Shown in pieces: positions 1 through 64,000 of a stretch of DNA of 64,000 nt. The stretch comes from Mucilaginibacter sp. (GTDB taxonomy: Bacteria > Bacteroidota > Bacteroidia > Sphingobacteriales > Sphingobacteriaceae), in contig NZ_JAQBOC010000061.1 of NCBI RefSeq assembly GCF_028288225.1, forward strand, positions 1-64,000. The letters run 5' to 3'. The translations under genes and the position numbers were made by a program. Every line of letters begins with the position of its first letter. The stretch's first letter is position 1. The notes beneath the pieces were generated by a model. It searched no databases, was not told the origin of the DNA, and saw only the letters and a program-made list of their open reading frames with translations.

Positions 1-2
1 AG

Positions 3-566
3 CGAGACCTGGGCGAACCTAAAATAAAAGGACTTGAACTTAAGATAAACGGCGGCCGCGTGCAAAGCAATGTCCGGGATACCAGCATTCAAGTATTTGA
101 TCTTATACCTTATACGAGTTATTTGATCGAACTAAATCCCAACAGTTTTGACAATATTGCATGGCAGCTGAAAAAAAGTATGTTTAAACTTACTATTGAT
201 CCTAATAAAGTGAAGCTGCTTGAAATACCCGTTAAGGTAAGCGGAGAAGCTTCAGGAATGGTTTATGGATGTTCTCGTGACTTGATCGGACAGGATCGAA
301 TTGTTATTGATTTTTACCAGGGTTCCAGACTTGTTGGAAAAACTATTACAGAAAGTGATGGTAACTTTAGTTTTCTCGGTCTTCTTCCGGGAACCTATAC
401 CGCATGCGTTGACCCGGAACAATTAAACAAATTAAAGATGAGAGCATTTCCATCTTCAGTACCCTTTAAGGTTAAAGTAAAAACAGATGGTGACGTGGTG
501 AATAACATTAATTTTAAGCTTGAGCGATTAGTGGATAGAAGTGCAACACCAGCAATAAGTAAATGA
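3..566 (+). CDS. C-terminal part of a surface protein with a carboxypeptidase-regulatory-like domain (5' end outside window)
   Basis: The frame is open to the first base of the window, so the GTG at 60 in the ORF track is an artefact and the gene starts upstream. The visible part is beta-rich. It ends in a module with the pattern GK-x-I-x3-DGNFSF-x-GLLPGTYTA, typical of carboxypeptidase-regulatory-like or prealbumin-like domains of Bacteroidota envelope proteins. Such modules also occur at the C-termini of usher-like outer-membrane proteins, but nothing here proves that. No T9SS sorting signal is visible at the C-terminus. It is transcribed away from the large minus-strand locus that follows. 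Confidence 0.75.
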   Translation, partial: RDLGEPKIKGLELKINGGRVQSNVRDTSIQVFDLIPYTSYLIELNPNSFDNIAWQLKKSMFKLTIDPNKVKLLEIPVKVSGEASGMVYGCSRDLIGQDRIVIDFYQGSRLVGKTITESDGNFSFLGLLPGTYTACVDPEQLNKLKMRAFPSSVPFKVKVKTDGDVVNNINFKLERLVDRSATPAISK

Positions 567-1468
567 AAGTACGCTTGCCTACGCTCTTATTCGAGTTGTT
601 CAAACCATAATTATATTCTAAAAAGGTGTAACCTACAACGACGTTTTACGTACTATTGGTTAATTTTCGCCAATTTAATAACTATAATTTAAATAACTAA
701 TTTTAGTGCAAATCATGGAGTTGACTATGGCTATCTCTTCGCCACCGGCATTTGAGTTTTTTGTTGAACCGTTTTTATTCAGGTTCGCTCCTTCTCCAAC
801 AACCACTCAGCTGGACCTTTCCGTGACTTTGTTTTTAGCGGAGGCGGGGCTCCAATGTTGCAGCTTTTTTCTTTCGCCGCCGTCTTCTCAATTTAATTTA
901 AGTGATTGCAAAAGTAAAATTTCCAGTCCGGAGTGGCCCTGCGGATACAGTATGTCGGGTCCCATTTGGGTGGTTTTTGGTGCAGATGGAAAGAATAACG
1001 TTATTTACGGTAATGATATAATATTCAAAAAAGATGGATACCAAACGCCACCTTTCAGCGGGATAATGGGTAGTTGGTCCTGGTAGATTCTTGACAGGTA
1101 AGTAATAATATTAGACATTTCAGAGCCATTAAGCAACATGTTCCGGAATTGGAAACAAATTGTTCCGGAACACTGTGACCATGCCAATAGTCTTAAATGC
1201 CGAATTTATCAATGATATACCTTACACAATTGACTAAACTTAGGGATGGAATCATATGGTCCAGTGTACCGAAATAGCCACTTTTAAAAAGCCGGTAGTC
1301 TTAAATCAGTTAAAAAGGAGTCGAAAAGTTTCCCATATGAGCTCATACACAACAAACATTTCCATCATTAAAAGAAAAGCCATACTGCCTAACTAACAAT
1401 CCTCAAAACAGTATGGTTAGTTGTTGGTTCTTACAAGGTTTTTTTTATGTCTTCCAAGCGCTCATAAT
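567..1468. other. Intergenic, no convincing gene
   Basis: About 900 bases between two convergent genes. The 126-aa ORF at 706-1086 has an odd Ser/Pro/Phe-rich composition and no recognisable pattern. A short palindrome, GTTCCGGAAC, occurs near 1166 with a partial copy just upstream. Imperfect inverted segments (CATACTG/CAGTATG) lie at about 1382-1421, downstream of the 3282-aa gene, and may act in termination. Nothing else is recognised. Confidence 0.5.
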
Positions 1469-4400
1469 TTAAACTCCCCATGTTGTAATATCGTTTATAT
1501 TAAGGTATAAATAGCGCATTGTTAGCAGCGGCATTTTGTTGCCGTTTATTCCTGAATAAACAGAAATATCAAAGAAAAACTTCTTGTTAAACCCTTGCGG
1601 CATATAAGCATCATTCCATATTTTCATAGCTCCTGTTATTTCTTTTGCGATGGCAGCAAAATTGGTATCCTGGTTTGGGGGGATAGGTATTGATGGGGCA
1701 AGGAAAACAGGCAGGCTGATGTCAATACTATCCGGAGCATTTTGCAATGTATAGTTGTAAGAGATCTCGATTTTCATAGTGATGTCAAAAGGAATCTTTT
1801 GTCCCAGCAGGCCAATGAACATACCAGATATTTGCAGTTGCAAATCCTGCGGTTGTCTCGCTATATTATAATTATATTTCGGATCACTGTAATCCAATAA
1901 TGGAATTAACTTATTACCAAAGCTGATAAGTGGTGTCTGGTATACGAAATCATCGGCTGTTCTTATCCATTTGCCTGCCTTATCTTTTACTAAATTTTCA
2001 TTTCGTTTTACCTTAATGAATGAAAGCGCATTCTGGAAATTGATCACATCTACTTTAGACATAGAAACAGTTCGTTTAGTTATCACTTTTGATTCTTCTA
2101 CCGTCAGGTATTTGGTCGGGTCAACAAGTGATTGATAAGCGTATCTGTAGTCTCTGAGATCATTTACCAGCTTTAAATTATCCTGGGTAATTGTTTTGTA
2201 ACCTTCAATTTCAATAAGTGGAGGCACTAAGCCCGGTGTTTGATTATCCGCGGCAGATAAGGTTATGATCAGCTTTTGCTTATCTATTGGTTCCTCATTC
2301 TTTTCAGGACGTTCTATTACACTGAACAGGTAGTTGCCGCTATATATTTCTTTCAGACTGTTTGAGAAAAGCCTGAATCCTCCCTGCCATGCGTGGGCTA
2401 CTTTTTCTGTTATTTCTTGGAAAGACCTTAAGGCCGCTGCAGCTACCTTGTACTCAGGTGCGGCCCTGTCTGTTTTGGTAGTAACCGTTGTAAGCGATGC
2501 TATCAGGTCTTTGTGTATATCAGGATAGGTTGATATAAACTGTGCAAGGGTAGCGAATAAAGCTGCATTCACAGCCATAAAATTGACCGGCCCCGGGCGT
2601 AAATTAAACCTCATCTCAGAGTGTATCGTATCCTGCTGTGCATAGTGCTGGGTGTAATCGTAATCAAAGTCCCATTGCCTTGCAGTAGGTATCGTTACAG
2701 TATCATCCGAATTCGATTTTACACCTACCTGTGCTGTAAGTGAAGGTGGAGTAGGGTAGGCCCTTAGCACAATAGGCAGGTTTAATGCTTCAGTAGGAGT
2801 TAGGTTATTTACAGCCGGAACAATAACAAAATTCAGCCAGTCAGATGCTTCATATTCCTGTATCCCGTCTACTTGTGTTATATTATGCTCCAGGTGTGTT
2901 ACCTGGTATTGCAGATCTAATGGTATGAATGTTTGATTTTTCGGATTCTTTACTGTAAAGATGAAATTCAGATAAGAAGGCAACTTGTTGTCGTTAGTCA
3001 GCACAATCTTGCTGTTAGACAGGCTAAACCCATCATTTTTAGGCGTATCTCCTGACAGGCCCGCGTTAATTGCTCTTGTACCCTTCATGCTGCCATATAA
3101 TCTCGGATAACTTATTGCATTTTGCTCCTGGTTGGTCCAATCTACCGATACATCGATCGGATATTGAACTACTGCTGATACCGCATAAAAATCAGATAAG
3201 CGTATCAGCATTTGTTGTTTGAATTTATCTCTTGCTGTTGTATTATCTCCGGTATATCCAAAGAGAACGGGCTCTAAGTAATTAGCCAGCGATCCTGCTA
3301 ATGATTTTTTGCTATTGATAATTGATAACAGCAAGTCTTCTTTTTTAGGATTTTGCGGATCATCTTTGTACAATTTTGATATCCAGAATGTAGCGTTGAC
3401 ATAAGCCGGGTTCAGTAAGTCATCTATAGAAAGCAGGAATTGTCTGCCCCATGCATCCATATCTATGCCAGAGAACGTTTTCTTAGCTACATTAGGGTCG
3501 TTCCAGTCAATTCCCTGCGCGGTTACGTATGGATAAATGTTTATGTTCGGGTACCCTTCTAATTGTGTAGAGATAGGCCTGGCAGCATATACGGTTGCAT
3601 TCTTGTCGTCTTTTTTATAGAATATACCTTTAGCCCCTTCTTTCAGCGCCCATCTTACTATCCATATTCCTTTGCTATCGCGTTTGTATTCATTAGGATT
3701 TGCGCCCGAAGCAGTAGCTATTTTCAATACCAGGTCATCATACTTGAAGATGGTTTCGAATATACCCGCAAATACTTGCAGATTCATTGCGTCATCTGTA
3801 GATGAAGATTGAGGATTAATACTGCAAATAGCTTCATATACAGCATTATCGTCAAGAAAATCATCGTGCACACGTACAATATCCCTGTATATACCTACTG
3901 ATACCAGCAATTCAAAAATGTTATTCATGTTCAGGGTAGCGCAGATCGCTTTAGATAACGGCGCTTTTATAACAGGTTTCTGATTAGCATCCCATTTTAT
4001 GGTGCCGGCAATTAATTGATCAAGGTAAATATAAATATCGCTTATAAAGACCAATATACGCTGCACCTGTGCGTCCGGCAGCATATTATCCGTATCGGTG
4101 GTTAATGTGGTAGAAAGTGTGAACCGAACGTCACTTTTCTTCTGGCCTGGATTTGCAGGTTCAGGAGCATATAATTGGTTCAACTGGTAATATACTTTCT
4201 GGTATACCTCTCTGTCGCCGATCGCATTTTGTTTCCAGATAGGCGTGCTATCCGTTGTGCCCGGGCGAACCATGCTTAGTGAAGGGTCGTAGCGCGAATT
4301 ATCAAAAACAACGTCTACCAATAATTGACGGTTATTAGATGAGTTGTCAAAACGATAGTTGGTGGTAATACCCGGCCATTGGTCTATGCCCAATAAAGTA

Positions 4401-7400
4401 TCAGTATATCCTACTTGTATAGGTTGTTTATTTAAGGTGACGGTCGGGTCAATATCAGGATCAGTAAATGTATTTTGGATACGGTTACCATAAGTATCCT
4501 GCCAGTCAAGGAATAATTGGGCATAACCACTGATACCTGCATAAGGATTATTGGCAGCAGCAGGGAGGTTAGGCTTATCAACTATCGGGTTGTATTTGGC
4601 ATAGCTATGTATCTTTACCACCTGTTCATAAGGCCAAATGCCAGGGTCATCATTACTTGTTTTTGCTCCAGCATTTTGGTCGGTTTTGTTGCTCTTTAAT
4701 GGTCCTACAGGCAAGCCGAAATCTGACAGCTTAAAGTCTGCATTGTCGCTGGACGCGTAAGTAAGCAATTGATATTCATTTTGCAACGATTTTTCTGCAT
4801 AGTCTGGTGGTAACGGCTGCCCCGCAGTGATAGCTGGTACAACGCCCGGATAATTTCTATTTAACTTAAAACCAATATTGCCCTGCGGTACTACTTCTTT
4901 ATAATCAAGTACCTGATCTCTTACCGTTATATTGCCAGTCTTGAAGATATTGGCTTTACGGTCATTATAAAATGCCAAAGCCTCAATGGTAACGAAATAG
5001 TAGCCGGCAATGTTTTGCATTGTATTTCCTTGCGCTGCAGTATCGGATATTACATATTGAAGATTTGGTATGCGAAGCAATGTCCAGATGGCCAGGTTAT
5101 CAAAATTTGGCACTTCCGGGTTGAACGCCTTGACGGCATCAGGTGTTACGCCAAAGTAACTGGCAATGGTTGCTAATGTTTTTCCCGGTTTCCTTTGTTC
5201 AGGACGCACCTCATACCTGATATTCTTAATATCGAGCGTAACACCATTTGATAATAGCGCAGTCGCATTTACCAATGCAATTTCGCTTATTGCTGCGTTG
5301 TATTTGTTACTTATTGATAGGATTGTATCATCGGCCTTTACCGGGTAGCTGATATCGTTTTCTTCAGAGCGTGACGCAACAATATCTGCCGACGGATCTA
5401 TTTGATCGCCGGTCACCACACTGTTCATATAATTATATAGCGGTATCTCAGTGTTTTTGATCGTATTTGCCTTATAGGTTATTAAGATAGAGATCGTTGC
5501 ATTACCATCACGGTCAAACAGTACATCAGCCAGCGCATTATTATTTACTTTCTCCTGGTAATATAAATAATAACCACCTGAGCGCACCACGCTGCATTCC
5601 CATAGTAATTTGATGAAATCATATTTACTATTAATAACACCGCTCGGATGTTCTATGGCCGCAGCTTTTAGCAATGGCTTCGCAAACTGTACCGGGTTAG
5701 TATCTGTTGAAAGGTTAACCTGTGTAAGGAACATATTCACATTATCAGGACCGTCGGTTAGGTAGCCTTTTGCATCAGCAGCAGTTGGGTTAGGCTGGTA
5801 CAGCAGACTTATCTGGTCTATTATATTATCATTGCCAGTTGGCATAGCCGAGAGCAGTTTTTCAAGCAATGCAGTTCCGGCTTCGTCACTGCCTATGACT
5901 TCATAGGTATTGGCTCTCATGGCTGAAGCAGCTTTTTCTGCTGCAGGCACTCTCTTTATGCTCACATCAATTACGGTGGAATAACCATAGAAATTGCCTG
6001 GGGTAAATTCAAGCATATTTTTTCCTGCACTGAATTTTCCGATTTGTAAACTCATTAGCGGAGCCGCTGAAATTTTTTGTGCTAATAAACTTAACAGTGC
6101 AGGTGTAAAGGTCCATATGATAGGCGAAGGACTGGCCAGTTTTTGCTGGTCAGAACGTTTATCATAAGGTAATACAAAAGGATTGCTGGCGGTTCGTAAT
6201 TGGTAATAATTCTGGAATGAATAACTGCCTGACAGTTTATCTACCGGCGAAATAATGCTCAGGTCTTTTATGGAAGGCCTAAGTTTGGTATTTCTGGCAA
6301 AGGCAGCTACTGCATTTACTACATCTATATCTACAGGTTTCAATATCGCAGCAAGGTCATCTCCGCCACCAAACGATATATAAGTACAGCCATTTCTTTT
6401 CAGCGTTATTTTATAAGCATCCGTATTCTTCATATCAGGCAGCGGGAATTGCTGTCCTGTTATACTCCACATAGAGCAATCTTTCGCTGTTCCGGTCACC
6501 CATTGTGGTGTAACTGAATCTGCAAATGAGATACCGCTAAGCGGCAAACGCAGTCCGTGCATCTGATACCTGGCTATCATACCGGCAATTTGTGCACTTT
6601 TGCCCTGCGATGATAACATACCGAAGATATCCTCAGTGCCGATGGTTTGCAGCGCTGTTATTACAAGGTATTTATCATCTTCTTTGCCGGCAACAAAAAT
6701 ATTTTCGATAGATGTATTCTTAGGCTCGTTGGCTAATGTGTCCACATCCGTATTATAGAGGGACAATATTTTTTGGAAATTATCATTCTCTTTGAGTTTA
6801 TAACTCACTGTAGGAATACTGATAGTAGCAAGCGGCCGAAGAATATTGTTTAATTTCTGGAAATCTGCATTGTTAGCCAGGGTATTTATATCGGTTTTCA
6901 AACTTCCAGCCAAACTGGTCAAAGTATCTGCCGAAACAATGGTCCACTCATTACCCAACAACTGTACTTTCACTCCGGCGGCTAAAATATTATGGACTGT
7001 GGCGTTTAATAAAACAACAGCGCTTGGTGTTAATGCATACAATGGTTGAGTTGCGATGGAATTAAAGGAGTCATTTACTTTTATGTTGTATGATTGACTG
7101 TTAACGGTGATAATCTTATCTTTAGTAAGCGCATGTGTTTTATTGGCACTGATCACCTGGCTGGCAGTTAAATTACCCGGTTGAATAGCGTTTGCCCAAG
7201 TTAAAATTGTCTGGATGTCCTCACCGCCTTTTAATTCATAGCGGTAGTTTTGTGCAGCGTCGATGCTGTCTTGTATTACCTGCCTGGCCGTGAGCAGGAA
7301 ATAGTCCTGGAAGATGTATTGGCTCAATGGGGTTTTATCAAGCGTACCTCTTATTGCCTTAGCTTTAGGTGCATTGCCTGTTTCTTTTTGTACCTGTACC

Positions 7401-10400
7401 GCTAATTGATTAAAATAATCTGAGAGTGCCTTCAGGTAATTATCATCAGCAAATGAATAATTATTAAAGGTTACTGCATACTGTGGTGCATCATTTAGCG
7501 AAGTATCCAGGCCAAATACCGGCGGCATCGGGAACACGGTTGCATTAATATTTCCGGATAACGGGAATGCAGTAATAGTTAATTGGTTTTGGAGAAAATC
7601 CGAGAGATCCGTATAAGGTATCGTATATCCCTTTACCGATAGTGCTGCGTAAATTGCTTTTAGGGTTTGAACGGGTATCCTTGCAAAATCAGGTATGTTA
7701 GATTCTGGTGTTGCAGCAGTAATTAACCACTTAAATAGATTCTCAATGATATTGTCAAACGACGTTTTCCCAACATCGGTGGCTCTACTATCTCCCTTAA
7801 TGATTACCGGGCTATCTACAAACATCATGGAAACATAGGAAGCTTGTACAGTATTGGTATTGTTTTCACTATTTACAGCCAGATGAGGCGTGAAATATAT
7901 TTTTACGGCATTATTAGCCTGCTTCGGAAATGGTCTGAACTTGAGTTGTATTTGTTGTGCAGACAAGTTGGCATTTGCGCGCAACATATGTTTAGGAGCT
8001 GCAAGGCAACTCCATGGTGCATCCTGAGTATGATCGCTGCCCAATTGGAATGTTTCATTTATAGTGGTGCTGAATGAGAAATCGATGGATATAGAGAACA
8101 ATCCAAAATCAATAGAAATAGAAACTGCAACAGATACACCCGCAGAGATAGCAAATATGATGGCTTTATAAGATTCATAAGTGATGCGTGCCATTACATA
8201 TACAGTAAGGCTCACAGAAGCTTTTACAATTGCAAAATCTACGGTGCCGTATAGTTTACCAAGGATGCCTAATGTTCCCTGTAATTTAAAATAGTAAGAC
8301 TTTTGAACATCTGAGGGATTATCCCCAGGGCCTATGGCATTAGTATAGGGTAGCCATGTGGCTATCACACCTTCTACGATCCCTACGACAGTTACACTAA
8401 AGCCCGCTTTCAAAATCCCCTTATCAATATAGCGGCCTATACCTAACTGCATACCGATACCGAATATCAGCACAGGATCAAACTGACCACAGTTTGCATT
8501 AGGCACATCGTTTGATGTTGCGCTGCTTAGCTTGCCAAAATACAATCCGCCCGACCCCATCACGGGCACACCAAGAATAATTCCCTGTACAGTAAATGAA
8601 CGGGAGAAATCCATATTGTAAGGGAACCCTATATCTACTTTAAAGTCGCCGTTGGTATAAATCTGCAAAGCTACCACAGGCAATACCACAGACACCGCGC
8701 CAAAATCCAAATAACGCATCGCATTTGGTAGTGTCAGTTCCATTTGGTACACACCGACCGAATCAGATATTTTGCGATATAGGATTTCAAATTTTAGTCC
8801 GGCAAATATTTTTGCTTTCTCACCATTCATTTCTATACGCAATCCGTATAGCTCAGGGTCTGCAAATACAACGGACAGATCAATAGTATATTGGTCTCCT
8901 ACCTTCAATATACCAAAGTTGGTAGCAAAGAGCCAGCCATTATCAGCTTTAAAAGTCGGTTGCCCAGGCCCGCCAATAGGTATGGCATCACCAACTGGTG
9001 TGTTCAGCGTTTTTATTGCTTTTATTACTTCAGGTATGGTTTTAAATTTATCTGCTCCTATTGATACCCTTTGTCCTAATGCCAAAGCACGCAGGTCAAA
9101 ATAGGCATTGCCCCGTCCCGGCACCTTTGGCATGTTCTGCACATCCTGCGGTTTATTCTTCCCAAATCGATCATTATCCCCTATCTCCTTGCCCAGGAAT
9201 CTGCCTTTTATAGACAGTGTCATTTTTTTGTCTTTATTATTATTACCAAGCTCTAATGTAGTAATGGTGATAAAGCCAAGATTTATTTCGCTCGGTAGTG
9301 TATAGGTTACGCCAACACTCTTCGTGTCAAGGTCAAATGTGATACCGAATCCTTTTAGACTAATGTCGTTCAATATCGTCCATGGCGCCTCCAGTTTAAA
9401 ATTGTGCACACCGATCACATTCATAATATTGATCAGCAATTCGCCTAGAGTCAGATCTCCGATCTTCAAGCTTATTTCCCGCTTCTTTTCTGTTATCGAA
9501 TATTCAGCAATAAATTTTTCCCAGAATATGAAGTTGAGTATTTTATTATCCTTATCAAACCTGTATTGAATACCTACTTTTAGGTTAGAGAAGCCCGGAA
9601 ATTCAAACACACCCTTTATTGATCCCGAGAAGGTGCTGGATTGGTATTTTATATCTACCGCTGCTGTTACATTTACTTTTGGCAAAGGCCCAAACTGAAA
9701 GGTCCATTTTCCGTCTGTACGTGCGGCAAAAGAATAACTCGTCGTATTATCAGACTTATCAATGGTGAATCCTATATCCGTTACACCAAGATTTGACGGG
9801 AATATTTCTGTAGGCATTACCACATTCAATGGCTTCAGTAATTGATTTACGATTGCCTTCAGGTCAATTACAGCTCCCGGTTGTGTCGCTGCAACAAATT
9901 TCCAGCCGGTAGCGTCTTCCTCTTTTGTTGCCGACAGATCAAAAGGTAGGCTAACAAGGGTGACCTTACCTTTTATCTCACCAAAAATAAAACGGTTGGA
10001 GTTTAAGGGATTTTTAATGGTCAGGTCAATAGCTGGATTGGATATTTCTAAAACATCTTTTAGAATCGTCCATTCTAATTCTGCCTGCACATTCACTTTT
10101 ATAAAGGAGACAGTTCGGTTAGATGGATTAAATGATACTGTAAATTCTTCAAGGTTGAGGCTTTTGAAATCAAAGACATCTTTTGGTAAACCTATTGCCT
10201 GGGTATTGAGCCCGCCTGGTATATTAGTGTTATCTAAGGCTGCTATATCATTTATACTCGCATCAGTAGTGCCGGCCGAAACAGATAATTGCCAATCATT
10301 ATTTCCCGGCGGAATTATAACATCTACTCCAAAATTCAGTGCGTTAGAAAAAACATAATGTCCTGTTATCAGCGTATTAATAAGGCGTTTGTTGTTCTGC

Positions 10401-11317
10401 CAGCTTATATTAAATGTTATACCTGTATTAATTATTTTGAATTTTCCGGGCACCACATCCCATGGTTCTACCGAACCGAGATCTAAAAATAAGGAACTGA
10501 TTTTAGCCTGGGTAGGATCAAATACTACCTGCAATTGTTTTACACTAAATAGGTTGCCGATCTTTACCACAGCATCAGGTAATATCGAGAAGAGATTTAC
10601 ACCTAAGAATAATTTCACAAGGTCTGCAAGGCCCTGCACCAAGGGCGTAGAGGAGCCAAATGTAAGTATCCATATATTCTTAGTGCTTTGTGTGCTTACC
10701 GGCACTACTAGCTCAACAGTAAGATTTGTTTTTCCTAATGCAAGTGTTCCTATTAACTGAAACTGTACATCTTGATTAGTTACCCCTGGAATCTGCGTGA
10801 TGATAAGACCAAAACCGAGATTAGTAAGCGACAGGCCAAATGCCGATATTAGACTTATATTCAGATCAGAACTGTCGCACAGCATGTTCAGTGTGAATGT
10901 GCTCGTATCTACTTTAAGATTTGTATTATTAAATAATCCTTTCGGGAATATAGCAGGATCAGAAACTTTGTCCAGGGCTATCAGTCCCTGGTTTACGAGC
11001 ATAACTATAGAAATATTATTTAATTTCCCTGAAAAGGCGGACTGGTATTTATCTGTTCCGATTTCAGTAAATGTCCATTGAATGGTACTATCGGCATCAA
11101 ATAACGAAGTCTGTGCATCTGCTATATTTATAGTATTGCCTGTTACCGTTACTTTGTCCGCGCTAAGCCCTCTCAGCCTAATAGACGACAGCTTCACATA
11201 GCCTAATGCGATGCCAATACTTTCGCATTTGATGGGAAAATCGTCAGGAAAATTAAGCACACCACCCTGGGCTGTAATGGTATCTTTTAGTTTCTGTGCA
11301 ATGCTGTTAATATCCAT
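1469..11317 (-). CDS. Giant (3282 aa) repetitive beta-rich protein with two clusters of LysM-like modules
   Basis: Function unknown. The protein has no signal peptide (it starts MDINSIAQKL) and no T9SS tail. Residues ~1-800 carry repeats of a beta-rich module with the signature W-x-I/V-L-x-D-x-L-x-I and segments like GWKFVAATQPGAVIDLKAI, followed by P-x-EIFPSNLGVTDIGF. Residues ~1000-1130 form a hydrophobic stretch of alternating Ile/Val/Ser strands. LysM-like modules lie in two groups, ~1410-1550 (for example IKVNDSFNSIA, LKENDNFQKILSLY) and ~1990-2130 (VKADDTILSISNKYNAA, GKTLATIASYFGVTPDAV). The C-terminal 1100 residues are mixed helix/strand and unrecognised. It is the last gene of the minus-strand run, 33 bases after the MBL gene. 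The architecture suggests a modular scaffold, adhesin or toxin-like particle protein, but that is inference only. Confidence 0.8.
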   Translation of the reverse strand: MDINSIAQKLKDTITAQGGVLNFPDDFPIKCESIGIALGYVKLSSIRLRGLSADKVTVTGNTINIADAQTSLFDADSTIQWTFTEIGTDKYQSAFSGKLNNISIVMLVNQGLIALDKVSDPAIFPKGLFNNTNLKVDTSTFTLNMLCDSSDLNISLISAFGLSLTNLGFGLIITQIPGVTNQDVQFQLIGTLALGKTNLTVELVVPVSTQSTKNIWILTFGSSTPLVQGLADLVKLFLGVNLFSILPDAVVKIGNLFSVKQLQVVFDPTQAKISSLFLDLGSVEPWDVVPGKFKIINTGITFNISWQNNKRLINTLITGHYVFSNALNFGVDVIIPPGNNDWQLSVSAGTTDASINDIAALDNTNIPGGLNTQAIGLPKDVFDFKSLNLEEFTVSFNPSNRTVSFIKVNVQAELEWTILKDVLEISNPAIDLTIKNPLNSNRFIFGEIKGKVTLVSLPFDLSATKEEDATGWKFVAATQPGAVIDLKAIVNQLLKPLNVVMPTEIFPSNLGVTDIGFTIDKSDNTTSYSFAARTDGKWTFQFGPLPKVNVTAAVDIKYQSSTFSGSIKGVFEFPGFSNLKVGIQYRFDKDNKILNFIFWEKFIAEYSITEKKREISLKIGDLTLGELLINIMNVIGVHNFKLEAPWTILNDISLKGFGITFDLDTKSVGVTYTLPSEINLGFITITTLELGNNNKDKKMTLSIKGRFLGKEIGDNDRFGKNKPQDVQNMPKVPGRGNAYFDLRALALGQRVSIGADKFKTIPEVIKAIKTLNTPVGDAIPIGGPGQPTFKADNGWLFATNFGILKVGDQYTIDLSVVFADPELYGLRIEMNGEKAKIFAGLKFEILYRKISDSVGVYQMELTLPNAMRYLDFGAVSVVLPVVALQIYTNGDFKVDIGFPYNMDFSRSFTVQGIILGVPVMGSGGLYFGKLSSATSNDVPNANCGQFDPVLIFGIGMQLGIGRYIDKGILKAGFSVTVVGIVEGVIATWLPYTNAIGPGDNPSDVQKSYYFKLQGTLGILGKLYGTVDFAIVKASVSLTVYVMARITYESYKAIIFAISAGVSVAVSISIDFGLFSISIDFSFSTTINETFQLGSDHTQDAPWSCLAAPKHMLRANANLSAQQIQLKFRPFPKQANNAVKIYFTPHLAVNSENNTNTVQASYVSMMFVDSPVIIKGDSRATDVGKTSFDNIIENLFKWLITAATPESNIPDFARIPVQTLKAIYAALSVKGYTIPYTDLSDFLQNQLTITAFPLSGNINATVFPMPPVFGLDTSLNDAPQYAVTFNNYSFADDNYLKALSDYFNQLAVQVQKETGNAPKAKAIRGTLDKTPLSQYIFQDYFLLTARQVIQDSIDAAQNYRYELKGGEDIQTILTWANAIQPGNLTASQVISANKTHALTKDKIITVNSQSYNIKVNDSFNSIATQPLYALTPSAVVLLNATVHNILAAGVKVQLLGNEWTIVSADTLTSLAGSLKTDINTLANNADFQKLNNILRPLATISIPTVSYKLKENDNFQKILSLYNTDVDTLANEPKNTSIENIFVAGKEDDKYLVITALQTIGTEDIFGMLSSQGKSAQIAGMIARYQMHGLRLPLSGISFADSVTPQWVTGTAKDCSMWSITGQQFPLPDMKNTDAYKITLKRNGCTYISFGGGDDLAAILKPVDIDVVNAVAAFARNTKLRPSIKDLSIISPVDKLSGSYSFQNYYQLRTASNPFVLPYDKRSDQQKLASPSPIIWTFTPALLSLLAQKISAAPLMSLQIGKFSAGKNMLEFTPGNFYGYSTVIDVSIKRVPAAEKAASAMRANTYEVIGSDEAGTALLEKLLSAMPTGNDNIIDQISLLYQPNPTAADAKGYLTDGPDNVNMFLTQVNLSTDTNPVQFAKPLLKAAAIEHPSGVINSKYDFIKLLWECSVVRSGGYYLYYQEKVNNNALADVLFDRDGNATISILITYKANTIKNTEIPLYNYMNSVVTGDQIDPSADIVASRSEENDISYPVKADDTILSISNKYNAAISEIALVNATALLSNGVTLDIKNIRYEVRPEQRKPGKTLATIASYFGVTPDAVKAFNPEVPNFDNLAIWTLLRIPNLQYVISDTAAQGNTMQNIAGYYFVTIEALAFYNDRKANIFKTGNITVRDQVLDYKEVVPQGNIGFKLNRNYPGVVPAITAGQPLPPDYAEKSLQNEYQLLTYASSDNADFKLSDFGLPVGPLKSNKTDQNAGAKTSNDDPGIWPYEQVVKIHSYAKYNPIVDKPNLPAAANNPYAGISGYAQLFLDWQDTYGNRIQNTFTDPDIDPTVTLNKQPIQVGYTDTLLGIDQWPGITTNYRFDNSSNNRQLLVDVVFDNSRYDPSLSMVRPGTTDSTPIWKQNAIGDREVYQKVYYQLNQLYAPEPANPGQKKSDVRFTLSTTLTTDTDNMLPDAQVQRILVFISDIYIYLDQLIAGTIKWDANQKPVIKAPLSKAICATLNMNNIFELLVSVGIYRDIVRVHDDFLDDNAVYEAICSINPQSSSTDDAMNLQVFAGIFETIFKYDDLVLKIATASGANPNEYKRDSKGIWIVRWALKEGAKGIFYKKDDKNATVYAARPISTQLEGYPNINIYPYVTAQGIDWNDPNVAKKTFSGIDMDAWGRQFLLSIDDLLNPAYVNATFWISKLYKDDPQNPKKEDLLLSIINSKKSLAGSLANYLEPVLFGYTGDNTTARDKFKQQMLIRLSDFYAVSAVVQYPIDVSVDWTNQEQNAISYPRLYGSMKGTRAINAGLSGDTPKNDGFSLSNSKIVLTNDNKLPSYLNFIFTVKNPKNQTFIPLDLQYQVTHLEHNITQVDGIQEYEASDWLNFVIVPAVNNLTPTEALNLPIVLRAYPTPPSLTAQVGVKSNSDDTVTIPTARQWDFDYDYTQHYAQQDTIHSEMRFNLRPGPVNFMAVNAALFATLAQFISTYPDIHKDLIASLTTVTTKTDRAAPEYKVAAAALRSFQEITEKVAHAWQGGFRLFSNSLKEIYSGNYLFSVIERPEKNEEPIDKQKLIITLSAADNQTPGLVPPLIEIEGYKTITQDNLKLVNDLRDYRYAYQSLVDPTKYLTVEESKVITKRTVSMSKVDVINFQNALSFIKVKRNENLVKDKAGKWIRTADDFVYQTPLISFGNKLIPLLDYSDPKYNYNIARQPQDLQLQISGMFIGLLGQKIPFDITMKIEISYNYTLQNAPDSIDISLPVFLAPSIPIPPNQDTNFAAIAKEITGAMKIWNDAYMPQGFNKKFFFDISVYSGINGNKMPLLTMRYLYLNINDITTWGV

Positions 11318-11350
11318 GGATTGTTTTTTATCACAAACTGATTTTGTGTT

Positions 11351-12715
11351 CTATTGATGGCATTCATATCGTGCAAGAAATGTATGCTTTGATATATTAT
11401 TAGTATAATTAAAGGGGCAGTTTACTCGCCATACCTGGAAATCGCTATAGTTTGCTATGTTTTGTGGCGGCACTATTATCAGGTAACTACCGTTGGTGTT
11501 AATATTATTATTTCCATAGTCATAACTTGTATTTGCCCGTGCAGCGAAAAGTGTATTAGCATAGGTAAGGCTAGCCTGCCCGGTAAAATTATAGAGATTG
11601 GTAAAATAATACCCTTGGCTGTATATCCCCAGGGTTGGGTTGCCATTGTTTGATAAAGGTGCTACCTGGCTCATGTTATAGAGCGTGTTTAATCTCGGAA
11701 GTTTATGATGGTTATCGCTGCCGGCAGAGGTAAAGATGGCCGCAGGTCTGAGCGTATTAAGCCACATTATATTATTGCTGCAGGCGCTTCCGTGATGGCT
11801 TATTTTTATGGCACATATATGCCCTGCCACATTAGTGCCCCCTCCTTTTGGTTGTGCATTGGGCAATAATGTCTGTAGTCCGGCAGCTATTGACGTTTCC
11901 TGGTCAGTATATGAAGCGCAGTTGCCCGTCACGGTAAGTGTGCCGGTACCATAAGGTATATTTTGGGTGTATTTAGCGTTGTGACCGCCGATATCTCCGG
12001 CAGTATAATATCTGAATTTACCATATACCAACAACCACCCGAGGCTGAAATTATTCTGGTTATTTCTACGTGCCGCAATATTATTTACTACTGCACCTCC
12101 TGTACCTACATTAGATCCATTTCCGGCAATGCATATCAGGTACACGTTAACGCCCTTTATACTTCCAAGAGTGAGGGTGTCGCGTATCTGGTTTGGTAAA
12201 TTAGTTAACCCTGCTGGTCTTCTTGCTGCAGTATTAACGTTGTTCCCATAGGCCGAAACATTTGTTTCCCAGACGCCCGCTGCGCGTGGAGGGGGAAAAG
12301 TTATATTAGGAGGCGCTAATGCAGGATTGTGTGCTCCTGCAAGTATGGTATAGTTACCGCCATCGATTATATAATTGGCCCGTATTGTACCGTTACCAAG
12401 TGCCAGTAAGCCATTATAATGGTCGTTATGAAAATGGGACAAGATGAGATAATCGAAATTAGCATTACCTCCGAATTCCTGGTTGATATATGGGATCAGA
12501 TAAGTTGTAGCGCTAGACTTACCGCCGTCTATTATTGTCTTTGCTACTACGGCGCCTGCATTATCAGTAATAGCGATGATCGTACAATCTCCATTTCCAA
12601 TATTTACCTGGTGTATCTGTAACTCATTCTGCGCCTGAATAGTCAGCGGAATAGCCAATACTATCCATTGTAGAAGGAGAAAAGTTTTTATATAACCATT
12701 GTTTTTTGTTTTCAT
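11351..12715 (-). CDS. Secreted ComEC/Rec2-like metallo-beta-lactamase-fold hydrolase
   Basis: 454 aa. A signal peptide is clear (hydrophobic core LLLQWIVLAIPL, likely cut after IQAQ). The MBL zinc motif HFHNDH is at residues ~94-99, preceded by IIDGG. Later zinc-ligand regions are TAGDIGGHN (~240) and KISHHGSACSN (~305). The SHHGS signature is that of the ComEC/Rec2 MBL branch, whose members act on nucleic acids or other phosphoesters; the substrate here is unknown. Export implies action in the periplasm or outside the cell. The gene lies between the 1187-aa and 3282-aa genes. A decayed tandem copy sits directly upstream. Confidence 0.85.
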   Translation of the reverse strand: MKTKNNGYIKTFLLLQWIVLAIPLTIQAQNELQIHQVNIGNGDCTIIAITDNAGAVVAKTIIDGGKSSATTYLIPYINQEFGGNANFDYLILSHFHNDHYNGLLALGNGTIRANYIIDGGNYTILAGAHNPALAPPNITFPPPRAAGVWETNVSAYGNNVNTAARRPAGLTNLPNQIRDTLTLGSIKGVNVYLICIAGNGSNVGTGGAVVNNIAARRNNQNNFSLGWLLVYGKFRYYTAGDIGGHNAKYTQNIPYGTGTLTVTGNCASYTDQETSIAAGLQTLLPNAQPKGGGTNVAGHICAIKISHHGSACSNNIMWLNTLRPAAIFTSAGSDNHHKLPRLNTLYNMSQVAPLSNNGNPTLGIYSQGYYFTNLYNFTGQASLTYANTLFAARANTSYDYGNNNINTNGSYLIIVPPQNIANYSDFQVWRVNCPFNYTNNISKHTFLARYECHQ

Positions 12716-12731
12716 CTTTTCAGGTTAGGTT

Positions 12732-12950
12732 TTATTGATGGCATACATAGTTACAAATAGCAGGTAAGTAAATGTGTTAGAATTACCCCCCGTCAATTAT
12801 TATTTCAGCTATAACAGCATAGTTATTATTCTTATGGCTATGATCGGTAAAGTCGCGATTACCAATATTTAACTCATGGATTTTGGACTGTTGTGCATTT
12901 ACCAGCGGAATAATAAGCACGATCTATAAAAAAGAAAAAAGTTTTCTCAT
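12732..12950 (-). pseudogene. Decayed, internally deleted copy of the adjacent MBL-fold gene
   Basis: Read on the minus strand from the ATG at 12950, one frame gives MRKLFSFL-stop-IVLIIPLVNAQQ (a signal peptide broken by TAG at codon 9). It continues with IHELNIGNRD...AEIIIDGG, matching IHQVNIGNGD...KTIIDGG of the intact MBL gene. After a TAA the same frame ends ...CNYVCHQ-stop, matching ...LARYECHQ-stop of the intact protein. The middle of about 380 codons, including all zinc ligands, is missing. The ATG begins four bases after the stop of the 1187-aa gene, so the copy once sat tightly in the operon. Confidence 0.8.
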
Positions 12951-12953
12951 GTA

Positions 12954-15900
12954 CTATTTAGTTTTCTCGGTTTCAGGTTTAGCAATTCTTTTTTTAGGCG
13001 CAGGCTCCGACGCTATTTTAGAAGCGTTATCATCTTTTACATACGCGGCATACCAGCCAAGCGTATCCTTCGATGTATCGGGCGAAGGATTGCCGAATAA
13101 ATAGAAAGAGATAGTAGCCCCCGGTGGCAGCTTCGCTATACCCAGGAATTTTACGCCGATATCTACCAGTTTCAGAAGAAATGATTGTTGTTTGGGAGCA
13201 TACAGCAAGTTAATATCCGCTATGCTCACTTTTAGAACCCCTTGAAGGCTCAATAGTTTAGCGTCGCCACCTGTGCCCGGAAGTTTCATTCCCACCATCA
13301 GGTTATAGTTGGAGTCGGTAGCCTTGCTTCCCGGAGCCCAGGCAAGCAATAAATTAGAATTAAAACCCACAGCCGATGCCAATGCGCCCGGAGTACCAAG
13401 ATTTAAAGAACAATCCAGTCCGTACCAATCTCCGTCAGGCAAACTGTTGCTAAGTTGAGTGGTTGCCTCCAGGTAGCCAAGAGACATAGGTTTTTTATCC
13501 TTATTGCCGCTTATCAGTCCATTTAGTTGCAATGCAAAATTAGGGTATAAACTATCCTTTCTGCTCGTAGATTGTTTTAAGTCAAAAGCAACATGCGACG
13601 TGTCAAAGCTGAAAGTGCGAACCGTAGGCGTAGTGACATCAAAATCCATTTCTATAGCCAGGTTCGAGATGCTTAAACCTATCAATGTTGTATTCGGCGT
13701 TACATTGCCAAAAGAGAACAAATCAAGATTAACCGTGTTCTCGCCATCGATATAGGTAGGTATGTCAAAACTCAAATATCCCCAGAAGCTAAATCTTGAT
13801 TTTACAAGACCCGTATTTGTTTTGCCCTGGTTAACAACCGTATTGAATTGAGATTTTATTACCTCTACATAATTCAATACATTGCTGTCAAACAGAAATT
13901 GATTATCGCCTACCTGATCAAATATATAAATAGGTTTTGCATCTCCTTGCTTCTGATAGCTGCCGTTGTAGACAATGGTATTGTTACTATTCACGCCGCT
14001 GTTAGTTCTGATACCTATCACTTTGTCAGAGAAAAGGCGATTCATTGTAAGCTGTGCCTTGCTGCTAAAATCTTTTACAGCGGCATTTTCAAAAAGCACC
14101 TGTAATTTCAATACCTTAAAGTCATAATCCACACCCGTAGGGGCCTGGACAGGCGTATTGGGATCTCCGCCCTGGTTTAATTGTGCCTCATAGGCCCTAT
14201 CAAAATAATTGATCAGCCCAAACATCGACGATGTGCTCGATATATCTACTGTAGCAGCGCTCAGCGGGTTAACGCGTGTTCCAAAATGGTGCGCGTTGAA
14301 TCTTGATATATCAATGCCGCCTATCAGGCCCTGCAATTCGGAAGGAAAAGTTTTAAGGTTGATATCAGTCTTTAAAGCCAGTACACCATTCCAGGTAGGA
14401 TCAGTAACAATATTTACAAAATTTTGAAAAAATGTATCCTTATGAACATTCAGCTGTGATTTTGCATCAGCAATATAATCCTGTATCCATTGCGATACGG
14501 CAGTCAATTCCAATTGTGCAGCGTCAGGCGTTTCCTGCGAGGCGTTAAAATCCTTAGCCTGTGTCCATTTCTGCGGATTTCTCACCCTTTCCTCAAGCGT
14601 GCCCTCACAAAATTTGAAAATAAGCACATTGGTATAATCACCGAACTGTTTTTTTAAACCTGTATTTATTATAAAAGGCCATGCCTCTAAATTCATTTGG
14701 TTATAAAAAGCAATCCCAGGTGCCAGATCATTTGGATTAAGCGTAGAAGTGAGTGTACCTAAATTTTTATTTTCAGTAATTACTAAAAATTGCTGGCTCA
14801 CCTGGAATGCCTGGAATAACGTAGCATTAGGGTAGGTAAATTTGATGTCTTGTTGCGCCGGTTGAAAATTACGTGCAATTAAAAGTTCTGCCCAGCTACC
14901 GTCACTTGTGTTCACAGTTGCAATAAGCCCCTGTGGTGTAGTAGCCTTTTTAGTTTCCCCTGAGCCCGATAACTGGTATAAATGTGCTGTGCCGGAAGGA
15001 GGTGGTATAATTTTACTTTTTCTGTGCGGGTTCAATATTTCAGCTTCAAAAGTTACCGCATCAAAATTTCCTTTCACAATACCTGTGTAGGCTACTAAAG
15101 GGAAGGCAACAGATTGGGCATTTTTTATGACAACGGGAGAAGAAAACCCGCCCAGGAATTCTGCATATGTTTTATTTATCAGCGCATCCTTATTATACAG
15201 GGAAGAGCCTTTAGGTTGGGTACTATATTTAGGTTGTACCGCGTCTTGTTCAATCGGATAGATGCTCACCCACGATGTCAAACAGTGGCCATCTAAAAGC
15301 AGTTTTTCCTTGCCATCACCTGTATCATATAATGATACATTTTTCATGGGAAAAGCAGGTGAGAAAGCGCTTTGGCCGGGTATGAAAGCTATCTGGTCTC
15401 CCTTGGTATTATCCCACGGTTGAAAATTGATTATTTCAGTTCCCGAAATACCGCACAATAAGTTTTGCCTGGAAGTAATACTGGTGTTATCTAATGCAAG
15501 CGTATGTATACCACCCGGCGCCAGATAAAAATTCCCATTCTCCGGGTGATCAGTCTGGGCATTATAAAACAGCATAATAGCGGTGGTACTAAGCGGTTGT
15601 CCGGTAACGGGGTCTATGCCGGGATGAGGTTTTAGGTTGATTTGGTAAGCAGTGTCAGTTTGCAGCCAGGTGCCTAATTGCGTATTGGTACCGTCTGAAT
15701 TCTGCCCCGTAAAAGCAAACCACGTTCTTAATGGATTTATTTTGTTTAAAATATCTGTCGGGTCGAGGTTTGATTTAAACACAACAGAGATACCTTTGTT
15801 CGAGGGTTTAATGATCGGGTAATCTTGCGAGATCAATTGATTATCCTTATTATAGAAATAAGAAAATTGAAAATTAATATGATCAAAATCACATAAGCCC

Positions 15901-16517
15901 ATTTGATCCCGTTGTGTTTGAAAATTTGCCTGATACCCAAAAGAGCCTCTCAGATTTCCCGTCAAAGGTAAGTTTGCAAAATTGGGGCTTATGTTACCCC
16001 TTATTTGGTATAATTGCGAAACCAGGCTGATATTACTGCCGCCGGCAGAACCAAATACAAAATCATTCTCCGACAGTTTTATAACACAACCGCTTGTTAT
16101 AGAATAAGTCAGGTCATTTGTCATTTGAATATTCAGATCCCCAAATGTCGTAAAAGTACTACCTGTAGAAATGCCGAAATTAAACGATGTTATATTTTTT
16201 GAAGTTAATTCTGCTGCATTTGGATCAAGCAACCACATCATTATCCGCCCATTGAACTGATTGCCATAATTTTTGCTGATATAGTCCCTTGTATTTGAAA
16301 CAAAGTCATCAGTTTTTTGCGGAGTGCTCAGGTCAGGCCCTTGTCCGCTATAGATGTACGATCCATCATATTTATTCCATGAGTTATCTATGGAAAAAGC
16401 ATCTTTGGGTGGGGTACGCGTTGTACTAAATAAGTAGCCCACCCAACTTTTATCACCCCCATTTAACGGGGTGAGGAATAAAAATGGATTTGCACTTGGG
16501 AAAAAATATTCAGCCAT
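12954..16517 (-). CDS. Large (1187 aa) uncharacterised beta-rich protein
   Basis: Not recognised. It starts MAEYFFPSANPFLFLTPLNGG with no signal peptide, is rich in Asn, Gly, Phe and Tyr, and is predicted mostly beta. The last ~150 residues resemble in style the repeated modules of the 3282-aa protein (for example LLKLVDIGVKFLGIAKLPPG). The tail is charged, Lys/Glu/Pro-rich and probably disordered (APKKRIAKPETEKTK). It lies 12 bases downstream of the small secreted protein gene and upstream of the MBL copies, so it probably belongs to one transcription unit with them and the giant protein. It may be a partner or carrier of the giant protein, but nothing proves this. Confidence 0.8.
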   Translation of the reverse strand: MAEYFFPSANPFLFLTPLNGGDKSWVGYLFSTTRTPPKDAFSIDNSWNKYDGSYIYSGQGPDLSTPQKTDDFVSNTRDYISKNYGNQFNGRIMMWLLDPNAAELTSKNITSFNFGISTGSTFTTFGDLNIQMTNDLTYSITSGCVIKLSENDFVFGSAGGSNISLVSQLYQIRGNISPNFANLPLTGNLRGSFGYQANFQTQRDQMGLCDFDHINFQFSYFYNKDNQLISQDYPIIKPSNKGISVVFKSNLDPTDILNKINPLRTWFAFTGQNSDGTNTQLGTWLQTDTAYQINLKPHPGIDPVTGQPLSTTAIMLFYNAQTDHPENGNFYLAPGGIHTLALDNTSITSRQNLLCGISGTEIINFQPWDNTKGDQIAFIPGQSAFSPAFPMKNVSLYDTGDGKEKLLLDGHCLTSWVSIYPIEQDAVQPKYSTQPKGSSLYNKDALINKTYAEFLGGFSSPVVIKNAQSVAFPLVAYTGIVKGNFDAVTFEAEILNPHRKSKIIPPPSGTAHLYQLSGSGETKKATTPQGLIATVNTSDGSWAELLIARNFQPAQQDIKFTYPNATLFQAFQVSQQFLVITENKNLGTLTSTLNPNDLAPGIAFYNQMNLEAWPFIINTGLKKQFGDYTNVLIFKFCEGTLEERVRNPQKWTQAKDFNASQETPDAAQLELTAVSQWIQDYIADAKSQLNVHKDTFFQNFVNIVTDPTWNGVLALKTDINLKTFPSELQGLIGGIDISRFNAHHFGTRVNPLSAATVDISSTSSMFGLINYFDRAYEAQLNQGGDPNTPVQAPTGVDYDFKVLKLQVLFENAAVKDFSSKAQLTMNRLFSDKVIGIRTNSGVNSNNTIVYNGSYQKQGDAKPIYIFDQVGDNQFLFDSNVLNYVEVIKSQFNTVVNQGKTNTGLVKSRFSFWGYLSFDIPTYIDGENTVNLDLFSFGNVTPNTTLIGLSISNLAIEMDFDVTTPTVRTFSFDTSHVAFDLKQSTSRKDSLYPNFALQLNGLISGNKDKKPMSLGYLEATTQLSNSLPDGDWYGLDCSLNLGTPGALASAVGFNSNLLLAWAPGSKATDSNYNLMVGMKLPGTGGDAKLLSLQGVLKVSIADINLLYAPKQQSFLLKLVDIGVKFLGIAKLPPGATISFYLFGNPSPDTSKDTLGWYAAYVKDDNASKIASEPAPKKRIAKPETEKTK

Positions 16518-16529
16518 AATAACTAATAT

Positions 16530-17264
16530 TTAATGATCAAATATTGATGGGCTCAGGTCCCAACTTGCAACCTGTGCACTAAACTTTGCTGGGTCATGGT
16601 CATCACTTGTTATAGTGCAGGAAAGCTGTATATAACCCTTCTGTAATTTAGAAGGAACCTGCATTACTATTTTTGCACCTTTTGCAATTGTCAATCGTCC
16701 TATTGTAAGATCGTTAGGTATAGTAGCTGAAGGAGTGACAGGGGTCAGGGTTATGTTATACATAGGTGTATTCACATAATAAAAAATAATGGTTGTAATG
16801 TCTTGATTGTCTCCACTGATCGTAGTTTTTATCGAACATACAGTCCCCAGGTCATAGCTTTGCTGGCTTCCTGTCTGGTCGGTAGTGTTCCAGCCGGCCA
16901 GCTGCCCTACAAATTGGTTATTGTCACCGGGTTCGGTAAGCTTTAGGTTAGCATCGAGCGTACTTATTTGGTGATTACGACCAACCTTTAGCTTTATAGT
17001 TCCCGTTATACTACCGGTATTCCAACGGCTATCGATAGCTGTTACCGAGTCAGTCGCAGTTAAAGTATGCGTTACAATAGCTTGCTCTTTATAAGCGAGC
17101 ACAAGTTCCACATACTTACCTGACTGGCTTGGTTTTATTTTTGCTGAAAAACTACTGCCCAGCTGCTTTTGATAGTATTTTCCGTTCTCTATTACCTGCG
17201 ATCGCCCCACGTACGGTAACAATAGCAACAACAAGAACGACGAACATAATCTCATTGTTTTCAT
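16530..17264 (-). CDS. Secreted protein of two tandem copies of a small beta domain
   Basis: 244 aa with a clear signal peptide (MKTMRLCSSFLLLLLLPYVGRSQ). The mature part holds two ~100-residue halves of one domain. Both follow the pattern TLT-x-n-G-x-I/L-T-I-x-K-G...L/I-x-L-x3-I...D/G-D-x-D/N-x-F-x-x-Q-x-A-x-W. The first half ends NNQFVGQLAGW and the second DPAKFSAQVASW. The second half is clearly homologous to the 111-aa protein encoded just upstream (SGDNQDITTI versus TGDDRDVASI). The function is unknown; acidic turns (DNQD, DDHD) suggest metal or ligand binding, which is inference. Confidence 0.75.
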   Translation of the reverse strand: MKTMRLCSSFLLLLLLPYVGRSQVIENGKYYQKQLGSSFSAKIKPSQSGKYVELVLAYKEQAIVTHTLTATDSVTAIDSRWNTGSITGTIKLKVGRNHQISTLDANLKLTEPGDNNQFVGQLAGWNTTDQTGSQQSYDLGTVCSIKTTISGDNQDITTIIFYYVNTPMYNITLTPVTPSATIPNDLTIGRLTIAKGAKIVMQVPSKLQKGYIQLSCTITSDDHDPAKFSAQVASWDLSPSIFDH

Positions 17265-17347
17265 CGCTGCTTGGTATTAGGATAGATCACAGAGAATAAA
17301 TGTGCTTTCCTTGAAAAGCACATTTATATAATTAGCTTGTTAAAACT

Positions 17348-17683
17348 CTAAGAGCTTAAAGGCCACTGTGCTACCATTGCCGAAAAAGGAGCTGGGTCAT
17401 TATCACCGGATTTGAGCATGCAATTTAAAAACACGCTTCCTGGCTGAAAATTTGACGGAACGGTAAGTGAAAGCGTGGCACCTTTCAAGATCGTTAGCGA
17501 TCCAATAATAAGGTCATGCTTAGTTGTTGCATCTAACTGAAGGGCATTCAGTGTTGTGGTATAAACCTGTGTGTTGACTTTAAATATCGCTATTGAAGCG
17601 ACATCTCTGTCATCGCCTGTAACTGTAGTAACAATTTTGCCTTCGTTACCAAGAGTGTAACTCTTAACGATTGGATTTCCCAT
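17348..17683 (-). CDS. Single-domain small protein, paralogue of the C-terminal half of the 244-aa protein
   Basis: 111 aa from the ATG at 17683 (MGNPIVKSYTLGNEGK). The longer 158-aa ORF in the track begins in AT-rich, low-complexity sequence that does not look coding, so I chose the internal start. The whole product aligns with the second half of its neighbour: TLGNEGKIVTTVTGDDRD, then DLIIGSLTILKGA, then DNDPAPFSAMVAQW. It has no signal peptide, unlike the neighbour, so one domain family is made in an exported and a cytosolic form. It is the first well-supported gene of the minus-strand run. Confidence 0.7.
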   Translation of the reverse strand: MGNPIVKSYTLGNEGKIVTTVTGDDRDVASIAIFKVNTQVYTTTLNALQLDATTKHDLIIGSLTILKGATLSLTVPSNFQPGSVFLNCMLKSGDNDPAPFSAMVAQWPLSS

Positions 17684-17805
17684 AATGATTTTTTTGTTTG
17701 AATGATAAGGTTTAAAAATGATAAGGTTCGAATTATAAGGATTAATTATAAAGCAATTCAAACTTATAGAAATATTTTCTAAATACAAATTATAAAGTGA
17801 TTTTT

Positions 17806-18060
17806 TTAAAAAAGAGTAATACACGCTATTCTTATGCCTATAATTTTATTATCGTTTTGGGAACTTATCATCGCCCGGCTATTTTCTAAAGCCATGTTCA
17901 ATTTGGTTTGCGGATGGATCTGCTTTAACAGGAAATGAATATATTGAATTAAAACAGAGCATTCCTGTTTATCCAAAGGAGGAGATAATTCCATGGGATT
18001 GGACTGGAGTAAATTTAAGTAGAGAAGCTCATTAATCGTAATGCGCATGTAGATGGACAT
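17806..18060 (-). CDS. Small hypothetical protein (84 aa)
   Basis: Not recognised. The product (MSIYMRITINELLYL...) has plausible helical composition (ECSVLIQYIHFLLKQI). The ATG at 18060 is preceded on the minus strand by AAAGGGGGGCA, a purine-rich stretch that could serve as a ribosome binding site. It lies upstream of the 111-aa gene in the same orientation, separated by ~120 AT-rich bases. That spacer holds short repeats of the form ATGATAAGGTT, which may be regulatory. It could equally be a chance ORF. Confidence 0.4.
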   Translation of the reverse strand: MSIYMRITINELLYLNLLQSNPMELSPPLDKQECSVLIQYIHFLLKQIHPQTKLNMALENSRAMISSQNDNKIIGIRIACITLF

Positions 18061-18217
18061 TGCCCCCCTTTGTAGTTTTTTTGCTTTCTGATGTAAAAAA
18101 GCAGATGGAAATTACTTTTCATAATTACAAGCTTAAAAGTAAAACAAAAGTAAGTTTGTAGCCTGCTTTTATCAAGATGTTTAATATTTGAATATGTTGA
18201 TAATCAATTAATTATAA

Positions 18218-18263
18218 GTAATTCGGTGCGTAGTGTTTTTCCATGTGTTACGCACCGAATTAC
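18218..18263. repeat. Perfect 15-bp inverted repeat (16-bp spacer)
   Basis: GTAATTCGGTGCGTA at 18218-18232 is matched by its exact reverse complement TACGCACCGAATTAC at 18249-18263. A weaker third copy (GATTTGGTGCATA) follows at about 18281-18293 in the same direction as the left arm. No T-run follows, so an operator or recombination site fits better than a terminator. Confidence 0.8.
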
Positions 18264-18314
18264 GCTCATTTTTGTTGCGATTTGGTGCATATTAGGGTGT
18301 TTTGATATCAACAA

Positions 18315-18347
18315 AAAACCCTGCAAACTTTGGATTTGCAGGGTTTT
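18315..18347 (-). terminator. Strong bidirectional-type hairpin terminator
   Basis: AAAACCCTGCAAA and TTTGCAGGGTTTT form a perfect 13-bp stem with a 7-base loop. On the minus strand the stem is followed by six T residues (four on the plus strand). It stands just downstream, in minus orientation, of the tRNA-like remnant and has no intact gene to serve. Confidence 0.75.
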
Positions 18348-18370
18348 AGCATCTTTTGGTATTGTTTTTT

Positions 18371-18450
18371 GTAGCCCCAAGGGGAAATTTTTCGAACCCC
18401 TTTTACAGGATTTAAGACTATTGGCCGCTTCCTAATAAGTGGCAAATATC
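18371..18450 (-). other. Possible decayed tRNA / integration-site remnant
   Basis: The minus strand shows a T-arm-like stretch GGGGTTCGAAA...CCCC with an enlarged loop. Before it lies an anticodon-arm-like ATAGT-CTTAAAT-CCTGT (loop centre TAA) and a GC-rich D-arm-like segment. No matching 5' acceptor strand is present, so this is not a functional tRNA. Degenerate tRNA ends are common scars of integrative elements, but chance resemblance is quite possible. Confidence 0.25.
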
Positions 18451-18835
18451 TGACATTGAGAACCTTAAGAAAGTTTGTAAGTTTTCATGTTTAAAATTTA
18501 CTTAACATAATATTCGGGAGAGCGTCCAAATACTCGGTCTAATTTTCTTTGAGGCGCTTGAAGAAAAGAAGTCGCCGCTAGCTCTCATTTATTTTTTGGT
18601 TTCACCAAGCCAAAGTTATTTTAGCAAATAAAGAGCGTGGATTTAACAAGACACTTCCATAAGTAACGATGAGGTTAATGCGCAGAATTATTTCATATAT
18701 CAAATCCTCCATAAATTTTTCAGGGATTATGAGCGTACTTCTGAGGCATAAATTAGTGTTTACATTTCGGACACCTTCCGTTAACGAGAAAATTGTCATA
18801 CCAATGATTTAAAAAACGAAGGTAATCAAAATGAA

Positions 18836-19198
18836 ATGTTGCTCGAATCAAAAATCGAAATGGAGATTATTCCAAATGATACAACAAAACCGTATTTCAA
18901 ACGGATCGAAGACGAAAACCGCAAACTTTTTCCAATAATTATTGCTCCAGGAGAGTATAAGACAATCAATCTAATTGGGGATAACAAACATTATTCAAAA
19001 GGTATGCTCGAATATACCCCATACGGTCCAAAGTTTAGAGAAATCACCAGATTTGATTCTTTACATCTGGTCAAACCGGGGGACCAAACAATTAAGGTTT
19101 TTGCAAACATTAAAAAATGCGTTTCCAAAACGCTCCCCCGGAATATTGCAAAAATAGCGCTATTTGGAATAAATGTCATCCTCCGTCAGGCGAGATAA
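18836..19198 (+). CDS. Hypothetical protein, probably a gene fragment (120 aa)
   Basis: Not recognised. The product has normal soluble-protein composition (YFKRIEDENRKLFPIIIAPGEYKTINLIGD). The frame is open about 50 bases upstream of the ATG, to a stop at 18782. The C-terminus turns basic and irregular (NIAKIALFGINVILRQAR), which suggests the original 3' end is lost. No partner gene is adjacent. It is most likely a truncated gene within the decayed stretch between the giant-protein locus and the NHL lipoprotein. Confidence 0.4.
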   Translation: MLLESKIEMEIIPNDTTKPYFKRIEDENRKLFPIIIAPGEYKTINLIGDNKHYSKGMLEYTPYGPKFREITRFDSLHLVKPGDQTIKVFANIKKCVSKTLPRNIAKIALFGINVILRQAR

Positions 19199-19318
19199 AA
19201 ACCGTAAAAATGGATCTGTTGTGGTAGTTGCCAAATTAAAAAACTCTTTAATCCAATTCATTTGGCCTGTTGTTATTGAATATACATTATTATATCATAC
19301 TAAAAAACTGCTGGTCTT

Positions 19319-19429
19319 TTAATCTGCGATTTGACCTTCTGTGCCGTATGGAGAAAATTGGAACGCAGCCTTTTGGACGCAGAAAAGGCAACTGAAAAAC
19401 ACTGCGAGTATAAGCATTGGATTTTTCAT
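19319..19429 (-). CDS. Short ORF encoding a signal peptide (36 aa), possibly a truncated secreted protein
   Basis: It begins MKNPMLILAVFFSCLFCVQKA, a convincing export signal, and ends 15 residues later. This is too short for the ORF track. It is either a very small secreted peptide or, more likely, the 5' stump of a broken gene. Confidence 0.3.
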   Translation of the reverse strand: MKNPMLILAVFFSCLFCVQKAAFQFSPYGTEGQIAD

Positions 19430-19806
19430 GAGTTAAGGTCTTTAGACGAGTAATTTACAAAGATAGTTTGAAACTTGCCATTGTAGAAGATAGTAAATAT
19501 CCCGGGTGGTTGATACCCATTTCACGGGATCAGCTAAAACGACCATTAGGGACGTGCCACCGTCGGAATGGCAGCAGAAGCCTTTAAACGGAAATGGATC
19601 ATGAAGCAGGAATTCTCAGCCTTTTTCACTTATCAGCTAATTGGGGTTGTTTGATTTCGACCACGCCGATCATTCCTGATCCAAGTAGGTTCACCCATAA
19701 TTTGCCAGCTTTAGTATTTAAATGGCAACAAATAGGCTTTGAAGTCATGTGCGACTATCGCAGGCTCTCAATGCTGCAAATAATATAATAAGCTTTGACC
19801 ATTTTT
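19430..19806. other. Intergenic, no gene recognised
   Basis: The segment has mixed base composition, and the 64-aa ORF at 19594-19788 is not convincing. The sequence style around 19500-19640 could derive from a decayed insertion sequence, but I found no transposase motif. Confidence 0.35.
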
Positions 19807-20853
19807 TTAATTTGATTGAACTATAGTTATTTTACGGATTTTATTACCGGCAGCGTCCGATATAAAAATATTACCGGATGTATTGATTACTATTCCGAAT
19901 GGGCCAAAAAAGGATGATGTTAGCCCGACGCCATTTGTTTCAGCCGGCATCCCATTACCTGCAATGGTTTGAACAATGGCCTCTGGCGATATCAACCTGA
20001 TCAGGCTATTACCAGAGTCGGTTACATAAATGTTGGACTTAGAATCGACCGCCACTCCAGATGGGTGTTGAAAAGAAGCTGAGGTTCCTTTTCCGTCGAC
20101 GTTTCCAACAAGGCCACTCCCCGCTACAATACTTACTTCAGCTTGTTGATTTATTTTTAAGATATTATTGCCGGCATTATCAGCGACATATAAATTTCCG
20201 GTTTGATCAATTGTTATTCCTGTCAATGTCTTAAACGAAGGGTCTTTTGAAAATGTACTTACGACCCCTTGATTAGTTATTTTACGAATCGCATTCAAGT
20301 CAGTAACGAATAGAGTCCCTTCTGAATTTATCGTTATACCGTAGATCCCTTGAAACGAAGCTGCCGCTCCTGTGCCATTTGACTGGCCTATGTAGCCGCT
20401 GCCGGCAAATATGCTTACCATCCCATCCGGGGTGATTTTTTTGATCAATAGGTCTGATTGATCGCTGACAAAAATATTCCCATTAGCATCACAGGCGATT
20501 GCGGTTGGATAATAAAAAGTTGATGTTGCTGCTGGTCCAATATCATTACCTTTTTTGCCAGTTCCCGCATAAATAGTTACCGTACCATCCGGTGTGATTT
20601 TTCTAATAACACAATTGTCATGATCTGCAACATACAAATTATTGTTTTTGTCCAGAGCAATGCCCATAGGATAGCCAAACGATGCGGCTGTGCCTATACC
20701 GTTGCCAGAACCGACACTTCCGCTTCCCGCAAAGCTACTTACTGTAAACGTTGAATTTGATTGAGCCGGGACTAAAGATGATTTTTTTGAACAACCAGAT
20801 AAAAGTCCGGCAAAAAAAATGACTAGTATGAGAATTGATAAGGGCAGTTTCAT
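19807..20853 (-). CDS. NHL-repeat lipoprotein (beta-propeller)
   Basis: 348 aa. A lipoprotein signal with lipobox LLSGC (Cys ~21) anchors the protein in the envelope. The rest is a series of NHL-type repeats of ~50 residues: G-x-A-x-D-x-x-G/N-N-L/I-Y/F-V-A/S/T-D...IRKIT-x-x-G-x-V-x-x-x-A-G, for example ALDKNNNLYVADHDNCVIRKI and VAVDSKSNIYVTDSGNSLIRLI. Five to six repeats predict a closed beta-propeller, a fold used for protein or carbohydrate binding and some lyase reactions. No catalytic residues are obvious. It is a single gene with about 440 bases of non-coding DNA upstream. Confidence 0.9.
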   Translation of the reverse strand: MKLPLSILILVIFFAGLLSGCSKKSSLVPAQSNSTFTVSSFAGSGSVGSGNGIGTAASFGYPMGIALDKNNNLYVADHDNCVIRKITPDGTVTIYAGTGKKGNDIGPAATSTFYYPTAIACDANGNIFVSDQSDLLIKKITPDGMVSIFAGSGYIGQSNGTGAAASFQGIYGITINSEGTLFVTDLNAIRKITNQGVVSTFSKDPSFKTLTGITIDQTGNLYVADNAGNNILKINQQAEVSIVAGSGLVGNVDGKGTSASFQHPSGVAVDSKSNIYVTDSGNSLIRLISPEAIVQTIAGNGMPAETNGVGLTSSFFGPFGIVINTSGNIFISDAAGNKIRKITIVQSN

Positions 20854-21269
20854 GATGAGTGAATAAAATTAAGATTGTTCACAAGATATCTCATTTTAAA
20901 TAGTTTTCATAATTTAAAGCGTGTTCTCAACATTTATCGCCATTCCGGCCGCCGGAACACAGTATAGAGAGCCATCAGTTATATATTTCGGCAACGTGGC
21001 AATAAGTTGTCGAAATTCGATGACTGTTAAATACTTTAAGTTTTAAATCCCAGGAGACTGGAAAATGATGATTAAATATAATTAATAGCAAATCTTATGG
21101 GAATTCGAACCTTGGCAATAAAAAAACCGTGCAAAATGGTTCGAATTCCGCACCTGCCGATGTAAATTAGGCTGTATTTTATATATGTTTAAACATGTAA
21201 ATGTTAAAACATAGTCCGACAATAATTAGTTATTTTACGACAATCTGCATGAATTTTGGATAAATAACC
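20854..21269. other. Intergenic between divergent genes
   Basis: This contains the upstream region of the NHL lipoprotein gene and the 12-bp inverted repeat listed separately (21100-21149). No coding pattern is seen. Confidence 0.5.
21100..21149. repeat. Perfect 12-bp inverted repeat resembling two opposed tRNA T-arms
   Basis: GGAATTCGAACC (21100-21111) and GGTTCGAATTCC (21138-21149) are exact reverse complements separated by 26 AT-rich bases. The sequence GGTTCGAATTCC is a typical tRNA T-arm, suggesting scars of site-specific integration at tRNA ends. A plain hairpin is also possible. Confidence 0.6.
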
Positions 21270-21300
21270 TTGCAGCTTTCGCCATTTTTATTTATCTTTG
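21270..21300 (+). promoter_or_regulatory. Bacteroidota-type promoter of the AbiE-like pair
   Basis: TTG at 21270-21272, 20 bases, then TATCTTTG at 21293-21300 match the Bacteroidota sigma consensus (TTG-N19-21-TAnnTTTG). Transcription would begin about where the ATG at 21307 lies, giving a leaderless or nearly leaderless mRNA. The upstream TTG start of the ORF track falls inside the promoter. Confidence 0.65.
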
Positions 21301-21306
21301 CGTATT

Positions 21307-21894
21307 ATGGCAATGACAAAAGTAGATGAGCTCCGCCGCCATTTAAAGCGGGGGAAGGTTTATAGGAGAAGCGATCTTGAAGTGTATTCCACTGCGGTTG
21401 ACCGGCATTTGGGTATGCTGGTCAAAGAGGGTGCGCTGCAGAAAATAGCACCAGGTATGTATTATCATCCCAGGGAAACTGTATATGGTGCTGTTCCGCC
21501 TGATGAAGAGACTTTGGTTAAAAGTTTCCTAAAGGACGACCGTTTTCTGGTGACGTCTCCAAATGTTTACAATAGTCTGGGTGTTGGCACCACGCAGTTA
21601 TATAATAAACGGGTAGTGTATAATCACAAGCGGCATGGAGAATATACGTTGGGCAATAAGCACTTTACGTTTTTAAAAAAGCCGCATTTTCCAAAACAGG
21701 TTACACCTGAATTTTTGGTGGTTGACCTGGTAAATAATGTAGATACGCTTGCCGAAGATAAAACAATGGTATTGGGTAAAGTAGCAGATAAAGTGCGACA
21801 GATGGATCATAAAAAGCTGGCCAAAGCTGTAAGGGAATATGGCAGCGTCAGGACACGAAAATTATTCGACAATGGCCGCTGGCTTTCTGCATAA
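21307..21894 (+). CDS. AbiEi-like winged-helix antitoxin / transcriptional repressor
   Basis: 195 aa from the ATG at 21307 (MAMTKVDELRRHLKRGKVYRRSDL). The N-terminal winged helix reads RSDLEVYSTAVDRHLGMLVKEGALQKIAPGMYYHP, the pattern of AbiEi/DUF6088-type antitoxins. In that family the protein represses its own promoter and counteracts the nucleotidyltransferase toxin. The C-terminal part contains the usual LVVDLVNNVDTLAEDK region. The toxin gene overlaps the 3' end by 23 bases, which means translational coupling. The -7 element lies only seven bases upstream of the start. Confidence 0.85.
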   Translation: MAMTKVDELRRHLKRGKVYRRSDLEVYSTAVDRHLGMLVKEGALQKIAPGMYYHPRETVYGAVPPDEETLVKSFLKDDRFLVTSPNVYNSLGVGTTQLYNKRVVYNHKRHGEYTLGNKHFTFLKKPHFPKQVTPEFLVVDLVNNVDTLAEDKTMVLGKVADKVRQMDHKKLAKAVREYGSVRTRKLFDNGRWLSA

Positions 21895-22825
21895 CCGCAA
21901 GGATTTCCCTGAGTTGATCAGGGTGATCGAGGGTGAAACAAATATTTTAGCCGGTCTGATCGAAAAGGATTACTGGATCATGCATGCCCTTTTTGGCCTG
22001 AAGTAATCAGGGCATGATTTCGAGTTGAAAGGCGGCACCTCGCTATCGAAAGCCTATAAAATCATCCACCGTTTTTCTGAAGATATCGATATTCATATCA
22101 ACCCGCCTGCCGGGATGAAGATCAATGAAAACCCTAACAATACCAAAACTGCAACTGTCGCCGCACGTAAGGCTTTTTATGACTGGCTTGCTGAAAATAT
22201 CAAAATTGATGGTATTGAAAAGATTGAACGTGATCTGAATTTTGACAATGATTCGGGGACAAGCGGAGGTATCAGGCTATTTTATAAATCACATTTTCCG
22301 GCTATAGCCGGAGTTAAGGAAGGGATCTTACTGGAAGCCGGTTTTGATACAGTAAGCCCAAATTCAACGCTTACGATCAGTTCATGGGCGTATGATAGAG
22401 CCGCAGAAAACAAGAGGATCGGGATCGTTGATAATCGTGCGGTTGATATCAAGTGCTATGATCACCGCTACACGTTTGTAGAAAAATTGCAGACCATTGC
22501 CACTAAGTTCCGGAAAGAACAGGAGTCAGGTGTCGAAACGCAGAACTTTATGCGGCAATATTATGATATATATTCTTTGCTGGCTGACGGGCAGGTCCAG
22601 GAATTTCTGGGAACTGCACCTTATTTGGAGCATAAAAAAAAGCGTTTTCCGGCAACGGATTTCGTCATCCCGGTAGGCGAAAACCAGGCTTTTCTTTTAG
22701 AAGACGAAAAGTTGCGCGCAAGATATAAGGTACGATATGAAGCGACTGCAGCGCTGTATTACAATGGCCAACCTGATTTTGAAGGGGTAATGGGACGCAT
22801 TAGGGCGTTTGTGGCAAAGATGTAG
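21872..22825 (+). pseudogene. AbiEii-like nucleotidyltransferase toxin interrupted by one in-frame stop codon
   Basis: The full reading frame starts at the ATG at 21872 (MAAGFLHNRKDFPEL) and is intact to 22825 except for TAA at 22004-22006 (codon 45; ...HALFGLK-stop-SGHDFELKGG). The stop lies just before the nucleotidyltransferase core: KGGTSLSK and SEDIDI (the DxD metal site), then VDIKCYDHRYTFVEKLQT. AbiEii/AbiGii toxins transfer nucleotides to tRNA or other targets. With the stop the product lacks everything after 44 residues, unless translation restarts at the TTG at 22025, which would keep the GGTSLSK motif but lose the N-terminal helices. A family Gln codon (CAA) changed to TAA is the simplest cause. 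Confidence 0.8.
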
Positions 22826-22984
22826 GTGTTTCGTTTTTTATGCAATTTAATTAGTAACGACAAGTAAAATCAGGACGAGACATTAAGTTGGAAATATGGG
22901 GCCGTTGACCACCGGATTCTGGAATGTGAAGCAGGTTATCCAGTAACACTTTGACCATAGTAATTTATTGACTGGTTATTGCGA

Positions 22985-23227
22985 TTATTTAGCATGTTCT
23001 TTCAAAATTGCGTCAAACAAACGCTCATGAACTAAATAAAAGCCCTCGACGCTGTGTGTAATAGGCGGCTTGTTAACGTCCCACATCTTTACTGATTTGT
23101 CCATATTAGCCAATACATCATCTGCTTTGTCCTTATGTTGATGTGCGGTTGTAGCCCATATATTGGGTTGAATTACCTGTTTATTCTCACAGATGAAATA
23201 CATCTTTCTAAAACGATACTTTGGCAT
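22985..23227 (-). CDS. Small hypothetical protein (80 aa)
   Basis: Not recognised. The composition is that of a folded cytosolic protein (MPKYRFRKMYFICENKQVIQ...HKDKADDVLANMDKSVKMWD). On the minus strand TAGCTTTG, a good TAnnTTTG -7 element, ends seven bases before the ATG. A TTTG 15 bases further upstream is closer than the usual 19-21. As at 21.3 kb, this predicts a leaderless mRNA and supports a real gene. No operon partner is present. Confidence 0.5.
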   Translation of the reverse strand: MPKYRFRKMYFICENKQVIQPNIWATTAHQHKDKADDVLANMDKSVKMWDVNKPPITHSVEGFYLVHERLFDAILKEHAK

Positions 23228-23280
23228 ATTACAAAGCTATGCTAAAATTATTAGCAAACGTGAGCGTGTTGAAAATTTAA

Positions 23281-23529
23281 TCCACAGGGAGGACTGCACT
23301 TACCAAGATACTCGGAACTTCTAACCTACCACAGGAACAACAGTTTTCTATAGCTTCACTCGATAAGGCAGCAAGCGAAGCAAAGTTTTTGGTGTTAAAT
23401 GGAAAGCCATTGAATGAACCTGCAATACATAAAGGCCCATTTGTAATGAACACTGCAGAGGAAATAGATCAAGCATTCGAAGATTTAAATTCTGGAAAGT
23501 TTGGCTATCTCGAAGAAGAGAAAGTATGA
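23281..23529 (+). pseudogene. C-terminal remnant of a pirin-family protein
   Basis: An open frame without a start codon encodes ...FLVLNGKPLNEPAIHKGPFVMNT, then AEEIDQAFEDLNSGKFGYL, ending at TGA 23527-23529. This is the conserved C-terminal end of bicupin pirin proteins (LGG-x-PL-x-EP...GPFVMNT-x-EEI-x-QA). The N-terminal cupin with the metal ligands is missing; the frame is closed by a TAA just upstream (23278-23280). It is not in the ORF track because it lacks a start. Confidence 0.8.
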
Positions 23530-23811
23530 GTTTAATTACTAATTATAGCACTCGCAAGGCTTAATTGTTAGTAATATCGAACTCTTGTTGAATTACTGTA
23601 GCCTGAACACCCTTTGCACTTTACAAAGATATTCAAAGCAAATACAGGAAAATCGCCAAGCGAGTATAGACACTTGAATTAAATCGCTACTAATTCCTTC
23701 TGCTGAAGACCGAGTAAAAGAAATTCTTTCGGAGCACATTCATTGGCGGAAAATGGATCCTGATTATAATAACCTTCCGCGCTAAGCTCCTTAATTGAAC
23801 TTTAACCAAGG
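23530..23811. other. Intergenic with a possible short gene end
   Basis: The plus-strand frame ending TAA at about 23786 reads ...SAEDRVKEILSEHIHWRKMD..., which looks like the last ~30 residues of a lost gene but is not identifiable. Confidence 0.3.
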
Positions 23812-24951
23812 TTAATCATTCATAAATTTAACCAGGGGATTAAATAAACCCTGCTTTTTTAAGTCTTCCGTGTATTCCCAAAACATTACCCCCGCTAAAT
23901 TATTCTTTTTCACATATCTGGTCTTATATTTAAATGACCTTACGTCATTATAAGTAACAAACGTGTGGACTTTACTGTTCCACAAGTAGGGTACTTTCGA
24001 TTTTTTGTCCCAAAATCTTTCAAAACCATTCTTGTTGATGTACGAATTTTCCAGAGAATCATAAGGTAAAGAAAAATGATGGCCAGCAGAAGGCTGATAT
24101 AATCCCCGATCCTGATCATTTACCATGGTCCAGCCGCGGCCATAAAAAGGTAAGCCCATCACTATTTTATTTGCAGGCACTCCTGCTTTTATAAAGTTTT
24201 GGATCGCATCAGCAGCGCTAACCCTGACTTGATGTCCATATTTTGATTGATAAAGATTACTTTGATGACCTGTTACTTTATCATTACCGTTATAAATATC
24301 GTAAGTCATTATATTTACATAATCAAGGTACCTACTAACGGGGCCTACTTCTGTATGGTTCATATAAGCAGTATCTACTCCCATAGCTGCTGTTAACAGG
24401 TAGTTTTGATGATGGCCTGAAGCAGCCTGTTCATCAAGCGCTGCACGAAACTCTTTCATCAGCAGAGTGAAATTTTGCTTGTCTTCCGGCCTGTATATAT
24501 TACCTGCTCCTATTTGGGCAGGGTATTCCCAGTCAATGTCAATCCCGTCAAGTTTAAATTTCTCAATGAATGCTAATGCGCTTGCAATAAATTTCGCCCT
24601 GGATTCGGCAGTTAAAGAAGCATCCGAAAAATATTTACATCCGCCCCAACCCCCAACTGAAATCAAAATCTTAAGCGCTTTATTTTCGTCTTTAGTCGTA
24701 TTTAATATAGCGAGGTTTGTTGAGTCTTTTACAGAAGCTGGTGCTAAAACTCCGTTCTGGGTCAGATTTGCAAAAGCATAAATGATATGAGTCATTTTTG
24801 TAGCAAGGATATCTTCTTTGGTCCAGTTTTTACTACCAATGTAACCCATTATCACGTATTTGCTGCTCCCGGTGCTATGGGACTGGGCAAATAAACAATG
24901 GCTTTGTATTAAAAGCATAATAGCCGCAAGGGAAACAAAAGTGCGCTTCAT
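23812..24951 (-). CDS. Secreted GH18 chitinase-like glycoside hydrolase
   Basis: 379 aa with a signal peptide (MKRTFVSLAAIMLLIQSHCLFAQ). The GH18 catalytic signature DGIDIDWEYP sits at residues ~135-144, with Glu142 as the acid/base. The SxGG strand motif (ILISVGGWGG, ~95-104) and the late-barrel motifs MTYDIY and GVMFWEYTEDL are also present. GH18 enzymes cleave chitin or related beta-1,4-GlcNAc chains by substrate-assisted catalysis. The protein is a single catalytic domain with no binding module, and probably periplasmic or secreted. It is monocistronic. Confidence 0.93.
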   Translation of the reverse strand: MKRTFVSLAAIMLLIQSHCLFAQSHSTGSSKYVIMGYIGSKNWTKEDILATKMTHIIYAFANLTQNGVLAPASVKDSTNLAILNTTKDENKALKILISVGGWGGCKYFSDASLTAESRAKFIASALAFIEKFKLDGIDIDWEYPAQIGAGNIYRPEDKQNFTLLMKEFRAALDEQAASGHHQNYLLTAAMGVDTAYMNHTEVGPVSRYLDYVNIMTYDIYNGNDKVTGHQSNLYQSKYGHQVRVSAADAIQNFIKAGVPANKIVMGLPFYGRGWTMVNDQDRGLYQPSAGHHFSLPYDSLENSYINKNGFERFWDKKSKVPYLWNSKVHTFVTYNDVRSFKYKTRYVKKNNLAGVMFWEYTEDLKKQGLFNPLVKFMND

Positions 24952-25720
24952 GAAATTTTGATTAAAAAATTAGAACCAATAGCTGTAAGATGATGTACTG
25001 AATAATTTAAAAAACGATAAAAAACTGGCATAAGTGGATATTGCCCTTTTATGAAATCATTAAACTATTCACAATTCAAACCTAATTAAAAGCCGCAATA
25101 CTTTTTAAATTTTTTTAATAAGTAAGTATATTTGTTACAGTCAATACCGTAAAGTTTGTCGTTTCGCTTCATAATAAACGGTCAATTTAGGGTATCTATC
25201 GGTTGTTCCCTCCCTCTCCGCACATTTCGGTGGTAACATCAAATAGATTGAAAATCAAACAATTGTAAGTTTTTGTATTTTGCTCGAAACCCCTATTTAT
25301 CCACCTATCCCTGACAGAAAAGGGCGTGATTAGGTGAGTAGTTTATCGCCTGCTACCTCAGTATTACGCTTGAAAGTGTCTGGTTAGAAAAGAGCCGGAC
25401 CCCCATTTTTAAATCTCATCCATAATCATTTCTTACCATACATCAATGCACAGTGTCCGGTTTCGCTATAGTTTTGTTTTATCATTCAGCAGATCGTAAA
25501 ACAAAATATCAAAGCAAACAAACACTCATATATTCATAAAGAAGGAAATGTACGGGCAGGTTTTGATCCAGGCAAATGAGAGTGGGGCAATCGCTGATCG
25601 ATTTGCAATTGCCTCTTTTTTACATTAAAAAGTTGTTTTATGAAAACTTATTCATTACAGAACAGCAGCATTACCGAACTTTTCGATGTCGGTCATTAAG
25701 TAGCTAATATATGTAAAGGA
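24952..25720. other. Intergenic, 770 bases
   Basis: This holds the promoter region of the GH18 gene, a weak hairpin with T-run at 25585-25620 (GGCAAT...ATTGCC then TCTTTTTT), and a 19-codon ORF (MKTYSLQNSSITELF, 25639-25698). The stub of a gene that is complete at 33 kb is listed separately. Nothing else is recognised. Confidence 0.5.
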
Positions 25721-25731
25721 ATGAAACAAAT
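25678..25731. repeat. Direct repeat copy A: 5' stub of the gene at 33.46 kb
   Basis: AACTTTTCGATGTC-n-GTCATT-n-AG followed by TAGCTAATATA recurs at 33442-33495 in the same orientation. On the minus strand it encodes MTDIEKF plus the upstream region of the gene at 32949-33461. Here homology stops after seven codons. Confidence 0.75.
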
Positions 25732-26200
25732 CAGTTCGAAATTATACGCAGAAATTGATGCGATGAAGGGCAGGAGCATAGGGGATGATTACTACCAGGC
25801 GCATATAGGAATCATAGAGGAGCGCATTGAAAAGGCGGGAATTAGGTTAGCGGGCGTATTGAATGAGGTATTTAAAGGAGGGCCGGTTAACGGCGCTATG
25901 ATCCCGCCACCGGCAATGGCGCAAAACCAGGGCGCCCAAACTGCACAACAAACTGTTTGCGATCAGGTGTATACGACCAGGTTGATAGATGGTTCCCAAA
26001 TGACGCTGCTCAGCCTGGGGGGAGCTTATCCTAATCAAAAAATCACGATTATGATTAAAGGAAGTGACCGTTCGAAATTTACCGTTGCTCCGGAAGAAGC
26101 GTTTAAAGACAAGAAAATCTGCGTTACAGGTATTGTTGTTGCGTATAAAGGCAAGCCGGAAATTATGGTAACAGATCCGAAACAGATCACCGTCCAGTAA
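25721..26200 (+). CDS. OB-fold (tRNA_anti-like) domain protein
   Basis: 159 aa. Residues ~1-50 are helical and unrecognised, followed by an Ala/Gln/Pro linker. The C-terminal ~80 residues have the OB-fold pattern seen in many Bacteroidota proteins: VYTTRLIDGSQMTLLSLG, then PNQKITIMIKGSDRSKF, and KKICVTGIVVAYKGKPEIMV. The G-x-I-x-x-Y-K-G-K-P-E-I segment is the hallmark of this small family, often periplasmic; no signal peptide is visible here, so the N-terminus may have been exchanged. The start lies within a 50-bp block shared with the 33-kb gene, consistent with a recombination joint. Confidence 0.65.
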   Translation: MKQISSKLYAEIDAMKGRSIGDDYYQAHIGIIEERIEKAGIRLAGVLNEVFKGGPVNGAMIPPPAMAQNQGAQTAQQTVCDQVYTTRLIDGSQMTLLSLGGAYPNQKITIMIKGSDRSKFTVAPEEAFKDKKICVTGIVVAYKGKPEIMVTDPKQITVQ

Positions 26201-26253
26201 CGGGGGACTCAAACAGACCCATAAGCTATCCAATCCGGGCGCATGCATTCGAA

Positions 26254-26395
26254 TCAGCTAAGCGCCTGTTCCGGTAAATGAGCCAGGCTCTTTGCCCCGC
26301 CGGACATGAAAACCTTGGCCTCTTTATGCGCTTTCTTCGCAATTGGCACAGCAGCTTCTTCCAGAATTTTTATAATGATATGAATTATTTCACTA
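26254..26395 (-). pseudogene. C-terminal coding remnant, unidentified
   Basis: A minus-strand frame without a start reads ...KILEEAAVPIAKKAHKEAK, then VFMSGGAKSLAHLPEQALS-stop (stop at 26254-26256). The composition looks like a real helical protein end. It runs into the SatD operator region at its 5' side, so its original N-terminus is lost. Confidence 0.35.
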
Positions 26396-26465
26396 CTTAT
26401 GAAATAGTACAAATTATTTCACTATTTATGAAATAATTATAAATGTTTCATTATATTTGAAACAT
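26386..26465 (+). promoter_or_regulatory. Three phased TTTCA-N7-TGAAA palindromes (operator array of the SatD operon)
   Basis: Palindromes are centred at 26396 (TATTTCA/TGAAATA), 26425 (AATTATTTCA/TGAAATAATT, perfect 10-bp arms) and 26454 (ATGTTTCA/TGAAACAT, perfect 8-bp arms). Every spacer is 7 bp and the centres are exactly 29 bp apart. The third overlaps the start codon at 26464. This strongly suggests cooperative binding of a dimeric repressor. Confidence 0.8.
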
Positions 26466-27105
26466 GAAAGAATACATCATTATAATGGCCGATGTAATCG
26501 GCAGCCGTGATGAAGATCAGGCGCTGCTCATGGCAGATTTCAAGGAGCTGGTAAGCGGGGTAAATGTGTCAAGAAAAAATACCCTGGTTTCACCGCTAAC
26601 GATCACACTGGGGGATGAGTTTCAGGGGGTGCTGGATAATATTAAGGATGCGGTGAATGTAGTATTAGATTTGGAAGAAGCCATTGTGCGGAATGGTAAA
26701 GACTTTAAGTTAAGGTACGTTATTGTGGAGGGTTTGATTGAAACACCTGTCAATACGGAGATCGCTTACGGCATGCTGGGTGATGGATTAACAAGGGCGC
26801 GGAAATACCTGGAAAATTTGAAAAAAGACGATTTGCGCTTTTTCTTTTGGCTGAAGGACCAGCCGCAGAAGAACGCGTTAGGTAATGTATTCACTGCTTT
26901 ACAGGATATCATTGACGACTGGAACCCGGAGCGGGATTTTTACCTGGTTACGGCTTTTTTAGAGTTTAAGGACTACAAAAGGGTGGCGATGGCGTTGCAG
27001 AAGGAGCGCTCTTTGATGTGGAAACGGAAAAAGAACTTAAAAATAAATGCTTACTTTGCTTTAAAAGAAGTAGCCAGTTATATAGGAGGAATCCAACATG
27101 CCTGA
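26464..27105 (+). CDS. SatD family protein
   Basis: 213 aa. It matches the SatD family pattern: MADVIGSR near the N-terminus, SPLTITLGDEFQGVL at ~57-71, and a C-terminal helical region that may include an HTH-like segment. The biochemical role of SatD proteins is not well defined. The gene overlaps the next by 8 bases and is preceded directly by three palindromic operators, so expression is tightly controlled, perhaps by SatD itself or a regulator encoded elsewhere. Confidence 0.8.
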   Translation: MKEYIIIMADVIGSRDEDQALLMADFKELVSGVNVSRKNTLVSPLTITLGDEFQGVLDNIKDAVNVVLDLEEAIVRNGKDFKLRYVIVEGLIETPVNTEIAYGMLGDGLTRARKYLENLKKDDLRFFFWLKDQPQKNALGNVFTALQDIIDDWNPERDFYLVTAFLEFKDYKRVAMALQKERSLMWKRKKNLKINAYFALKEVASYIGGIQHA

Positions 27106-27469
27106 ATTTTTGATCTTAAGCCTGCTATTTGTTATTACGGAGGTTTTTATCGCTTTTATTTTTGCTGCGATTGCGCAGATTTTCTATCACCAGATCGGCC
27201 TTAATTTTAAGGCGATTTTCAAAGGGATAGCCGAACGGGTGTTTTTATTTGTTACGCTGACGAATGGCTACACCCAGGCATTGACCTTTTTCAGCGCCCT
27301 TAAACTGGCGACCAGGCTGAAACATGAGGAACCTAAAGCTGATTTGGACGGGTTCAATGATTATTACCTGATCGGCAACCTGCTATCTGTAGTGGTCGCG
27401 ATCGCCTATGTGTATACTTACCAGCATTTCAGCGAGATCCATTTGTTTCAATTACTGAGTGGCAAATAA
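27098..27469 (+). CDS. Small membrane protein paired with SatD (DUF3307-like context)
   Basis: 123 aa with hydrophobic segments at about 3-33 (FLILSLLFVITEVFIAFIFAAIAQI), ~45-62 (ERVFLFVTLTNG) and ~90-112 (YLIGNLLSVVVAIAYVYTYQHF). The order SatD then a small membrane protein is a recurring gene pair in Bacteroidota. It overlaps satD by 8 bases, implying translational coupling and a joint function at the inner membrane. The specific function is unknown. Confidence 0.7.
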   Translation: MPEFLILSLLFVITEVFIAFIFAAIAQIFYHQIGLNFKAIFKGIAERVFLFVTLTNGYTQALTFFSALKLATRLKHEEPKADLDGFNDYYLIGNLLSVVVAIAYVYTYQHFSEIHLFQLLSGK

Positions 27470-27471
27470 AC

Positions 27472-27792
27472 ATGGCTAAATCTTTGAATAGCTTTGCATT
27501 TGAAGATTTTTTTATCCGTTTTAAGGAAGCCGCGACCAATGTTGGCATCCCTGGGCTGCCGAAAGATGTGCACCTTTCTATTTCACATCATCCGAACAGC
27601 CCGGACATTAATCTTTCAGGTTGTACAGACCTGGTAAATCAGCCCTCTGTGCAATGGCGCTTATGGCAGGCCAACCAGGAATTTGCGCGGCATCAGGCCG
27701 GGCCGCCGCAAGCGGGTTTATTGGCTTCACCAAACGCCTTTTTTGTGTATTACTCACTTCAGCAGGCTGTTTTCGACAGAAAACAGACGTAA
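27472..27792 (+). CDS. Hypothetical protein, third gene of the SatD operon
   Basis: 106 aa, starting two bases after the membrane protein gene. Residues 1-45 look like a normal small domain (FAFEDFFIRFKEAATNVGI). The C-terminal half is Ala/Gln/Pro-rich and less regular. It is not recognised. Being in-line with no gap, it probably belongs to the same transcript. Confidence 0.5.
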   Translation: MAKSLNSFAFEDFFIRFKEAATNVGIPGLPKDVHLSISHHPNSPDINLSGCTDLVNQPSVQWRLWQANQEFARHQAGPPQAGLLASPNAFFVYYSLQQAVFDRKQT

Positions 27793-27985
27793 GTCACGAT
27801 TTATTTTTCTGGTTCATTCTTTGAGCGGCGTATTAATCGCATCCGGTTTAAAATGTTAATCGCTATTCGCCGGGTATCCTCGGCGTCTAACCGTCATGAA
27901 ATTGCTATTTATTAATTGAAAAGATCACTAAGGTCGCTAATCAGATTAGTCGTCATAAATAATCGAAATACCGGTAACTTCCATC
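27793..27985. other. Left flank of the transposase gene
   Basis: It contains a short palindrome CTAATC-A-GATTAG near 27937. I could not find terminal inverted repeats matching the right flank of the transposase gene. Confidence 0.3.
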
Positions 27986-29536
27986 ATGGAAAAGATACCA
28001 GTATCTAAGATCAATCGTATCCGGGAGGATTTTCTGGCTGGCGGCATACATCGCACCAATTTAGCTAAAGAATTAAAGTTAAACCGGCGCACGGTGGGAA
28101 AGTATGTGCGCGAATTCAAGCAAATCGCCCAACTATATCCCGGTAAGGAAAAAGACTTCAATTTTCGGCTGCCCAGGAAGCGTCGCGCTCAAACACAGTT
28201 ATTTAAAGATCTCTCGGCGATTCTGCCCGTTTTAATAGAACGTGCGAAGACCCCGCGCTTACAACTCATTCATTTGTGGGCAGACTACCGGACGGTTTAT
28301 CCGGGAGGCTATGGCTTATTCTGGTTCGAATTTCATTATAATAATTGGCGAAATGAAAATCAGGTTTGTCCTTATTGGAACCGGCGGATACGGCAGATCG
28401 ATCCCTTCGATGAGGCTGTGCTCCTCAAGTGGAAAAATACCGGTAGCCGGGAGGAATGGAAAAAGGCGACGGTGATCTTAGGGTCTTATCATGGCAGGCC
28501 TTTAGCAGAAATGCTGCTGCAGGTTGAAAAAGCACGGGAAACGGTTTTGCTGTGGATCGATAACTTCAAAACCGGCGGTATTCCCAAGCTGGACAAACAA
28601 CCTTATACCACCTGTCCTGCCTTATTGGAAAAGGTCAAGATCAAGCAGGAAAACCTGACCAAATTATTGCACCAGGCACCTCAGATACACGGGCTCAACC
28701 GTGCCTCCTGGCGGGTAGAAGACCTTTGTATTATTTATGAGCAGTTCTACGGGCAGGCGATCAGCCGCAGTTGCGTCCAGGAAAATTTGCATAAAATGGG
28801 ATTGGGTTATTACCGGTCCCGCGAACTGCTGACCAGCCCTGACCCGGATTTTAGGCCAAAGCTGGATCATATTAAGCAGATTCTGGCCAACCTCGGTGAA
28901 CGTGAACGGTTCTTCTCCGTAGATGAATACGGCCCCTTCGCCATTAAAATGAAGGTCGGCCGTAGTTTTACACCCAGCGGCCAAATGAAAACCGTGCCCC
29001 AGGTACAGAAGAGCAAAGGTTGCATCGTCGTGACCGCCGCGCTGGAGCTTTCCCGCAACCAGGTCAGCCACTTTTACTCGTATAAAAAGAATACCGACGA
29101 AATGATCAAGCTACTGGAATTATTACTGGTAGAATATCAGGACACCGATAAGCTGTATTTTTCCTGGGACGCCGCCAGCTGGCATGCTTCCAAAAAACTC
29201 TATGACAGGATCATTGAGCTCAATAGTGACGCCTACCGCACCCGGTACCACACACCATTGGTGGAACTCGCGCCTTTGCCTGTTTCCGCCCAGTTCCTGA
29301 ACGTGATCGAATCGGTTTTCAGCGGCCTGGCCAAAGGTGTTATTCATAACAGCGATTACGAATCTGCAGAAGCCTGCCGTAACGCCATCGACCGGCATTT
29401 TCGCGACCGCAACTTACACTTTCAACAGCATCCAAAAAGAGCCGGGCATAAAATATGGGGCCAAGAAACGGTACCTCCTGAATTCAACGAAGGCCGGCAC
29501 ACCAAGAACCTGACGACTATGCGTGGCGCAAAGTAA
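27986..29536 (+). CDS. IS630/Tc1-mariner-like DDE transposase
   Basis: 516 aa. An N-terminal helix-turn-helix (NLAKELKLNRRTVGKYVREF, ~25-45) is followed by a long linker and a C-terminal DDE domain. Candidate catalytic residues lie in SVDEYGPFAIK (first Asp), YFSWDAASWHASK (second Asp) and NVIESVFSGLAKG (Glu). The order and spacing fit the IS630 superfamily, though the protein is longer than most (~340-400 aa). No disrupting stop is present. Inverted terminal repeats and a TA duplication were not identified, so the element's ends are undefined. Confidence 0.85.
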   Translation: MEKIPVSKINRIREDFLAGGIHRTNLAKELKLNRRTVGKYVREFKQIAQLYPGKEKDFNFRLPRKRRAQTQLFKDLSAILPVLIERAKTPRLQLIHLWADYRTVYPGGYGLFWFEFHYNNWRNENQVCPYWNRRIRQIDPFDEAVLLKWKNTGSREEWKKATVILGSYHGRPLAEMLLQVEKARETVLLWIDNFKTGGIPKLDKQPYTTCPALLEKVKIKQENLTKLLHQAPQIHGLNRASWRVEDLCIIYEQFYGQAISRSCVQENLHKMGLGYYRSRELLTSPDPDFRPKLDHIKQILANLGERERFFSVDEYGPFAIKMKVGRSFTPSGQMKTVPQVQKSKGCIVVTAALELSRNQVSHFYSYKKNTDEMIKLLELLLVEYQDTDKLYFSWDAASWHASKKLYDRIIELNSDAYRTRYHTPLVELAPLPVSAQFLNVIESVFSGLAKGVIHNSDYESAEACRNAIDRHFRDRNLHFQQHPKRAGHKIWGQETVPPEFNEGRHTKNLTTMRGAK

Positions 29537-29853
29537 GGGTGTAAACTAGCTATTGCCGTTCCATCCCTCAAATCCCTGTGTCGTGATCAAGGCTCGTGAA
29601 TGGTTACCGAATTCAGTTTGCCATTGCGATAGGCTGATTCACCATAAATACCGTTTGACTTGACCTCAGCCACCTGGCTTAAATTGGGGTTACCTGCTAT
29701 CCAAAAATTTTCGCTAACAGAACCCGGTGAAACTAAAAGCGGCCGCCAATGCGGCGGGCACTGGTGTGAAGGCTGTGGAAGCATGGTTAATAAAGACGTA
29801 ATAAATAAATCAGATCTGGCGGTTTGTAGCCGGCCGAAGCCTTTGACCGGGTT
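29537..29853. other. Right flank of the transposase; possible gene end on the minus strand
   Basis: The minus-strand frame ending at 29587 finishes ...VAEVKSNGIYGESAYRNGK..., a regular sequence that looks like a genuine protein C-terminus. It joins upstream to irregular sequence, so it is probably a truncated gene. It is not identifiable. Confidence 0.3.
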
Positions 29854-30101
29854 TTAAAAAAGCGATGCAACAGGCCGAACATCCCCGGCCGCAAATGCCT
29901 GCTGGTAACGCATCCTGTACTTTGCAGCTGCTGCTGTTTTATGCTGTGCTTTCAGGCTGTTGTACAAACCCAGCAGCGACCAGCCGTCGCTTGATTCATT
30001 TTTAACAGGCAATTACCCAGGTACTGCCGCGCAGGCAGGAGCCACTCCTGCGGTTCGCGGTAGATCAGTTGTTCCCCGGCGCTGACCGTACTTTCACTCA
30101 A
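29854..30101 (-). pseudogene. C-terminal remnant of a tetratricopeptide-repeat protein (deleted and frameshifted)
   Basis: One minus frame encodes EQLIYREPQEWLLPARQYLG then NCLLKMN. After a frame change and loss of about 20 codons, the next frame encodes DGWSLLGLYNSLKAQHKT and ends ...VASLF-stop at 29854. Together they match the end of TPR proteins (EP-x-W-x-x-P-x-R-Q-x-L-G ... GW-x-L-x-GL-x-x-SL-x-AQ-x-K-T-A). The upstream part ends near a 27-bp repeat shared with 32.38 kb. Confidence 0.7.
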
Positions 30102-30145
30102 GTGTGCACATCCGGTCATTGTTATCACCGACAAAAGAATATCAA

Positions 30146-30172
30146 CCGAATATTCCGGCTGGAACAAACGTA
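30146..30172. repeat. 27-bp dispersed repeat, copy 1
   Basis: CCGAATATTCC-r-GC-y-GGAACAAACGTA, also at 32381-32407, with two differences. The core TTCC-rGCy-GGAA is palindromic. Confidence 0.7.
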
Positions 30173-30224
30173 GTAGAGGGCATTAGAATCTTGTTGTTGA
30201 CCAACAAGGGCAGAAAAGAAATAA

Positions 30225-30251
30225 TGTAACAAAATCCGCTATAAGGCATCT
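30225..30251 (+). promoter_or_regulatory. ECF-sigma-type promoter, copy 1 (TGTAAC-N16-CATCT)
   Basis: TGTAAC at 30225-30230 and CATCT at 30247-30251 are separated by 16 bp, upstream of the first DUF4386 gene. The same elements with the same spacing precede the second. The layout is that of ECF-dependent promoters (AAC in the -35). Confidence 0.55.
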
Positions 30252-30313
30252 GACAATAAACGTTCTGTATTCCTTGCAGATTTTTATAATACGTCAATTA
30301 AACCTCCTATAAC

Positions 30314-31021
30314 ATGGTCATCGACGAATCACAAGCCAAAGCAGGTAAAGTTGTTGGCTTCACTTACCTTTTCGCGCTGGTCCCGGCCATCTTCGCCGAG
30401 TTCTATGTCCGCGCCAATCTAATCGTCTTCGACAATGCCGCGCAAACCGCATTGAACATTGTGGGGCACCAAAGGCTCTTTCGCCTTGGCACCGCCAGCA
30501 ATCTCATCGTCTTCGCTGTCGATGTGGCCCTTATCACCGCACTGTATGTGGTCCTAAAGCCGGTCAATAGCCGGCTTGCCTTGCTGGCTGCAGCCTGGGG
30601 GCTGATCGAGACCACCATCCTGGTCGTCGTTACGCTGAACGACCTCGACGTACTGCGGATCCTGGGCGGCGCGCACTATTTGCAGGCATTCCAGGTAAGC
30701 CAATTGCAGGCCTTGGCGAGGCTGTCGGTCAGCGCGCACGATACTACGTATAACGTCGCATTGGTATTCGCGGGACTTCGAAGCACCACCTTCTGCTATT
30801 TATGGTTCCGGTCGGGCTACATCCCGCGGGTATTGGCAGCCTGGGGAGTGCTCGCTTCCTTCCTGATGGGCGCGTTCGCCTTTTCGTTCATCATTTTTCC
30901 CGGGCTTGCCAGGGCCGTTCCTGTGGAGATCTACGGAGGGCCAATTTTTGTTTTCGAGCTTACAATGGGCTTTTGGCTGCTGTTTAAGCGGCTGCGGCCA
31001 TCCGGTGTCACCGGGAGATAA
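30314..31021 (+). CDS. DUF4386 family membrane protein, copy 1
   Basis: 235 aa with about six hydrophobic segments (GKVVGFTYLFALVPAIFAEF, NLIVFAVDVALITALYVVL, LAAAWGLIETTILVVV and so on). It starts with the family's AGKVVGFTYL pattern and ends in FELTMGFWLLFKRLR. DUF4386 proteins are small polytopic inner-membrane proteins of unknown function. The codon use is visibly GC-rich compared with the AT-rich DNA on both sides, suggesting transfer. It is paralogous to the next gene, with which it shares a promoter motif. Confidence 0.85.
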   Translation: MVIDESQAKAGKVVGFTYLFALVPAIFAEFYVRANLIVFDNAAQTALNIVGHQRLFRLGTASNLIVFAVDVALITALYVVLKPVNSRLALLAAAWGLIETTILVVVTLNDLDVLRILGGAHYLQAFQVSQLQALARLSVSAHDTTYNVALVFAGLRSTTFCYLWFRSGYIPRVLAAWGVLASFLMGAFAFSFIIFPGLARAVPVEIYGGPIFVFELTMGFWLLFKRLRPSGVTGR

Positions 31022-31054
31022 ATACCCTCCCGCACCGGCGGGCAAAGTGATCAT

Positions 31055-31081
31055 TGTAACAAAACCCGTTGTAATTCATCT
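31055..31081 (+). promoter_or_regulatory. ECF-sigma-type promoter, copy 2 (TGTAAC-N16-CATCT)
   Basis: TGTAAC at 31055-31060 and CATCT at 31077-31081, with an identical 16-bp spacer. Neighbouring bases also match copy 1 (AAAAyCCGyT). Confidence 0.55.
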
Positions 31082-31154
31082 GATTATTAACGCTTCCCGC
31101 CAAAAACGTTTTGCGCGAATGGTCCATCCCGAGACATTTTAAACGATATTAACC

Positions 31155-31844
31155 ATGGAAAAACCAACTACTGAAACTTCCCGGCAGTTTTACGCGAAGG
31201 TCGCCGGCTTCACCATCCTTTTTTACATCGCGGTGGGCCTTACCAGTGTTACTTTGTATAGCCGGGCAACCGGCGCCGAAGGGACTAACGCCATTCTCGC
31301 CGACATCGCCAGCCATGCGACCGCCGTGGGCATGACCGTTATACTGGAGCTGCTCGAATGTTTCTCGGCCCTCGTGCTGGCCGTCACGCTGTACCGGCTC
31401 ACACGCGACGAGAGCCAGGAACTTGCTATGCTGGGTATGGTATGCCGCGTTTGCGAAAGCGTGCTGGCTGCCATCGGTATCCGCACCACACTGGGACTGC
31501 TGTGGCTCGCGGCAGGCGGCCATGCCCCTGCCAACGGCGCGCTCGGCACCTTCTTATTGATGCCCATCCCGGCCGCGATGGTCGGTTCGCCATTTTTCGC
31601 CCTGGGGAGCATGATCTTCTCGTATCTCATGCTGCGCTCCCGCATCGTCCCGGTCCCGCTCGCGGGGTTCGGCGTCGTCGCGTCGGCATTGCTCGTGGTG
31701 TGCGTGCCCCTGCAGCTCGCCGGGTTCTTAAAGGGGCCGGTCACTACGTGGATATGGATACCGATGTTCGCGTTCCAATTCCTGCTCGGGCTTTGGCTGC
31801 TTATCAAAGGAGTCGCCACGCCCGCGTCGCGGCAACCGGCATGA
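31155..31844 (+). CDS. DUF4386 family membrane protein, copy 2
   Basis: 229 aa, polytopic, with the same N-terminal (YAKVAGFTILFYIAVG) and C-terminal (FAFQFLLGLWLLIKG) patterns as copy 1 but quite diverged. The gene is strongly GC-rich. It is separated from copy 1 by ~130 bases containing its own ECF-type promoter, so the two are probably co-regulated but separately transcribed. Confidence 0.85.
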   Translation: MEKPTTETSRQFYAKVAGFTILFYIAVGLTSVTLYSRATGAEGTNAILADIASHATAVGMTVILELLECFSALVLAVTLYRLTRDESQELAMLGMVCRVCESVLAAIGIRTTLGLLWLAAGGHAPANGALGTFLLMPIPAAMVGSPFFALGSMIFSYLMLRSRIVPVPLAGFGVVASALLVVCVPLQLAGFLKGPVTTWIWIPMFAFQFLLGLWLLIKGVATPASRQPA

Positions 31845-31908
31845 TCGCGCTGCATTCCCGTGCGCTTAAGCGGAAAATCCTATTTAATCAAATCTTAAAT
31901 TCAATAAA

Positions 31909-32337
31909 ATGAACCATACCAATAAGTTAGAAGATCTGAAAATAAATGTAAAAATTAAATTAGCAGTATTATGGACATCCGTAATGTAATGATAAATATA
32001 TGAAGACTATTTTGAATTATATGTTCCAAAAAAGGTTGAGCGTATAATTAGTGGAGAAAATTTTTTATCTACACCGATGACCTTGTTTTATGGGGCATTG
32101 CTATTGATAATACCTGCATTGATGATTTCTTTGTCAATATTATTACGACCTAAATTAAGCCGTTTGTTCAATATAATATTTGGTACATTATACACCGCAT
32201 TAATGTTGTGGATCGCATCAAACTACTCATTGGATAAATGGCTAACATTTGCTGTGTTCTTTGCAATTGTTGAAAGTATAATTACCGCGAACATTGTTTG
32301 GTATGCATGGAAATGGCCGAGGCAGTTAAACCTATAA
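31909..32337 (+). pseudogene. DUF6326-like small membrane protein interrupted by three consecutive stop codons
   Basis: From the ATG at 31909 the frame reads MNHTNKLEDLKINVKIK, then LAVLWTSVM, then TAA TGA TAA at 31987-31995. It continues uninterrupted as IYEDYFELYVPKKVER to LTFAVFFAIVESII...WYAWKWP, ending at 32337. The whole matches the layout of a ~140-aa, four-helix Bacteroidota membrane family that I recall as DUF6326. The frame is kept, so three codons were replaced without an indel. The 86-aa ORF of the track is its C-terminal part. Confidence 0.7.
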
Positions 32338-32380
32338 TATCATTTTATTTCCCGCCTTTGTTGGTGTTATCAACAACAAA

Positions 32381-32407
32381 CCGAATATTCCAGCCGGAAC
32401 AAACGTA
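32381..32407. repeat. 27-bp dispersed repeat, copy 2
   Basis: The partner of 30146-30172. It abuts the start of the 113-bp direct repeat. Confidence 0.7.
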
Positions 32408-32517
32408 AATGGCGAATGGCAGTTACGCAAGCGTTCAAATAATAATTATATTGAACATGAAATTGTAAGCAGGGTTACCGCAAATGTTTGATGTTTAGTT
32501 GTGCACATCGGTTCTAT
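32405..32517. repeat. ~113-bp direct repeat, copy 1
   Basis: GTAAATGGCGAATGG...GCACATCGGTTCTAT; the second copy at 32841-32952 is roughly 85% identical by eye. The two flank the broken HGG-peptide gene. Confidence 0.8.
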
Positions 32518-32596
32518 ACGGCGTGATCCCTATATAAAGACCATTGCTAATGGTACTCGGGCAAAGACAATTTACTTAAATTACCTATGTGTTAAT

Positions 32597-32771
32597 ATGA
32601 AACTAAAAATCAGCTTGTTGTTAGCTATAACATTGTCTTTTGCTCAACATATTCGTTATTCAGGCACACACCATACTTATAGCCATGGCGGGCATTATGC
32701 TGGTGGGCATGGCCGTTCACATAGAGGGTGGACATTATCGAAATGTCAGGACACATAATGAGCAGGAATAA
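32597..32771 (+). pseudogene. Small secreted His/Gly-rich protein, frameshifted near its 3' end
   Basis: From the ATG at 32597 the product starts with a signal peptide (MKLKISLLLAITLSFAQ) followed by HHTYSHGGHYAGGHGRSHRG. At AGAGGGTGG a one-base insertion changes frame. In the shifted frame the pattern continues as GGHYRNVRTHN to TAA at 32769-32771. The family is recalled as very short exported HGG-rich Bacteroidota proteins of unknown function, perhaps metal-binding. The ORF-track start (32501) adds a non-coding-looking leader. Confidence 0.5.
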
Positions 32772-32840
32772 AGCATAAGGCTCATGCTTAAGTATACAAG
32801 TTGTCTCATCTGTGATCAGGGAATAGTCTTCGGTGCGAAG

Positions 32841-32952
32841 GTAAATGGCGAATGGTAGGTACACAAGCGTTCAAACAGCAATTATATGGAACATAAAATT
32901 GTCAGCAGGGTACTGCAAATACTTGATGTTTAGCTGTGCACATCGGTTCTAT
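32841..32952. repeat. ~112-bp direct repeat, copy 2
   Basis: The copy of 32405-32517. Its right end overlaps the last codon of the 170-aa minus-strand gene. Confidence 0.8.
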
Positions 32953-33461
32953 TGGGTAATCCTCAAGGCGATACCAATAAGACCGGTGAACTGCTCTAAA
33001 TAATATTGAATGGTCTTGAGCTTAAAATCTTCCCAATAAGGTGCCATTGGTGCCAATAAATCGTATTTGGCCATCACCGCGTCAAGTACAAACCCATTAG
33101 CATCTTGCTGTTGATCCGCAGCTAACCTTAAATCTTCTTCATGAATGACCCCTGGGAATTTGGATAAGAATAAAAGCTGTATGGCTGCTTTGTCTTCCAA
33201 ATTCAAACGGGGTAGCTCAACGATTCTGGAAGCCTCCGAATCAATCTGTTCCAGCTGCACTAAAAGTGTCTTAAATTCGTTGCCTGCAATACGCAAACCG
33301 ATCATATCCAGCAGCATCATTTCATCCGGATCCGATGGTGATGGCTTAGTGTAAAAGAACTTTTTAGTGCTGCCATCATAGTAATATCGCTCATCACACC
33401 TTGCCGGTGCTGTCATTGCATGGCATAGCCACAGTAGATTAAACTTTTCGATGTCTGTCAT
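32949..33461 (-). CDS. Hypothetical protein (170 aa)
   Basis: Not recognised. The product begins MTDIEKFNLLWLCHAMTAP, then CDERYYYDGSTKKFFYTKPS, followed by a helical C-terminal half (SEASRIVELPRLNLEDKAAIQLLFLSKF). I chose the ATG at 33461 rather than 33500, because the block duplicated at 25.7 kb contains this start and its upstream region. The protein may be cytosolic. It is not clearly in an operon. Confidence 0.6.
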   Translation of the reverse strand: MTDIEKFNLLWLCHAMTAPARCDERYYYDGSTKKFFYTKPSPSDPDEMMLLDMIGLRIAGNEFKTLLVQLEQIDSEASRIVELPRLNLEDKAAIQLLFLSKFPGVIHEEDLRLAADQQQDANGFVLDAVMAKYDLLAPMAPYWEDFKLKTIQYYLEQFTGLIGIALRITQ

Positions 33462-33495
33462 TGAGTAGCTAATATAACGTAAGTAAATGAAAAGA
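33442..33495. repeat. Direct repeat copy B (start of the 170-aa gene)
   Basis: The partner of 25678-25731. It covers the MTDIEKF codons and upstream bases. Confidence 0.7.
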
Positions 33496-34449
33496 GCCAA
33501 CTGATTTAGTTAGCGCTTGGTAATTGGCAGCAAGCAAATGAGTTTGCGAAGCCTGTCTAAAATCTATTGATGTATTAATAGCGCCCGGCAGGTTCTGTTC
33601 TATCAGCCAGAGCTGTAACTTTTTACATCAAGCCATTGTCAATAGCATTAATAGCGTTAGAATCCGGGAGATCGATTTGGATTTTACTATCAGGCCAACA
33701 ATACAGCAGCGGGATTTTAGGCTATTAAAATAGCCGGTTATCAGGGACGGCACCGATTTATTTTATAGATGATGGCCTGATTTGCTATGATCAACGACGA
33801 GTTAAAATTTTGCAAGTTTGCTGATGATCATTGTAAAAATAATATTATTTGCGTAGTGCGAATGCTTATTCGTTAAATATAATATTAGTCAAAGAGATGA
33901 TTCGCCAACTAAATATCTCCGGGTTCAAAAATCATTTCACTATTGACGCAAACCAATGACGTCAGATGCCCGGGGGACTATTATGGCAACTGATTTGGCA
34001 AAGCAGCATTATCAATGCTCAGCTGCGTTCAACCCTCGTTAGGTATCCCCAAGGCATAAGGCTGCGCCCATGACGGTTTACAAAGTTTACAATTTGGTAT
34101 ACAGTTATCTAAAACGGCTAATTTATGCAAAACATGCGCTAAATTTACTTGCCTGATACGAAAGATGCTATTAATTAATAATTTAAACCTTTATTCATGA
34201 AAATAAGATCCAAGTTAACCGACCGCAACTTCAGCCCCAGCAGCCCCGGGCATTTTGCCCTGTTTAGATGTCCTGCCTATGTTGTTCTCCAGGGTATATA
34301 ATTTATAAAAAAAACCAGTAGCCGTTATTTAATGGTGAATTTTAATTTTTCGCAGCTAAATTAATTGACTTTAAAATACAAAAATCACCCCCATACAATT
34401 ATTATAATACCTGTATTTTTTGATCGTATAGCATTCATACTATAAATAA
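33496..34449. other. Intergenic, ~950 bases upstream of the CHAT/NTPase operon
   Basis: No ORF with a recognisable pattern is present. A short frame (VNSINSVRIREIDLDFTIRP, ~33640-33730) could be a remnant. The last 130 bases are AT-rich and should hold the operon promoter, but no clean TTG-N20-TAnnTTTG match was found. Confidence 0.4.
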
Positions 34450-34788
34450 ATGAAAACCATATTCATTGTTGTACTATTCATTTTATCTTTTTGTAAGAAT
34501 GTAGCTGCTACTAATTTGAGAGGACAAATAGTGCGCTACAACCCTGATTACGGGCGATTTTTTCCTCTGCCAGGTGTAAGAGTTGATTTAATGGTATGGA
34601 ACGGGACACAATGGATAGATTTAGCCTATTCAGTAACAGGCAATGATGGATTTTATTATTTTGCAAACCTGCAACCCGGAGGCACCTTTCAAATAGCTGT
34701 ATTTGGGCAGTTTAAGCTTAGTCAACCAATGGTTATCGGACAAGTTAACCCGCCTTACTTTGAGGATATACCGGTAATAAATACTTAG
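34450..34788 (+). CDS. Small secreted beta-sandwich protein, first gene of the CHAT/NTPase operon
   Basis: 112 aa. Signal peptide MKTIFIVVLFILSFCKNVAA. The mature part follows the carboxypeptidase-regulatory/SpaA-like pattern: LRGQIVRYN, then LPGVRVDLMV, and TGNDGFYYFANLQPGG with the D-G-x-Y/F-x-F-x-x-L-x-P-G signature. It is exported while the other operon members appear cytosolic or inner-membrane, so its role is unclear; it may be an envelope sensor or an unrelated first gene. The stop lies 13 bases before the next start. Confidence 0.65.
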   Translation: MKTIFIVVLFILSFCKNVAATNLRGQIVRYNPDYGRFFPLPGVRVDLMVWNGTQWIDLAYSVTGNDGFYYFANLQPGGTFQIAVFGQFKLSQPMVIGQVNPPYFEDIPVINT

Positions 34789-34801
34789 AAAAAAAATCAT
34801 T

Positions 34802-35554
34802 ATGAGTCTGCCTCAAAAATATTATCTCGAACACATGTTCAAAAACACAGGATACCGGGCAAACTGGCTGCCTGACCACCCTTTGCGTATTGGTGATATC
34901 GGTAAACTGGAAGACGGTCTTTTTACGCTGTATACTACGCTCGAACAGCAACAAATAGGATACTCATTAAGAGAAGGCAATTCCGAATTGGACGTGGATT
35001 ATTCTTCAAAAAATTCAGTTAACATAGAAACAAGCGTATCCACCGGCGATGCATTAAACCTGTCATTGAGCACACCTGTAAACGGACGGGTGATCATCAA
35101 TTTCACTGAAAGCAATGGTATTGTGTTTCAAATGACAGGCGCCAAAAAAAAGGTAATCGAAAACCTGGCAGAAGTTGAAAATACTGTTCTGAATAAATAT
35201 AGGTCCGGGGAGTGGCCAAAGGAATGGGTCGTTATTAGCGAAGTGGTCGTCACCGATCATGCGACGATAATAATCTCTACCAGCAGCAATAATAAAATTG
35301 AACTGGGTTGTAATGCGCAGCTTGGCATTGCTCAAGGTAAACTGGCAGATCCAAAATTAAACCTGACGCTGATAAGTGAGAAAGGCAGTAGTACCAAAAT
35401 TTTTGGCGCCAATAACTTAACACCCTTTTACCAGGTGAAGGGCATCTATAAACCATTTTTAAGAAAACCGCAATTTAGGAAAAGAGCGGATATAACCGAT
35501 GAACTTGAGACGTCAGAAGTGACGGATTTAGGGTTTGACTTAAGAGAATTATAA
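34802..35554 (+). CDS. Beta-rich 250-aa protein, candidate pore-forming (gasdermin-like) effector
   Basis: I do not recognise it by direct motif. The N-terminus has NWLPDHPLRIGDIGKLEDGL. The middle has alternating amphipathic strands (SVNIETSVSTGDALNLSLST) and a helix (IENLAEVENTVLNKYRS). Then come W-VVISEVVVTDHATIIIS, NKIELGCNAQ, LNLTLISEKGS and NNLTPFYQVKGIY. This order of strands and helices, with the W/V-V-x-EV strand and a closing LTPFYQV strand, resembles the gasdermin N-domain layout. The ~35-residue charged tail (KPQFRKRADITDELETSE) would suit a removable inhibitory peptide. No N-terminal Cys for acylation is present, unlike described bacterial gasdermins. It is encoded directly before the SIR2/NTPase/CHAT genes. 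Confidence 0.45.
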   Translation: MSLPQKYYLEHMFKNTGYRANWLPDHPLRIGDIGKLEDGLFTLYTTLEQQQIGYSLREGNSELDVDYSSKNSVNIETSVSTGDALNLSLSTPVNGRVIINFTESNGIVFQMTGAKKKVIENLAEVENTVLNKYRSGEWPKEWVVISEVVVTDHATIIISTSSNNKIELGCNAQLGIAQGKLADPKLNLTLISEKGSSTKIFGANNLTPFYQVKGIYKPFLRKPQFRKRADITDELETSEVTDLGFDLREL

Positions 35555-35568
35555 TTAAACAGTAAAGA

Positions 35569-36816
35569 ATGCCGGAAACCAATATCCATGAGATAGAATA
35601 TTTTGAGGAAAGAGCCAGAAGTTTATCCGATATCGCTTCGAATATTAAAACAGGCAACTGTGTATTGGTATTGGGGCCGATGTTTGGTATTAATAAGGGG
35701 CAAAGGCCGATCTATGAAGATATCAAAAACTTCCTGCGTGAGGAGGACGGGTCTCTAATGCTCGATAACGAGTTTCAAAATCTTTACCTCGTTGAAAAGA
35801 TGGATTCCTACGATCAGACAGAAATAGAAGAAATGATATTTCGGTCGTATGAAAGGTTTTCTGCGGATAATATATATAAGTTTCCAAAGGCCGGTAATGA
35901 CGAATCAGAAGAGGATATCTATACAACGATCGCTAAAATAAAATTCAGTGCGTTCATAAATTTTTCACAGGATATTTTTTTAAATAATGCTTTTGATCGT
36001 AATGAGAACTTGAAATATCAATTTACCTATCTTTCAATTTATCAGACACAGGTAGAATTTGAAAAACTTTCAAATGATCCTGAATATAAAAATGCCCCTT
36101 TCATTTACAACCTTTTTGGCCATTATCAGCATAAACAGTCACTTATTTACAGCTATGACCGTTTTTATAAGTTTTTCTTCAAAACCCTTGGAGAAAGCAA
36201 TGAAAACAATGTGTATCCTCCGGAAATAGTAAAAAGGCTTTCTGATGCCAGGATATTCATCTTACTGGGGTTTGATCTGAAAAAATGGTATGTGCCTATT
36301 TTTATTGCCAAACTTTGTAGAATAGGCAGGGAAAATAAAGAAGACAGGCCCATGGTTTTAACAGCGCTGAATAACACAAATTTAGATAACCTTACCTATG
36401 TGGGCTGGCTGACACGCTATCCCCTTAAGTTAAAGTTTATAAAGGATACTTATGATTTCATCAATCAACTATCAAAGATTCCCGGAGTTATAAATGAGCC
36501 AAAAGTGCCTTTGGGTCATGAACCATCTAATAATGAGGAGGAAGAAGTTTTAAGCGATCGCTTGTCTGAAGAAGAGCGGAATGATTTTTATGACAGAATT
36601 TCTGATGTAGGTGATGACGATGAATTACTTAATTTGATAAATGAACTTAAGTCAATCTATGAAAATAAGAAGAATAACGGAGCAGTAAAATTTATGACTA
36701 ATACAAGATCCGATACTAAAATTTTAAAAGTTTCTAAAAGAAGTAACAAAATAAACCGTGACGATTATAAGGTGGAATTTGCCCAAATAAGAGACAGGAT
36801 TTTAGATTATATATAG
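35569..36816 (+). CDS. SIR2-like protein with C-terminal EAD11-like domain, catalytic residues apparently lost
   Basis: 415 aa. Residues ~25-260 follow the SIR2-like layout: VLVLGPMFGI (~33-41, in place of GAGxS), AFINFSQDIFL (~128-137, in place of TTNYDxLL), PFIYNLFGHYQHKQSLIYSY (~177-196, in place of the hLHG segment) and IFILLGFDLKKW (~229-240). The Asn of the TxN-x-D motif is Ser and the His of LHG is Phe, so NADase activity is unlikely. An acidic linker (~300-340) leads to an EAD11-like helical domain (ELLNLINELKSIY ... YKVEFAQIRDRILDYI). The matching EAD in the CHAT protein suggests homotypic docking. It lies 14 bases after the 250-aa gene. Confidence 0.65.
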   Translation: MPETNIHEIEYFEERARSLSDIASNIKTGNCVLVLGPMFGINKGQRPIYEDIKNFLREEDGSLMLDNEFQNLYLVEKMDSYDQTEIEEMIFRSYERFSADNIYKFPKAGNDESEEDIYTTIAKIKFSAFINFSQDIFLNNAFDRNENLKYQFTYLSIYQTQVEFEKLSNDPEYKNAPFIYNLFGHYQHKQSLIYSYDRFYKFFFKTLGESNENNVYPPEIVKRLSDARIFILLGFDLKKWYVPIFIAKLCRIGRENKEDRPMVLTALNNTNLDNLTYVGWLTRYPLKLKFIKDTYDFINQLSKIPGVINEPKVPLGHEPSNNEEEEVLSDRLSEEERNDFYDRISDVGDDDELLNLINELKSIYENKKNNGAVKFMTNTRSDTKILKVSKRSNKINRDDYKVEFAQIRDRILDYI

Positions 36817-36844
36817 GTTCAGATCACTTACCTTATGACAAATC

Positions 36845-39784
36845 ATGAGTAAATATAGATATCCCGGCCCCAAACCTTTTACAGATAAGGATAAAGACCT
36901 TTTTTTTGGCAGGGAAAAAGAGCGGGAAATCTTAATTAACTTAATTAAAACCAAAGGGCTCAGTATACTTTTCGGAAGATCCGGAAATGGAAAATCATCT
37001 TTAATTCACGCGGGTTTAATTCCATATTTTGAAGCTGAACAATATAAAATTGTTGAAATAAGGTTGCAGCCATTCAAAAGCTATGAATCGGAACAGTTCT
37101 TATTAAAAAACCAGATCATTACTGAGTTAAAAAAAAATCAGGATTCTGATAAGATCTATTTGAATGAAATATTGCCGGAGAATAATGAAAGCAGTCTGTG
37201 GCAATACTTCAAAACCTTGCAATGGGATGCCAATAAAAAGGGATTTGAGGGAATCATATTTATTATTGACCAGTTTGAAGAATTATTCAATTTCCCGGCA
37301 GACCAATACAAACAGTTTGCAAAAGAGTTCTCGGAAGTTATTTATAACAGAATTCCCTATAAATTTCAGGAAACTTTAAATGAAAAGATCAAATCAGAAA
37401 GTAGCTTTATATCGGAGAATAAATATAAAATTGATTTTCTGAGAGGTGAATTATTTTCCAGTTTCTTAATAGGAATAAGGTCGGACAGGTTATATTTATT
37501 AGATGAGCTGGGAGATGTAATTCCTATCATTTTTAATAACAGATTTAGGCTTGATCACCTGGATTCAACTAAAATTGATGAAGCAATAACCAAGCCTGCC
37601 GGCCTCAAAGGAGATTTCTTGTCGCCACCGTTTGAAATTGCTCCCGAAGTAATAAACGAAATTAAAAAATATTTGTTTGAAGACAATGCTGCAACCCAAA
37701 TGGGCTACATCGAAACATTCCAGCTTCAAATTATCTGCGAGTTTATCGAGCACAAGGCTATGGAAGTTGAACCGGCAGAGGGGAAGATCGTTATCACAAA
37801 AAATATGCTAAGCAAACAGGTCAGCGATATTATAAAGGAATATTATGAAAATATTATAAAAAATATCGATACTGATAGTGCCAGCGATGTTCAGTCATTA
37901 TTTATACGCTTTTTAATTGAGAAGAAACTTATCGATATAAAAACCAACAGCCGCATTTGCCTGGATAAAACTTCAATTTACCCGCTTGGAATCAATGATA
38001 AACTCTTGGCTAAATTAATTGATAGCAAAATAATCCGCAAGGAAATTAATACCGTAAGCGGCGAGAGTTTTGAAATAAGCCATGATAGTTTGGTAAAGCC
38101 TATTTTGGAAGCCGCAAAATCAAAAGTATTAGGGAATCTCGAGTCTCAATTGTATAATTATTATTCAAACAACATCAAGAACCTTGATGACAGAGCGAAA
38201 CGGGATTATAAGCATATTTTATTATCAAAACTGCTCGACAAAGAAGGTAACCTGAGTGCTTTTAAAATTAAAGATGTTTCACAGCAGGAAAGATCAGTTG
38301 AATCAAAGCCAAATGAATATATGGAAGCCGGAGAAACCATATTTGAATCATTCAATGAATCAACGGAGTCCATTGAAATACTTGAAGCGTCTGATAAATT
38401 AAAAGCATCTATCGATCTGTTTGAAAAATGGAATATTATAGAGAAGGTAAGAGGAAATAAAAAAAATAAAGACTTTTATATAATTAATGAAGCCTTCCGT
38501 GACGCTATCATTAAAAAGCAAAACATAGACAACCTGAAAAAGCAGAAAATTATTAATTCAGGTATCGTTGCTTTGTGTATCATTCTGGCTTTTTTCATCG
38601 GCTTACACCTTATAAATAGAAGACAGCATAAAATAGATTATGCGAAAATTTACTTATTTAGTCATACTTCATTTTTCGGCCCCCCTACAGATAACAAAGC
38701 TGATACCGTTAGGTCTGTCAGAAAACTAATACTCTTATCAGAATTATATAAAATTATTAAGCCTGCTGATCCTGCATCGGAATTAATAGTTAAAAATGTA
38801 TTTACCACCTTTTTTAATTCCTATGACTTTTTAGGAAAGAGAATTTCTGTTCATAATTTATATCCTTATTCTTTAAAGCGTAATAGCCGAAACCAATTAT
38901 TGGTTTTCTATAAATCCGCTAAGGATATTAGTCAGAATTCTCCGATGTCGGCATATCTGTACGATCAAAAAGGGAATAGCCTTGATGTTTATAAAAACAT
39001 TCGGGATGCGGCTTTTGCCGGTGTTTCCGAATTAGTAGTTTTGCTAAATGATTCGCTAATTATACGCACAGATAAGGAAGTTAAAAAAGTCAAATTAAAG
39101 CCTGGCAATATAAATCTGAAAAATGCTTTAATTCATATAGACTCTATTAAAGGTGACAATATATTTCTCCAAGTCCGTCTTATTGCCAAAAGCATTAATA
39201 ATAAAAGTTATCGCCCAATGCCGCATTCCATTTTTAATGCTAAGATAGGCTACGATGGCAATATCAGCGAAGTTAAGCCGCAATTACCATACATGACGAA
39301 TTATAGTAATGCATATGCTTCAATAAATGAGCTTAATCAAAAAGGAATTACCAAATTTTTTAAACACTTTACCTTGAGTTATTCTTATTTAGGTCATATC
39401 TTGTCTTTAAAATCAGATAGCGACAGGTCCAAAAGCGTGTCTTTGGTCTATCCTGTTTTGGATGCTTCATTTTCCTCATCGGGAGATACTATTTTTGTAC
39501 GTGACGGGCAATATTTAAATATATTTGATAAATCACTGAAAATACACTCCAAATACAGGAACAGTTCGGCCAATTATGGCGAACTAAAAAGCGCCTCTCC
39601 CTCCATTGCTTATATTCAACCAGGCTACGTAGTTTTAGTTAATTTTCAAGACCCTGTAATAAAATCTGTCAATACAATTGATCCGAATGATATAATTAAA
39701 TATATCGACAAAAAGAAAAGTATAAAACCCTGGCAACCTTTAAGTGCTGCCGAGAAAAAGAACTTTGGTTACGATAACCCTTAA
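36845..39784 (+). CDS. nSTAND1-type NTPase with a transmembrane segment and C-terminal beta domain
   Basis: 979 aa. N-terminal nSTAND signature YPGPKPF...DLFFGREKE (~6-27), Walker A GRSGNGKSS (~44-52), Walker B IIFIIDQFEELF (~137-148), followed by winged-helix-like segments (FEISHDSLVKPILEAAK). A single membrane helix lies at about 567-590 (SGIVALCIILAFFIGLHLI). The C-terminal ~390 residues are beta-rich, possibly propeller-like, and would be extracytoplasmic if the NTPase is cytosolic. In this family the NTPase acts as a ligand-gated switch that activates an effector. It is the central gene of the operon. It is AT-rich compared with the flanks. Confidence 0.85.
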   Translation: MSKYRYPGPKPFTDKDKDLFFGREKEREILINLIKTKGLSILFGRSGNGKSSLIHAGLIPYFEAEQYKIVEIRLQPFKSYESEQFLLKNQIITELKKNQDSDKIYLNEILPENNESSLWQYFKTLQWDANKKGFEGIIFIIDQFEELFNFPADQYKQFAKEFSEVIYNRIPYKFQETLNEKIKSESSFISENKYKIDFLRGELFSSFLIGIRSDRLYLLDELGDVIPIIFNNRFRLDHLDSTKIDEAITKPAGLKGDFLSPPFEIAPEVINEIKKYLFEDNAATQMGYIETFQLQIICEFIEHKAMEVEPAEGKIVITKNMLSKQVSDIIKEYYENIIKNIDTDSASDVQSLFIRFLIEKKLIDIKTNSRICLDKTSIYPLGINDKLLAKLIDSKIIRKEINTVSGESFEISHDSLVKPILEAAKSKVLGNLESQLYNYYSNNIKNLDDRAKRDYKHILLSKLLDKEGNLSAFKIKDVSQQERSVESKPNEYMEAGETIFESFNESTESIEILEASDKLKASIDLFEKWNIIEKVRGNKKNKDFYIINEAFRDAIIKKQNIDNLKKQKIINSGIVALCIILAFFIGLHLINRRQHKIDYAKIYLFSHTSFFGPPTDNKADTVRSVRKLILLSELYKIIKPADPASELIVKNVFTTFFNSYDFLGKRISVHNLYPYSLKRNSRNQLLVFYKSAKDISQNSPMSAYLYDQKGNSLDVYKNIRDAAFAGVSELVVLLNDSLIIRTDKEVKKVKLKPGNINLKNALIHIDSIKGDNIFLQVRLIAKSINNKSYRPMPHSIFNAKIGYDGNISEVKPQLPYMTNYSNAYASINELNQKGITKFFKHFTLSYSYLGHILSLKSDSDRSKSVSLVYPVLDASFSSSGDTIFVRDGQYLNIFDKSLKIHSKYRNSSANYGELKSASPSIAYIQPGYVVLVNFQDPVIKSVNTIDPNDIIKYIDKKKSIKPWQPLSAAEKKNFGYDNP

Positions 39785-39796
39785 AATAGTATTGAA

Positions 39797-40672
39797 ATGT
39801 TAGATTTAAAAACTGAACTATTAAGCAAGTTTACAGATATTTCCATTCATGAAGCGATTTTTGGGGTATATGCTGCTCTGCCATCAAATAAGTTTATGAT
39901 AGGATTAAAAGCTCAGTCTAAAACACTTGAAAAAGATTATAAGTCAAAATTAATTACGCGTGACGTTTATATCGTTGAATCGGAAAATTTACGGAGTTCA
40001 CTATTTTTCCTGATAGATGAATTAAACGACGCCGACCTGAAAAAGGTTTTTATTCAGGTCGTGAAAAATGTCGACGGAGGAAATCCATCAAATGAAAATA
40101 AATCCATATTATTTATCGCCGCCTCACCAAAAGACCTGGATAATCTTCAAATTGCATTCGAATATGCCGCAATTAAAAATGTCCTTGTTTCTTCTATTGA
40201 CAGAGATAAATTCCTTTTTGAAGATCCGGTTTTAGCTGCCACAATTGATGCCATGGTTGATGCCATAAATATATCAAAGCCGGCAATCATACATTTTTCA
40301 GGCCATGCGGGTAAAAAAGGCATCATATTAAGTGATCGCGACAATAATGCCGAGTTGATACCCACAGGAATATTGGATAACTATTTTGGTACATTTCATA
40401 ATGGAATTGATTGTGTGTTCTTAAATGCATGTTATTCTGTTGAACAGGCAACAGCAATTTCTAAACACGTTAAATATGTTGTCGGTATGAACTGCCCGAT
40501 AGGAGATGATGCTGCAATAATATTTTCGGAAGCTTTTTATCGTTGCCTTTTTAATGACAATGACCTGAATTATAAAAAAGCGTTTAAGCAAGCCTGTATA
40601 AAACTACAATTAAAGGCAGTTGAAGAATGCACTACTCCTGACTTATGGGGAAACGGAGAGAAAATAGTATAA
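39797..40672 (+). CDS. EAD11-like domain fused to a CHAT (caspase-like) protease
   Basis: 291 aa. Residues ~1-80 form an EAD11-like helical domain (HEAIFGVYAALPSNKFMIGL ... YIVESENLRSSLFFLIDEL). Residues ~100-291 form a CHAT domain: ILFIAASPKDLDNLQIAFEY at the start, catalytic His170 in IIHFSGHAGK and Cys212 in CVFLNACYS, then YVVGMNCPIGDDAAIIFSEAFY. CHAT proteases cut specific partner proteins after activation. The intact His/Cys pair and an EAD matching that of the SIR2 protein suggest recruitment to that protein. Twelve bases separate it from the NTPase gene; it ends the operon. Confidence 0.87.
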   Translation: MLDLKTELLSKFTDISIHEAIFGVYAALPSNKFMIGLKAQSKTLEKDYKSKLITRDVYIVESENLRSSLFFLIDELNDADLKKVFIQVVKNVDGGNPSNENKSILFIAASPKDLDNLQIAFEYAAIKNVLVSSIDRDKFLFEDPVLAATIDAMVDAINISKPAIIHFSGHAGKKGIILSDRDNNAELIPTGILDNYFGTFHNGIDCVFLNACYSVEQATAISKHVKYVVGMNCPIGDDAAIIFSEAFYRCLFNDNDLNYKKAFKQACIKLQLKAVEECTTPDLWGNGEKIV

Positions 40673-40948
40673 GATTATTTGGAAATTCAGAGAGGCTTGA
40701 CCATCTCGTTCCGTGCCACAAGTTCCTTCAATTGTGCGGGTGTCAGCGTGCATATGGATAATGCCGGTGGAATTTATAACACCATGCTGGTACTGCAAAA
40801 CAGGGGTGGCCGGGTTTTAAAAATAAACAGCAGGATATCCGGGTTTTTTGACGCAGGTGGATCGGTATGAAAAATAGGGATACAACAACAAAAATGTTAG
40901 CGCAATTTTGCAAGTGAAGCTTGTAAAATCGGGACTTCGGAATTACTG
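40673..40948. other. Spacer between convergent genes
   Basis: The 63-aa ORF at 40679-40870 has no convincing pattern. On the minus strand a stretch reading ...LTPAQLKELVARNEMV may be a remnant of another gene. Confidence 0.3.
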
Positions 40949-42508
40949 TTATTTAATATTATCTAAGGTTGCTGCCGGTTTACCTTCCATTCCCCGTGTT
41001 ACCAGGTCAGCTAAAAATATAGCAAACGGCGCAATATTACCGGTTACACTGGCAATTTCCAGGCATTTCATATATTCAGCTCGTTTTTCCACTGGTATTA
41101 CAGTCCAGGGGTATCCGCCTGAAGATAACATAACATTCATCATAAACCTGCCCATTCTGCCGTTCCCGTCCATGTAAGGATGAATGTTTACAAAAACGAA
41201 GTGTCCCAGTACAGCCCGTACAGACGCGTCGGGTTCGTTGGAAAGCAATTCAAAAAGCAGTGGCATGGCATCTCTTAATGCAGCGACATTTAGTGGCACG
41301 TGCTTAGAGCCACCAATGTATACCTGGTGGGTACGGTACCCGGCAAGATCACCAGCCTTTAGTATACCGGCAGTTACACCAGGGCTAAATAGTTCCCTGT
41401 ACCAGTCCTGATGCTCCTCATCGGCAATCACACCGGCATTTGCACCATCCAATATTTTATTAATGCTTTCTTTTACCACCTGGAACGCCTGCCAGTAGCC
41501 GCGTGCCGCCATCGCATCTTTCTGTTGACGGTCATCCTTGTTTCCTTCACTGTCCCATTGTCCGCTTCGAACCCTTTCGATCAGGTCGGGTGTAACCCGG
41601 TATCGCTCGATGGAAAGGGAATGGTAAGCATCGGTTACGTAAACCTCCTCGACGGCTTTAAGATAGGCATCTTTAACTTGAGGTATACCTGGTGCCTTTG
41701 GAAATACGTCGATCACCGCTTTTTGCATCGTGTTCCACGTTAACCTTATCCTGTTCGCATAAGGCGATCGTTCTTTGAAAGATAGGCCAACCTCTATTTT
41801 TGTTTCGAAAGGGTCTGTTTCCCGTATATCATAATCAGCAGCCTTCATGGCTTTTAAAATATCATTAGCGATCCTTTCACGGCCTATATTCCGGAAAGCG
41901 CCGCATAACCTGCCGGCAATAGTGGTGTGTCCGCCGTTCAACAGGATGGTCAAAACTTCGGCTGAGTCACCTATCAAAGCCAATGCAGTCCGTGCGTCTG
42001 TCGGGCTTTGGATAAATATGGATTGACTACAAAACACCAACGCAGCTGGCAGTGTATACAGCATAATACCGTTTTGCTTTTCTCTCAGGTCGTCTGCCGG
42101 CAGCTCACCTCTCATATGGAACAGTGAGGTGTGGTGAGCTAAGTCTGTTTTAAAGTTGGATGCTTCAGGTGCACGGATCACTAATTGAGTGGGCACTGTT
42201 TGATTTCCGGAATGGAGCTGTAAAGATTGATCAGCCGAAACGGTATACCTATCGCCATACTTTTCGCTAATATACCCGCTGCAAAAATCCCAGTAATTAG
42301 CGTACCATGATGTACTATCCCCGGGTAATTCATCCGGACGTGATGGTATATACCAACCCTTGAGTACTTCTTTGAGGAAACCGTTTTTTGTTAACCGTTG
42401 TCTGTAAACCGTACTGATATCGTCGGTATGAATCGCTATCATACCCTTGTTTTGCAAGGCGTGCAACGTGTCTAAAGCGTCCGCCAATTTCTCTGCCGGT
42501 GTTGCCAT
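40949..42508 (-). CDS. Fic-domain protein with N-terminal AbiEi-like winged helix
   Basis: 519 aa. The Fic core motif HPYMDGNGRMGRF is complete at about 445-457, preceded by the helix AVLGHFVFVNI and followed by SSGGYPWTVIPV. Fic enzymes transfer AMP or other groups to protein hydroxyls, using the motif His as base. The N-terminal ~130 residues (MIAIHTDDISTVYRQRLTK, FLKEVLKGWYIPSRPDEL) resemble the winged helix of AbiEi-type antitoxins, so the protein may bind DNA and control itself. Tandem 24-bp repeats sit just upstream. It is a stand-alone gene. Confidence 0.88.
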   Translation of the reverse strand: MATPAEKLADALDTLHALQNKGMIAIHTDDISTVYRQRLTKNGFLKEVLKGWYIPSRPDELPGDSTSWYANYWDFCSGYISEKYGDRYTVSADQSLQLHSGNQTVPTQLVIRAPEASNFKTDLAHHTSLFHMRGELPADDLREKQNGIMLYTLPAALVFCSQSIFIQSPTDARTALALIGDSAEVLTILLNGGHTTIAGRLCGAFRNIGRERIANDILKAMKAADYDIRETDPFETKIEVGLSFKERSPYANRIRLTWNTMQKAVIDVFPKAPGIPQVKDAYLKAVEEVYVTDAYHSLSIERYRVTPDLIERVRSGQWDSEGNKDDRQQKDAMAARGYWQAFQVVKESINKILDGANAGVIADEEHQDWYRELFSPGVTAGILKAGDLAGYRTHQVYIGGSKHVPLNVAALRDAMPLLFELLSNEPDASVRAVLGHFVFVNIHPYMDGNGRMGRFMMNVMLSSGGYPWTVIPVEKRAEYMKCLEIASVTGNIAPFAIFLADLVTRGMEGKPAATLDNIK

Positions 42509-42546
42509 ATCTGTGATTAATTAATTCTTAAGCCGGATTTAGCATG

Positions 42547-42656
42547 AAGACATCCGTGTTATTTTTATAGTTATCAACTGTGTTAAAATTATAATTATCA
42601 AATGTACTAAAATTATAATTATCGAACGCGTTAAAATTATAATAAATGAATGTAAC
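42547..42656 (-). promoter_or_regulatory. 24-bp tandem repeats in the promoter region of the Fic gene
   Basis: Three contiguous units TTATC-r-A-n4-G/A-n-n-TAAAATTATAA begin at 42571, 42595 and 42619. A degenerate unit lies before (42547-42570) and a partial one after (from 42643). The exact 24-bp period and the position 60-130 bases upstream of the Fic start suggest an operator array. Confidence 0.75.
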
Positions 42657-43118
42657 GATTCTCAAATAACCTTATGGAATCAAAAACCGCTTATTTAACT
42701 TATCGATAAATAGCTATTTATAACTATTGTTGTATCGGATCTGCCCACATACCTCTCACAACTCAAATTAACCGAACTTGTCATGAACAAGCCATCAGTC
42801 CGAAAATATTTTTTTGCATCCGTTCACTTTGGTGAGCCTCTGGCCATTGGTTTTTTCCGGTTGATGTACGACCTGGTTTCTTCTTATCCGGATGCAGTAT
42901 TTTATTTGAATCATAGCCACTATAGCCTTCTCTGTAGTAATTAATGGCGACTAGACACTTTGGGGGCTATAAACTAAGCAGCCCCTTATTTTACTGGTTC
43001 TGTTCTCTCCGATTGATAAGGAATTGGGTAAATTTGAACCGGAATCGAAAATTGCGGAGAGGAAACCCGGATTTAATTATGGGGCCCGCAGTAAAAAATA
43101 AAGAAGCAACAACTGTCT
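42657..43118. other. Intergenic with one short ORF
   Basis: The region between the divergent Fic and RpiA-like genes. Apart from the 53-aa ORF listed separately, nothing is recognised. Confidence 0.4.
42783..42944 (+). CDS. Short hypothetical ORF (53 aa)
   Basis: MNKPSVRKYFFASVHFGEPLA... has balanced composition but no recognisable family, and it is below the ORF-track size limit. It may be a small protein or a remnant. Confidence 0.25.
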   Translation: MNKPSVRKYFFASVHFGEPLAIGFFRLMYDLVSSYPDAVFYLNHSHYSLLCSN

Positions 43119-43808
43119 ATGATAAACTATAAAATGGAAGCGGCTAAAGCCTGTTTGGGCTTCATAGAGCCTGGCCTGGTAGTCGGGCTGGGTGCAGGGA
43201 CTACAATTTCTTATCTGGTAGACTGGATTAGTGAGCAAACGGATCTGGCAAAGCAGCTTACTTTTGTATCGTCTTCATTCAAAACACGCCTCTTTTTGAA
43301 GGAAAAGGGCCTCATTCAGAAATTATCATCGCAAATCAATAGGCTGGACGTTTATTTTGATGGTTGTGACTGTTTCGACAATGAATTAAATGCCCTGAAA
43401 AGTGGCGGTGGAATCCATACGCATGAAAAGATTTTGGCATCAATGGCAAATAATTTTATTTTGGTAGGGGACGAAAGTAAATTGATCCCCGACTTGGGTA
43501 CCAGCTATCCGCTGGTAATTGAAATTCTGCCGGAAGCTTTGCTCTTTGTAGAAAATTTTATTAAGTCAAACTATCCGGAAGCTTTTTTTGATTTGCGTAT
43601 GAGCCAGCAGAAAGATGGCGCGGTCATTTCCGAAAATGGAAACTTTCTTGCCGATATCAGGTTCCGCAAATTTCCTGACTTAGGAACATTGAATATAAAT
43701 ATAAAAATGATCCCGGGCGTTGTAGAACATTCCTTGTTTTATCGAATGGCTTCGAAAGCCATCATTGCAGGAGAGAAAGGAGTGCAGGTAATCTGTGCTG
43801 ACCGGTAG
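43119..43808 (+). CDS. rpiA: Ribose-5-phosphate isomerase A homologue (divergent)
   Basis: 229 aa, the normal length for RpiA. Visible family features are the phosphate loop VVGLGAGTTISYLVDWI (~20-36), FDGCDCFDNEL in place of DGADE with both Asp retained, LKSGGGIHTHEKIL with Lys and the catalytic Glu retained, and GDESKLI. RpiA interconverts ribose 5-phosphate and ribulose 5-phosphate in the pentose phosphate pathway. The substitutions around the DGADE motif suggest a diverged accessory copy rather than the core enzyme. It has no operon partner. Confidence 0.75.
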   Translation: MINYKMEAAKACLGFIEPGLVVGLGAGTTISYLVDWISEQTDLAKQLTFVSSSFKTRLFLKEKGLIQKLSSQINRLDVYFDGCDCFDNELNALKSGGGIHTHEKILASMANNFILVGDESKLIPDLGTSYPLVIEILPEALLFVENFIKSNYPEAFFDLRMSQQKDGAVISENGNFLADIRFRKFPDLGTLNINIKMIPGVVEHSLFYRMASKAIIAGEKGVQVICADR

Positions 43809-44125
43809 AACCAGCAGTATATCCTGATTTAATATCCCCTTTTGGCCGGCCGGGCCGTTATTATGGCTGGTCTGCAATTTGTCTTATTAGAGCCACCCAC
43901 ACCCGAAATCTGCCAAAGCAGGGCAGCGTATGCCTATCATTCCCATGAGTGCCGGGGGCTATCACGCTGCACCCATGGGCATTGCAAAGATTCCCAAGGC
44001 CCAGGCAATCAACAAGGGTACAAGGCCTGCAGGATTTGCTACCGGTAGGAGGGCCCTGCCGACCGTGAAGACTATTATCTAAAAAATACAAATAACGCAT
44101 ATAAGCGTCTATAAAAAACAATCAT
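43809..44125. other. Intergenic, no recognised gene
   Basis: A short plus-strand frame (MPIIPMSAGGYHAAPMG..., 43930-44082) and a minus frame are open, but neither shows a family pattern. It is more GC-rich than its surroundings. Confidence 0.3.
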
Positions 44126-44358
44126 ATGGCTGAATTTCGGTTTTTTACCAAACATCCAAAAAATGATCAGGTTAAAGGCTTTGGTATAAGGCCAAAAACT
44201 TTGAAAATGGATGGAGATTTGTCACGGGAGCACTGGCAAGCCTGACAGGAATTCCGCCTTCCCGGGTTAGTAAAATTGAAAGGGAAGATATCAAATCCGG
44301 CCTTAAGTGCCATGTATGCTTGGCAACTGGCTTTAATATGTTTTTGTTAGCATTTTAA
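44126..44358 (+). pseudogene. XRE-type helix-turn-helix protein remnant (frameshifted)
   Basis: It begins MAEFRFFTKHPKND in one frame. The +2 frame then encodes WRFVTGALASLTGIPPSRVS followed by KIEREDIKSGL, a clear XRE helix-turn-helix (LA-x-LTGIP-x-SR-x-SKIER). It ends ...GFNMFLLAF-stop at 44358. At least one frameshift separates the two parts, and conservation around the third helix is poor. Confidence 0.5.
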
Positions 44359-44470
44359 CCGGTTTTTAAACTTACGATAAATAATAGTTGCAACTCACCG
44401 TTCTTTATAAGACCATGATTAACAGATCATGAAATAACAGGGAAGCCGGGTTGGCATCCCTGTTACCCGA

Positions 44471-44803
44471 TCATTGCCCGCCATTTTTAGGCTGCAGGTA
44501 AGGGAGACCGAAGCGTTCACTGTGAAAGATCATCTCCCGCCACTCCCAAAACCGCCAGGGTTTAATCGTAAATGTCCGGTAGAGCTTATTGTCGCCATGG
44601 TCTTTTTCCGGGTGCTGGCAAAGGAAATAGCCATACAAACGCTGACAACCAGAAAAAGATTTGCCTTTACCCGCTTCCTCGTTATAGATAAAACTACTGT
44701 CAGCATTACTATAAGCGTAATTTTCTTCAAATAAAAAGCTGATAAATGGCACGTTACTGAATAGGATGAATGCCGTTGTGGCTATAATATATATTTTTTT
44801 CAT
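44471..44803 (-). CDS. Small exported or membrane-anchored protein, partner of the permuted-NlpC lipoprotein
   Basis: 110 aa with an N-terminal hydrophobic segment (MKKIYIIATTAFILFSNVPFISFLF) that could be a signal peptide or anchor. The rest is small, polar and aromatic (KPWRFWEWREMIFHSERFGL). It starts six bases after the stop of the lipoprotein gene, so it is co-transcribed and perhaps an immunity or partner protein. The family is not recognised. Confidence 0.55.
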   Translation of the reverse strand: MKKIYIIATTAFILFSNVPFISFLFEENYAYSNADSSFIYNEEAGKGKSFSGCQRLYGYFLCQHPEKDHGDNKLYRTFTIKPWRFWEWREMIFHSERFGLPYLQPKNGGQ

Positions 44804-44809
44804 TTTTAT

Positions 44810-46165
44810 CTAGTTACAAGGTCCCTTACTATTAGGCGTTATTCCACCTGTCGTATTAACATTATTTTGGCCTTTTAGCTTCTCAATACTATTGCCAAGA
44901 CCTGCCGGCGTCATCGCGGTAACCGGCAAAAGCCCTACCGTAGAAAATGGATCAGGCAGCGTAACCCCACCGGCTTCGCAGGCATTATACACAAAATTAG
45001 TGCAGTTAAAGTCTGTCAGGTCGTAGTGAGTCGGCGGGTTTGAAATATAACTGGTAATTTGGTTAAATTGACCTGCGCTGACAGTATAGCTAATGCTTAC
45101 GTTGTATTCAAGATCACCACCATTGTTGACTACTTTAGAAGGTGCATGTATTTTATCGAGCCCGGAAGCGTTTGGGTAATACCCGACAATCTGGGTCACC
45201 GAATTGTTGCCGTTTGTTTTGGTCAGGCCGATGGCAACATGACCGACACTGTTAGGCCCGATATTGAAGGAGGTGCCGGGAAATGGTTCCTGGACATAAA
45301 CGGTGACCTTCATGGCCGCACCTGCACTGGGGACATTTCCGAAACAATCCATCAGGCTTTTTGGGTTGATTGCCGGACCAAGCTCCCCCGGGAGATTGGA
45401 AGCGGGTGGGGTGCCTGCGGAATCGCCGTTCCCGCCATCGCCGCTGCCTGCATAGTTCCCGCTGCCGCCGTCAAAGCCATCGCCCGTACCATCACTGCCA
45501 CTAATGGATAGGGTGCAGATCCTTTCGGAATAAACGACCAGCATACCATCCGAGTTGATATAGTTGTTATCATACCACTCACAATCTTCCGTTACTGCCA
45601 TGCTATCCGTGCGTACCAGGGAAGAGGTGCCGGAAGCATGAGCGGAGGGTCTTATTTGCCCGGCAAGCTTTCCGTTTGCTCTCAGCTCGCCGCCCAGCAA
45701 ATGATAGGCCTGGTCATAAATAAAGATCCGGCCCGTATAATCGGCAGTGGTTACTTTTCGTTTTCGCTGGAAATACAAGCCGTCCGGAATGAACTCCAGT
45801 ATCCGCGCCTGGATTGTCCCGTCAGCATCACGCAAAAATGCCAGCTTCCGGTAGCCTTGTTTTGTTTTTTGAAAAATTGGCGCGCCACTTAACGGGACCA
45901 GCCAGTAATTGCCGCTTTTGTTGGCAAATGAACGGGCATTATTCCACGGGACCGCCAATTTTGAAAGACTGAAAGATTGCCCGGTACTTTCAGCGGTAAG
46001 ATTTGAGCTGGCCGTTTGTTTGCTGTAGAACTGTTTTACCCTGTCAAGTGTGAGGGAATCGGTTTTACTTGCCGCTGCCGCATTGTTCGGCAGCACTTGC
46101 TGTTCTTTCCTGCAGGCAGCCAGGCTGCTTAAAAGCAGGAATACATAGGTAATTCTTCTTTTCAT
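44810..46165 (-). CDS. Lipoprotein with a permuted NlpC/P60-like (papain-fold) domain
   Basis: 451 aa from the internal ATG at 46165 (MKRRITYVFLLLSSLAACRKE), which gives a proper lipobox LAAC; the ORF-track start adds 11 residues. After a Ser/Gly-rich linker, the C-terminal ~180 residues carry SVGHVAIGLTKT (candidate catalytic His first) and later DFNCTNFVYNAC (candidate nucleophile Cys). This is the His-then-Cys order of circularly permuted NlpC/P60/LRAT-like hydrolases. It may cleave or modify peptidoglycan or lipids at the cell surface. An FNR-type box lies ~45-60 bases upstream. Confidence 0.7.
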   Translation of the reverse strand: MKRRITYVFLLLSSLAACRKEQQVLPNNAAAASKTDSLTLDRVKQFYSKQTASSNLTAESTGQSFSLSKLAVPWNNARSFANKSGNYWLVPLSGAPIFQKTKQGYRKLAFLRDADGTIQARILEFIPDGLYFQRKRKVTTADYTGRIFIYDQAYHLLGGELRANGKLAGQIRPSAHASGTSSLVRTDSMAVTEDCEWYDNNYINSDGMLVVYSERICTLSISGSDGTGDGFDGGSGNYAGSGDGGNGDSAGTPPASNLPGELGPAINPKSLMDCFGNVPSAGAAMKVTVYVQEPFPGTSFNIGPNSVGHVAIGLTKTNGNNSVTQIVGYYPNASGLDKIHAPSKVVNNGGDLEYNVSISYTVSAGQFNQITSYISNPPTHYDLTDFNCTNFVYNACEAGGVTLPDPFSTVGLLPVTAMTPAGLGNSIEKLKGQNNVNTTGGITPNSKGPCN

Positions 46166-46210
46166 TGCTTTTTTTAGGAACAAAATTGGAAAATCCAAAG
46201 TGCCGTTTTC

Positions 46211-46224
46211 TTGATTTAAATCAA
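46211..46224. promoter_or_regulatory. FNR-type box TTGATTTAAATCAA
   Basis: A perfect TTGAT-N4-ATCAA palindrome overlapping the stop codon of the Crp/Fnr gene and upstream of the lipoprotein gene. Confidence 0.7.
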
Positions 46225-46821
46225 ATTCGACTTTTGTGCGCGGATCCGGCTTAGCGTTTCCTGCGTTATGCCCAGGAAGGATGCGATCTGCCGGAGCGAT
46301 GCTTTTTGAAGGATCCCCGGGTGGCTTTGGAGCAGCCGCTGGTAACGCTCCGCAGGTTTTTTTGTACGGAGCAATATGGCGCGTTCCTCGGATTGTATAT
46401 AATACTTCTCCGTGAGCAGCCGGCCATGGTAGTTGAATTCGGGATGTTCCGCATAGATGGTGTGCACCTGGTCCCAGGTCAGCGATAAAAGCATACTGTC
46501 CTCCAGCAATTCAATGTTTTCAGCGGAGGGCTGTTGTGTATAAAAGCTATAAACAGAGATCATGATATCGTGCATGCCCATGAACCAGCTTGTATGTTCA
46601 TTACCTTCTTTATCATGAAAAAAGGACCGGGCAAACCCCTTCCTGATAAAAAAGATTTTCCGGGCAATTTCGCCCTGCCGCAACAAGAGGTGTTTTTTGG
46701 GGTGGTTTTCCTGTTTTAGGTAACCGCCCATCCGTTCCTGCAATGCCGCAGAAAGCGGGGCGATAAAAGTAAGGACCTGGAACAAATGTTCCGCCGCCTC
46801 GAGTTCATTCCATTCGGCCAT
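46216..46821 (-). CDS. Crp/Fnr family transcriptional regulator
   Basis: 201 aa. The cyclic-nucleotide-binding beta-roll occupies ~25-125 (KKHLLLRQGEIARKIFFIRKG). The C-terminal HTH reads ASLRQIASFLGITQETLSRIRAQ. The recognition helix has E-x-x-S-R as in FNR, which reads TTGAT. There are no FNR-type cysteine ligands for an Fe-S cluster, so the signal is different. Two TTGAT-N4-ATCAA boxes flank the gene, consistent with autoregulation and control of the downstream lipoprotein gene. Confidence 0.9.
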   Translation of the reverse strand: MAEWNELEAAEHLFQVLTFIAPLSAALQERMGGYLKQENHPKKHLLLRQGEIARKIFFIRKGFARSFFHDKEGNEHTSWFMGMHDIMISVYSFYTQQPSAENIELLEDSMLLSLTWDQVHTIYAEHPEFNYHGRLLTEKYYIQSEERAILLRTKKPAERYQRLLQSHPGILQKASLRQIASFLGITQETLSRIRAQKSNLI

Positions 46822-46827
46822 ATGATT

Positions 46828-46841
46828 TTGATTTAGATCAA
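46828..46841. promoter_or_regulatory. FNR-type box TTGATTTAGATCAA
   Basis: A TTGAT-N4-ATCAA palindrome ending six bases before the ATG of the Crp/Fnr gene, suited to autorepression. Confidence 0.7.
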
Positions 46842-47258
46842 AACTGCCGGGCTTTACAAGACATTAACTTTGGATTAACAGATCGTAATTAAAGATTAAA
46901 CAAGTCAGTAAATAAAAAGTTTTTTTACTTATTTTTTTTCAACAGTTAATGGCCCGAATTATACTGAGCCGCAAGTTTTACGAGGTGTTTTGGCAAGCTT
47001 TTAAAGCGGGGCCTAAAGATAATTTGAAAAGAATAATTCTTATAAAGAGGAAGACCACACTTTTTTCACCATTAAAACACCTGAAGAGAAGCACAATTTT
47101 TGCATCTTTTCCCGGTCAGCAAAATGGAATGAACTTTTTAAACAACATCCACGCTGTTACCGGTCGCCCGGCGAATAACAGGAGGAACTGATTTTAACCC
47201 GGGAGGTTAAGTGACCTGCTAAAAGAAGATCTGGAAACCTTAATATGCAGTTAAAGCG
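46842..47258. other. Intergenic; possible broken small gene
   Basis: The ORF at 46949-47191 (80 aa) is doubtful. Another frame over its second half reads EEDHTFFTIKTPEEKHNFCI, then SRSAKWNELFKQHP, which looks more protein-like. A frameshifted small gene is therefore possible. Confidence 0.3.
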
Positions 47259-47948
47259 ATGAGCAAATGTCTACTCAGCAAACAAACCTATCCGTTTACC
47301 TGGCTAGAGGAAGTGGTCGAAGTGACCTTAAACCCGGATCAAACCAACATAGCGCAATTACCGGCAGCTCAAATTGAACTGATCCGGTCACAATTAAAAA
47401 CAGAAAACCGTAATATCCTTTACAGCCTTAAAACCCAAACCTTTTTTTTGTGTTCGCAAAAAAAGCAAAAAATACTGCTCCGGCAGTATGCCCGGGCACT
47501 GGAATTTCTAAAGGATCAGGCCATGGTTAACTTTTCAGCCTATCCGGGAAACAGCCCGCTTTTCGAAACGGGTGAGCGGATCATTATGGAACTCGAGCAA
47601 CTGCAAAATCAACTTGTCAAAAGATATGGCCGGCATATTTCGGACGAGGATGGAAAAGACAGGATGCTGCGGTCAAAAAATAGTTCTGCAGGCTTTAAAG
47701 TGCTGTGCAAACTGAGCGTCGACCAGATGGGCCTCATCCTGAAAGCTGCTGACGATACCCGGCTCATCATGTCGCGTTCCATCAGCCTCGTCTTCCGCTC
47801 CATTGTGCCCTTCCTGTCCACTTCCCAAAAAAAGGACATCTCCTGGAACAGCATGCGCAGCAGCACCTACCACCCCGAAGAAGCCGATAAAGCCATCGCC
47901 ATTGACGCACTCGAAAAACTCATCCGCAAGATCAGGGAATATAAATAA
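47259..47948 (+). CDS. Hypothetical protein at the edge of the conjugative element
   Basis: 229 aa, soluble and mostly helical (LEFLKDQAMVNFSAY; IIMELEQLQNQLVKRYG). The C-terminal half KVLCKLSVDQMGLILKAADD to IVPFLSTSQKKDISWNSMRS is well ordered. I recall similar proteins beside Bacteroidota conjugative elements, but no function can be given. A good terminator follows 25 bases downstream, so it is not co-transcribed with the tra genes. Confidence 0.65.
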   Translation: MSKCLLSKQTYPFTWLEEVVEVTLNPDQTNIAQLPAAQIELIRSQLKTENRNILYSLKTQTFFLCSQKKQKILLRQYARALEFLKDQAMVNFSAYPGNSPLFETGERIIMELEQLQNQLVKRYGRHISDEDGKDRMLRSKNSSAGFKVLCKLSVDQMGLILKAADDTRLIMSRSISLVFRSIVPFLSTSQKKDISWNSMRSSTYHPEEADKAIAIDALEKLIRKIREYK

Positions 47949-47972
47949 ACACCAGCGTGAGAAACCCGTTCC

Positions 47973-47994
47973 GCCCGCGGATAGCGGGCCTTTT
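47973..47994 (+). terminator. Rho-independent terminator
   Basis: GCCCGC-GGATA-GCGGGC stem-loop followed by CTTTT, directly after the 229-aa gene. Confidence 0.7.
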
Positions 47995-48300
47995 CCGGCC
48001 AAAAACCAACAACCCTGAATTTTTTTCCGCCCGCCTTTAATCCCTCCATCGCATAGCCTGAACCGTCCTTCCCGGTTTCCTTCCTTCCACCAAATCTTAA
48101 GCTTATTGTTTTTTTCTTTCATCAGCAAAATATATCACGCTCATTATCAATCGGATTCAAGGATGCAGCTGCGGGTTCAGCCGGAACTTGAACTTGTAGC
48201 GCGAAGCCGGATAAAGTTCTTTTGTACTGGCAAACAGGCAGCCATCTTAGTGCTGCCGGCAAAATAAAAGCATCCAAATTAACCAAAGAGGAAGAAAGAA
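47995..48300. other. Intergenic, upstream region of the tra operon
   Basis: No gene recognised. It should contain the promoter of the conjugation operon. Confidence 0.4.
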
Positions 48301-48789
48301 ATGAGCTTACTACACCGCATTACCTGGACCAGCTACCTGGAATTTATCACCTTCCTGCTGGTCATTTATTACATCATGCTGGGCATCAGATTTTTTGCAG
48401 GCGACATCAGTCAGCTGTACAACCGGATCTGCGGCAACAAACCCGTTGCAGGCAATGCTTTACCCGCTGCCTTAATGTACGGGGAACCTGAAGCGGCAGC
48501 TGCTGCGCCAGCTCCTGCCAATAGCAATTATGATGGACTGCCGGATGATTCCATGGCTGAAGCAGATGAACTGATCGGGAAGATCAAGCAAATTATACTG
48601 GCTGCGGCTGACAAGCCCTTTGCGCCTGCGGTGCTCATCCCGCAGCTCAAAAAACTATTCCGCGGTCATGTTTCGCTTAAGACCTCACCGCATCGGCCGG
48701 CCATCAATGAACTGGTGGTTTCGGAATGTGAAAGGACAGGCGTTGCCGGACTGACCGAAGATGAGGCAGATGAGTGGTGGAGCGGTTAG
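48301..48789 (+). CDS. Membrane-anchored protein at the head of the tra operon
   Basis: 162 aa. One membrane helix lies at about 12-32 (LEFITFLLVIYYIMLGIRFF), followed by an Ala/Pro-rich linker and a cytosolic helical C-terminal domain (ADELIGKIKQIILAAAD; PAINELVVSECERTGVAGLT). Its position immediately before the TraE-like gene is typical of small accessory genes in these elements. The function is unknown. Confidence 0.7.
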   Translation: MSLLHRITWTSYLEFITFLLVIYYIMLGIRFFAGDISQLYNRICGNKPVAGNALPAALMYGEPEAAAAAPAPANSNYDGLPDDSMAEADELIGKIKQIILAAADKPFAPAVLIPQLKKLFRGHVSLKTSPHRPAINELVVSECERTGVAGLTEDEADEWWSG

Positions 48790-49071
48790 CAGGCAGCGCG
48801 GCTCCCGGCCCCGGCCAGCTCAAGAGTTGGCCGGGATAACCGGAAGCAGCCAAAAAGACCAGGCAGCAATTTCCTGCTGTCCGCCTGACCCTGCTGCTGA
48901 CGACGCGGTGATAAACCGGGAGCGCAGGAAAGTTATTGGCCCGGATGATTACCAAACGGCGAAGCGCGCGAGCGCAATTGAAAAAGAATTTTTAACCGAA
49001 AAAAGATAAGTGAAGATGGACCCACCAGTCCGGTGAATATCAGGCTGGCAGCCCCATCGCCTTTAAAAACA
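48790..49071. other. Gap between the first tra-region gene and traE
   Basis: The 82-aa ORF at 48761-49009 starts inside the previous gene. It is Arg/Gln/Pro-rich and doubtful. Confidence 0.3.
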
Positions 49072-49410
49072 ATGAAGAAGATGAAAACGTGGAGTGGAAA
49101 ATTCAGGGGTAAACCCCTTAAAACAGGCAGCACCCTCATACTGCTGCTAATCATGAGCATGGCTGCCCGAAGCCAGGACGGCAATGCGGGTATCAACCAG
49201 GCGAACACGCAGGTCAGAAGTTATTTTGATTCCGGCACCAACCTGATGTACGGCATCGGGGCAATCGTCGGCCTGATCGGGGCCGTCAAGGTATACCAGA
49301 AGTGGAACAGCGGGGACCAGGATACCAGTAAGGTTGCGGCAGCCTGGTTCGGCTCCTGTATCTTCCTGGTCGTGGTGGCCACCATCATCAAATCATTTTT
49401 CGGGATGTAA
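49072..49410 (+). CDS. traE: TraE-like conjugation protein (DUF4134)
   Basis: 112 aa from the ATG at 49072 (MKKMKTWSGKF); the ORF-track start adds 13 residues of non-coding-looking sequence. A signal segment LILLLIMSMAARSQ is followed by ANTQVRSYFDSGTNLMYGIG, then AIVGLIGAVKVYQKWNSGD and AAAWFGSCIFLVVVATIIK, the two-helix DUF4134 pattern. TraE is a small VirB2/VirB3-like inner-membrane component of the Bacteroidota mating apparatus. Confidence 0.88.
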   Translation: MKKMKTWSGKFRGKPLKTGSTLILLLIMSMAARSQDGNAGINQANTQVRSYFDSGTNLMYGIGAIVGLIGAVKVYQKWNSGDQDTSKVAAAWFGSCIFLVVVATIIKSFFGM

Positions 49411-49411
49411 A

Positions 49412-49432
49412 CCCCCTGGCTCCTGAAGGGGG
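49412..49432. repeat. CCCCCT/AGGGGG palindrome, copy 1
   Basis: CCCCCT-GGCTCCTGA-AGGGGG directly after traE. A sister copy lies at 60035-60056. Confidence 0.65.
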
Positions 49433-49458
49433 AGCATAGAAACCCAATCGATACCGTC

Positions 49459-49890
49459 ATGAAAGAACTACTTATGAATAAGCTGCACAGCTACCTGGTT
49501 CAAAACCACCTGGACCTGCTGATCTCCCTGCAGGAAGATCACCGGCTGCCCCACTACCTCGAACACAAGGTCGACTCAGTAATGGACCTTTGCGAAGCAT
49601 TGCAGGCAGAGAACCGCCCGCCCTATGTCATTGAAGCCCTGTGCATGGAAGAACTGACCAGGGATCTCAGGCCATCACGCTTCGAATATATGCGGAGCTT
49701 GCTGGAGGAAGAGTTTGAGGTAGATTACCGGCGCATGAGCACGAGCGGCATCCTGACCTACGAGCTCATCAACCTGACCGGTGCCTGCGAGCCCATTTTC
49801 GAAGTGTTCGGTTTCGGGGAGGAAAACGAGGATAGCAGGGAATTGAAATATGCGGTCATGGGTATGATCGCAGAATACCTTGAACGGTAA
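49459..49890 (+). CDS. Small helical protein (possibly DUF1896-like) before the methyltransferase-helicase
   Basis: 143 aa, all helical and acidic ([60 protein letters not shown]). Proteins of this size and pattern often precede the giant helicase gene in Bacteroidota elements. I suspect DUF1896 but am not sure. It may help the helicase. Confidence 0.55.
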
Positions 49891-49928
49891 GCAAAGAAGG
49901 AAATAGTCAGAAAGATAAGTGCGGAACA

Positions 49929-52900
49929 ATGGCTTACAATCAGTTTCAAAAACTAAGGGATAATATCACCGCGATTAAAATCGCGCTGGCGCACCGGAAC
50001 GGGCAAACCGCCCATCCTGAAGACCAGGCGGCTTTGCAGGCTTATGCCGGTTTCGGCGGACTGAAAGCGGTGCTGTTTCCTGCCGGGGAAAAGCAGGGCT
50101 GGATTGACCGGAATGCTTCCCGGCAGGATCTGCGCCTGTACCCGTCCATGATGGAACTGCACGAGTTGCTTAAGGACGGTTTGCCGGAAGCGGATTACAA
50201 GGCCGCTGTACAATCCATTCGTGACAGCATCCTGACCGCCTATTACACACCGGCAGTTGTTCCGCAAACGCTGTATGCAGTCTTGAAGGAAAACGGCATC
50301 GACCCTAAACATCCCTATGAACCGAGCAGCGGCGCGGGTATTTTCATCACTGAACTGATCAAGGCCTTCCCAAACACTGAACAGATCACCGCGGTCGAAA
50401 AAGACATCGTTACAGGTATGGTGTTGCGAGCACTGGCAGCGACCTTACCGGCGCCAGTTAATGTGCAGGTCAAAGGGCTGGAAGAAACGGCCGATACAGA
50501 AAATGGGCAGCATGACCTGATCGTCAGCAATATCCCATTCGGCAGTTTCCAGGTTTATGACCCGGCTTTCCCGGATAAGGATATCAGTGGCAAGATCCAC
50601 AATTATTTTTTCGCCAAAGGGCTGGATAAGCTGGCCGACGGTGGCATTATGGCATTCATCACCACAGATGCTTTTCTTAATAATCCGTCTAACCGCGCAG
50701 CCAGGGAATACCTTTTTCACCACGCTGATTTTATCAGCCTCACCGTCATGCCGGATAACCTGATGAAGGATACCGGTAACACCGAAGCGCCCAGCCATTT
50801 ACTGGTTGTGCAAAAGAACAGCAGTAAAACGGAACTGAACGCTGATGAAGAGATGCTGCTGGAAACCGCGCATAAGGCAAATGAGTTCGGCAGGTACCAT
50901 GTCAACGAATTTATCGACACCGAACGGGAACGGATCATCGCCGCAGACACCATCAGGGCGGGTAAGAATCAGTATGGGCAGGCGCACGAGGTCACCTGGC
51001 AGCAGGGCGACATTGCTGCGGTTACAGGCGTTCTCCGGGAGAACCTCCGCGATGGTTTGCAGGCTCATTTCCGGCCTGAAGCTTTCAAGCTGGCGCAAAG
51101 CCCGTTAAATGAAGCGCAAAAAGCAGCACAAAAGCCATTGCTTAACTACCTGCCGATGCCTGAAAATACGGCCGCACAAGTCAGCGTTCAGCTGGGCCTT
51201 TTTGACAGCGCACCCGCCGAAAACGGTAACCGGGCGATGGATTATATAAAGGAATCGGACGAAAATACGGTACAGAAGATCAGCGCCCGGCTCATCGGCA
51301 CCATCCGCACGAAGGATAACCCGGAGCACGAAAGCGTGGTGCTGCTGACCGCCCGCTATCAGGGGGGCAAACAATTCGGGTACAAACTGGTAGCCAACGT
51401 AGAAGGGATCGTTGTGCCTTTTCATTGGCTCAATGGTAACTTGCTCAGCCAGGAGCTGCCACGGCTGGTGGCCGCGCTCCAAAAATATAACCATGATTTT
51501 TACGTCGAAGGCGACCAGAGCCTGAAGGGATTTTTCAATTTCGGCCAGAATGCCGAAATTTATTACCGTGCACTGAACGCCTTTCACCAGGAAGGCAGCC
51601 TGGTCAGCCTGAACGGGCAGACCGGAACGATCCACCGGATCAACGATACGCGCAGCCAGGCCGTCTTTCAGCCGCTGGCCGATCAAAAGGACGCCTTGTT
51701 TTATGAGCGGTATATCACCGTAAGGGATCATTACCTCGCACTATATGCAACTGAAGCCGCCGCGCAAACCGAATACCCGGCCTTCCGCCGCGAACTGGAG
51801 GAGGCTTATAACCAATTTGTGCAGCAATACGGCGAACTCAATCGTCCGGCTAACCGAAGGCTGGTCCTGGCCGATGAAAAGGAGGGCTTTAAACTGCTGT
51901 CCTCTATCGAAGTAAAAAACGGTAACGATTTTCAGCCTGCCGATATCCTGACGGCGCCGGTGTTCCGGAACCGGGAGGACTTTAAAACCGATGACCCGGT
52001 ATCGGCGCTGGCCCGCTGTCTGAATGAAAAAGGTGCGGTCGACCTGAGCTTTATCGGCGCTGTGACGGGGCTTTCTGCAGATGAGGTAACCATCAGCCTG
52101 CAAAGCCATATCTGCCTGAACCCTCAAACCCGGGAATGGGAAACGGTCGACCAGTACCTATCGGGTAACGTGGTGCAGAAGCTGGAAATCGCGCAACAAC
52201 GGGCGGAACAAAACCCGCAGGATGCACATCTGCAACACAGTTTGCAGGCGATCAGCAGGGTGCAACCCGAACCGATCCCTTTTGAGCTGCTGGACTTTAA
52301 CCTTGGTGAGCGCTGGTTCCCGCTGGCTTATTACGAACGGTTCGCCAGTGATTTCTTTGAACTGCCTGTGCATATCGCCTACCTGCATTCCGGCGATAAC
52401 TTTAAAGTCAGTACCAAGGGCAGCAATCTGAAGATCAGCCGGGAATTTGCCATCACGCCAAAAGAAAGCAGCCGCCGGACTTACGGCTATACCTTATTGG
52501 AACACGCAATGGAAAATACCAGCCCTTACTTTAGCTACGAGGTTTCTCTGGGCAGCGGCAAAACTAAAAGATACCCCGATAATGAAGCCATCCAGCTGGC
52601 TCATCAAAAGATCGAAAGCATTCGTTCCGGCTTTGTGGGCTGGTTACAGGAGCTGCCTGCCGAGGAAAAGAAATACCTCGAAAAGCTGTACAACGATACC
52701 TTTAACTGCTATGTACTGCGCGCGTATCAGGGCGATCACCTGAGTTTCCCGGGCCTGGATAAAAAAGCGCTGGGCATCGAAGACCTTTATAGTTCGCAGA
52801 AAAATGCCGCCTGGCGGATTGTGCAGAACCGGGGTGCACTGATCGACCACGAGGTGGGTTTGGGCAAAACGCTGACGATGATCGTGGCAGCGCAGGAAAT

Positions 52901-55529
52901 GAAGCGCCTCGGCATCGTGCATAAACCCATGATCCTGGCGCTTAAGGCAAATGTCAACCAGATCGCTGAAACGTACCGGAAAGCCTATCCCAATGCCCGT
53001 ATCCTAGCGCCCGGAGAAAACGATTTTACGCCCGACAAGCGCCTGCGCCTTTTCCACGAGATCAAAAACAATAACTGGGACTGTATCATCCTGACGCATG
53101 ACCAGTTTGGCAAGATCCCGCAGTCCCCGGAGATCCAGCGGCGCATTTTCCAAACCGAGCTGGATCATACCGAACGTGACCTGGACACGCTGCAGGACGA
53201 AGGCGGCGATATTTCGCGCCGTATGCTCAAGGGGCTGGAAGTCCGCAAAAAGAATTTAACAGCTAAGCTCAAAACGCTCCAGCATGAGATCGAGGGCAAA
53301 AAGGACAAGGGCATCGACTTTAAGGAGATGGCCATCGACCACCTCTTCGTGGACGAATCCCATAAGTTCAAAAACCTGACGTTCACCACCCGGCACGACC
53401 GGGTGGCGGGCCTGGGCAATACCGAAGGCAGCCAGAAGGCGCTTAATATGCTTTTCGCGGTGCGCACACTGCAGGAAAAGTTTGACGCCGATCTCTGTGT
53501 GACTTTTCTGAGCGGCACGCCGATCTCCAACAGCCTGACCGAAATGTACCTGATCTTTAAATACCTGCGGCCAAAGGAAATGGAACGGCAGCGCATTGAG
53601 AACTTTGACGGCTGGGCGGCAGTTTTCGCCAAAAAGACGACCGACTTCGAGTTCTCAGTTACCAATGAAATTATCGCCAAGGAACGCTTCCGGCATTTTA
53701 TCAAAGTACCCGAACTGGCGCTGTTCTATAACGAGATCACCGATTACAAAACTGCTAAACATATCTCCCTGGATAAACCGGCGCTGGACGAACGGCTGGT
53801 CAATATTCCGCCGACCCCCGAGCAGGCTGATTTTATCAAACGGCTGATGCAATTCGCCAAAACCGGCGATGCGACCCTGATCGGGCGTCCCCCTTTGAGC
53901 GATGACGAGGATAAAGGCCGGATGCTGATCGCCACCAATTACGCGAAAAAGATGGCGGCGGATCTACGGCTCATTGACCCGGTTAAATACGAGGATCACC
54001 CGGACTTTAAGGTGAATGTCTGCGCCAGGAAACTGGCCGAATTATACCGGGGCAGTCAAAAGGAACGCGGCACCCAGATCGTGTTTTGCGATATCGGTAC
54101 GCCCAAGCCCGATGCCTTTAATATCTATGATGCCTTGAAGCAAAAGCTGGTCCGGGATATGGCGATCCCGGCAGGTCACATCACTTTTATCCACGACTGG
54201 ACGGATAAGCAGAAACCCGACCTGTTCAAAAAGATGAACCGCGGCGATATCCGCATACTCATCGGCAGTACCGAAAAAGCCGGTACCGGCCTGAACGTGC
54301 AGGAACGGGTGATCGCCATGCACCACCTCGACATCCCCTGGAAACCCAGCGAGCTGGAACAGCGCAATGGGCGCGGCGCGAGGCAGGGCAATAAACTGGC
54401 CAAATCAGGTTACGATAACAAAGTGCAGAACTTTATCTACGCCGTAGAGCAATCCCTTGACAACTATAAGTTTAACCTGCTCAAAAACAAACAGACCTTT
54501 ATCTCGCAGATGAAGAACTGCGAGCTCAACGTGCGCACCATCGATGAGGGTTCCATGGATGAAAAGAGCGGCATGAATTTCTCGGAATACATCGCTATTC
54601 TCTCGGGAGATACGACCCTGCTGGAAAAGACCAAGCTGGAGAAAAGGATCGCGGTCACCGAAAGCCTGAAAACGGCTCACTTCCGGGAGATCGTCCGTAT
54701 CCGCTACCAACTGGAAAATCTGGAATGGGAAAAGGAGCGGAACATACAGATGCTGAAAGTGCTCGAAAATGACCAGGCAGTTTACCATAAGCAGCTGAAA
54801 CTGGAAAAGGACGGCTCGAAAGCCAACCCCATCCGCCTGAAAGAACTGGAAAGTGCTGACAGCAAAGCCATCGGAAACTACCTGATCCGGCTTTACCGGA
54901 CGTGGAAGCCCAAAAGCGCGGCTGATAATCCAAAGGAACTAGGTAGCCTCTACGGTTTTAAACTGTACATCCGGAACGAACAGGAACTGACCAATCTTGA
55001 TGGCAAGCCACTGACCAGGGAGTACAATACCCTGTTTGCTGAGCGGCCGGGCAGCAGTGTCCGCTATACCTTCAGCTCAGGCACGCCCAATACGGATAAT
55101 CCCAAGCTGGCGGCCCGCTATTTCCTGAACGCCATTGACAAGGTGGACGGCCTGGTGGAAAAGCAGGGAAGGGAGCTCCGGGAAATGGAAGAACAGCTGC
55201 CCCAATTGCAAAGCCTGCTGGGCAAACCTTTTGAAAAAGAAACCGAACTGCAGCAGATGAAAGGTGAATTATCCCGGCTGGAAAGGGAGATCGCGCAAAA
55301 GATCCTGGAAAAACAAGCGGCACAAAACCAGCAGGAGGGATCCGAAGAAATGCTTGCAGATGAGAAAAAAAACGGGATCAACCAGGCGGAAGCAAAGGTT
55401 ATTGCCATGCCCGGCCAGCAAAAACAAAACGACCCCGAGAAATGGGTAACGCAGGCCGTAGTCAATGGGAGCGCGCTGCGCGGGGAGATATCGCTGCGTG
55501 GCAAAAAGACGAAAGGTTTAAAATTATGA
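49929..55529 (+). CDS. Giant N6-adenine methyltransferase-like / SNF2-type helicase fusion
   Basis: 1866 aa. The methyltransferase-like domain has motif [12 protein letters not shown] (~129-139) and a [12 protein letters not shown] catalytic loop (~197-208; SNIPF instead of NPPY). The helicase core has Walker [13 protein letters not shown] (~974-985), DESH box [10 protein letters not shown] (~1140) and motif [12 protein letters not shown] (~1480). The C-terminus is coiled-coil-like, Lys/Glu/Gln-rich. Such fusions are common cargo on conjugative elements and large phages; roles in protection or processing of transferred DNA are inferred. Here it sits between traE and traF, and its stop overlaps the next start (ATGA). 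Confidence 0.88.
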
Positions 55530-55720
55530 ATGCCCCGACCTTTCAACATATCCGTTGTCCGCTGCACCGTTACATTTTTTCGATCGCTGCTATCCGCCAT
55601 CGGGTAGAACAGCACTATGAAGGCCGCATGCTCAATTTATTCGCCCGGCAAACGAAACGCGCGGCAGGTGACTCAGGAATGACCCCGACCCAACCAAATA
55701 CAGCAAATATAAGACCATGA
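55526..55720 (+). CDS. Small hypothetical protein (64 aa) coupled to both neighbours
   Basis: The ATG at 55526 overlaps the stop of the helicase gene (ATGA), and its own stop overlaps the traF start (ATGA). This double coupling argues for a real gene and against the longer ORF-track start. The product [19 protein letters not shown]... is basic with no known motif. Confidence 0.5.
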
Positions 55721-56037
55721 GCAACAGTATATATCACATCAATAAAGGCATTAATAAGAGTATTGAGTTCCGGGGGCTTAAAGCGCAATATATCTGGTAT
55801 TTCGGCGGCATGGTGATCGCGCTGATGATCTTTTTTGCCGTCCTGTACATCGCGGGAGCGGGAACAGTCATGTGTTTTGCGGTAATCGGCGGAAGCGGTG
55901 CTTACATGAGCATCAGACTCTTTGCCATGAGCAGGAAATACGGTGAATACGGCATGATGAAAGCCCTTGCTAAACGGCGTGTACCCCAGGTGCTGAAATC
56001 CTATAGCCGCAAATTATTTCGGTATTTATCAAGATAA
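55717..56037 (+). CDS. traF: TraF-like conjugation protein (DUF4133)
   Basis: 106 aa. Pattern INKGINKSIEFRGLKAQYIW, two membrane helices (YFGGMVIALMIFFAVLYIAG; VMCFAVIGGSGAYMSIRLFA) and a basic C-terminus (SRKYGEYGMMKALAKRRVP): the DUF4133 family, VirB3-like. It is a conserved partner of TraE and TraG in the inner-membrane part of the mating channel. Confidence 0.9.
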   Translation: MSNSIYHINKGINKSIEFRGLKAQYIWYFGGMVIALMIFFAVLYIAGAGTVMCFAVIGGSGAYMSIRLFAMSRKYGEYGMMKALAKRRVPQVLKSYSRKLFRYLSR

Positions 56038-56043
56038 GGAGGA

Positions 56044-56853
56044 ATGAAAATGAAAAAGCTAAGGCCAGTGCCGTTATTCACGATTGAGGGAACCAGCTTC
56101 CTGGTTGATATCGAAAAGCAGGTATTACGGCAAACCAATGACCATGCCAATGAAATATCCTTTATCAACGATATGCAGGATCACGGCGCTTTTTACCGTT
56201 TGCTCTATGATCCGGATGAATTGCGGGCGGCGAAAGATCTTTTTGATCAGAACCGGGTAAAAGTTATCGATGTTCCCCAAATGACCGACCTCGACCGCGA
56301 GGGAATGGCAGCCAGGTATGGCCTGCCGCCGGAGCTGGTGATGGGTAAATCGGACTTCGAGCTTATCGTTGACCAGGAAGCATTGGACTTGCGCCTGAAA
56401 GGCGCACTGCCCAGGATCGATATCGCCGGTGAGGGATTTATCATAGACCTCCGCCTGCAGGAACTGCGGCACGCCAAAAACTTTCACCCGGTCATCAGTT
56501 TAAAATCATTCGGCCTTAGCGGCGACGGCTCAAAGTATGAGGCTTTCTACCACCCGCTCCTAAAACAGGTGGTGAAGATCGACCCCAAACTGACGGAATT
56601 CCCGGGCAGCGTGGTCAGGATCCAGATACCCAACGGGACCGGCCTCGACCCGGTGGCCGCTGCCCGTCAGTATGGTATGGAGGAAAGGGAGCTGCTCCGC
56701 CGCTACCCGATCCAAAAAGAGCTGAAAGCAGCGGTCATCCCGCTCAGCGAAACCCATATTCCCGCGCTTATCCGGCGCAACCGCGAACAATTGCGGCGGG
56801 AGCACCAGGAAATAGTACGGCAAATGAAGCCCAAAAACAGGCCACGCTTTTAA
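56044..56853 (+). CDS. Hypothetical protein with an internal duplication, between traF and traG
   Basis: 269 aa. Two ~110-residue copies are visible. PLFTIEGTSFLVDIEKQVLR matches PRIDIAGEGFIIDLRLQELR, and VKVIDVPQMTDLDREGMAARYGLP matches VVRIQIPNGTGLDPVAAARQYGME. The tail is basic. It is soluble, with no signal peptide. No family is recognised. Placement inside the tra operon suggests a regulatory or accessory role. Confidence 0.65.
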   Translation: MKMKKLRPVPLFTIEGTSFLVDIEKQVLRQTNDHANEISFINDMQDHGAFYRLLYDPDELRAAKDLFDQNRVKVIDVPQMTDLDREGMAARYGLPPELVMGKSDFELIVDQEALDLRLKGALPRIDIAGEGFIIDLRLQELRHAKNFHPVISLKSFGLSGDGSKYEAFYHPLLKQVVKIDPKLTEFPGSVVRIQIPNGTGLDPVAAARQYGMEERELLRRYPIQKELKAAVIPLSETHIPALIRRNREQLRREHQEIVRQMKPKNRPRF

Positions 56854-56905
56854 AGCAGCCTCAGTTAGAGAGGGGCTTAAAAAAAACAGAGAAGAATAAA
56901 CGGAG

Positions 56906-59359
56906 ATGGAAAAAGAGTTGAAGGATATATTACCGATTATGGGCGTGGAGCATGACTGCATCCTGTCCACGCAAGGGGAATTTACCGTGGTGTTCAAAGC
57001 CACGCTGCCGGAAGTGTTTACGCTATCGGACGAGGATTACGAAAACCTGCACCAGGCCTGGCTGAAAGCGGTTAAAGTGCTGCCCAAAAACAGCGTGCTG
57101 CACAAGCAGGACTGGTTCGTCCGGCGCAACTACCAGGCCGCTGAACAAAAAAAGCAGCGCAGCTTTTTAAACGAAAGCAGTGCGCGCTATTTCAGCGGCA
57201 GGCCGTATCTGCAGCATGACTGCTATATCCTGCTGACGAAAAGACCGGCAGGCCGGAAACCGGGCAATTCCGTTTTTTCCAACCTGCTCCGGCCGTCCCT
57301 CGTTCCCAGCGAGACACTGAAGCCGCAGGCTTTGAGAGAATTCCTGGACCTGGCCGGGCAGTTTAAACGCCTGCTGGAAGACGGCCGCCTGGTCAAACTG
57401 ACCCAGCTGAAAGCGGCTGACCTGCAAAGCCTGCCCCGAAAAACCGGACTGATCGAGCGGTATTGCTGCCTGCCGGAACAGGATGAGCAGCAGGTATACA
57501 AAGACATTCAATTTCAGGATACTATCCGCATCGGGGACCAGCAGCTGGCGATCTATACCTTAGGCGATGCGGAAGACCTGCCCGGTCTTTGCGGTTCGCG
57601 GATCACCTATGATGCTTATTCTACGGATAAAACCAAATTCCCGGTCAGCTTCGCCGCCGGCCTGGGATTACTGCTGCCCTGCAACCATATCTATAACCAG
57701 TTCATCCTGGTCGGCGACGCACAGGATACGCTCCGGCAACTGGAGAAAAAGCGCCTGCGGCTGCAATCCCTGTCCGCTTATTCCCGTGAAAATGCAATTT
57801 CCCTGGAGGCGACCAACGACTTTTTAAACGAGGCGATCAGCCAGCAAAGGCTCCCGGTCAAGGCGCATTTCAACGTGATGGTCTGGTCGGACAACCCGGA
57901 AGAGCTGAAGGACATGAAAAACCAGGTCGCCTCGGCACTGGCCGGGATGGATGCCGCTGCCAAACCCGAAACGGCGGGTGCCGCGCAGATCTGGTGGGCG
58001 GGCATCCCCGGCAACGCGGCGGATTTCCCGGTCAATGACACCTTTGATACCTTCGCGGAACAGGCCTGCTGTTTCCTGAACCTGGAAAGTAACTATAAGA
58101 GCGCGGCACCGGATGAGGGCATCCGTTTTTGTGACCGTTCCGGCAGGCCGGTGTTTGTGGACCTGTTTGACGGGCCGCGCAGGGAAGGCATTTCTTCCAA
58201 TATGGGGGTGCTTTGTTGCGGGACCTCCGGTGGCGGTAAATCGATGACCGTCAATCATATCCTCCGTTCCCTGTATGACCAGGGGGCGCATTGCGTAACG
58301 GTAGACATCGGCGGCAGCTACCTGGGTTTGTGCGAGCTGGTTGGCGGCTATTATTTCACCTATACGGAAGAAAACCCTATCCGTTTTAACCCTTTTTATA
58401 TCAAAGCCGGGGAAATCCCGGATACGGAAAAAAAGGAAAGCCTGAAAGCCTTGCTGGTCGCCTTGTGGAAGCAGGAAAACGAAGGGTTTAACCGCTCGGA
58501 ATACGTCGCGCTGTCCAATGCGCTGCAGGGATTTTACCGGTACCTGGAAAAGGACAAGAGCCTGTTTCCCTGCTTCAATACTTTTTACGAGTACCTCGAA
58601 ACGCATTATGTGGACGTATTGAAGGGGCAGCGGGTAAAGGACCGCGATTTCGACGTCGATAATTTTTTATACGTGCTCAGGCCCTATTACGAAGGCGGGG
58701 AGTTCGATTACCTGCTCAACGGCAAAGAGAACCTGGACCTGTTAGACCAACCCTTTATTGTCATAGAGCTGGACAACATCAAAGACCACCCGATCCTGTT
58801 CCCGGTGGTAACGCTCATTATCATGGAGCTGTTCATCAGCAAGATGCGCAAGCTGAAAGGCGTAAGAAAAGTTTTGACCATTGACGAAGCCTGGAAAGCC
58901 ATTGCCAAATCCGGTATGGCGGAATTCCTGAAATATGCCTTTAAGACGATCCGCAAGTTTAACGGCATTCCCATTGTCATCACCCAGGAACTGGAAGACC
59001 TGGTCTCATCGCCGATCATCAAGGACGCCATCATCAATAACGCCGATATCAAAATATTGATGGACATGCGGAAATTCCAGGGCAGGATCGAAAAGCTGCA
59101 GGATGTACTGGGGCTGCCGGAAAAAGGCAAGACCATATTACTATCGGTCAACAAGGATAACCACGAGATCTTCATTGACATCGGGGGACAACAGCTGAAA
59201 GTATATAAAAATGAGCTGTGCCCGGAAGAATATTATGCCTACACCACGGAAGGAACCGAAAGGGTGAAAGTCATGGAACTGGCCGCCAGGCACGGCAGCG
59301 TTCAAAAGGGCATTGAAGCCATGGTAAAGGAAATGCAGCAACCCAAATTATTAGCGTGA
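56906..59359 (+). CDS. traG: TraG conjugation ATPase (VirB4-like)
   Basis: 817 aa. Walker A is GVLCCGTSGGGKSMTVN at ~433-449 and Walker B VLTIDEAWKAIAKSG at ~654-668, with the VirB4-type IVITQELEDL motif after. The N-terminal domain (KDILPIMGVEHDCILSTQGE) is as in other Bacteroidota TraG proteins. The protein powers assembly of the mating channel at the inner membrane. Its stop overlaps a GTG of the next ORF. Confidence 0.95.
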   Translation: MEKELKDILPIMGVEHDCILSTQGEFTVVFKATLPEVFTLSDEDYENLHQAWLKAVKVLPKNSVLHKQDWFVRRNYQAAEQKKQRSFLNESSARYFSGRPYLQHDCYILLTKRPAGRKPGNSVFSNLLRPSLVPSETLKPQALREFLDLAGQFKRLLEDGRLVKLTQLKAADLQSLPRKTGLIERYCCLPEQDEQQVYKDIQFQDTIRIGDQQLAIYTLGDAEDLPGLCGSRITYDAYSTDKTKFPVSFAAGLGLLLPCNHIYNQFILVGDAQDTLRQLEKKRLRLQSLSAYSRENAISLEATNDFLNEAISQQRLPVKAHFNVMVWSDNPEELKDMKNQVASALAGMDAAAKPETAGAAQIWWAGIPGNAADFPVNDTFDTFAEQACCFLNLESNYKSAAPDEGIRFCDRSGRPVFVDLFDGPRREGISSNMGVLCCGTSGGGKSMTVNHILRSLYDQGAHCVTVDIGGSYLGLCELVGGYYFTYTEENPIRFNPFYIKAGEIPDTEKKESLKALLVALWKQENEGFNRSEYVALSNALQGFYRYLEKDKSLFPCFNTFYEYLETHYVDVLKGQRVKDRDFDVDNFLYVLRPYYEGGEFDYLLNGKENLDLLDQPFIVIELDNIKDHPILFPVVTLIIMELFISKMRKLKGVRKVLTIDEAWKAIAKSGMAEFLKYAFKTIRKFNGIPIVITQELEDLVSSPIIKDAIINNADIKILMDMRKFQGRIEKLQDVLGLPEKGKTILLSVNKDNHEIFIDIGGQQLKVYKNELCPEEYYAYTTEGTERVKVMELAARHGSVQKGIEAMVKEMQQPKLLA

Positions 59360-59361
59360 TC

Positions 59362-60042
59362 ATGAAAAAAATAATATTTACTATCGGCGTTATGGTGGCG
59401 CTCACAATCGCCCGGCCCGAAAGATCACAGGCCCAGGTCCCCATCGTGGGCTTGTTCACCTCAGCGCTCAAAAAGATCATCACGGCTATCGACCTGAAGG
59501 TACAACGACTGCAAAACCAGACGATTGCGCTGCAAAATGCGGAACAACAACTGGAAAACAACATGTCGCTGGGTAGGCTGAACGATATCTCCGGCTGGCT
59601 GAACAAGGAAAAGAATTTATACCAGGGGTATTACCAGGAACTGGCGCAGGTCAAAACCATTATTGCAGATTATGACGTGGTAAAACGGATCATCAGCCAG
59701 CAAAAGCAATTGCTCAGCGAGTACCAAAGCGCCAATGCGCTTTTTCACCGGGACAAGCATTTTTCAGCCGGAGAAATCAGCTACATGGGGAATATCTATG
59801 CCGGTATCCTGCAGGAAAGCCTGCGTAACCTGGACGAGGTGCTCTTAGCGGTCAACTCCTTCATCACCCAGATGGATGACGCGGGGAGGCTGCAAAGGAT
59901 ACATCAGGCCTCCAGTGGCATGCAGGCCAATTTGGACCACCTCCGGCAGTTCAACCAGCAGAACGTGATGCTCAGCCTGGCCCGTGTTAGGGACGAACAG
60001 GACAGGTTAGCAGTAAAACAGCTTTATGGCATTACCCCCTAA
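59362..60042 (+). CDS. TraI-like periplasmic conjugation protein, copy 1
   Basis: 226 aa from the ATG at 59362 (MKKIIFTIGVMVALTIA). It has a signal peptide followed by long helices rich in Gln/Leu (LKVQRLQNQTIALQNAEQQL). The C-terminus ends RLAVKQLYGITP. Shared with the next two proteins are a central ...F-x-R/D-D-x-H-F...E-x-x-Y/YM...NLDEVLLAV block and the terminal LYGI. This is the Bacteroidota TraI type, a VirB5-like periplasmic component (inference). Confidence 0.75.
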   Translation: MKKIIFTIGVMVALTIARPERSQAQVPIVGLFTSALKKIITAIDLKVQRLQNQTIALQNAEQQLENNMSLGRLNDISGWLNKEKNLYQGYYQELAQVKTIIADYDVVKRIISQQKQLLSEYQSANALFHRDKHFSAGEISYMGNIYAGILQESLRNLDEVLLAVNSFITQMDDAGRLQRIHQASSGMQANLDHLRQFNQQNVMLSLARVRDEQDRLAVKQLYGITP

Positions 60043-60056
60043 GCCCCTGAAGGGGG
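60035..60056. repeat. CCCCCT/AGGGGG palindrome, copy 2
   Basis: CCCCCT-AAGCCCCTGA-AGGGGG, overlapping the stop codon of the first traI-like gene. Copy 1 is at 49412-49432. Confidence 0.65.
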
Positions 60057-60099
60057 ATAAAAGCAGCAGCATCAGCATATAAACAAAAAATAGAGTTTT

Positions 60100-60753
60100 A
60101 TGAAACGGATAAAAAAGACCGGGTTATTTTTTCTTTTCACCAGCCTTACCTTAATGCAGGTGAAAGCACAGTTCTTAGGCGGCTTTTTCAGCCAGCAATC
60201 CCAAAAAGAGCAGTTAATGGCAGTGCAGATCGCTGACCTGGAGATCTGCCTGCAGGCCATCAAAGGCGGCTACCGCATTGCTGAAAACGGGTTAAGTACG
60301 GCACATGAGCTCAAAAACGGCACCTTCGGTTTACATACCGCCTATTTTAATTCCCTTTGGCAGGTCAAACCGGTGGTACAAAACAATCTCCAAGGTAAGG
60401 CCATCGCCGGTTTGCAACAGCAAATTATCCATGTGTTTTCCGGTGAGATCAGCTGGCAGCAACAGCAAAAACTATTGCAGCCTAACGAGCTGGCCTATCT
60501 GCAAAATGTTTATGACAATATCATAGCAGCATGCAAAAAGGACCTGGACGAATTGACGCTGGTACTGACACCCGGCAAGTTGCAGCTGACCGACCAGCAA
60601 AGGCTGGAACGGTTGGATCATTTGTATAATGCTATGAAGGATAAGTACGCCTTTACCGGGTATTTCACTGCGAAATGCCGGAAGCTGGCTACCGGCCGGT
60701 TACAGGCCCAAAGAGAAAAGCAACAGCTTAAAAAATTATACGGGATCAATTGA
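60100..60753 (+). CDS. TraI-like periplasmic protein, copy 2
   Basis: 217 aa with a signal peptide (MKRIKKTGLFFLFTSLTLMQVKAQ). The helical body follows the same plan as its neighbours: ADLEICLQAIKGGYRIAENG, then LDELTLVLTPGKLQLTDQQR and the terminal EKQQLKKLYGIN. It is clearly paralogous to copy 3 and more distantly to copy 1. It would act in the periplasm with the mating channel. Confidence 0.75.
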   Translation: MKRIKKTGLFFLFTSLTLMQVKAQFLGGFFSQQSQKEQLMAVQIADLEICLQAIKGGYRIAENGLSTAHELKNGTFGLHTAYFNSLWQVKPVVQNNLQGKAIAGLQQQIIHVFSGEISWQQQQKLLQPNELAYLQNVYDNIIAACKKDLDELTLVLTPGKLQLTDQQRLERLDHLYNAMKDKYAFTGYFTAKCRKLATGRLQAQREKQQLKKLYGIN

Positions 60754-60784
60754 GATAAAAACAGAAAGGGTCAAGGTAAAAAAT

Positions 60785-61429
60785 ATGAAAAGCGTGTTTA
60801 AAATGGGATTTGTCTTACTGGTGACGGTATGTTTTTCTTCAGAGATAAGTCGGGCGCAGTCCGTTGCCCAATGCCTCGAGCAGCTCAGCCTGGACTACCG
60901 GAAGCTTGCCGGGCTGAAAAGCATTTTACAGCAAATGTACAAAGGTTATGAGGTGCTCAATAAAAGCTATAACGCCGTAAAGGCTGTATCACAGGGAAAC
61001 TTCAGCTTGCACGAAGCATTTCTCGACGGCCTGATGCTTGTCAGCCCTGCTGTCCGGAAGTACCCCAGGATAGCGGACATCATTAATGATCAGGCTGCGC
61101 TAGTCGGTGAATATAAAGCCGCCTGCACGACTTTCCGGCGCGATCCGCATTTTGACCCGGACGAGACCGGCTACATGATGGCTGTTTATGATCACCTGGT
61201 CAGCGCCAGCCTGAAAAACCTGGATGATCTGACCATGGTGGTGACGGACAGCCAACTGCGGATGAGTGATGCGGAGCGGCTGACAGCGATTGACCGGATC
61301 TATACAGACAGCCATAGCCAGCTGAGTTTTTTAAGAAGATTTAACGATCAGGCGTATAAAACCGCCTTGCAAAGATCAAGGGATGTAAACGACCGCCGGA
61401 CACTCAAAAAGCTGTATGGCATAAACTAA
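60785..61429 (+). CDS. TraI-like periplasmic protein, copy 3
   Basis: 214 aa with a signal peptide (MKSVFKMGFVLLVTVCFSSEISRAQ). Body motifs KSILQQMYKGYEVLNKSYNAV, LDDLTMVVTDSQLRMSDAER and the C-terminal RRTLKKLYGIN match copy 2 segment by segment. Its stop is three bases before the traJ start, so it is translationally linked to traJ. Confidence 0.78.
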   Translation: MKSVFKMGFVLLVTVCFSSEISRAQSVAQCLEQLSLDYRKLAGLKSILQQMYKGYEVLNKSYNAVKAVSQGNFSLHEAFLDGLMLVSPAVRKYPRIADIINDQAALVGEYKAACTTFRRDPHFDPDETGYMMAVYDHLVSASLKNLDDLTMVVTDSQLRMSDAERLTAIDRIYTDSHSQLSFLRRFNDQAYKTALQRSRDVNDRRTLKKLYGIN

Positions 61430-61432
61430 CGG

Positions 61433-62554
61433 ATGATGAAAAAAAGGATTTCAAAGGTTGCCATGCTGGCAACATTAGCCACGCTTTCGCCTTTACTCTC
61501 CCGCGCGGAAGGCGTGGCGGACGACCTGCATAGTTTACAAGGGATACTCCAGCAGCTGTATAATCAAATGTTGCCGCTGTGCAGCGGAATGATTGGCGTA
61601 GCCAGGGGCATCGCCGGGTTTGCTGCCTTGTGGTATATCGCTGCCAGGGTATGGAAACATCTAGCCGCGGCTGAGGCAATTGATATCTATCCCCTGCTGC
61701 GTCCTTTTGCACTGGGTTTCTGTATCATGTTTTTTCCAATGGTGTTGTCGCTGGTCAACGGCGTTTTGCAGCCGGTGGTTACCGCCACACAAAATATGGT
61801 GATGAATGCTAACCAGGCGATCGCAACAATGCTGGCGGACAAACCGGAGGATGCAAACGGAGAACAAGAACCAAATTCAACGAATAACGACCCGGATAAA
61901 TGGTATCAGTACAGCCATCCCGGTAATTCAGGTGTAAACGCTGCGAATGCCAATCCTATTGCTGATGCATTTTCAGGCTGGAGCGTCAAGAATATGGCCA
62001 GAAAGTGGATCGCCGAATTATTGAACGTATTGTTCCAGGCAGCAGCCCTTTGTTTAGATACGATACGGACGTTCAAGCTGATCGTGCTGGCCATTCTCGG
62101 CCCGCTCTGTTTCGGGCTGAGCATTTTTGATGGTTTCCAGCATACGCTAAAACAATGGATAGCCCGGTACGTCAATGTGTTCATGTGGCTGCCTGTTGCC
62201 AATATATTCGGGGCCATCATCGCCAAAATCCAGGAAAATATGATTATCGCACAGCAAACGGGCAACCTGCCCGGTACGGAATTCGGCAATAGTAACACGG
62301 CCTACCTGATCTTCCTGCTTATCGGCATTGTGGGTTACTTTACAGTTCCCAGTGTCGCCAATTACATTATGAATGTCGGCGGCCATGCATTGTTTGCCAA
62401 AACCAGTGCACTATCGTCTATGGCCTTGTCGTACGCCGGGGGAGCTATTATGCAAAACATTTTTAAAAGTAGTTCGGCGAAGACCGGTATGCCAAAAACA
62501 GACCCCGGCGGCGTAAACGGACACACCAGGAGCAAGCTTTCAGGCAAGACCTGA
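61433..62554 (+). CDS. traJ: TraJ conjugation membrane protein (VirB6-like)
   Basis: 373 aa with a signal or first helix and several membrane segments (MIGVARGIAGFAALWYIAAR; PFALGFCIMFFPMVLSLVNG; TFKLIVLAILGPLCFGLSIF; TAYLIFLLIGIVGYFTVPSV). Conserved WIARYVNVFMWLPVANIFG and the SLVNGVLQPVV segment identify TraJ. It forms part of the inner-membrane channel. Confidence 0.92.
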   Translation: MMKKRISKVAMLATLATLSPLLSRAEGVADDLHSLQGILQQLYNQMLPLCSGMIGVARGIAGFAALWYIAARVWKHLAAAEAIDIYPLLRPFALGFCIMFFPMVLSLVNGVLQPVVTATQNMVMNANQAIATMLADKPEDANGEQEPNSTNNDPDKWYQYSHPGNSGVNAANANPIADAFSGWSVKNMARKWIAELLNVLFQAAALCLDTIRTFKLIVLAILGPLCFGLSIFDGFQHTLKQWIARYVNVFMWLPVANIFGAIIAKIQENMIIAQQTGNLPGTEFGNSNTAYLIFLLIGIVGYFTVPSVANYIMNVGGHALFAKTSALSSMALSYAGGAIMQNIFKSSSAKTGMPKTDPGGVNGHTRSKLSGKT

Positions 62555-62609
62555 TAACAATCTATCAGCTAAACAAGGAAGTGTGTAAGAAAGAAAGAGG
62601 AAAAAAACC

Positions 62610-63227
62610 ATGTTTAAAAAAATGCGAAATATCGAAACCGCCTTTCAGCATGTGCGCGGTTTTACCATCCTGCTAACGATAGGTTATTTTATAACCATTG
62701 GCTATGTCGAATACCAGCATAACGCGCTGGTAGCCATGATACAGCGCCGGCTTTATATTCTTTACAACGGGAAGGTACTGGAAGCCATTGCCACTGACCG
62801 GAAAGATAATGTAGGGGTGGAGGCCAGGGATCATGTGAAGACCTTTCACCAGCTCTTTTTTACGCTGGCGCCCGATGACAAGGTCATCCAGGCCAACCTG
62901 ACCAAAGCGCTTTACCTGGCGGATGAATCTGCTAAAAAGGAATATGATAACCTTTCTGAAAATGGTTATTACGCTGGTATCATTGCCGGGAATATCAGCC
63001 AGCAGATCCGGGTGGACAGCGTTGCGGTCGACCTGCGCAGCTATCCCTATCATTTCCGGTGCTACGGTACCCAAAGTATCATCCGCACCACCAGTACTGT
63101 TACCCGGAGCCTGGTCACGGAAGGGGAGCTGCGTAATGTATCCAGGAGTGACAATAACCCGCATGGCTTCCTGATCCAGCGCTGGAGTACCCTGGAAAAC
63201 ACGGATTTAAAAATCATCAATCGTTAA
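62610..63227 (+). CDS. traK: TraK conjugation protein (VirB8-like)
   Basis: 205 aa. It begins MFKKMRNIETAFQHVRGFTI with one membrane helix (~18-35), then the periplasmic domain with ARDHVKTFHQLFFTLAPDDK, YYAGIIAGNISQQIRVDSV and FRCYGTQSIIRTTS. This is the Bacteroidota TraK pattern, functionally VirB8-like. Confidence 0.92.
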   Translation: MFKKMRNIETAFQHVRGFTILLTIGYFITIGYVEYQHNALVAMIQRRLYILYNGKVLEAIATDRKDNVGVEARDHVKTFHQLFFTLAPDDKVIQANLTKALYLADESAKKEYDNLSENGYYAGIIAGNISQQIRVDSVAVDLRSYPYHFRCYGTQSIIRTTSTVTRSLVTEGELRNVSRSDNNPHGFLIQRWSTLENTDLKIINR

Positions 63228-63279
63228 CGGCACCGCGTTTCAGGATGCCTCAACTCATAAACAAGAAAAAATCAATAGT

Positions 63280-64000
63280 ATGGAAACAACAACATTAACC
63301 CTTAAAGAGCGCCGTCAGCGCAAATCCCTGCTGGTGCTTCCGGTGATCGTCTTTTCGTTCACCACGCTACTGTTTTGGGCGTTTGGTGGCGGTAGACCTG
63401 ACAGTGCTCGGGCCGAAATCCACCAGCGCGAAGGCTTGAGCACAAAACTGCCGGATGCCAAACTGAAAGATGACCACGGTTTGAACAAAATGAGCTATTA
63501 CGACAAAGCGGCGTCCGATTCCGTGAGGTTGAAGCAACAAATGAAAACCGATCCTTATTACCGGCAAAATAACGGGTCCGATACTGCCGGCCTTCATTTT
63601 CCGGTTCATACGAAACCTGTATGGACTAACGAAACGGGCGCCGGTAATCCATCCGGATTAACCGGTACCGGCAAGCAACCGGCGGAAGTTGATGAGGTTT
63701 ATCAAAAATTGGCCCGGCTGCAAACCGCACTGAACAAACCGGCACAACCCGTCAAGGTCAGTCCCGATCTTTTGTCAACCGGAAATACAACAGTAAATAG
63801 GCGGGAGCAGCTTAGCCCGCAAAGCGATGAGGACCCGGAACTGAAACAAATGAACGGCCTGCTCGAAAAAATACTGGACATCCAGCATCCGGAGAGGCTA
63901 AGGGAAAAAACAGCGCCGCAAGTTTCAGCGACAAATAATGAACGGTTCAAGGCCATCCCTGCGGTTATTGACGGCAAACAAAAGATCACCGAGGGTACGG
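63280..64000 (+). CDS. traM: TraM conjugation protein (VirB10-like), 3' end outside window
   Basis: It starts at the ATG at 63280 (METTTLTLKERRQRKSLLVL) and is open to the window end (240 codons seen). One membrane helix (LVLPVIVFSFTTLLFWAFGG) is followed by INxxLP-like and Pro/Gly-rich periplasmic linkers, as in TraM before its VirB10-like domain. It is not in the ORF track because no stop lies within the window. Confidence 0.88.
   Translation, partial: METTTLTLKERRQRKSLLVLPVIVFSFTTLLFWAFGGGRPDSARAEIHQREGLSTKLPDAKLKDDHGLNKMSYYDKAASDSVRLKQQMKTDPYYRQNNGSDTAGLHFPVHTKPVWTNETGAGNPSGLTGTGKQPAEVDEVYQKLARLQTALNKPAQPVKVSPDLLSTGNTTVNRREQLSPQSDEDPELKQMNGLLEKILDIQHPERLREKTAPQVSATNNERFKAIPAVIDGKQKITEGT

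Follow-up and report, generated by a model that had tools for sequence, protein, structure and literature searches.

Three palindromes stand directly in front of satD in the 64,000-nucleotide stretch of Mucilaginibacter DNA analysed here (the window), and the question is which protein reads them. The first-pass annotation of this DNA had offered two options, SatD itself or a protein encoded at a distance. We consider it very likely that the palindromes are SatD's own operator array and that SatD is a one-component autoregulator with a palm domain and a helix-turn-helix domain; binding and repression are both inferred.

The palindrome array and the probable promoter of satD

The array and the gene behind it consist of the following features.

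26386-26406: operator 1, TATTTCA-CTACTTA-TGAAATA, 7-bp arms, 29 bp to operator 2
26412-26438: operator 2, AATTATTTCA-CTATTTA-TGAAATAATT, 10-bp arms
26443-26465: operator 3, ATGTTTCA-TTATATT-TGAAACAT, 8-bp arms, overlapping the -7 box and the satD start codon
26452-26459, plus strand: TATATTTG, match to the Bacteroidota -7 element, inside operator 3
26464-27105, plus strand: satD, 213 amino acids, PF16264 (54 bits, cut-off 29)

The three TTTCA-N7-TGAAA sites described earlier were recovered at 26388-26404 (TTTCACTACTTATGAAA), 26417-26433 (TTTCACTATTTATGAAA) and 26446-26462 (TTTCATTATATTTGAAA). Their centres at 26396, 26425 and 26454 are exactly 29 bp apart, re-measurement returned the same perfect arms of 7, 10 and 8 bp, and the last palindrome does overlap the satD ATG at 26464. 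No fourth exact TTTCA-N7-TGAAA is present in the window (0.23 matches expected), and three matches were seen in 0 of 100 dinucleotide shuffles of the window.

Genome-wide motif counts were made by pattern searches. The single 17-mer has 27 copies in the genome (6.77 Mb) compared with 24 for a reversed control pattern, so the isolated sites can be attributed to chance. The doublet TTTCA-N7-TGAAA-N9-15-TTTCA has its only site in the genome ahead of satD, and the control pattern has none. With single sites at chance level and the doublet restricted to satD, a genome-wide regulon was rejected.

The Bacteroidota -7 promoter consensus is TAnnTTTG. A -7 box was found in 33% of 120 satD upstreams versus 10% in shuffles, and in seven representatives, the window and six others, it ends exactly 4 nt 5' of the ATG. 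No clear -33 element was seen. We infer that satD transcription starts at or beside the ATG. Bound to operator 3, SatD would sit on both the start codon and the likely -7 box. RNA polymerase should then be kept out, which would switch off satD and the membrane-protein gene that overlaps it, and the upstream operators would add cooperativity. SatD is thus most likely a repressor of its own operon. There are no expression data, and the choice of repression over activation is an inference from operator position only.

Two other readings bear on this promoter. The palindromes might work at the RNA level, as leader hairpins of satD in translation control or attenuation, and the transcribed strand would indeed fold well (z -4.7), but any DNA palindrome folds as RNA. 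With the likely -7 box inside operator 3, 4 nt from the ATG, operators 1 and 2 and most of operator 3 would stay untranscribed. The 28-29 bp spacing and the near-identical half-sites have no reason in RNA, and the array is linked to the recognition helix, as described below. We regard RNA hairpins as very improbable. Alternatively, SatD might bind the array but mainly activate the operon, or serve as a signal-triggered two-way switch; the arrays do extend beyond the promoter on its upstream side, in the window as far as about -78. The last site, however, overlaps the -7 box or the start codon in the window and in several other loci, which is typical of repression. In Streptococcus pyogenes, satD is reported to be essential in the strains tested and is present in 178 of 249 genomes (PMC11323703). 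A gene that is essential yet accessory fits a repressor or an antitoxin, the loss of which would explain this pattern better than loss of an activator. An activating or two-way role is unlikely, though it keeps some weight.

Spacing and sequence of the operators across the SatD family

Absence of the palindromes ahead of related satD genes would have counted against the first-pass annotation; they are present there. PF16264 searches and region fetches gave a sample of 150 satD loci, mostly from Bacteroidota. All pairs of palindrome centres 18-45 bp apart were scored within 130 bp upstream of each start codon, a scan blind to spacing. In 133 of the 150 satD upstreams the top-scoring pair lay 28.0 or 29.0 bp apart, whereas these distances were best in 4.7% of shuffled upstreams and in 5.5% of 235 control upstreams (other genes of the same loci). 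Among 119 representatives, one per 85% identity cluster, the fraction with 28-29 bp was 86%. A pair score of at least 23 was reached by 59% of satD upstreams and by 0% of controls. Individually, 51 of the 150 loci failed to beat all 20 of their own shuffles, but most of these still peak at 28-29 bp.

The spacing is also found far from Bacteroidota. Of eight distant plasmid-borne SatDs, six, from Alpha- and Gammaproteobacteria (Agrobacterium, Sphingomonas, Vibrio lentus) and from haloarchaea (three), are preceded by an array that is spaced at 27.5-29 bp and outscores each of its own 50 shuffles; the other two, the plasmid satD genes of Segatella and Arthrobacter, have no clear array. The haloarchaeal arrays (loci L241, L242 and L246) have a spacing of 29 bp; L241 and L242 share the operator TTCGCC/GGCGAA and a following gene annotated as DUF3307.

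Short tandem repeats, together with an IS630-family transposase gene downstream at 27986, could also be read as an iteron-like replication or partition site or a transposon end. Similar arrays, however, precede satD in more than 100 loci, mostly chromosomal, no replication gene adjoins the array in the window, and the array sequence tracks SatD rather than an insertion element. We give this possibility almost no credence.

The spacing of 29 bp amounts to about 2.76 helical turns at 10.5 bp per turn, a non-integer value as originally claimed, and this offset is itself conserved, 28-29 bp being 2.67-2.76 turns. Two or more SatD dimers would sit 28-29 bp apart with a fixed helical stagger, and adjacent dimers are inferred to be rotated by about a quarter turn backwards. 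Conservation of the spacing despite the changing sequence makes direct dimer-dimer contacts in a set geometry likely, again as an inference.

The operator sequence differs between SatD subfamilies and tracks the C-terminal helix-turn-helix. TTTCA/TGAAA accompanies WKR helices in 39 of 40 cases, and TTGCA/TGCAA accompanies WRR or YRR helices in 4 of 4, or 10 of 10 with more loci. Other pairs are QSSVSEALKRAH with CCGATA, QSNxSEALKRGG-like helices with CAGATA, QPSVNSRLKSAG with TCTATA, QSSVSQRLKRAN with CTTATA and YKN types with GGTTAAA. L066 (WKR) and L197 (YKR) are exceptions with mixed sites. The second SatD of the same genome (L017) has the helix QGAVNRRLKAAK and the operator TATCATA. Its gene (G000:C30:30058-30615, minus strand) has a DUF3307-like partner and is a natural internal control.

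To tell this relation apart from shared descent, it was examined by comparing the identity of 11-residue windows of SatD (203 windows) with operator similarity, controlled for identity in the rest of the protein, among 99 representatives of less than 70% identity. The array fit places some loci (L025, L134, L154) on an alternative dyad between sites, so the half-site comparison allowed shifts and both orientations. The recognition-helix window, 181-191, ranked first of the 203 (partial r 0.30, n = 99, 0 of 1000 permutations). It also ranked first within the Q-type class (57 sequences), where ten of the ten top windows overlap the helix region. Within the W/Y-x-R class (n = 26), which includes the window's SatD, it ranked only 30 of 203 (8 of 1000 permutations). 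A partial Mantel test of helix against operator gave 0.33 (0 of 2000). Operator similarity also tracks the N-terminal domain after control for the helix (0.38), so ancestry was not fully removed. Residue 187 changed from K to R about four times on the N-domain tree, usually with a change of operator base alongside; an independent-pairs test of this switch had at most 4 pairs, too few for significance.

A protein encoded elsewhere could still bind the palindromes, SatD being merely the regulated gene: binding is unmeasured, and palindromes of the TTTCA/TGAAA type are generic. Against such a distant binder, the operator follows SatD's own recognition helix, one genome has two SatDs with two different operators, the array occurs at satD only in the genome, and the DNA block shared with related species holds no other regulator. 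Arrays also accompany satD on plasmids of unrelated phyla and of archaea. We find a distant binder quite improbable. The co-variation with the recognition helix, the satD-only array and the lack of another regulator in the shared block, together with the C-terminal helix-turn-helix, point to SatD, and of the two binders first proposed it is SatD that gains support. Its binding to the array is strongly inferred, without binding data. One SatD dimer would read one TTTCA-N7-TGAAA palindrome, and the recognition helix RSLMWKRKK would contact TGAAA.

Domains of SatD and its partner gene

The protein and the gene that follows it were divided as follows.

26464-26853, plus strand: class III nucleotidyl cyclase-like (palm) domain, residues 1-130; D10 and D51 nearly invariant
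26926-27087, plus strand: helix-turn-helix domain, residues 155-208, from the profile, HTH models and AlphaFold2
27007-27039, plus strand: recognition helix, residues 182-192, inside the segment that co-varies with the operator
27098-27469, plus strand: partner gene for a 123-amino-acid predicted membrane protein, overlapping the end of satD by 8 nt

With 54 bits, the window protein belongs to the SatD family (PF16264), which is named after satD of the Streptococcus mutans sat operon. The match spans residues 4-205 and is above the gathering cut-off; NCBIfam gave no SatD match for the protein. A profile built from 60 SatDs aligned with Ma1120, a class III cyclase, at profile positions 4-85 (E 0.002) and with MarR-type and sigma helix-turn-helix proteins at positions 144-193, and 21-23 of the 60 members individually match the HTH_24 or Sigma70_r4 models. 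An AlphaFold2 model from four sequences (mean pLDDT 80.7) combines a palm-like beta-alpha-beta half with a C-terminus made only of helices. In a Foldseek search of this model against the PDB, Ma1120 came first (E 6.8e-5, probability 1.0; TM 0.35-0.47 by query length), followed by other class III cyclases, Cas10 palm domains and GGDEF. Weak Sm/LSm matches in a phmmer search of SatD alone against the PDB were not supported by the profile and fold searches and were discarded.

D10 and D51 occur in 99% of 200 SatD sequences; G50 and Q54 are also near-invariant. Judging from the profile alignment alone, D10 and D51 correspond to the metal-binding Asp pair of the cyclases. Neither the Asn nor the Arg of the transition-state Asn-x3-Arg is conserved within residues 105-116, where residue equivalence is uncertain. 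Cyclase catalysis is therefore in doubt, and it is safer to assume that the palm senses a ligand. We infer that a signal, perhaps a nucleotide that binds the palm, would release SatD from its operators.

A one-component transcription factor should have a helix-turn-helix and operators at its own promoter that are specific to its own recognition helix. SatD meets the first requirement by the profile, the member hits and the AlphaFold2 model, and the second by co-variation. These domains, the subtype-dependent motif and the family-wide 28-29 bp spacing go beyond the first-pass annotation.

The downstream gene could be read at 178 satD loci, where a few-base overlap with satD is the commonest arrangement and offsets of -4, -1, -7 and -8 are common. 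At least two membrane segments are predicted for its product in 162 of the 178, and this simple filter misses several short partners, the window's included. In the Q-type class the partner is a DUF3307 protein of 220-250 residues. Partners in the YKN class are of similar length but look different, and those in the WKR class, the window's included, are short, with 100-130 residues. An hhalign comparison matched the short form to the C-terminal portion of the longer partners (E 1.9e-6, probability 89.5); the window's partner likewise resembles the C-terminal portion of those of DUF3307 type.

DNA similarity to M. glaciei covers 26368-27621, and that to M. corticis 26383-27427. The shared block begins at the first operator and stops at the end of the partner gene or a short way beyond it, and no other conserved regulator is present in the block common to M. 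glaciei and M. corticis. Of 150 genomes in the genus, just 3 carry the unit, which, with these limits, looks like a small cassette. A 106-amino-acid ORF after the partner gene (27472-27792) has a partial match in M. glaciei and none in M. corticis and for that reason is probably outside the module.

Several neighbouring genes were also recorded. The IS630-family transposase gene (27986-29536) follows the cassette closely but is outside the block shared with either M. glaciei or M. corticis. An AbiE-like pair, a DUF6088 protein followed by an AbiEii nucleotidyltransferase toxin, lies 4 kb upstream of the cassette (21298-22825). A family 18 glycosyl hydrolase (chitinase-like) gene occupies 23812-24951 on the minus strand, and a 159-amino-acid ORF at 25721-26200, perhaps a remnant or a fusion, matches only the last 39 positions of an S1/P1 nuclease model.

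Comparison with known systems and significance

Like type II toxin-antitoxin operons and phage repressor arrays, the satD locus places the regulator first, with tandem palindromic operators over its own promoter. As in such autorepressed operons, there is an overlapping second gene and a patchy, cassette-like distribution. It differs from them in the cyclase-like palm sensor half of SatD, the fixed 28-29 bp stagger and a second gene for a membrane protein of the DUF3307 group. Two small genes with a patchy distribution, as expected of a toxin-antitoxin system, are present; autoregulation and co-transcription are inferred, the latter from the overlap. For a toxic partner neutralised by SatD, the only hint is that satD is essential yet accessory in S. 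pyogenes (PMC11323703).

In its fold and in D10/D51, SatD resembles class III nucleotidyl cyclases (Ma1120), the Cas10 palm, GGDEF and PycC. These two marks of cyclase homology are met, without implying cyclic nucleotide synthesis; unlike class III nucleotidyl cyclases, SatD is fused to a helix-turn-helix, and its third motif region shows no conserved Asn-x3-Arg, with residue equivalence uncertain there. Mycobacterial proteins of the adenylate cyclase-LuxR type also join a cyclase domain to an HTH, but they are large and carry an ATPase domain, whereas SatD has only about 210 amino acids. PADLOC models gave only weak hits to SatD and its partner, over HTH or membrane segments (best 17.5 bits), and no SatD was confirmed in IMG/VR viral contigs, where one pattern was searched.

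The papers found associate SatD with acid tolerance only, and our reading of it as a regulator differs from this. A literature search that covered few subscription journals found no description of SatD as a DNA-binding or autoregulatory protein, so that the assignment is probably, rather than certainly, new. A wider scheme is possible but doubtful, and we offer it tentatively: SatD and its membrane partner would form a widespread mobile two-gene module of bacteria and archaea, in which the palm senses or makes a nucleotide signal, the array represses, and release frees a harmful membrane protein, as a toxin-antitoxin or phage-defence switch. The role of the membrane partner in the SatD switch is inferred.

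A protein filed under 'acid tolerance' thus looks like the self-controlling gene switch of a small membrane-protein operon. A family that is widely annotated ('SatD, secretion and acid tolerance') but functionally empty becomes a class of DNA-binding regulators that can be tested and whose sensor half is unusual. An operator is now supplied for each SatD subtype, and the table of operators and helices is a natural specificity experiment. The stagger of 28-29 bp stays constant from Bacteroidota to haloarchaea while the sequence changes completely, which suggests fixed dimer contacts and selection on the whole assembly, not on individual sites. A DUF3307-type membrane protein under the control of SatD would also be a first handle on the DUF3307 family.
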